Positions 1 through 20,610 of a DNA stretch of 20,610 nt are shown here, piece after piece. A program made the translations under genes and the position numbers. The notes under the pieces are model-generated. The model made no database searches. It was not told the origin of the DNA and saw nothing but the letters and a program-made list of their open reading frames with translations. The stretch comes from a virus: IMG/VR virus record IMGVR_UViG_3300034105_000770, positions 1 through 20,610 of that record. One strand, written 5' to 3'. The first letter of the stretch is position 1. The number at the start of each line of letters is the position of its first letter.

Positions 1-1
1 T

Positions 2-190
2 GATGAATCTAACCAATGGGGACAAAATGTTTCTTTAACCGATAGTCAAACAAAAGAAGAAAGAGAAGCTAAAAAGCCTAAAACGTATTTAGGTAATGGA
101 AATGTAATCTGGACAAATGGAACTATTTCAGTTGCTGATAAAAAAGCAGAAGCAACTAAAGAAGAAGTAGAATCAGATTTACCTTTCTAA
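2..190 (+). CDS. C-terminal part of a probable single-stranded DNA-binding protein (partial)
   Basis: The frame is open from the left edge to TAA at 188-190, giving 62 residues; the start lies outside the window. The protein ends in an acidic stretch followed by DLPF. This resembles the acidic tip of bacterial and phage SSB proteins (DDIPF), which recruits replication and repair partners. The visible part contains KEEREAKKPKTYLGNGNVIW and then a Lys/Glu/Ala-rich linker, consistent with the end of an OB-fold and its disordered tail. The next gene encodes a RecA-like ATPase, which fits a replication module. The OB-fold itself is not in the window, so the call rests on the tail and the neighbours. 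Confidence 0.55.
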   Translation, partial: DESNQWGQNVSLTDSQTKEEREAKKPKTYLGNGNVIWTNGTISVADKKAEATKEEVESDLPF

Positions 191-201
191 TTAATTATTA
201 A

Positions 202-223
202 TTTAGGGATTAGTCTACCTAAA
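202..223 (+). other. Small inverted repeat after the SSB-like gene
   Basis: TTTAGG (202-207) pairs with CCTAAA (218-223) around a 10-nt loop. It has no T-tract and could be a minor RNA hairpin. It directly precedes the stronger hairpin at 233-259. It is weak on its own. Confidence 0.25.
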
Positions 224-232
224 ATTATACTC

Positions 233-259
233 AAAGGGAATGTAAAAGTTCCCTTTTTT
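233..259 (+). terminator. Intrinsic terminator-like hairpin
   Basis: AAAGGGAA (233-240) pairs perfectly with TTCCCTTT (249-256) around an 8-nt loop, and the T-run extends to 259. It sits 42 nt after the SSB-like stop codon. Only 17 nt separate it from the ATG of the next gene, too short for a separate promoter, so it may act as a partial terminator, attenuator or RNA-stability hairpin. Confidence 0.6.
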
Positions 260-276
260 AACAAACAAACAAACAA

Positions 277-1125
277 ATGGAATTAAATAAAGACGAAAAG
301 AGATTATTAATGGAAGTTTTTGAAGCTGAATGCTTTATTAATCCATTAGAAAATATAGTACATCCAAAACCTGCAATTTCATTTGGTGTTAAAAGTTATG
401 AAACTAAAGATGGCAAAATAGAATATCCTACTCCAATAGGAACTTATGGTAATTTTAGTTTTGTACAAGCTCCTCCTAAATCAAAAAAAACATTCTTTGT
501 GTCATTATTATCAGCAATATATTTAGCAGATGAATTAGAGCAATTTGGAGGCGATTTAAAGGCAAATAGAGATAATAAGCACCTAATACATTTTGACACT
601 GAACAAGGCAATTTCCACGCTGCAAATGTGTTTAAACGACCTATTGATATGACTGGAATAAAAACAAATAAATACCATACTTTAGCATTAAGGCAATTAA
701 GTTTTAAAGATAGAGTTGAATTTATAGAATATTACCTTTATGATAAACTTGAAGCAACAGATATAGGATTAGTTATAATTGATGGAATAGCAGATTTATG
801 TAGTGATGTAAATAATATTGAGGAAAGCAATGCAGTTGTCCAAAAGTTAATGAAATGGTCAAAGGAGTTAAATTGTCACATAGTAACAGTAATACATTCT
901 AACTTTGGAACAGATAAACCAACAGGACATTTAGGTTCATTTTTAGAAAAGAAAACAGAAACACAAATACAATTAGAATTAAACACAGTAAATAAAGGAT
1001 TAGTAACCGTAAGTTGTAAACGCTCAAGAAACGCACCATTTGAAAACTTTAGTTTTAAAGTAAATAATTTTGGATTGCCACAAGTTGAAGGAGCATTTTA
1101 TGACCCATTAAAAGACATATTTTGA
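277..1125 (+). CDS. RecA/RepA-like (AAA_25-type) ATPase, probable replicative helicase or loader
   Basis: This is a 282-residue P-loop ATPase. The Walker A region is APPKSKKT (65-72), keeping the Lys-Thr end but not the classic GxxxxGK glycines. An acidic DTEQ follows at 107-110, then a Walker B strand IGLVIIDG (163-170) with D169, and an IHSN segment (206-209) like the sensor strand of KaiC/RepA folds. Such proteins act as hexameric helicases or ATPases in plasmid and phage replication. It lies right after the SSB-like gene. The ATG at 277 follows an (AAAC)n leader, the SD-less start type of Bacteroidota. The gene ends in TGA overlapping the TTG start of the next. The fold is well supported; helicase activity is inferred. 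Confidence 0.75.
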   Translation: MELNKDEKRLLMEVFEAECFINPLENIVHPKPAISFGVKSYETKDGKIEYPTPIGTYGNFSFVQAPPKSKKTFFVSLLSAIYLADELEQFGGDLKANRDNKHLIHFDTEQGNFHAANVFKRPIDMTGIKTNKYHTLALRQLSFKDRVEFIEYYLYDKLEATDIGLVIIDGIADLCSDVNNIEESNAVVQKLMKWSKELNCHIVTVIHSNFGTDKPTGHLGSFLEKKTETQIQLELNTVNKGLVTVSCKRSRNAPFENFSFKVNNFGLPQVEGAFYDPLKDIF

Positions 1126-1418
1126 AAACAACAATTAAAAACCATTTAGAAGAATTACAAGTATCAAACGAAAGAATGTTACTTTATCATTCAGATAATA
1201 AAATGTTAATAAGTTTTTTTAAAGATTTAAAAGAAAAACTTGTATATTTACAAGAATTAACAGATATGGAAGCAAGATATAATTTGACTCCAATAGCTGA
1301 TTGCATTGAAGAACTATTAGAAGTTGATTCTGAATTAACACATATTGATTTTTCAATCCAATTAAAAGAAGTAATATCTGAAAAGAAAACAGCAAAAGTA
1401 AACGCAAAATTATTTTAA
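1122..1418 (+). CDS. Small helical protein of unknown function
   Basis: This 98-residue protein is rich in Leu, Glu and Lys and looks entirely alpha-helical, with no motif I recognise. The frame reads upstream to a TTG at 1122 that overlaps the previous TGA (TTGA), a coupling arrangement similar to the ATGA overlaps elsewhere here. The first ATG in frame is at 1176 and is the alternative start. The residues between the two candidates (HLEELQVSNER) continue the helical pattern, which favours the TTG. The next gene begins 1 nt after its stop. Confidence 0.6.
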   Translation: MKTTIKNHLEELQVSNERMLLYHSDNKMLISFFKDLKEKLVYLQELTDMEARYNLTPIADCIEELLEVDSELTHIDFSIQLKEVISEKKTAKVNAKLF

Positions 1419-1419
1419 T

Positions 1420-1638
1420 ATGATACTATTAACTTTAGGTTTTATTTTATGTACTGCATTTATAATAGCACAATTTTACGATTGTGAAATAATTATAAAT
1501 CCGATTAAAGGTGTAATGCTTGGTGCATTGTACAATGATGATGAATTTGATGACGAAACAGAACACACAATACAGGTTCTAATATTAATAATATCATTTT
1601 CATTTATATGGACAACTTCAAATGGCTTGAACAAGTAG
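1420..1638 (+). CDS. Small two-helix membrane protein
   Basis: This 72-residue protein has two hydrophobic stretches: residues 1-19 (MILLTLGFILCTAFIIAQF) and about 50-65 (IQVLILIISFSFIW). They are separated by an acidic loop with DDEFDDETE. The topology suggests a bitopic or hairpin inner-membrane protein. It starts 1 nt after the previous stop and overlaps the sigma-like gene by 31 nt. No family is recognised; a role at the host envelope, such as superinfection exclusion, would be speculation. Confidence 0.6.
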   Translation: MILLTLGFILCTAFIIAQFYDCEIIINPIKGVMLGALYNDDEFDDETEHTIQVLILIISFSFIWTTSNGLNK

Positions 1639-2150
1639 CAAAACACCACAAAGAATGGATTGAAATTATCCATAAATTTGGTGAATATGATTATGCAGAA
1701 GATATAGTGCAGGAAAGTTATATAGCATTAATAAAATATGCTGATGCTTCTAAACTTATTGACTCAAATGGTAAAGTCAGAAAAGGTTATATGTTCTTCA
1801 CTTTAAAATCTTTGTTCTTTCAGTTCTACAATAAGAAAATGAAAATAACAAAAGTACCTATTGATGGTTGTTGGGAATTATTTGACGATTCAAACATAGA
1901 AGAACACAAGGCATATAATGATATATGTATGTTAATTGATGACGAATTAGAAAACTGGGGATGGTACGATAAAAAATTATTCAAATTATATCGGGATAGT
2001 GATATGTCAATGCGTGATATTGCTTCAGAAACTACAATTAGTTTAATTTCTATTTTTCATTCAATTAAGAATTATAAACAAATACTTAAACAGAAATTCC
2101 AAAAAGAATATGACGATTACGTAAACAATGATTATAATATGATATACTAA
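1608..2150 (+). CDS. ECF-type RNA polymerase sigma factor-like protein
   Basis: The 180-residue protein has a region-2-like segment YAEDIVQESYIALIKY (29-44), matching the conserved helix of sigma-70 region 2 (xxEDivQexf). At the C-terminus, residues 133-156 (MSMRDIASETTISLISIFHS and on) read as a region-4-like helix-turn-helix. Region 3 is missing, as in ECF sigma factors. A phage sigma factor in the left module could redirect host polymerase to phage promoters; the TAnnTTTG promoters at 4569 and 10880 resemble the host primary consensus, so its own target is unknown. The start lies inside the preceding membrane-protein gene. It could also be a related HTH regulator without sigma activity. 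Confidence 0.65.
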   Translation: MDNFKWLEQVAKHHKEWIEIIHKFGEYDYAEDIVQESYIALIKYADASKLIDSNGKVRKGYMFFTLKSLFFQFYNKKMKITKVPIDGCWELFDDSNIEEHKAYNDICMLIDDELENWGWYDKKLFKLYRDSDMSMRDIASETTISLISIFHSIKNYKQILKQKFQKEYDDYVNNDYNMIY

Positions 2151-2152
2151 TT

Positions 2153-2671
2153 ATGACTAAAGAACAAATTTATCAGAAAGAATATAAATTAAAAAATAAA
2201 GAAAAAATTGCTGAATTAAATAAAAGTTATAGTGAAAAAAATAAAGAAAAAATTGCAAATTATAAAAGACAACATTATTTAGAAAATAAAGAAAAGATTG
2301 AAAAATATCGTAATGAATGGAGGAGTAATAAAGTAAAAGTTGATTCTTTATTTAAGTTAACTAATAACACAATAACTTTAATAAAACAATCTTTTAGAAG
2401 AAATGGTTATTCTAAAAATTCTAAAACATATCAAATTTTAGGATGTTCTTTTGAAGAATTTAAACAACATTTAGAAAATAAATTTACTAAAGGAATGAAT
2501 TGGAGTAATATTGGAGAATGGCATTTAGACCATATTTATCCTGTATCACTTGCAAAAGATGAAGATGAATTAATAAGATTAAATCATTACACTAATTTTC
2601 AACCATTGTGGGCAGTTGATAATATTAAAAAAGGAAATAAAATAATAGAAAAACAATTAACATTAATTTAA
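2153..2671 (+). CDS. HNH homing-type endonuclease with N-terminal 15-residue repeats
   Basis: In this 172-residue protein the C-terminal HNH signature is clear: WHLDHIYPVS (123-132), HYTNFQPLW (145-153) and DNIKKGNK (156-163), giving the His-Asp-His, Asn and Asn/Lys residues of the metal site. The N-terminal 60 residues carry three repeats with NKEKI at 15-19, 30-34 and 45-49, exactly 15 residues apart. These form charged, probably DNA-binding helices. Such nucleases are often free-standing homing endonucleases in phages, or act near packaging. It follows the sigma-like gene by 2 nt. The 52-residue product at 8702 carries the same 15-residue repeat. Confidence 0.8.
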   Translation: MTKEQIYQKEYKLKNKEKIAELNKSYSEKNKEKIANYKRQHYLENKEKIEKYRNEWRSNKVKVDSLFKLTNNTITLIKQSFRRNGYSKNSKTYQILGCSFEEFKQHLENKFTKGMNWSNIGEWHLDHIYPVSLAKDEDELIRLNHYTNFQPLWAVDNIKKGNKIIEKQLTLI

Positions 2672-2673
2672 TT

Positions 2674-3051
2674 ATGGCAAAAAGAAAATCAGCAGGATTA
2701 GGAGATTCAATAGAAAAACTAACCGAAGTAACAGGAATTAAAAAAGCAGTTGAAATGTTCAGCGAAGCAACAGGTATAGATTGCGGATGTGATGAAAGAA
2801 AAGAAAAGTTAAATAATTTATTCCCATACAACAGAAATATTAATTGTTTAAATGAACCAGATTATAATAAACTAACAAAGTATTTATCTGCACAACAAAC
2901 TACATTAACTGCAATAGAACAACAAGAAGTATCAGACATCTATTTTAACGTATTTAACTATCGTTTACAGATAAGTTCTTGTGCAAGTTGTTGGAAAGGT
3001 AAGCTTGATGAATTAAGACGTGTATATAACGAATATAAAATAAATGAATAA
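2674..3051 (+). CDS. Conserved phage protein with CGC(D)ERKEKLN motif, function unknown
   Basis: The 125-residue protein starts MAKRKSAGLGDSIEKLTEVTG. It contains DCGCDERKEKLNNLFPY (36-52) and a later CASCWKGKLDELRR (103-116). The pairs CxC and CxxC, plus a Cys at 58, could form a metal site, but the spacing does not match a zinc finger I can name. From memory, small proteins with a CGCxxRKEKLN motif recur in Bacteroidota phages without assigned function. It starts 2 nt after the HNH stop and its end overlaps the next gene by 8 nt. Confidence 0.65.
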   Translation: MAKRKSAGLGDSIEKLTEVTGIKKAVEMFSEATGIDCGCDERKEKLNNLFPYNRNINCLNEPDYNKLTKYLSAQQTTLTAIEQQEVSDIYFNVFNYRLQISSCASCWKGKLDELRRVYNEYKINE

Positions 3052-3439
3052 CTGGTCAGAAGTTGATTTATTTAATTGGTTAAAAGAAAATGTATATCCT
3101 GATTTAGTTAAAGCTAAGAATCAAATGTCAAGGTGGGATTGTTACAGTCCCATCAAAGGACATAGATTAGAGCTTAAATGCAGAAAAACACATTACAATA
3201 CTTTACTACTTGAAAAGAAAAAGTACGATGCAATGAAGCAAGAATGTGAAAAGCATTTAGATACACCAATGTATTTTAACTCAACTCCAAAAGGAATATA
3301 CAGTTTTAACTTAAATCTAATTATCCCAGAATGGGAACTTAATAATAAGAATCCTGCAACAACACAATTTTACAACACACAAAGAATAGAAAAAGAAGTA
3401 GCATATTTAGAACTAACAAAAGCAAAACAATGGAAGTAA
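3044..3439 (+). CDS. Candidate PD-(D/E)XK (restriction-endonuclease-fold) nuclease
   Basis: In this 131-residue protein, a conserved-looking core WDCYSPIKGHRLELKCR (31-47) gives D32 followed by E43-x-K45, the D...(D/E)xK spacing of PD-(D/E)XK nucleases, with hydrophobic strand residues around the E-L-K. The segment THYNTLLLEKKKYDAM (49-64) fits the helix after the catalytic strand. Small phage nucleases of this fold act in recombination or junction resolution, which suits the module. The motif is short and I cannot test the fold, so the call is tentative. It overlaps both neighbours (8 and 10 nt). Confidence 0.45.
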   Translation: MNNWSEVDLFNWLKENVYPDLVKAKNQMSRWDCYSPIKGHRLELKCRKTHYNTLLLEKKKYDAMKQECEKHLDTPMYFNSTPKGIYSFNLNLIIPEWELNNKNPATTQFYNTQRIEKEVAYLELTKAKQWK

Positions 3440-3786
3440 ACGCAATACAACAAGAATATTTAAAATCAGTAATATTAAGTCAATTACTGTTAGAATCAAA
3501 TGAGAATTTATTTTTTACACAACAGTACAAGCAACAAATTAAACATAAGATAAATAGTTTAAATAAAGACTTGGAAGAAATAGTAAGAAACGAATTTAAA
3601 ATCATTTACAATACAGACCCTGAAACAACAACTAACATATTAAGAAGTATAGAAGAAATAGTTTCTAAACTGCAAACAAGTTCTTTAGATGAATTAGTTT
3701 TTATAAATGCAGTAATAGACAAATACAAAGAAAACAGTGAATGGTTCAGTGAATATGCAGAAACAGAATTTTTAAAATTAGACTAA
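3430..3786 (+). CDS. Hypothetical helical protein
   Basis: This 118-residue, charged, apparently all-helical protein has no recognisable motif. Its start overlaps the previous gene by 10 nt and its TAA shares a base with the ATG of the next gene (TAATG), so it belongs to the same translationally coupled operon. Gln and Asn are frequent in the first 50 residues. Nothing in the sequence indicates function. Confidence 0.6.
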   Translation: MEVNAIQQEYLKSVILSQLLLESNENLFFTQQYKQQIKHKINSLNKDLEEIVRNEFKIIYNTDPETTTNILRSIEEIVSKLQTSSLDELVFINAVIDKYKENSEWFSEYAETEFLKLD

Positions 3787-3953
3787 TGAAATTAACTTAC
3801 ACATCTTACGGAAAAACATCAACAATAGAAACAGAAAATGATGATATTGATATTGATGAATTAGGGCAAATGCTTTATAATTTATGTTTAACTCAAACTT
3901 GGTCACCTGTAATATTAAAATCAATATTTAAAAAGGATGTTACAAATGGCTAA
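3786..3953 (+). CDS. Small acidic conserved phage protein
   Basis: The ORF runs from ATG 3786 to TAA 3951-3953, 55 residues. It begins MKLTYTSYGKTSTIE, continues with an acidic NDDIDIDELG segment and ends in a likely helix. Short proteins with this beta-hairpin beginning followed by a helix occur in other tailed phages without known function (from memory). It shares the TAATG junction with the gene before, and its stop lies inside the next gene. Being short, it is supported mainly by coupling and composition. Confidence 0.55.
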   Translation: MKLTYTSYGKTSTIETENDDIDIDELGQMLYNLCLTQTWSPVILKSIFKKDVTNG

Positions 3954-4209
3954 AAAGCAATCAGAAAAGTATTCTCCAAAAGAAGATGAAATACAAGCAA
4001 TGAGATTGTGCTGGAATAATGATTTAGCTTATGTTATACAACCAATACAGAATACAAAAATGTATCACGTAATTAAGTTTCAAATATCGGACAACTTAAA
4101 GATATATACTTTTGAAATAGATAAAACAAAAATAGAATTTACAGAATATGAAGCATCTAAAAAGGTTATGGAATTATACACACAACATTCTAAAAGATTT
4201 AGTAAATGA
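3946..4209 (+). CDS. Hypothetical small protein
   Basis: The gene gives 87 residues from the ATG at 3946 (MAKKQSEKYSPKEDEIQ). An upstream ATG at 3937 adds only three residues and is the alternative. I chose 3946 because the overlap with the previous stop is shorter (8 nt) and MAKK is a common beginning here. The body alternates predicted strands (MYHVIKFQIS, LKIYTFEID) with a C-terminal helix. No known family is recognised. The next ATG overlaps its stop by 4 nt. Confidence 0.55.
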   Translation: MAKKQSEKYSPKEDEIQAMRLCWNNDLAYVIQPIQNTKMYHVIKFQISDNLKIYTFEIDKTKIEFTEYEASKKVMELYTQHSKRFSK

Positions 4210-4394
4210 AAGATAGTATAGTAGAATCAGTTATAGAACAATTTAAACAACGTTCTGAAGTAGGAATAAAGAAATACAATACAACATTAGATAGAACAGA
4301 TTTAACACGTTTAGAATGGCTACAACATCTTCAGGAAGAATTATTTGATGCCAGCCTTTATATCGAAAAATTAAAACAATATGACAAAGAGTAA
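4206..4394 (+). CDS. Small MazG/DUF550-like phage protein (putative)
   Basis: The 62-residue protein contains GIKKYNTTLDRTDL (20-33) followed by EWLQHLQEELFDASLYIEKL (37-56). This pattern (G-x-KYGxxLxRxDL then a helix with EExxDAxxY) is like phage proteins related to MazG or dATP/dGTP diphosphohydrolases, where the acidic EExxD helix binds magnesium. The protein is very short for an active enzyme, so it may be a one-subdomain relative working as an oligomer, or only structurally similar. It is coupled by ATGA to the gene before. Confidence 0.5.
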   Translation: MKDSIVESVIEQFKQRSEVGIKKYNTTLDRTDLTRLEWLQHLQEELFDASLYIEKLKQYDKE

Positions 4395-4515
4395 ACAATC
4401 AGCATTACAAAGAATAAATATAATTATAGACTTTAACTGGAAACGTGGTAATAACAAAGAATCAGTTAATGAAGTGTATCGAAAAATTATTAATCAAAGG
4501 CTACTTAAACAGTAG
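4381..4515 (+). CDS. Tiny basic protein closing the operon
   Basis: ATG at 4381 overlaps the previous gene by 14 nt and the frame ends at TAG 4513-4515, giving 44 residues (MTKSKQSALQRINIIIDFNW and on), basic and probably helical. Its last codons form the stem of the terminator at 4497-4524, so the stop codon lies inside the hairpin. The product is unknown. It is supported by the overlap pattern and by ending exactly at the operon terminator. Confidence 0.5.
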   Translation: MTKSKQSALQRINIIIDFNWKRGNNKESVNEVYRKIINQRLLKQ

Positions 4516-4524
4516 CTTTTTTTT
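4497..4524 (+). terminator. Strong intrinsic terminator
   Basis: The stem core GCTACT (4500-4505) pairs with AGTAGC (4511-4516) around a 5-nt loop. It is extended by A-U and G-U pairs from 4497 and followed by an eight-base T-run (4517-4524). It closes the left operon and overlaps the end of the 4381-4515 gene. Confidence 0.85.
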
Positions 4525-4568
4525 GTGTTAATTTTTTGTTAAAATGTATTTTATGTTAAAAAGTTGTT

Positions 4569-4576
4569 TATATTTG
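4569..4576 (+). promoter_or_regulatory. Bacteroidota-type promoter (-7 element TATATTTG)
   Basis: TATATTTG matches the Bacteroidota -7 consensus TAnnTTTG exactly. It lies 45 nt after the end of a terminator and 23 nt before the ATG at 4600. No clear TTG -33 box is seen at the expected 17-23 nt distance. The leader TTAAAACAAACATTATG (4586-4602) is nearly identical to that after the same element at 10880. Confidence 0.7.
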
Positions 4577-4599
4577 TATAACAATTTAAAACAAACATT

Positions 4600-4803
4600 A
4601 TGACAAAGCAAGAAATTATTGAAACATTAAGTAACTGCATTGAATTATCTAATTTATCAGAAAACGTTTATATGAGAAATAGACTAACTGAAGTTGCAGA
4701 AGCATTAATAAAAGACTGGAATGATTCAGATGGTTATGAAGAACAAGTTAAACAGGTTCTTAATTACGATGAAACAATGGATAATTTAAATAATTTATTT
4801 TAA
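4600..4803 (+). CDS. Small acidic helical protein, first gene after a new promoter
   Basis: This 67-residue, acidic, probably all-helical protein (MTKQEIIETLSNCIELSNLS and on) has no known motif. It is the first gene after the promoter at 4569, and the ATG follows the A-rich leader that recurs upstream of 10918. It is therefore probably expressed separately from the operon before it. Function is unknown; small early regulators or host-interacting proteins are common in such positions, but that is inference only. Confidence 0.6.
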   Translation: MTKQEIIETLSNCIELSNLSENVYMRNRLTEVAEALIKDWNDSDGYEEQVKQVLNYDETMDNLNNLF

Positions 4804-4840
4804 CGGTTACAGATAAAATCAGTTTTAAACAAAATTAAAT

Positions 4841-5053
4841 ATGGAACAAGAAATTAAAAATTTAGGAATAACATCAGAAAAAGAGTATGAAAAATTGCTT
4901 TTATCTGGTGTTATGTGTAGTTGTTGTGGTAATAAATTAAGCAACGATGAAATATTAACACACAGATTTGTAGGAATAACTGAATCAAAGGATATGATGT
5001 GTCAAATGGATTGGATGAGAGTTGCTTATATGCAAGGCAGTTTGGATGAATAA
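4841..5053 (+). CDS. Small Cys-containing protein, possible metal-binding
   Basis: The 70-residue protein carries CSCCGNKLSNDEILTHRF (26-43). The CxCC cluster followed by His could belong to a zinc site (CxxCG-like knuckle), with another Cys near residue 54 (MMCQMDW). The closing motif of a standard zinc ribbon is incomplete. It follows the previous gene by 37 nt and is the last gene before the unusual intergenic segment at 5054-5225. Function is unknown. Confidence 0.55.
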   Translation: MEQEIKNLGITSEKEYEKLLLSGVMCSCCGNKLSNDEILTHRFVGITESKDMMCQMDWMRVAYMQGSLDE

Positions 5054-5225
5054 CAATTACACATAACGTTTTCGGGCTTGGCGAAGTGGCGTGAAAATAT
5101 GCCTAATCATCGAATAAAAAACAAAAATTACAGACACAGACTAATCTATAAATTAAAAACCAATAAAGCCATTTCTTCAAGCACTTGTTACCTGCTGGTG
5201 TGGCTTGTTTAAAACAAAATATCTT
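5054..5225 (+). other. GC-richer, non-coding segment before the methylase (possible cassette junction)
   Basis: No gene is visible in these 172 nt. At 5065-5094, 17 of 30 bases are G or C, clearly above the surrounding DNA. The wording (AACGTTTTCGGGCTTGGCG) resembles short intergenic repeat units I recall from Bacteroidota chromosomes, rather than phage DNA. At 5180-5195 it carries AGCACTTG followed by GTTACCTGC, partly mirrored after the methylase. This suggests the methylase arrived as a cassette; the resemblance to chromosomal repeats is from memory and untested. Confidence 0.45.
5180..5195 (+). repeat. Left flanking repeat of the methylase segment
   Basis: AGCACTTG (5180-5187) is repeated directly at 5964-5971. 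GTTACCTGC (5187-5195), sharing the last G, recurs as its exact reverse complement GCAGGTAAC at 5971-5979. Together they bracket the adenine methylase gene. Confidence 0.6.
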
Positions 5226-5951
5226 ATGAAATATATGGGAAGTAAAGCTAGGTTTGCTAAAGAAATGTTGCCGATAATATTAAAAGGAAGAACAATTGAC
5301 CAATACTATGTAGAACCATTTTGCGGAGGAATGAATATGATTTGTGAAGTAAACGGAAAAAGAATTGCAAATGATATTCACTTTGATTTAATACAAATGT
5401 GGAGAGAGTTAATTATGGGTTGGATTCCTAAAAAAATAACTAAAGAAGAATATTCAGAAATAAAGTCCAATCAAAGTAAATACCCGTCATATTTAGTGGG
5501 ATGGGTTGGGTTTAATTGCTCTTATAGTGGCAAATGGTTTGGTGGCTTTGCAGGAGAAACTAAAACCAAAATAGGAACTGTAAGAGATTACCAAGCTGAA
5601 GCAATAAGCAATGTGGCAAAGCAAGTTGTAAAAATGAAAGGAGTTATTTTTAATAATAAACCTTACTGCGATGTGCATTTACCTCCAAACAGTATTGTTT
5701 ATTGTGACCCGCCATACGAAGGAACAACGGGGTATAAAGATGGATTTAATCATACTGAATTTTGGGAATGGTGTAGAAAAAAATCTAAAGAAAATCATAG
5801 TATTTTTATTTCCGAATATAATGCTCCTGAAGACTTTGAATGTGTTTGGCAAAAAGAAGCTAAATCTTCACTTTCAGCAAATGGAAAAATAGGAGGTAAT
5901 AAAACTAGCATAGAAAAACTATTTAAATACGCAGGTGCAAAAAGTTCTTAA
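5226..5951 (+). CDS. D12-class DNA N6-adenine methyltransferase (Dam-like)
   Basis: The 241-residue enzyme would transfer a methyl group from S-adenosylmethionine to adenine in DNA. The motif order is that of the alpha (D12/Dam) class: motif X KYMGSKARFA (2-11), motif I VEPFCGGMN (29-37) for SAM binding, and motif IV DPPY (161-164) for catalysis. I chose ATG 5226 rather than the in-frame TTG at 5205 because MKYMGSK is the usual N-terminus and the ATG follows a TTAAAACAAAATATCTT leader. The target recognition part is short, so the site cannot be predicted. No partner restriction enzyme is adjacent, so it is an orphan, likely for protection from host restriction. Flanking repeats suggest recent acquisition. 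Confidence 0.9.
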   Translation: MKYMGSKARFAKEMLPIILKGRTIDQYYVEPFCGGMNMICEVNGKRIANDIHFDLIQMWRELIMGWIPKKITKEEYSEIKSNQSKYPSYLVGWVGFNCSYSGKWFGGFAGETKTKIGTVRDYQAEAISNVAKQVVKMKGVIFNNKPYCDVHLPPNSIVYCDPPYEGTTGYKDGFNHTEFWEWCRKKSKENHSIFISEYNAPEDFECVWQKEAKSSLSANGKIGGNKTSIEKLFKYAGAKSS

Positions 5952-5963
5952 AAGTACGAATGT

Positions 5964-5979
5964 AGCACTTGCAGGTAAC
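5964..5979 (+). repeat. Right flanking repeat of the methylase segment
   Basis: AGCACTTG (5964-5971) copies 5180-5187 directly. GCAGGTAAC (5971-5979) is the exact reverse complement of 5187-5195. It begins 12 nt after the methylase stop codon. Confidence 0.6.
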
Positions 5980-6011
5980 TATTGGCTAACACTTATAAAA
6001 GTATTACAATT

Positions 6012-6194
6012 ATGCAACTATACACTAAAACAAAGGTTATTCGTATTTCAGAAACACAATTAAAAACTATTCAAAAAATGAAGTCTTATAATGTTGATGT
6101 AGGTAATTTCATTCGTGAAGCAATACAAGAAAAGATTAAAAGAGAACACAAAGAATTAATATTAAAACCTAAAAAATCGGAATGTCCGTTTTAA
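6012..6194 (+). CDS. Ribbon-helix-helix DNA-binding protein (putative)
   Basis: The 60-residue protein has a short strand TKVIRIS (6-12), then helix 1 (ETQLKTIQKMKSYN, 13-26), a turn, and helix 2 (VGNFIREAIQEKIKREH, 29-45). This is the strand-helix-helix layout of CopG/Arc-type repressors, in which paired strands of a dimer enter the major groove. The ATG at 6012 is preferred over an in-frame TTG at 5982 that lies at the edge of the right flanking repeat. As the first phage-like gene after the methylase, it may regulate the following genes. The RHH call comes from pattern only. Confidence 0.6.
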   Translation: MQLYTKTKVIRISETQLKTIQKMKSYNVDVGNFIREAIQEKIKREHKELILKPKKSECPF

Positions 6195-6207
6195 ATAAAA
6201 AAAAACT

Positions 6208-6411
6208 ATGAACGAACAAGCATTAATAAAAATACAATCTAAAGTACAAGGATTAGATAGGGAATTATTCCAATACATAAACGAATTAATGTCTGGACAA
6301 AGTTTAACATCTGATGACCATTTAAAGATAATGATTGATAGTACAGAAAGAGAAATAGCAACATACGATTACATACTAAAACTAATAATAAACAATGGAA
6401 ACAAAAATTAA
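6208..6411 (+). CDS. Hypothetical small helical protein
   Basis: This 67-residue protein (MNEQALIKIQSKVQGLDREL and on) is probably two long helices, the second with TEREIATYDYILKLI. It follows the RHH gene by 13 nt after an A-run leader, and its end overlaps the RecE-like gene by 17 nt. The link to the recombination nuclease suggests a shared operon; no function can be read from the sequence. Confidence 0.55.
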   Translation: MNEQALIKIQSKVQGLDRELFQYINELMSGQSLTSDDHLKIMIDSTEREIATYDYILKLIINNGNKN

Positions 6412-7171
6412 AACATTCGACAACAAACTTTGGGATAAGCAAGAACTAATAGATAATATGTATAACGATGAGTTCTACTATGGTTATTTAGGTAAACAAG
6501 CATTATCTTCATCAAGTCTTAAAATGGTACTATCAAGTCCTAAAACGTATAAGTACGTTACAAAGTACGGACAAAGTGAAACACAACCTTTACGTGATGG
6601 TAAACTATTCCATACAATGATTTTAGAGCCACATAAAATAGATGAATTAACTATTGTAGATGTAGCAACAAAAGCAGGAAAAGCATACAAAGAAGCAAAA
6701 GCAGAAGGATTAGAAGTTTACACTACAAATGAGATTAAAGCAGCAGAAAGATTAGCTGATGCAATTTTAAGAAATGATGAAGCAGTACACTATATGTCTA
6801 AAGCACAATTTGAGATACCAGAAATAGCAATGATTGATGGAATACCTTTTAGAGCTAAAGCAGATATATTAAAACCAAATCAAATAGTAGATTTAAAAAC
6901 TACTACAGGATTAAATGAATTTAGATATTCAGCAGATAAATACAGTTATGATTTACAAGCATATCTTTACCGGGAAATGTTTAAAGTTGATGAATTTGTT
7001 TTTGTATGCATAGACAAAGGAAGTTTAGATATTGGAATATTTGAATGTTCAGATGAATTTTATGAAAAAGGTAAACGTAAACTTGAACAAGGTATAGCAA
7101 ACTATAAATACTTCTTTGGAGAAGATAGCGATGTAGATTTAAATCAATATGTATTAAGAGGAATACTTTAA
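6395..7171 (+). CDS. RecE/DUF3799-like PD-(D/E)XK exonuclease
   Basis: The 258-residue protein begins with an N-terminal LSSSSLKMVLSSPKTY (36-51), typical of this family, followed by GKLFHTMILEP (69-79) with the conserved His. The catalytic core is IPFRAKADIL (150-159) and then IVDLKTTTG (164-172), giving D157 and D166-x-K168. YDLQAYLYREM (184-194) supplies the Q-x-x-x-Y helix. This matches the PD-(D/E)XK domain at the C-terminus of RecE (exonuclease VIII) and related phage proteins. Such enzymes resect 5' ends for single-strand annealing recombination. A RecT-like annealing partner is not seen in the window; the SSB-like protein at the left edge might cooperate. Length is normal for the stand-alone form. 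Confidence 0.85.
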   Translation: METKIKTFDNKLWDKQELIDNMYNDEFYYGYLGKQALSSSSLKMVLSSPKTYKYVTKYGQSETQPLRDGKLFHTMILEPHKIDELTIVDVATKAGKAYKEAKAEGLEVYTTNEIKAAERLADAILRNDEAVHYMSKAQFEIPEIAMIDGIPFRAKADILKPNQIVDLKTTTGLNEFRYSADKYSYDLQAYLYREMFKVDEFVFVCIDKGSLDIGIFECSDEFYEKGKRKLEQGIANYKYFFGEDSDVDLNQYVLRGIL

Positions 7172-7192
7172 CAATAAAAAATAAACAAACAA

Positions 7193-8029
7193 ATGAAAAA
7201 AGCACAAATATTTAATAACCATTTCCAGAATTTTAAAACTTATGCTATACCAAAAGCACAATTAATAATAGCGGATATTCCTTATAATTTAGGAAATAAT
7301 GCTTATGCTTCAAATCCTGCTTGGTATAAAGATGGAGACAATACAAATGGAGAAAGTGCATTAGCTGGAAAATCATTTTTTGATACTGATGAAGATTTTA
7401 GGCCTGCTGAATTTATGCACTTTTGCAGTACAATGTTAAAACCCGAAAAGAAAACAATAAAAATTGAAGGAGTTGCAAGACAAAAAAGCGATGCTCCTTG
7501 TATGATTATATTTTGTGCATTTGACCAACAAATGGATTTAATACAATTAGGTAAAAGATATGGTTTAAATAACTATATTAATTTAGTATTTAGAAAAAAC
7601 TTTTCTGCACAAGTATTAAAAGCTAATATGAAAATTGTCGGTAATTGTGAATATGGTTTAGTTTTATATCGAGATAAATTACCAAAATTTAATAATAATC
7701 GTAAAATGGTTTTTAATTGTATTGATTGGCCAAGAGATAATGTAAACGAAAAAATACATCCAACACAAAAACCTGTCGAACTTTTAAAAACTTTAATAAA
7801 TATTTTTACAGATGAAGGAGATATAGTTATTGACCCTTGTGCAGGTTCTGGTTCAACTTTAATAGCAGCACAGGAATTAAAAAGAAAAGCATTTGGATTT
7901 GAAATTAAAAAGAATTTTTATAAATTAGCTGAAAATTGGATTAATGAAGAATATCAAAAATTAAGTGATATAGAAGAATTTGGATTTGCTAAAACATTAA
8001 TATCAAAAACAGAACAAACATTATTTTAA
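7193..8029 (+). CDS. Beta-class DNA methyltransferase (N4-cytosine or N6-adenine) with DIPY motif
   Basis: In this 278-residue protein motif IV comes first (DIPYNLG, 28-34), then HPTQKPVELL (189-198), then the SAM-binding motif I DPCAGSGST (214-222). That is the permuted order of beta-class methylases (N6_N4_Mtase family). The catalytic motif reads DIPY where DPPY or SPPY is usual; the flanking Asp, Pro and Tyr remain, so activity is plausible. The base methylated cannot be told from sequence. The gene follows the nuclease by 21 nt with the leader AAACAAACAAATG. It is the second methylase of the window and also lacks a restriction partner. The DnaA-like gene follows by 1 nt. Confidence 0.88.
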   Translation: MKKAQIFNNHFQNFKTYAIPKAQLIIADIPYNLGNNAYASNPAWYKDGDNTNGESALAGKSFFDTDEDFRPAEFMHFCSTMLKPEKKTIKIEGVARQKSDAPCMIIFCAFDQQMDLIQLGKRYGLNNYINLVFRKNFSAQVLKANMKIVGNCEYGLVLYRDKLPKFNNNRKMVFNCIDWPRDNVNEKIHPTQKPVELLKTLINIFTDEGDIVIDPCAGSGSTLIAAQELKRKAFGFEIKKNFYKLAENWINEEYQKLSDIEEFGFAKTLISKTEQTLF

Positions 8030-8030
8030 A

Positions 8031-8591
8031 ATGGAAATAACAGAAAGAATAAAACAGATAATAAAGCAAGAAACAAATATAGATGTTTGTAAAAGCAGTA
8101 GGAAACATAATATAGTTGAAGCAAGAGCATTATACTTTCATTCAATTAAACATTTCAATCCTAAAATGACATTACAAGAAATGGCTGATTCAGTAAATAA
8201 GAATCACGCTACTGTAATACATTCACTAAACAACTATTCTATGTACGAAAAGTTTAACGGTGAATTAAGATATTTAAAAAACACAATCATAAATCAAATG
8301 GAAGAAGAAAACGTTTTAAATACAGAAGATAACAATCAGTTAAAGTTAGAGTTAAAAAAGAGAACTTTAAAAATATCAGAATTGCAAATTAAATTAGAGG
8401 AAAGTAATTTAAGAATAGAACAAATGGAAAAAGCAAGATACGAATACAAAATAATAGAACACTTAAACAACCTTCTTAATGAAACAAAAGGAACAGAACA
8501 TCAAGAAGTAATGATACTACGATTACAAGCTATCTACGATATGAATATGAAAGTAATAGAACATAATAAAAACAAACAAGATGAAAAATAA
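8031..8591 (+). CDS. Stand-alone DnaA domain-IV-like protein with coiled coil
   Basis: In this 186-residue protein residues 22-69 resemble the DNA-binding domain IV of DnaA: SRKHNIVEARALYF (23-36) parallels the basic SRKRxIVxARxIA helix, and MTLQEMADSVNKNHATVIHS (46-65) parallels the HTH with the signature DHSTVIHA that contacts the DnaA box. There is no AAA+ domain. Residues about 100-145 (LKLELKKRTLKISELQIKLE and on) form a strong coiled coil. It could bind DnaA boxes at a phage or host origin and dimerise through the coiled coil, either recruiting or blocking host DnaA. That role is inferred; the domain match is strong. Confidence 0.8.
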   Translation: MEITERIKQIIKQETNIDVCKSSRKHNIVEARALYFHSIKHFNPKMTLQEMADSVNKNHATVIHSLNNYSMYEKFNGELRYLKNTIINQMEEENVLNTEDNNQLKLELKKRTLKISELQIKLEESNLRIEQMEKARYEYKIIEHLNNLLNETKGTEHQEVMILRLQAIYDMNMKVIEHNKNKQDEK

Positions 8592-8700
8592 AATAATAGA
8601 TAAGATGAATGAAGGTCAAGAGAAAGACATACCATTATACACTTGGAAAACAATACCAAATAGTTTAAAAGAGTTTTGGTGTAATCAATTAAATAAGTAA
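8581..8700 (+). CDS. Tiny hypothetical protein (39 aa)
   Basis: ATG 8581 overlaps the end of the DnaA-like gene by 11 nt, and the TAA ends at 8700. The product begins MKNKIIDKMNEGQEKDIPLY and ends in a Trp/Cys-containing stretch (EFWCNQLNK). The next ATG is 1 nt after the stop, so it fits the coupled operon. No family is recognised; support is mainly positional. Confidence 0.45.
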   Translation: MKNKIIDKMNEGQEKDIPLYTWKTIPNSLKEFWCNQLNK

Positions 8701-8701
8701 G

Positions 8702-8860
8702 ATGGGAATATACATACCAACTAAAACAAAAGAAGAACACGCTACTTATATGAGGGAATATAGAGCAAACAATAAAGATAAAATAAAAGCCATTAATAAA
8801 AAATGGTGGGAAGCAAACAAAGATTTTATTAAACTAAAAAAAGAACTATGCCAGATATAA
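8702..8860 (+). CDS. 52-aa protein made of the HNH-associated 15-residue repeat (possible HNH remnant)
   Basis: The ORF MGIYIPTKTKEEHATYMREY and on contains NKDKI at 24-28 and NKDFI at 39-43, 15 residues apart. This is the same repeat and period as NKEKI in the N-terminal part of the HNH protein at 2153. No catalytic HNH domain follows. It may be a degenerate leftover of a second homing endonuclease, or a small DNA-binding protein in its own right. It starts 1 nt after the gene before, and the next gene begins inside it (13-nt overlap), which argues that it is still translated. Confidence 0.55.
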   Translation: MGIYIPTKTKEEHATYMREYRANNKDKIKAINKKWWEANKDFIKLKKELCQI

Positions 8861-9024
8861 CAATGTGTTCAGGAAACTACTGCGAATTAGCATCTATGTG
8901 TTATAGATATAAAGCAGAACCAAGTAAGTTTAGACAATCATATTTTGTTAATACTCCTAATAAAGGATTAGAATGTGAATACTTTTGGGAATATAAAACC
9001 GATGAAGATGAAACCAATTCATAA
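8848..9024 (+). CDS. Small Cys-rich protein (58 aa)
   Basis: The ORF runs from ATG 8848 to TAA 9022-9024. Cysteines are at 7, 12, 18 and 43 (MCSGNYCELASMC, then LECEYFW). Four cysteines with spacing C-x4-C-x5-C-x24-C could hold an iron-sulfur cluster or zinc; the close of the motif C-x-Y-F is typical of small phage proteins that bind metal, but I do not know a matching family. It overlaps the genes on both sides. Confidence 0.5.
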   Translation: MPDITMCSGNYCELASMCYRYKAEPSKFRQSYFVNTPNKGLECEYFWEYKTDEDETNS

Positions 9025-9214
9025 ACTTAATGGAGGATTAGGTGCTACACTATGCCACTTGTGTAGTATAATAATAACTACAGGTGCTACTCAAGATTTA
9101 TATTGTGATAAATGTTTATCTGAAAGAATTGTAACTGATTCTGAATTTAAACAGATAAAAAAAAGAGCAAATAATTTAATGAGATTGAAAAAAGGATTTA
9201 AAGATAAACAATAA
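9002..9214 (+). CDS. Small zinc-ribbon protein
   Basis: This gives 70 residues from ATG 9002 (MKMKPIHKLNGG); a second ATG at 9008 would remove two residues. The protein has CHLC (18-21) and CDKC (35-38), the two Cys pairs of a zinc ribbon, followed by a basic helical tail (KQIKKRANNLMRLKKGFKDK). An upstream GTG in frame lies within the previous gene and is less likely. A small zinc-ribbon with a basic tail suggests nucleic-acid binding. It is the last gene before the packaging module, 43 nt from the next start. Confidence 0.6.
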   Translation: MKMKPIHKLNGGLGATLCHLCSIIITTGATQDLYCDKCLSERIVTDSEFKQIKKRANNLMRLKKGFKDKQ

Positions 9215-9257
9215 TAGATTTTATTTATTTTTAAATTAATAATAATTTTATTTAATT

Positions 9258-9515
9258 ATGGAAGATAAAAGAAAATTCAACGGAGGACATACAACTGCAG
9301 GTCGTAAATCAAAATCAGAAGAAGTAAAACTAATTGAAAAATTAACTGCATTAGAACCATTAGCATTTATGGCATTAGAAAAAGGATTAGAAAATGGTGA
9401 CTTTAAATTCACACAATTATTTTATAACTATTATGCAGGTAAACCAAGAGAAACAAAAGGCATTACAGTAACAAATGAGCAACCTATCTTTAACATCAAT
9501 TTTGATGACATTTAA
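9258..9515 (+). CDS. Candidate small terminase subunit
   Basis: This 85-residue protein sits directly before the large terminase (11 nt gap), the usual place for TerS. It starts with a basic, Gly-rich segment (NGGHTTAGRKSKSEEVK), which resembles the beginning of phage small terminases that bind the packaging site. A helical middle (LIEKLTALEPLAFMALEKGL) follows, and the acidic end NFDDI could contact TerL. No classic HTH is evident and the length is below the usual 130-180 residues, so the call rests on position and general character. The AT-rich leader before it holds no recognisable promoter. Confidence 0.5.
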   Translation: MEDKRKFNGGHTTAGRKSKSEEVKLIEKLTALEPLAFMALEKGLENGDFKFTQLFYNYYAGKPRETKGITVTNEQPIFNINFDDI

Positions 9516-9526
9516 GACACTATTAT

Positions 9527-10693
9527 ATGGAGTTTGTATTAACTACTGCAATAAAGAAGTTATTACGTTTAAAGCAACGTATTAAAGTTATTAGAGGAGG
9601 TACTTCAGCAGGTAAAACTTTTGGAATACTTCCTTTGTTAATTGATAAAGCAATAAAAGAACCAATGCTTGAAATAAGTGTTGTATCTGAATCAATACCA
9701 CATTTACGTAGAGGTGCTTTAAAAGACTTCTTAAAGATTATAATGGCATTAGGTAGGTATAATGATGACCAGTTTAATAAATCTACTTTAAAGTACACAT
9801 TTGCTAATGGTAGTTATATTGAATTCTTTTCTGTAGACCAACCTGACAAGTTAAGAGGTGCAAGGCGTAACATATTATATGTTAATGAATGTAACAACAT
9901 AGACTTTGAAAGCTATTACCAAATGGCAATTAGAACTTCAGGTGATATATGGTTAGATTATAATCCTGCTTCTGCATTTTGGGTTGATAAAGAAATACTA
10001 ACACAAGATAACGTAGACTTTATTACATTAACGTATTTAGACAATGAAGCATTAAGTGATACTATAATAAAAGAAATAAAATCAGCAAAAGTAAAAGCAT
10101 TAACAAGTTCTTATTGGGCAAATTGGTGGCAAGTATATGGACTTGGACAAACAGGTAGTTTAGAAGGTGTATGTATTACAGATTGGAATGAAATAGATTT
10201 ACCAACAGAAGCAAGAATATTATGTTACGGAATGGATTTTGGTTATTCAAATGACCCAACAAGTTTAGTTGCAATGTATAAATACAATGATGCTTATATA
10301 TTTGATGAAGTAATATACAAGAAAGGATTATTGAATAGTGAAATATCTAATCTATTAAAAGCAAATAGTGTTAATGATATTGTTTATGCTGATAGTGCAG
10401 AACCTAAATCAATAGCCGAGTTGAATAGTTATGGACATAATGTATTACCTGTTAGCAAAGGTAAAGATAGTATCTTATTTGGCTTGAATTTAATCAATCA
10501 AAACAAAATATATATTACATCAAGAAGTAAGAATCTAATAAACGAATTAAGAAACTACATTTGGATGGTAGATAAGACAGGAGTTAAAATGAATAAACCA
10601 ATAGACGCTTATAATCACGCAATAGATGCTATGAGATATGCAGCCACATCACATTTAGAGAATCCAAACAAAGGAACTTACTTTATATACTAA
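9527..10693 (+). CDS. terL: Terminase large subunit (PBSX-type)
   Basis: This 388-residue packaging motor has an N-terminal ATPase and a C-terminal nuclease. The ATPase shows Walker A GGTSAGKT (24-31) and a Walker B strand ILYVNEC (116-122) with the catalytic Glu at 121. The RNase-H-like nuclease shows GMDFGYSNDPT (235-245) with D237, VYADSAEPKS (286-295) with D289, and NHAIDAMRYA (363-372) with D367, the three metal-binding acids. This arrangement is characteristic of the Terminase_3/PBSX group. The enzyme cuts concatemers and pumps DNA into the prohead. All key residues are present. The next small gene starts on the last base of its stop codon. Confidence 0.95.
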   Translation: MEFVLTTAIKKLLRLKQRIKVIRGGTSAGKTFGILPLLIDKAIKEPMLEISVVSESIPHLRRGALKDFLKIIMALGRYNDDQFNKSTLKYTFANGSYIEFFSVDQPDKLRGARRNILYVNECNNIDFESYYQMAIRTSGDIWLDYNPASAFWVDKEILTQDNVDFITLTYLDNEALSDTIIKEIKSAKVKALTSSYWANWWQVYGLGQTGSLEGVCITDWNEIDLPTEARILCYGMDFGYSNDPTSLVAMYKYNDAYIFDEVIYKKGLLNSEISNLLKANSVNDIVYADSAEPKSIAELNSYGHNVLPVSKGKDSILFGLNLINQNKIYITSRSKNLINELRNYIWMVDKTGVKMNKPIDAYNHAIDAMRYAATSHLENPNKGTYFIY

Positions 10694-10842
10694 TGAGCTA
10701 CGGAGAAATAATTGCAATAATACAATGTTATATACATCACGTTAAAGATATACAAGTGGTTATTAATTTGCCTCGTAATATAGGTGAGATTAGAAAGATG
10801 CAGAAGATGTATGAAGTAGCAAGTGTTTATTTGAAAAGTTAA
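10693..10842 (+). CDS. Tiny hypothetical protein coupled to terminase (49 aa)
   Basis: ATG 10693 shares a base with the terL stop (TAATG) and the frame ends with TAA at 10840-10842. The product (MSYGEIIAIIQCYIHHVKDI and on) is amphipathic and probably helical. No family is recognised. The coupling to terL and the same codon style support it as a real gene. A separate promoter unit begins right after it. Confidence 0.5.
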   Translation: MSYGEIIAIIQCYIHHVKDIQVVINLPRNIGEIRKMQKMYEVASVYLKS

Positions 10843-10879
10843 ATAAAAGTTAAAGTAAAATATAAATAACAAAAAGTAT

Positions 10880-10887
10880 TATATTTG
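10880..10887 (+). promoter_or_regulatory. Bacteroidota-type promoter (-7 element TATATTTG)
   Basis: This is a perfect TAnnTTTG element, 30 nt before ATG 10918. It is preceded by AAAAAG as at 4558-4563 and followed by the leader TTAAAACAAACACTATG (10904-10920), which matches the leader at 4586-4602 in 16 of 17 bases. No clear -33 TTG box is seen at normal spacing. Confidence 0.7.
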
Positions 10888-10917
10888 TAAAATATATTTA
10901 ATCTTAAAACAAACACT

Positions 10918-11076
10918 ATGAAACAATACGAAGTTAAAGGTTGGTACAGATATGCTGACAATGAGAAAGATTATGAGTATGCTAAAATAATAGCAGAAAA
11001 CGAACAAATGGTAATTACATTATTCAGAGATATGTTTAAACAAAACTTCTTTGCAATAGATATAAAGGAAATTTAA
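10918..11076 (+). CDS. Independently transcribed small protein (52 aa)
   Basis: The ORF from ATG 10918 to TAA 11074-11076 begins MKQYEVKGWYRYADNEKDYE and is rich in Tyr and Glu. The pattern (a short strand with GWYRY, then a helix AKIIAENEQMVITLFRDMF, then a strand FFAIDIKEI) suggests a small ferredoxin-like alpha/beta fold. It has its own promoter (10880) and its own terminator (11097), so it forms a single-gene unit between terminase and tail genes, like a moron gene. Function is unknown; expression at a different time from the late genes is inferred. Confidence 0.65.
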   Translation: MKQYEVKGWYRYADNEKDYEYAKIIAENEQMVITLFRDMFKQNFFAIDIKEI

Positions 11077-11096
11077 TTAAGGTTAGTTAATAGTTG

Positions 11097-11128
11097 AAAG
11101 GAGCAATCAGAAATGGTTGCTTTTTTTT
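11097..11128 (+). terminator. Strong intrinsic terminator after the single-gene unit
   Basis: AGCAATC (11102-11108) pairs with GGTTGCT (11115-11121, one G-U) around a 6-nt loop. A-U and G-U pairs from 11097 extend the stem, and it runs into an eight-base T-run (11121-11128). The following 48 nt to the next ATG are AT-rich and hold no clear TAnnTTTG promoter. Confidence 0.85.
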
Positions 11129-11176
11129 GTTTAATACAATTATGACTTTATTTTATTATTATAAAAAAATAAACAA

Positions 11177-11857
11177 ATGAAGTTAGAAATAACAATACCA
11201 ACTAAATTAAGTGAAATAAAACTTTCACAATATCAAGCTTTTTTAAAGATAGCTAAAGACAATGAAGATTCAGAATTTCTGCATCAAAAGATGGTACAGG
11301 TATTTTGTGGAATAGATTTAAAAGAAGTAGCACAGATTAAATATAAAGATGTAAATGATATTACTACATCTATTGGTAATATGTTTAACCAGAATCATTC
11401 TTTTATACCTACGTTTAAAATGGGTGGTACTGAATTTGGTTTCATTCCTAATTTAGATGAAATGACATTTGGAGAATATACTGATTTGGACACGTATATA
11501 ACTGATTGGGATGAGATACATAAAGCAATGGCAGTATTGTATAGACCAATTAAAAAGAAGGGCTTAAATGGCACTTATGAGATTGAAGATTATAATGGAA
11601 GTATAACTTATGCAGAAGTAATGAAGTTTGCTCCTTTAGATGTTTGTTTAGGTGCAACGGTTTTTTTTTACAGTTTAGGCAACGAATTATTGAAAGCTAC
11701 GATAGCCTATTTGGAGAAGGACACGGAGGTTCAGAATATTCTGCAACAGCAAACTTCGGACAAAAATGGGGATGGTATAGTTCAATCTATGCTATTGCTC
11801 AAGGAGACCTTAACAGATTTGACAAAGTTACAAGATTACCAATTAATCAATGTTTAA
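11177..11857 (+). CDS. Tail assembly chaperone, short (G-like) product
   Basis: The 226-residue zero-frame product would bind the tape measure protein during tail assembly, by analogy with lambda gpG. The sequence matches the chaperone pattern I know from Bacteroidota phages: IPTKLSEIKLSQYQAFLK (7-24), then GFIPNLDEMTFGEYTDLD and HKAMAVLYRPI in the middle. Near residue 164 the codons GTT TTT TTT TAC form a run of nine T (11661-11669), a perfect slippery heptamer T-TTT-TTT. Past it the zero frame stays open for 62 more codons while the -1 frame encodes a second domain. It lies 48 nt after a terminator, with leader ATAAACAAATG; no obvious promoter. Confidence 0.75.
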   Translation: MKLEITIPTKLSEIKLSQYQAFLKIAKDNEDSEFLHQKMVQVFCGIDLKEVAQIKYKDVNDITTSIGNMFNQNHSFIPTFKMGGTEFGFIPNLDEMTFGEYTDLDTYITDWDEIHKAMAVLYRPIKKKGLNGTYEIEDYNGSITYAEVMKFAPLDVCLGATVFFYSLGNELLKATIAYLEKDTEVQNILQQQTSDKNGDGIVQSMLLLKETLTDLTKLQDYQLINV

Positions 11858-11925
11858 CATATCTAACATTCGAAAAAGAAAAGAATAAAATAGAAGCTGA
11901 TTTAATTAAAAGACAGAATAGATGA
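11177..11925 (+). CDS. Tail assembly chaperone, -1 frameshift (GT-like) fusion product
   Basis: Predicted product of -1 slippage on the T9 run: 164 residues of the zero frame joined at TTA (11668-11670) to 85 residues of the -1 frame, 249 in all. The second part contains ANFGQKWGWYSSIYAIAQGD, FDKVTRLPINQCLTYL and EKEKNKIEADLIKRQ. It reads as a genuine conserved domain like the T part of GT chaperones and has no good start of its own near the junction. A short stem TAGGC/GCCTA (11676-11680/11705-11709) starts 6 nt after the slippery run and may stimulate slipping, but it is weak. The stop TGA overlaps the next ATG (ATGA), showing that this frame sets the operon spacing. A sequencing error in the homopolymer is the main alternative. 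Confidence 0.7.
11661..11669 (+). promoter_or_regulatory. Programmed -1 frameshift slippery site (T9)
   Basis: Nine consecutive T are read in the zero frame as GTT TTT TTT TAC. The heptamer T TTT TTT at 11662-11668 lets both tRNAs re-pair perfectly after moving back one base. The frame entered encodes the C-terminal domain of the fusion chaperone. Confidence 0.75.
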
Positions 11926-12377
11926 CATCACATTATTACGAAATAACACAAGCAATTAAGAACCAATTAAAGGAAGATTTATTTGTAAATACAGTTACTA
12001 TTGGAGACATATTTAAAGTTGATTTAAACAAGCTTACAATCTTTCCTTTGAGTCATATTATAATTAATTCAGCAACTTATTTAGGTTCAACTTGGAATTA
12101 CAATGTATCTATATTATGTATGGATATAGTTGATGAAAGTAAATCATTAACAACAGATATATTTTTAGGTAATGACAATGAGCAAGATGTTTTAAATACG
12201 CAATTAATGGTAGTTAATAGATTCTTGGAAGTTTTAAGAATGGGTAAATTTGGTGATGATTATGAATTAGCAGGTATACCATCTTGTGAATTTTTTACAG
12301 AAAGATTTGAAAATAAAATGGCAGGAGTTACAGTTACTTTTGATATGATAATTCAAAATCAAATGAGCAAATGTTAG
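11922..12377 (+). CDS. Putative tail terminator/tail completion protein
   Basis: This 151-residue protein sits between the chaperone and an HK97-gp10-like protein. The start ITQAIKNQLKEDLFVNTVTIGD resembles small alpha/beta completion proteins of the lambda gpU/SPP1 gp17 type: an N-terminal helix, a strand-loop region, then FPLSHIIINSATYLGSTWNY and a strand pair GVTVTFDMIIQ at the end. The family is inferred from size, order and layout, not a diagnostic motif. It overlaps the chaperone by 4 nt (ATGA) and the next gene by 7 nt. Confidence 0.5.
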   Translation: MTSHYYEITQAIKNQLKEDLFVNTVTIGDIFKVDLNKLTIFPLSHIIINSATYLGSTWNYNVSILCMDIVDESKSLTTDIFLGNDNEQDVLNTQLMVVNRFLEVLRMGKFGDDYELAGIPSCEFFTERFENKMAGVTVTFDMIIQNQMSKC

Positions 12378-12877
12378 AAGTTGAAAAGACTTTAAAGAAA
12401 TTCAGGGATTATGTTATCCAACAATCCAGAAGTAATTTAACCAAAGGTGGAAAGAATAGTTCTAAAGAATTATATAATTCAATCGATGGTGAAGTAGTTA
12501 CTGAAAATGGATTTAGCATAGTTGGTTTTACAATGGCAGAATATGGTGCTTATCAGGATAAAGGAGTTTCTGGTAAGATTAAAAAATACAATACACCATA
12601 TAGTTATAAAAATAAAATGCCACCTGTTAAAGCATTTGACAAATGGATAGTAAGAAAAGGTATTGCACCAAGAAACGCTAAAGGAGAATTTCAATCAAGA
12701 AAAGGTTTACAATACGCAATAGCAAGAAGTATCTTTTTAAATGGAATTAAACCTTCTTTATTTTTCACAAAGCCATTTGAAGCAGGATATAAAAAATATA
12801 TAGATGTAGATTTAATAAAAGCATTTGGACAAGATGTTGAAACAATGGTAGATTATAATTTAAAAGATATAAAATGA
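12371..12877 (+). CDS. HK97-gp10-like neck/tail completion protein
   Basis: In this 168-residue protein, the pattern AEYGAYQDKGVSGK (56-69) with an invariant-looking tyrosine/glycine segment, followed by a basic linker and PSLFFTKPFEAGYKKYID near the C-terminus, is like the gp10-type minor virion proteins (with DKG in place of their EfGT.kmp). These sit at the head-tail junction. N-terminal residues 1-25 form a helix and LYNSIDGEV follows, similar to the family's helix then strand. It overlaps the genes on both sides by a few bases (ATGA at the end). Confidence 0.6.
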   Translation: MLEVEKTLKKFRDYVIQQSRSNLTKGGKNSSKELYNSIDGEVVTENGFSIVGFTMAEYGAYQDKGVSGKIKKYNTPYSYKNKMPPVKAFDKWIVRKGIAPRNAKGEFQSRKGLQYAIARSIFLNGIKPSLFFTKPFEAGYKKYIDVDLIKAFGQDVETMVDYNLKDIK

Positions 12878-13044
12878 AAATATATAAACACAAAATAAAA
12901 ATATATAAAGAAGAAGAAGAATATCCAACTTTCACAATAGAAAGCGATACAGAAATTGATTCAAGTATATATTTATTTGATATTTGCAAAGAAGAAGTTT
13001 ACGTTGATGAAGAATTGATTGATACAATATACCATACAATATGA
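12874..13044 (+). CDS. Small acidic protein (56 aa) between tail genes
   Basis: The ORF from ATG 12874 to TGA 13042-13044 is coupled by ATGA at both ends. The N-terminus is basic (MKIYKHKIKIYK), followed by acidic EEEE and a Asp/Glu-rich C-terminal half (EEVYVDEELIDTIYHTI). No family is recognised. The double ATGA coupling strongly supports translation. Confidence 0.55.
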   Translation: MKIYKHKIKIYKEEEEYPTFTIESDTEIDSSIYLFDICKEEVYVDEELIDTIYHTI

Positions 13045-14156
13045 AAGTAGTAAAAGTAAGAAGTCCATTTATAATTGATGTACTTTCACAAGGCAGTACA
13101 CATACTGGAAGTAAAATAATTTTAACTATTTGGAATAAAGGAGCAACAGAACCAACGGTTGGGCAAACTGGTTATTATTCTTTGTCTAAAAACAATCCAA
13201 GCACAACGCAAAGAGATACATATTATAATGTTTCTAATTATGTAAAGGAATTTATTGACAATATTAAGCCTACCAAAATAGCAAGTTCGCCATCTTATGA
13301 AGATAATAATGAATGGGTAAATTTTAGAGTAAGAAAATCTTGGTATAACGGAACAACTTATACGGAAATTTCTAATGTATTATATGTAGGTGTAAATGGA
13401 TTTACAACTTATACACAAGGAGTAAATGCTATTTTTGATTATTTTACTCCTGGTTTTTTATCTAATAAATTAGTTTCAAAAAATATATTAAAATCAAGTT
13501 CTTCTTTAAAAAGTTATGTTAATTATTTAGTTGATTTTTCTCCTGGATTTCGATTAGATATAATTTATGTAAAATTAGACCAAAGTTATAGTATTTCACA
13601 AAGTATTACTGGATTAAATGGAATATATAATTTTAAGATACCTTTGACATTATATCCAACAAATGTAAATTTTATAGATGGAAATAGATTAGATGTAAAT
13701 TTATACAATGCAAGTAATGTACAAGTTGCAGTAGATGTTATTTATACTTATATAAATGAAGAATGTAAATATACACCTGTTGAATGTACTTTTATAAATA
13801 GATATGGAGGTTGGGAATTCTTAACTTTTTTTAAGCAACAAACTAATACTGTTGCAGTAAAAGGAACAGATTATAAATTAATGCCAAGTGCAATAAACTA
13901 TAACACATCTAAAGGGCAAGTAAAATCATTTAATATAAATGGAACACAAACTATAAAATTAAATACAGGATTTGTAGATGAGAATTATTCAGAATTAATA
14001 ACTGATTTATTATTAAGTGAAACTGTTTTGTTAGATGACAAACCTGTAACCGTAAAAACACAAGGGATCGAATTAAAGACATCTTTAAAAGATAAATTGA
14101 TAAACTACGAAATGGAGTTTGAATACGCTTATAACCTTATAAATGATGTTGTATGA
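13041..14156 (+). CDS. Tail-associated virion protein, probably distal tail/tail tip
   Basis: This 371-residue, mostly beta-rich protein (many Asn, Ser, Thr and Tyr) has no cleavage signal or enzyme motif. The C-terminal third (INRYGGWEFLTFFKQQ, LLLSETVLLDDKPVTVKTQG and ELKTSLKDKLINYEMEFEYA) resembles a conserved C-terminal block in tail proteins of Bacteroidota phages (from memory). Its place before a very large tail protein, and the 4-nt overlap with it, fits a distal tail or baseplate component. The exact role cannot be read directly; a major tail protein is less likely because of the length. Confidence 0.55.
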   Translation: MKVVKVRSPFIIDVLSQGSTHTGSKIILTIWNKGATEPTVGQTGYYSLSKNNPSTTQRDTYYNVSNYVKEFIDNIKPTKIASSPSYEDNNEWVNFRVRKSWYNGTTYTEISNVLYVGVNGFTTYTQGVNAIFDYFTPGFLSNKLVSKNILKSSSSLKSYVNYLVDFSPGFRLDIIYVKLDQSYSISQSITGLNGIYNFKIPLTLYPTNVNFIDGNRLDVNLYNASNVQVAVDVIYTYINEECKYTPVECTFINRYGGWEFLTFFKQQTNTVAVKGTDYKLMPSAINYNTSKGQVKSFNINGTQTIKLNTGFVDENYSELITDLLLSETVLLDDKPVTVKTQGIELKTSLKDKLINYEMEFEYAYNLINDVV

Positions 14157-16849
14157 TAGTAGTTGGTATATACATTAAAGATTCAATTACATTAGAATAC
14201 AACCGAGTAGAATTATTTAACGATGAAAAAATATCTGTTAATAGTTCTATTCAAAATGTTAATGATATAAGTAAAACCTATACTGATTTTAGTCAAACAT
14301 TTACTGTCCCTGCATCAAAACAAAATAATAAAATATTCAGACATTGGTACGAAAATTCAAATGATAATGGATTTAGTACATTAAAAAAAGCTGATGCATA
14401 TATTGAGATAGATACCATTCCATTTAGAAGTGGTAAAATACAATTAGAAAGTGCAAATGTAAAAGATGGGCAACCACAAGATTATAGCATTACATTTATT
14501 GGTGCTTTAGGTAGTTTAAAAGATAAATTTAACGGTTTATTTTTAAAAGATTTAACAGATACTACTTATGATTTTGAGTACACTGCTTCAGTTGTAAAAG
14601 ATAAAGTTGTAGATGCTGCTACAAGTGCTGATGTAATGTTTCCTTTAATTAGTTCTAATAGATATTGGAATTATAATAGTGCAACAGACCCTACAAATAA
14701 CATAAGTGATACTGCATATCCAATAAGATATAATGAATTATTTCCTGCTATAAAATTATCAGCAGTTTTAAATATGATTTCAAATGATAGTAATATTTTA
14801 AACTTAAATTTTAACGGTTCGTTTTTAAGTGATGCAAGATTTACAAATGCCTATTTATATTTAAAGAACTCAGATGAGTTTAAATATAGATCTGAACAAA
14901 GTTTAATAACTTATGATAATCAATCTGGAAATACATTACTAATAGATTTTAATTTAGCAAATGATACTTTTAGATTTGCCAGTGGTACATCTCGCTATAG
15001 AGCAGAGATATACATAGCCCCTACAGTAGCAAATATAGTATACACACTTACATTATTAAAAAATGATGAGGTTTTTATTTCTGTAGATGCAACCTCAATA
15101 GTTGGTTCACAATATTATAAATTTCTTGATGAATATACAAATACAAATACAGCAGATGTTTATAAATTTGTAATTTCAAGCGAGTCAAGTATGACATTTA
15201 ATTCTACTTTATTATTAGGTGCAAGAGTTGGATTTTCTTATATAACAGAAACAATAACTAAAAATACAAATCAAACTGTTACAGTTGGAAATTTATCTAT
15301 TAAAAAATATTTTCCAGAAATAAAAATAGAAGATTTTTTTAGTGCATTATTAAAAATGTTCAATTTGACTTGTTATTCAACTGATGGAATAAACTATACT
15401 ATTGAACAATTAGAAAGTTATTATACAAGTGGAACAATTAGAGATATTACAAAATATATTAAATCTGATAACGTAAATTTAAATAGGGTTAAAACGTATA
15501 AGAAAATAAACTTTGAATATGAAAAATCAGAATCATTAGTAAACGTAGGATTTAATTCTGCTAATGGAATTCAATATGGCTCTTTATTTTACGATACAAA
15601 TAATGATGGAGATGAATATAATATTAAATTGCCTTTTGAAGATTTAAACTTTAATAATTTACAAGATAAATTACAAGTCGGCTATGCTTTAAAAACAGAT
15701 TTACAAAAGTATACTCCCAAACCTGTTATATTATACGATTATAATCCTACTGCATTAACACCATTAACAGGAACTGATTTTTGGTTTAATACAAGTATAA
15801 GCGGTGGTACATCAACACAACATACATCTTATAAATCCTTTGGGCAAGAATATTATGATGGAACAGATACTTATAGTTTAAATTTTAATATTCAACAATC
15901 AACATTAACAAATGAAATAATAACTAATAGTTTATACAATCAATATTACGAAAACTATTTAGCTAATATATTTGATTCTAAAGCAAGATTAATTAAAGTT
16001 AGTGGAATATTACCAACATCATTATTAACTACGCTTAAATTAAACGATAGGCTTATTATAAGAGATAAGAGATATTTGATTAATACCTTTACAACAGATT
16101 TAACAACAGGAGAAGTTCAATTTGAATTACTAACAGATTTTAGAGAAGTACCTGATACAAGTATTGTATTAAATTTAGACGCTGGTAATACAGAATCTTA
16201 TCCAGGTACAGGAACATTATGGACAGATTTAAGTCAATATAGTAATAATGGAACACTTGTAAATAGTCCTACTTTTACTTCTGCAAATGGAGGAGGTATT
16301 GTATTTGATGGTACTGATGATTATGTTTCAATATCAGATACCACTATATTAAGACCTACTGTTTTTACTTTAGATGTATGGATTAAACCAACAAGTTTTA
16401 CTAATATTAATAGCACATTAATTGTAAAACCTTATAATGGTCCGCCTTGGGTTACTCCATTTTTATCATATATGATTAGAATAAATAACTATGGAACTAT
16501 TTTGCAATGTTCAACAAATAATGGTACTTATTGTCCTTTAAATGTAAATTATTCTTTTACCACAAATACTATATATAATATTGTATACACATATGATAGT
16601 AGTACGGGTATAGCTATTGCTTATTTAAATGGTAATCAAATAGGTACAACTACTTTTACATCAGGAAATATACTTTATAGTAATTTACCTGTACTATTAG
16701 GTAGTAGTGGAGGGTATGTAAGTACTGGAGGTCAATTTAATGAAGGATTTACCGGCACTATTTATAATGTAAATACCTATAATAGATTTTTATCATCAAC
16801 AGAAATATTACAAAACTTTAATGGAATAAAATCAAGATATGGATTATAA
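14153..16849 (+). CDS. Large tail-tip/baseplate hub-like protein with C-terminal LamG domain
   Basis: In this 898-residue protein, residues 1-120 (VGIYIKDSITLEYNRVELFN, then SKTYTDFSQTFTVPASKQN) and the end of the middle part (LKLNDRLIIRDKRYLINTFT then LTTGEVQFELLTDFRE) look like a tail hub or Tal-type protein of Bacteroidota phages. From about residue 668 a LamG/concanavalin-like jellyroll begins: LDAGNTESYPGTGTLWTDLS, GGIVFDGTDDYVSI, FTLDVWIKP, and it closes with IYNVNTYNRFLSSTEILQNF. LamG domains bind sugars or proteins, so this part probably recognises the host surface. A fused carbohydrate-binding domain on a tail tip fits a receptor-binding role; this is inferred. Confidence 0.7.
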   Translation: MIVVGIYIKDSITLEYNRVELFNDEKISVNSSIQNVNDISKTYTDFSQTFTVPASKQNNKIFRHWYENSNDNGFSTLKKADAYIEIDTIPFRSGKIQLESANVKDGQPQDYSITFIGALGSLKDKFNGLFLKDLTDTTYDFEYTASVVKDKVVDAATSADVMFPLISSNRYWNYNSATDPTNNISDTAYPIRYNELFPAIKLSAVLNMISNDSNILNLNFNGSFLSDARFTNAYLYLKNSDEFKYRSEQSLITYDNQSGNTLLIDFNLANDTFRFASGTSRYRAEIYIAPTVANIVYTLTLLKNDEVFISVDATSIVGSQYYKFLDEYTNTNTADVYKFVISSESSMTFNSTLLLGARVGFSYITETITKNTNQTVTVGNLSIKKYFPEIKIEDFFSALLKMFNLTCYSTDGINYTIEQLESYYTSGTIRDITKYIKSDNVNLNRVKTYKKINFEYEKSESLVNVGFNSANGIQYGSLFYDTNNDGDEYNIKLPFEDLNFNNLQDKLQVGYALKTDLQKYTPKPVILYDYNPTALTPLTGTDFWFNTSISGGTSTQHTSYKSFGQEYYDGTDTYSLNFNIQQSTLTNEIITNSLYNQYYENYLANIFDSKARLIKVSGILPTSLLTTLKLNDRLIIRDKRYLINTFTTDLTTGEVQFELLTDFREVPDTSIVLNLDAGNTESYPGTGTLWTDLSQYSNNGTLVNSPTFTSANGGGIVFDGTDDYVSISDTTILRPTVFTLDVWIKPTSFTNINSTLIVKPYNGPPWVTPFLSYMIRINNYGTILQCSTNNGTYCPLNVNYSFTTNTIYNIVYTYDSSTGIAIAYLNGNQIGTTTFTSGNILYSNLPVLLGSSGGYVSTGGQFNEGFTGTIYNVNTYNRFLSSTEILQNFNGIKSRYGL

Positions 16850-17096
16850 TCAAAGACAATTTATGATTTTTAATACTGAAGAATTATCTCAAATAGATTT
16901 TACACAAGTATTAGAAACATCAATAGAAACAGTTATGAAGTCAGTAGACGGAACAAAAACATTTGTTAAATGGGAGCAAGAACAAACGCCTATTAGTGTA
17001 GAATCTTTAACAACAAAAGAAGGTCCTTATACATATGAAGAAATATTAGAAATTCTTTCAACACCTGAATGGAATCCAACAATAGAAGAAATATAA
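16839..17096 (+). CDS. Small conserved virion-region protein, function unknown
   Basis: The 85-residue protein begins at ATG 16839, overlapping the LamG protein by 11 nt. The sequence FTQVLETSIETVMKSVDGTK followed by FVKWE, then GPYTYEEILEILSTPEWNP, matches a short acidic protein I recall from environmental phages near tail genes, without known function. The regular acidic pattern and the C-terminal helix suggest a folded domain. It could be a tail fibre chaperone or a small tail component; neither can be shown here. Confidence 0.55.
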   Translation: MDYNQRQFMIFNTEELSQIDFTQVLETSIETVMKSVDGTKTFVKWEQEQTPISVESLTTKEGPYTYEEILEILSTPEWNPTIEEI

Positions 17097-17100
17097 AATT

Positions 17101-17259
17101 ATGATAAAGCACATTTTAGATTTATTAGCATTAGATGAATTTTACGGACAAAGTGAATTGATTGAAATAGCTAAAGGAAAATATCAAAGACCAACAACAT
17201 TAAAACAAGGATTTAACCAAATCAAAAGAGAAATAAAATGGCTGAAAAGAAAACAATAG
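17101..17259 (+). CDS. Tiny protein overlapping the tape measure start (52 aa)
   Basis: The ORF begins at ATG 17101, 4 nt after the previous stop, and ends in TAG 17257-17259, 22 nt inside the tape measure gene. The product starts MIKHILDLLALDEFYGQSEL and ends with a very basic tail (IKREIKWLKRKQ). Position directly before the tape measure gene is like small chaperone-like genes in other phages, but no family is recognised. Support is moderate: position, spacing and overlap. Confidence 0.45.
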   Translation: MIKHILDLLALDEFYGQSELIEIAKGKYQRPTTLKQGFNQIKREIKWLKRKQ

Positions 17260-18938
17260 AGTTAGAAATAAAATCAAATGTTGGTGAATCTATTGCTGAT
17301 TTAAAAGCATTAAAAAGGCAGTTAAAAGATACTGCTGCAGGTTCTGAAGATTTTAAAAAGTTATATAACCAAATAGACGATTTAGAAGATAAAATTAAAT
17401 CCTCTAAAAACGCTTCATCTGATTGGATTGATAGTTTAGAAAGTGCAGGTGGCCCATTAGGTATGGTTGGTGGTGCTTTAAATAAGGCAAAGGTAGCTAC
17501 TCAATCTTTTGGTGGTGCTTTAAAAGCAACAGGAATAGGTTTATTTGTTTCTTTAATTGGTGGATTAGTTGCTGCATTTCAAGACAATGAAAATGCAATG
17601 AAGAAAATCCAACCATTATTAAATGGATTGGGTAAATTATTTAATGGTGTATTTAGAGCAGTAGAACCTTTATTTAATACATTAGTTGATTTAGCTATTA
17701 GTGCTTTACCTACTGTATCAAAAGCATTTGGTGTAGTATATAGTTCTGTTACTGCAGTATTCCAATCTTTAGGAATATTAGGTAGTGCAATTAAAAAACT
17801 TATTTCTGGAGATTTTAGCGGGGCTTGGAAAGATGCAAAAAGTTCTGTTAATGATTTTAGTTCTAATTATGATAAATCTGTAAAAAGATTTAACGAAGGG
17901 ACAAAAGAAATGTCTAAAACTGAAAAAGAAGAAGCTGAAAAAAGAGCAGAAGCAAGAAAGGCATCACAAGAAAAACAAGCGGCTAATGATGAAAAAGCTA
18001 AACAAGAAAGAATAAGAAAAGCAGAAGAAGAAAAAAAGAGATTAGAAGAAATAGAAAAAGAACGTCAAGCATTCATAAGTAGTCAAGGAGAAAGAGCAAG
18101 AGATGAATACGAAGCAGCACAAAAATTAATTGCAGACACAAAAAAAGCAAATGAAGATGCTTTAAAAACTGAAAATCAAATTAAAGTTGAAAAAGAAAAT
18201 GCTGATTTTGAATTAAAAAAACAAAGTTTATTACAAAAAGGTTTATCTACTGAAGAAATAGAAAAAGAACATAAAAGAAAATTAGCTGAATTAGATACAG
18301 AATATTTTGCAAGTGAATCAGATAAATCTACTAAAAGAGATGCAGATGAAAAAGCAAAAGCAGATAAATTAGCACAATATGAGATAGATGCTCAAAAAAG
18401 AAAATACGAGGCTTTATCTTTAGTAACACAAGGTGGAATGAATTTACTTGCTGCTTTGCAAGATGCAGGAATAGCTAAAAGTAAAGCAGGGCAAATGGCA
18501 ATGAAAGCATTAACATTAGTTCAAATAGGTATAGATACTGCATCAGCGTTTTCAAATGCAGTACCAATGGCAATTAAAGCAGGAGCAGAAGCAGCAAAAT
18601 TAGCAGGACCAGGAGCACCTATTGCTGGACCATTAGCAACTGCTGCATCTTATTTAAGTTCTGCTACAATGATTGCATCTAATATAGCAAAAGCTAAAAA
18701 ATTATTATCAAGTGGAGGAAGTGCTACACCTGCTTCAGGCGGAGGGGTTGGTGGAGGTGCTGCTCCTACTCCTGCTGCTCCCGCATTTAACGTAGTAGGT
18801 GCAAGTTCAACAAATCAATTAGCACAAACAATAGGAAATCAACAACAACAACCTATAAAGGCTTATGTGGTTTCTAATGATGTTACAACTGCTCAAAGTT
18901 TAGACAGAAATATAATTTCAAGTGCTTCAATAGGATAA
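17238..18938 (+). CDS. Tape measure protein (short)
   Basis: In this 566-residue protein, residues about 100-115 (GLFVSLIGGLVAAFQ) and 120-165 are hydrophobic helices like those of tape measure proteins. Residues about 215-355 are a long Lys/Glu/Ala coiled coil (KTEKEEAEKRAEARKASQEK and on). Residues about 425-490 are Ala/Gly-rich helical, then comes a Gly/Pro/Ala linker (GGSATPASGGGVGGGAAP). The C-terminus QPIKAYVVSNDVTTAQSLDR is a conserved end in Bacteroidota phages. It sets tail length and helps DNA entry; at about 0.15 nm per residue a tail near 85 nm would be expected, if it follows the classic rule. No lysozyme or peptidase domain is seen. Confidence 0.8.
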   Translation: MAEKKTIELEIKSNVGESIADLKALKRQLKDTAAGSEDFKKLYNQIDDLEDKIKSSKNASSDWIDSLESAGGPLGMVGGALNKAKVATQSFGGALKATGIGLFVSLIGGLVAAFQDNENAMKKIQPLLNGLGKLFNGVFRAVEPLFNTLVDLAISALPTVSKAFGVVYSSVTAVFQSLGILGSAIKKLISGDFSGAWKDAKSSVNDFSSNYDKSVKRFNEGTKEMSKTEKEEAEKRAEARKASQEKQAANDEKAKQERIRKAEEEKKRLEEIEKERQAFISSQGERARDEYEAAQKLIADTKKANEDALKTENQIKVEKENADFELKKQSLLQKGLSTEEIEKEHKRKLAELDTEYFASESDKSTKRDADEKAKADKLAQYEIDAQKRKYEALSLVTQGGMNLLAALQDAGIAKSKAGQMAMKALTLVQIGIDTASAFSNAVPMAIKAGAEAAKLAGPGAPIAGPLATAASYLSSATMIASNIAKAKKLLSSGGSATPASGGGVGGGAAPTPAAPAFNVVGASSTNQLAQTIGNQQQQPIKAYVVSNDVTTAQSLDRNIISSASIG

Positions 18939-18977
18939 ACAAAATAAATATAAATTAATTATAATTAAAAAAATACA

Positions 18978-19580
18978 ATGGCTAAAAAATTAGAAACAAT
19001 AGAATTATTTATTGACGAAAGTCAAGATAAAGATGGTATAGATGCTTTAAGTTTAGTTAAGTTTCCTGCAATAGAAGAAAATTGGGTTGCTTTAAATAAT
19101 CATAGAATTGAATTTAAATCAGTTGATGATGAAAAAAGAATTATTATAGGTTTGGCTTTAGTTCCAGATAAACTTATTTATAGAAAAAATGGTGATTATG
19201 AATATAATATTAAATTCTCAAAAGAAACTGTAAACAAGGCAGCAAGATTATATTTAAAAAAATTAAATAATAACAATGCTACATTAGAACACAAAACAGA
19301 AGTTGAAGGAGTTTCAGTTGTAGAGTCTTGGACAGTTGATAATCCTAAAATAGATAAAACTGCTTTATATGATTTAAATGCAGTAGAAGGTGCTTGGGCA
19401 GTTATTATGAGTATTGACAATGATAAAGTTTGGAAAGAAATTAAAAACGGAACTTATTTAGGAATAAGTGTCGAAGGATATTTTTCGGACAAATTAGAAA
19501 TGAGTTTAGAACTTGCTAAAGAACAAGAATTAATAGACAAAATAAAATCAATAATAACTAATGCTGAAATTAATAAATAA
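18978..19580 (+). CDS. XkdF-like prohead serine protease (Peptidase_S78_2)
   Basis: The 200-residue protein begins with DGIDALSLVKFPAIEENWVA (19-38), followed by RIIIGLALVPDKLIYRK (54-70), then LEHKTEVEGVSVVESW (103-118) with the likely catalytic His105, and GTYLGISVEGYF (158-169) with the likely nucleophile Ser164. This layout matches the XkdF-type phage protease, which trims scaffold and capsid proteins during head maturation. A probable scaffold gene starts 613 nt downstream, consistent with this. The 39-nt leader holds an AT-only palindrome but no clear promoter. Confidence 0.85.
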   Translation: MAKKLETIELFIDESQDKDGIDALSLVKFPAIEENWVALNNHRIEFKSVDDEKRIIIGLALVPDKLIYRKNGDYEYNIKFSKETVNKAARLYLKKLNNNNATLEHKTEVEGVSVVESWTVDNPKIDKTALYDLNAVEGAWAVIMSIDNDKVWKEIKNGTYLGISVEGYFSDKLEMSLELAKEQELIDKIKSIITNAEINK

Positions 19581-19584
19581 AATT

Positions 19585-19764
19585 ATGGGAAAGACAAGTT
19601 CACCAACAGGTGGTAATAGAGGTTGCTTATGCAAAGATGGTAAATACTCGCAAAAATGTTGCAATGGAGAATTATCAGAACAAGGAATAGGAACTTTAGT
19701 TGGAGGTTCTACTGCAGTAGTTAGAGATGGAGCAGGAAATATAATTTCAACAAGAACAACGTAA
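19585..19764 (+). CDS. Conserved CxC...CC mini-protein next to head genes
   Basis: This gives 59 residues from ATG 19585 (MGKTSSPTGGNRG). An in-frame ATG at 19561 inside the protease gene would add eight residues and is the alternative. The core GCLCKDGKYSQKCCNGELSE (13-32), with CxC and CC pairs, followed by QGIGTL, is a repeated pattern in small proteins near head genes of Bacteroidota phages (from memory). The Cys arrangement may bind metal or form disulfides in the virion. No function is known. Confidence 0.65.
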   Translation: MGKTSSPTGGNRGCLCKDGKYSQKCCNGELSEQGIGTLVGGSTAVVRDGAGNIISTRTT

Positions 19765-19785
19765 TTTATAACAAAGTGTTATAAA
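19765..19785 (+). terminator. Perfect 9-bp hairpin between head genes
   Basis: TTTATAACA (19765-19773) pairs perfectly with TGTTATAAA (19777-19785) around a 3-nt AAG loop, starting at the stop codon of the mini-protein gene. A-rich sequence rather than T follows, so on the + strand it is not a classic terminator; it may be a processing or stability hairpin. Its symmetry could also suit a DNA-binding dimer. Confidence 0.4.
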
Positions 19786-19811
19786 AATAATTATAATAAA
19801 AAAATAATAAT

Positions 19812-20171
19812 ATGACAACTGAAAAATTAGTAAACAATGCTTTGTTTGGAAAAACAGAATTAGCTTCTCAAAAAATAGAGTTAGCTTTAATTGATGACTT
19901 AACTAAATCTTTAAATAAATCTAAAGCAAGTTATAAAGAATTTAATGATTCGTTTCAAAAATTTGTAGATTTTAGAAGATTGGTTATTTTAGAAGGTGAG
20001 AAATATTCAAAAGATGCTAATGAAATGATTAATTTATATGAAAATGCAGCTAAACAAGCAAAAGAATTAGGATTAGATTTTAATTCAATACAAATTGCAA
20101 AAGATGTAAGAAGTTTAATTGGAAGTGGAGACCCAAATGTAATTACAAAAACAATTAATAGTCTTAAATAA
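19812..20171 (+). CDS. Helical virion-region protein, possible scaffold-like or head protein
   Basis: The 119-residue protein is mostly alpha-helical with heptad-like patterns (ELASQKIELALIDDLTKSLN, then YENAAKQAKELGLDFNSIQI). From memory, proteins of this type (beginning with a GKTELASxKxELAL-like segment) sit between protease and capsid genes in Bacteroidota phages. Its function is not known. It starts 26 nt after the hairpin with an A/T leader, and ends 21 nt before the probable scaffold. Confidence 0.55.
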   Translation: MTTEKLVNNALFGKTELASQKIELALIDDLTKSLNKSKASYKEFNDSFQKFVDFRRLVILEGEKYSKDANEMINLYENAAKQAKELGLDFNSIQIAKDVRSLIGSGDPNVITKTINSLK

Positions 20172-20192
20172 GTAAATGTTAAATAAGTAAAT

Positions 20193-20610
20193 ATGAATGT
20201 AATTAATGAAATCAAAACTCTTTTGGGTATGGAAGTAAAACTTGCCCAAATGAAACTTAAAGACGGAGTTACTGTTATAGAAGCTGATGCTTTTGAAATG
20301 GATAACAATGTTTTTATTGTAAACGGGGAGGAAAAAATTCCTATGCCTGTTGGAGAATACGAACTTGAAGACGGAATGATTTTAGTTGTAGCAGTAGAAG
20401 GTATTATTGCTGAAATTAAAGAACCTGTTGCAGAAGTTGAAGAAGCTCCTGAAGTAGAAGAAGAAGTAGAAGCACAAGCTGCTACACCTGCTACACCTAA
20501 AAGAATTGTTGAATCAGTTTCTAAAGAAATGTTCTTTTCTGAAATTGAAAAACTACGTACTGAAATTGCTGAATTAAAATTAGCAAAAGAAGTTGTTAAA
20601 GAAGAATTAA
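20193..20610 (+). CDS. Probable scaffolding/capsid assembly protein (partial, runs off the right edge)
   Basis: ATG 20193 opens a frame that stays open to the end of the window (139 complete codons). The protein begins MNVINEIKTLLGMEVKLAQM and has a compact acidic N-terminal domain (VIEADAFEMDNNVFIVNGEE, PVGEYELEDGMILVVAVEG). A Glu/Val/Ala/Pro-rich flexible linker follows, then a coiled coil (EIEKLRTEIAELKLAKEVVK). This matches scaffold proteins of Bacteroidota phages, which drive prohead assembly and are cut by the XkdF-like protease. The major capsid gene is expected just beyond the window. Confidence 0.7.
   Translation, partial: MNVINEIKTLLGMEVKLAQMKLKDGVTVIEADAFEMDNNVFIVNGEEKIPMPVGEYELEDGMILVVAVEGIIAEIKEPVAEVEEAPEVEEEVEAQAATPATPKRIVESVSKEMFFSEIEKLRTEIAELKLAKEVVKEEL

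Follow-up and report, generated by a model that had tools for sequence, protein, structure and literature searches.

A conserved run of nine T and a two-frame overlap in a putative tail assembly chaperone gene of a phage family

What the two reading frames behind a run of nine T encode, and which machine exchanges one for the other, is the question raised by a locus in the viral record IMGVR_UViG_3300034105_000770 (positions 1 to 20,610; this whole stretch of 20,610 nt is called the window below). The initial annotation had proposed a -1 frameshift in a tail assembly chaperone. Read directly, positions 11661-11669 are T9 preceded by G, the zero-frame codons at 11660-11671 are GTT TTT TTT TAC, and the in-frame heptamer T_TTT_TTT occupies 11662-11668, i.e., the nine T and the slippery heptamer named in that annotation are both present. 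Its two lengths are also correct: after the run the zero frame continues for 62 codons, from TAC to the stop at 11857, and the -1 frame, which starts with TTA at 11668, for 85 codons to the stop at 11923-11925. The -1 frame, not the zero frame, ends in an ATGA overlap, as had been stated, which is shared with the ATG of the next gene at 11922. The features of the locus are as follows:

11096-11128, plus strand: intrinsic-terminator-like hairpin with T8, upstream of the gene (14 pairs, z -4.6)
11177-11857, plus strand: zero-frame ORF of the short product, 226 aa (core at about residues 1-160, then the zero-frame tail)
11661-11669, plus strand: T9 slip run (from the sequence; of 287 distinct relatives, 285 have T9 and 2 have T10)
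11668-11925, plus strand: -1-frame extension, 85 codons (C-terminal part of a long product of about 249 aa)
11670-11857, plus strand: overlap, dual-coding in the zero and -1 frames (column entropy, substitution classes, absence of zero-frame stops)
11858-11925, plus strand: part read in the -1 frame only (-1 synonymous rate 0.371, nonsynonymous 0.071)
11922-12377, plus strand: next gene, 151 aa (ATGA overlap with the -1 stop; phrog_30964, unknown function, E 4e-11)

The next gene likely encodes a tail completion or neck protein. Directly 5' of the candidate gene, the 14 pairs of the hairpin are followed by its T run, which suggests a separate transcript start for this gene; a T8 run likewise lies upstream of the gene in one relative (L237).

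Relatives were sought by scanning IMG/VR with the zero-frame protein, the -1 peptide, the homologue from a Nonlabens phage, two divergent members and one DNA pattern, the last of which did not require the T run. These scans yielded several hundred loci, and a profile of the core domain only, again with no T-run requirement, gave 287 distinct members. A run at the same position is present in all of them, T9 in 285 and T10 in 2 (some of the peptide patterns used in the scans adjoin the run, so that the sample is not wholly blind to T9, others do not extend over it, and the genome searches relied on whole profiles or proteins). Both T10 copies keep the phase, and L237, at first an apparent exception, has T9; copies with eight T or homologues with a single uninterrupted frame, either of which would have spoken against the initial annotation, did not occur among the members. 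The only isolates found are the Nonlabens phages P12024L/S, with a homologue that is 30% identical. A prophage search in 398 order-level genomes gave one distant match carrying T9 in phase 2, and searching with this distant protein gave a second bacterial-genome homologue. These two are 42% identical to each other, have the T9 in another codon phase than the window, and encode a WGW-bearing domain in the -1 frame after it. The length of the zero-frame tail varies across the family from 16 to 90 codons. On one contig of 35 kb (IMGVR_UViG_3300034167_000034) a copy of the gene lies near either end, and the two have diverged (L013, 2060-2737, and L034, 6001-6678; 96% and 92% identical to the window); this contig is perhaps an assembly chimera. 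In Flavobacterium phage 6H, used as an outgroup, the frames are not joined by a simple -1 shift at T TTT TTC. In the same phage (L329, 10048-10927, minus strand) about 300 unannotated bases lie 3' of the structural neighbour gene AGN89393 and contain a long open stretch in another frame, which may reflect a frame change or a sequence error.

The core of the protein matches phrog_32199, a family of unknown function (E 2.6e-18 for the window; profile match in 63 of 63 members), and weakly phrog_166, "tail protein" (E 0.001-0.004). Foldseek against viral models (BFVD) returned many uncharacterised phage proteins, and the matches named tape-measure chaperone and tail assembly chaperone were below significance (E 0.19 and 0.31); no relatives were found among solved structures (PDB) for the core part or the -1 part. 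The AF2 model of the short product (mean pLDDT 77.5) has a confident core and low confidence at residues 189-206 and 214-226. The gene follows the terminase within a tail/neck module, and downstream of it are small proteins, a large virion protein, a tape-measure candidate (17238-18938, about 5.3 kb from the gene) and an XkdF-like protease; the gene is not adjacent to the tape measure gene, and its position is not the one between the genes for the major tail protein and the tape measure. The naming as a tail assembly chaperone thus holds by architecture and location, the family and fold matches being only weak, and from these two features we consider it quite probable that the gene is a chaperone pair of the G/GT type. 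The phage is most likely a siphovirus of Bacteroidetes. The large virion protein (14153-16849) has a LamG-like C-terminal domain at residues 719-885 (Laminin_G_3, E 3.7e-18), which is likely to bind the host surface, and the XkdF-like S78 peptidase (18978-19580, PF14550) is encoded 3' of the tape-measure candidate, which is not the usual place for a head protease.

Start codons are almost absent from the -1 part: ahead of the run, the open -1 stretch is free of ATG in every member, and after the run the first 30 -1 codons lack one in 258 of 265. An independent start of the -1 ORF was rejected for this reason; the -1 part must be reached by a frame change, and the fused product is the only reasonable route to the -1 domain. 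At this locus, a conserved slippery site with a -1 frame change thus connects two ORFs that overlap. The extension carries the motif F..KWGWY..IYA.A and is predicted by AF2 to form three helices (26-43, 48-55 and 59-84). In P12024L the corresponding genes 40/41 (L002, 4001-4695) are annotated with gene 41 starting at an internal ATG of the -1 frame, so that the long joint product is missing from current annotation and from the databases.

To see whether the overlap is constrained in both frames, 90 sequences of the window clade, chosen by DNA identity, were used for substitution counts (parsimony with transition weight 2 on a tree from the same data, hence not formal likelihood estimates). The synonymous rate was 0.60 in the upstream single-coded part and 0.37 in the -1-only part, and in the overlap changes silent in one frame were slowed to about 0.2, i.e., 0.22 for those synonymous in the -1 frame and changing the zero frame, and 0.20 for those synonymous in the zero frame and changing the -1 frame; the expected conservation in both frames was thereby recovered. 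Substitutions silent in both frames were not slowed (0.50, from only 8 events). Column entropy by codon position peaks at the third position, as is normal, in the upstream part (0.44, 0.38, 0.92) and in the stretch read only in -1, and the peak is missing from the overlap (0.33, 0.48, 0.45). Zero-frame stops do not occur in the first 53 codons in any of the 90 sequences (stops were counted in this identity-chosen set only, since sets formed by zero-tail length give biased counts), and three stop-making changes were observed against about 29 expected under -1 constraint alone (arithmetic from the 90-sequence counts). By thirds of the overlap, the zero-frame constraint was strongest in the first (0.084), weak in the middle (0.351) and moderate in the last (0.194), in agreement with the AF2 model of the short product, in which a helix (154-181) runs through the slip site and a second one (201-218) follows after a low-confidence link. 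The pattern was repeated in two more clades, with zero tails of 84 and 55 codons: the rates of zero-changing, -1-silent substitutions were 0.221, 0.209 and 0.164 in the 62-, 84- and 55-codon clades, compared with single-frame synonymous rates of 0.28-0.91. In a clade with a 39-codon tail the frame is open and amino-acid constraint was not visible (0.332 in both the overlap and downstream). The long two-frame stretch of the initial annotation, about 190 nt here, is accordingly common in the family and not universal.

Tests of openness in single sequences were moderate or weak, and the substitution classes were relied on instead. When codons were redrawn with the -1 amino acids fixed and the codon usage of the window, the zero frame stayed open this long in 0.12% of draws (0-0.8% in 10 of 11 other long-tailed relatives); permutation of the gene's own codons was weaker (P = 0.077 for the window), because these codons are already poor in stop-making ones. 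Chance openness of the zero frame was set aside, the substitution pattern being strong evidence. From the dual constraint and the lack of zero-frame stops in the first 53 codons we infer that the overlap is truly dual-coding in the window lineage, and selection on both C-termini, so that bases 11670-11857 encode two peptides, is the best explanation.

Two further readings were weighed. According to the first, function resides only in the -1 product and in a short zero-frame product, and the long zero tail is open by chance or drift and non-functional; the variable tail length (16-90 codons), the weak zero-frame constraint in the middle third, the lack of constraint in the 39-codon clade and the low AF2 confidence at the end of the short product are all in its favour. 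We nevertheless regard it as improbable, since the 62-, 84- and 55-codon clades show a clear deficit of zero-changing, -1-silent substitutions and none of the 90 sequences has a stop in the first 53 codons. According to the second, which has behind it that homopolymers are error-prone in general, the run contains an error of sequencing or assembly, or the gene is disrupted. Its probability is close to nil: the same T9 recurs across many samples, in 285 of 287 distinct sequences, as well as in deposited phage genomes (P12024L) and bacterial genome assemblies, and -1-frame conservation begins at the run.

The choice between slipping machines is much closer. Classical -1 programmed ribosomal frameshifting, with tRNA-Phe pairs slipping on U_UUU_UUU as in lambda G/GT and the extra T's coming from amino-acid constraints, is a real possibility, if somewhat less than an even one. 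Every member has the in-frame heptamer within its T9 or T10 run (in the window at 11662-11668), and as any T9 contains one, the ribosomal route is open to all of them; the first and ninth T of the main family can be explained by zero-frame V/I/L before and Y/W/C after, and by -1-frame Leu TTA/TTG; the phage chaperone shifts described in a review are ribosomal (PMC5009743), and a tested phage tail chaperone cluster gave 6-7% frameshifting (PMC3711429). Against it stands the constancy of the T total. The run occurs in the codon contexts NTT TTT TTT T(A/G)N, CGG TTT TTT TTT GCT and GCT TTT TTT TTG (the last in two distant genomes), and the heptamer is supplemented by two further T's, split 1+1, 2+0 or 0+2 around it across the three codon phases, the total being at least nine in each. 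In other ORFs of the same loci the in-frame T_TTT_TTT is tolerated 86 times as T7, which is never enough here, four times as T8 and never as T9; T8 runs number 4 against 37 expected after codon randomisation, and T9 is absent from about 285,000 other codons. From avoidance of this type, with a threshold in run length, Baranov et al. deduced slippage (PMC1088944). Neither RNAalifold nor Rfam revealed a nested structure conserved at the flanks of the run (mean z -0.4 to -0.6 downstream), nor was a conserved stem-loop seen close to the site. A stimulator is not required at every phage frameshift site. Two features of transcriptional slippage are accordingly present, the conserved A/T homopolymer of about 8-9 or more and a dependence on length and not on phase with long runs avoided elsewhere, the latter from few independent phase changes. 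From the constant T total in three phases, the avoidance of long runs and the absence of a conserved nested structure we lean to RNA polymerase. The phase-0 copies may go back to a single event, the phase-2 evidence comes from two genomes, and replication slippage could account for the scarcity of long T runs elsewhere, all of which weakens this lean. The proposed -1 frameshift thus stands as a conserved frame-change site; the ribosomal heptamer is one of two mechanisms for it, and the T9 points somewhat to the polymerase.

We therefore describe the locus as a putative two-product tail chaperone gene, narrowly favouring slippage of RNA polymerase over a ribosomal -1 shift, a description we think slightly more probable than its negation; for the slippage step taken by itself, the polymerase likewise appears a little more probable than the ribosome. 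Standard decoding would give the short product of 226 aa, its last 62 residues zero-frame and mostly helical. Slippage of the host RNA polymerase on T9, with one extra U, would put the downstream part into the -1 frame, and in the resulting long product these 62 residues would be replaced by the 85-residue helical domain with the WGWY motif. If lambda gpG/gpGT is the guide, the tape measure would be coated by the short form, and recruitment of the tail tube protein would fall to the long form, the two presumably being made in a set ratio. A broader version, that this Bacteroidetes phage family sets its chaperone ratio by RNA polymerase slippage on an invariant T9, and that several lineages keep the post-slip stretch as true dual coding so that each form has its own selected C-terminus, seems to us nearly an even chance.

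Two chaperone forms made by a frame change are of a kind already known, and frame change in tail chaperones is textbook ribosomal recoding. Our literature search found no paper on the T9 gene family, its overlap, or polymerase slippage in a phage tail gene (subscription literature was thinly covered, so that novelty is not proven). The unannotated family comprises hundreds of members in which nine T are kept rather than seven and in which the overlap appears to be used for two proteins, and it offers a natural data set for the cost of two-frame coding. Should it be the polymerase that slips, one and the same phage need would be met by two unrelated mechanisms, a situation already known for dnaX.

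A conserved -1 shift in long-tailed phages was described by Xu et al. 2004, as far as summarised in PMC5009743. The window gene resembles lambda G/GT in its common N-terminal protein with shorter and longer C-terminal forms, in the -1 frame relation and in its siphovirus tail module. It differs in that the zero-frame tail itself is under selection in the window lineage, in that the gene comes after the terminase, with the tape-measure candidate about 5.3 kb further downstream, and in that sequence homology is not detectable. The distance from slip to stop is 189 nt here, which sets it apart from lambda G/GT and from the SEA-PHAGES frameshift genes that served as training set for PRFect, in which it averages 26 nt (PMC10885494). 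Programmed transcriptional slippage on runs of nine A or T is known from Shigella mxiE, in which an inserted base gives the longer product, Thermus dnaX and some IS elements (PMC1088944). The window gene shares with these systems an uninterrupted A/T run (nine in Thermus dnaX) and the avoidance of long runs in other genes; unlike mxiE and dnaX, it is a phage tail gene with a long stretch of apparent dual coding, recognised here from its sequence. A further comparison is with genes 40/41 of P12024L (phrog_32199 and phrog_38404), which are annotated as two separate hypothetical genes and have a zero-frame tail of only 25 codons, and which share with the window a homologous core (30%), the T9 and a -1 domain with KWGWY.
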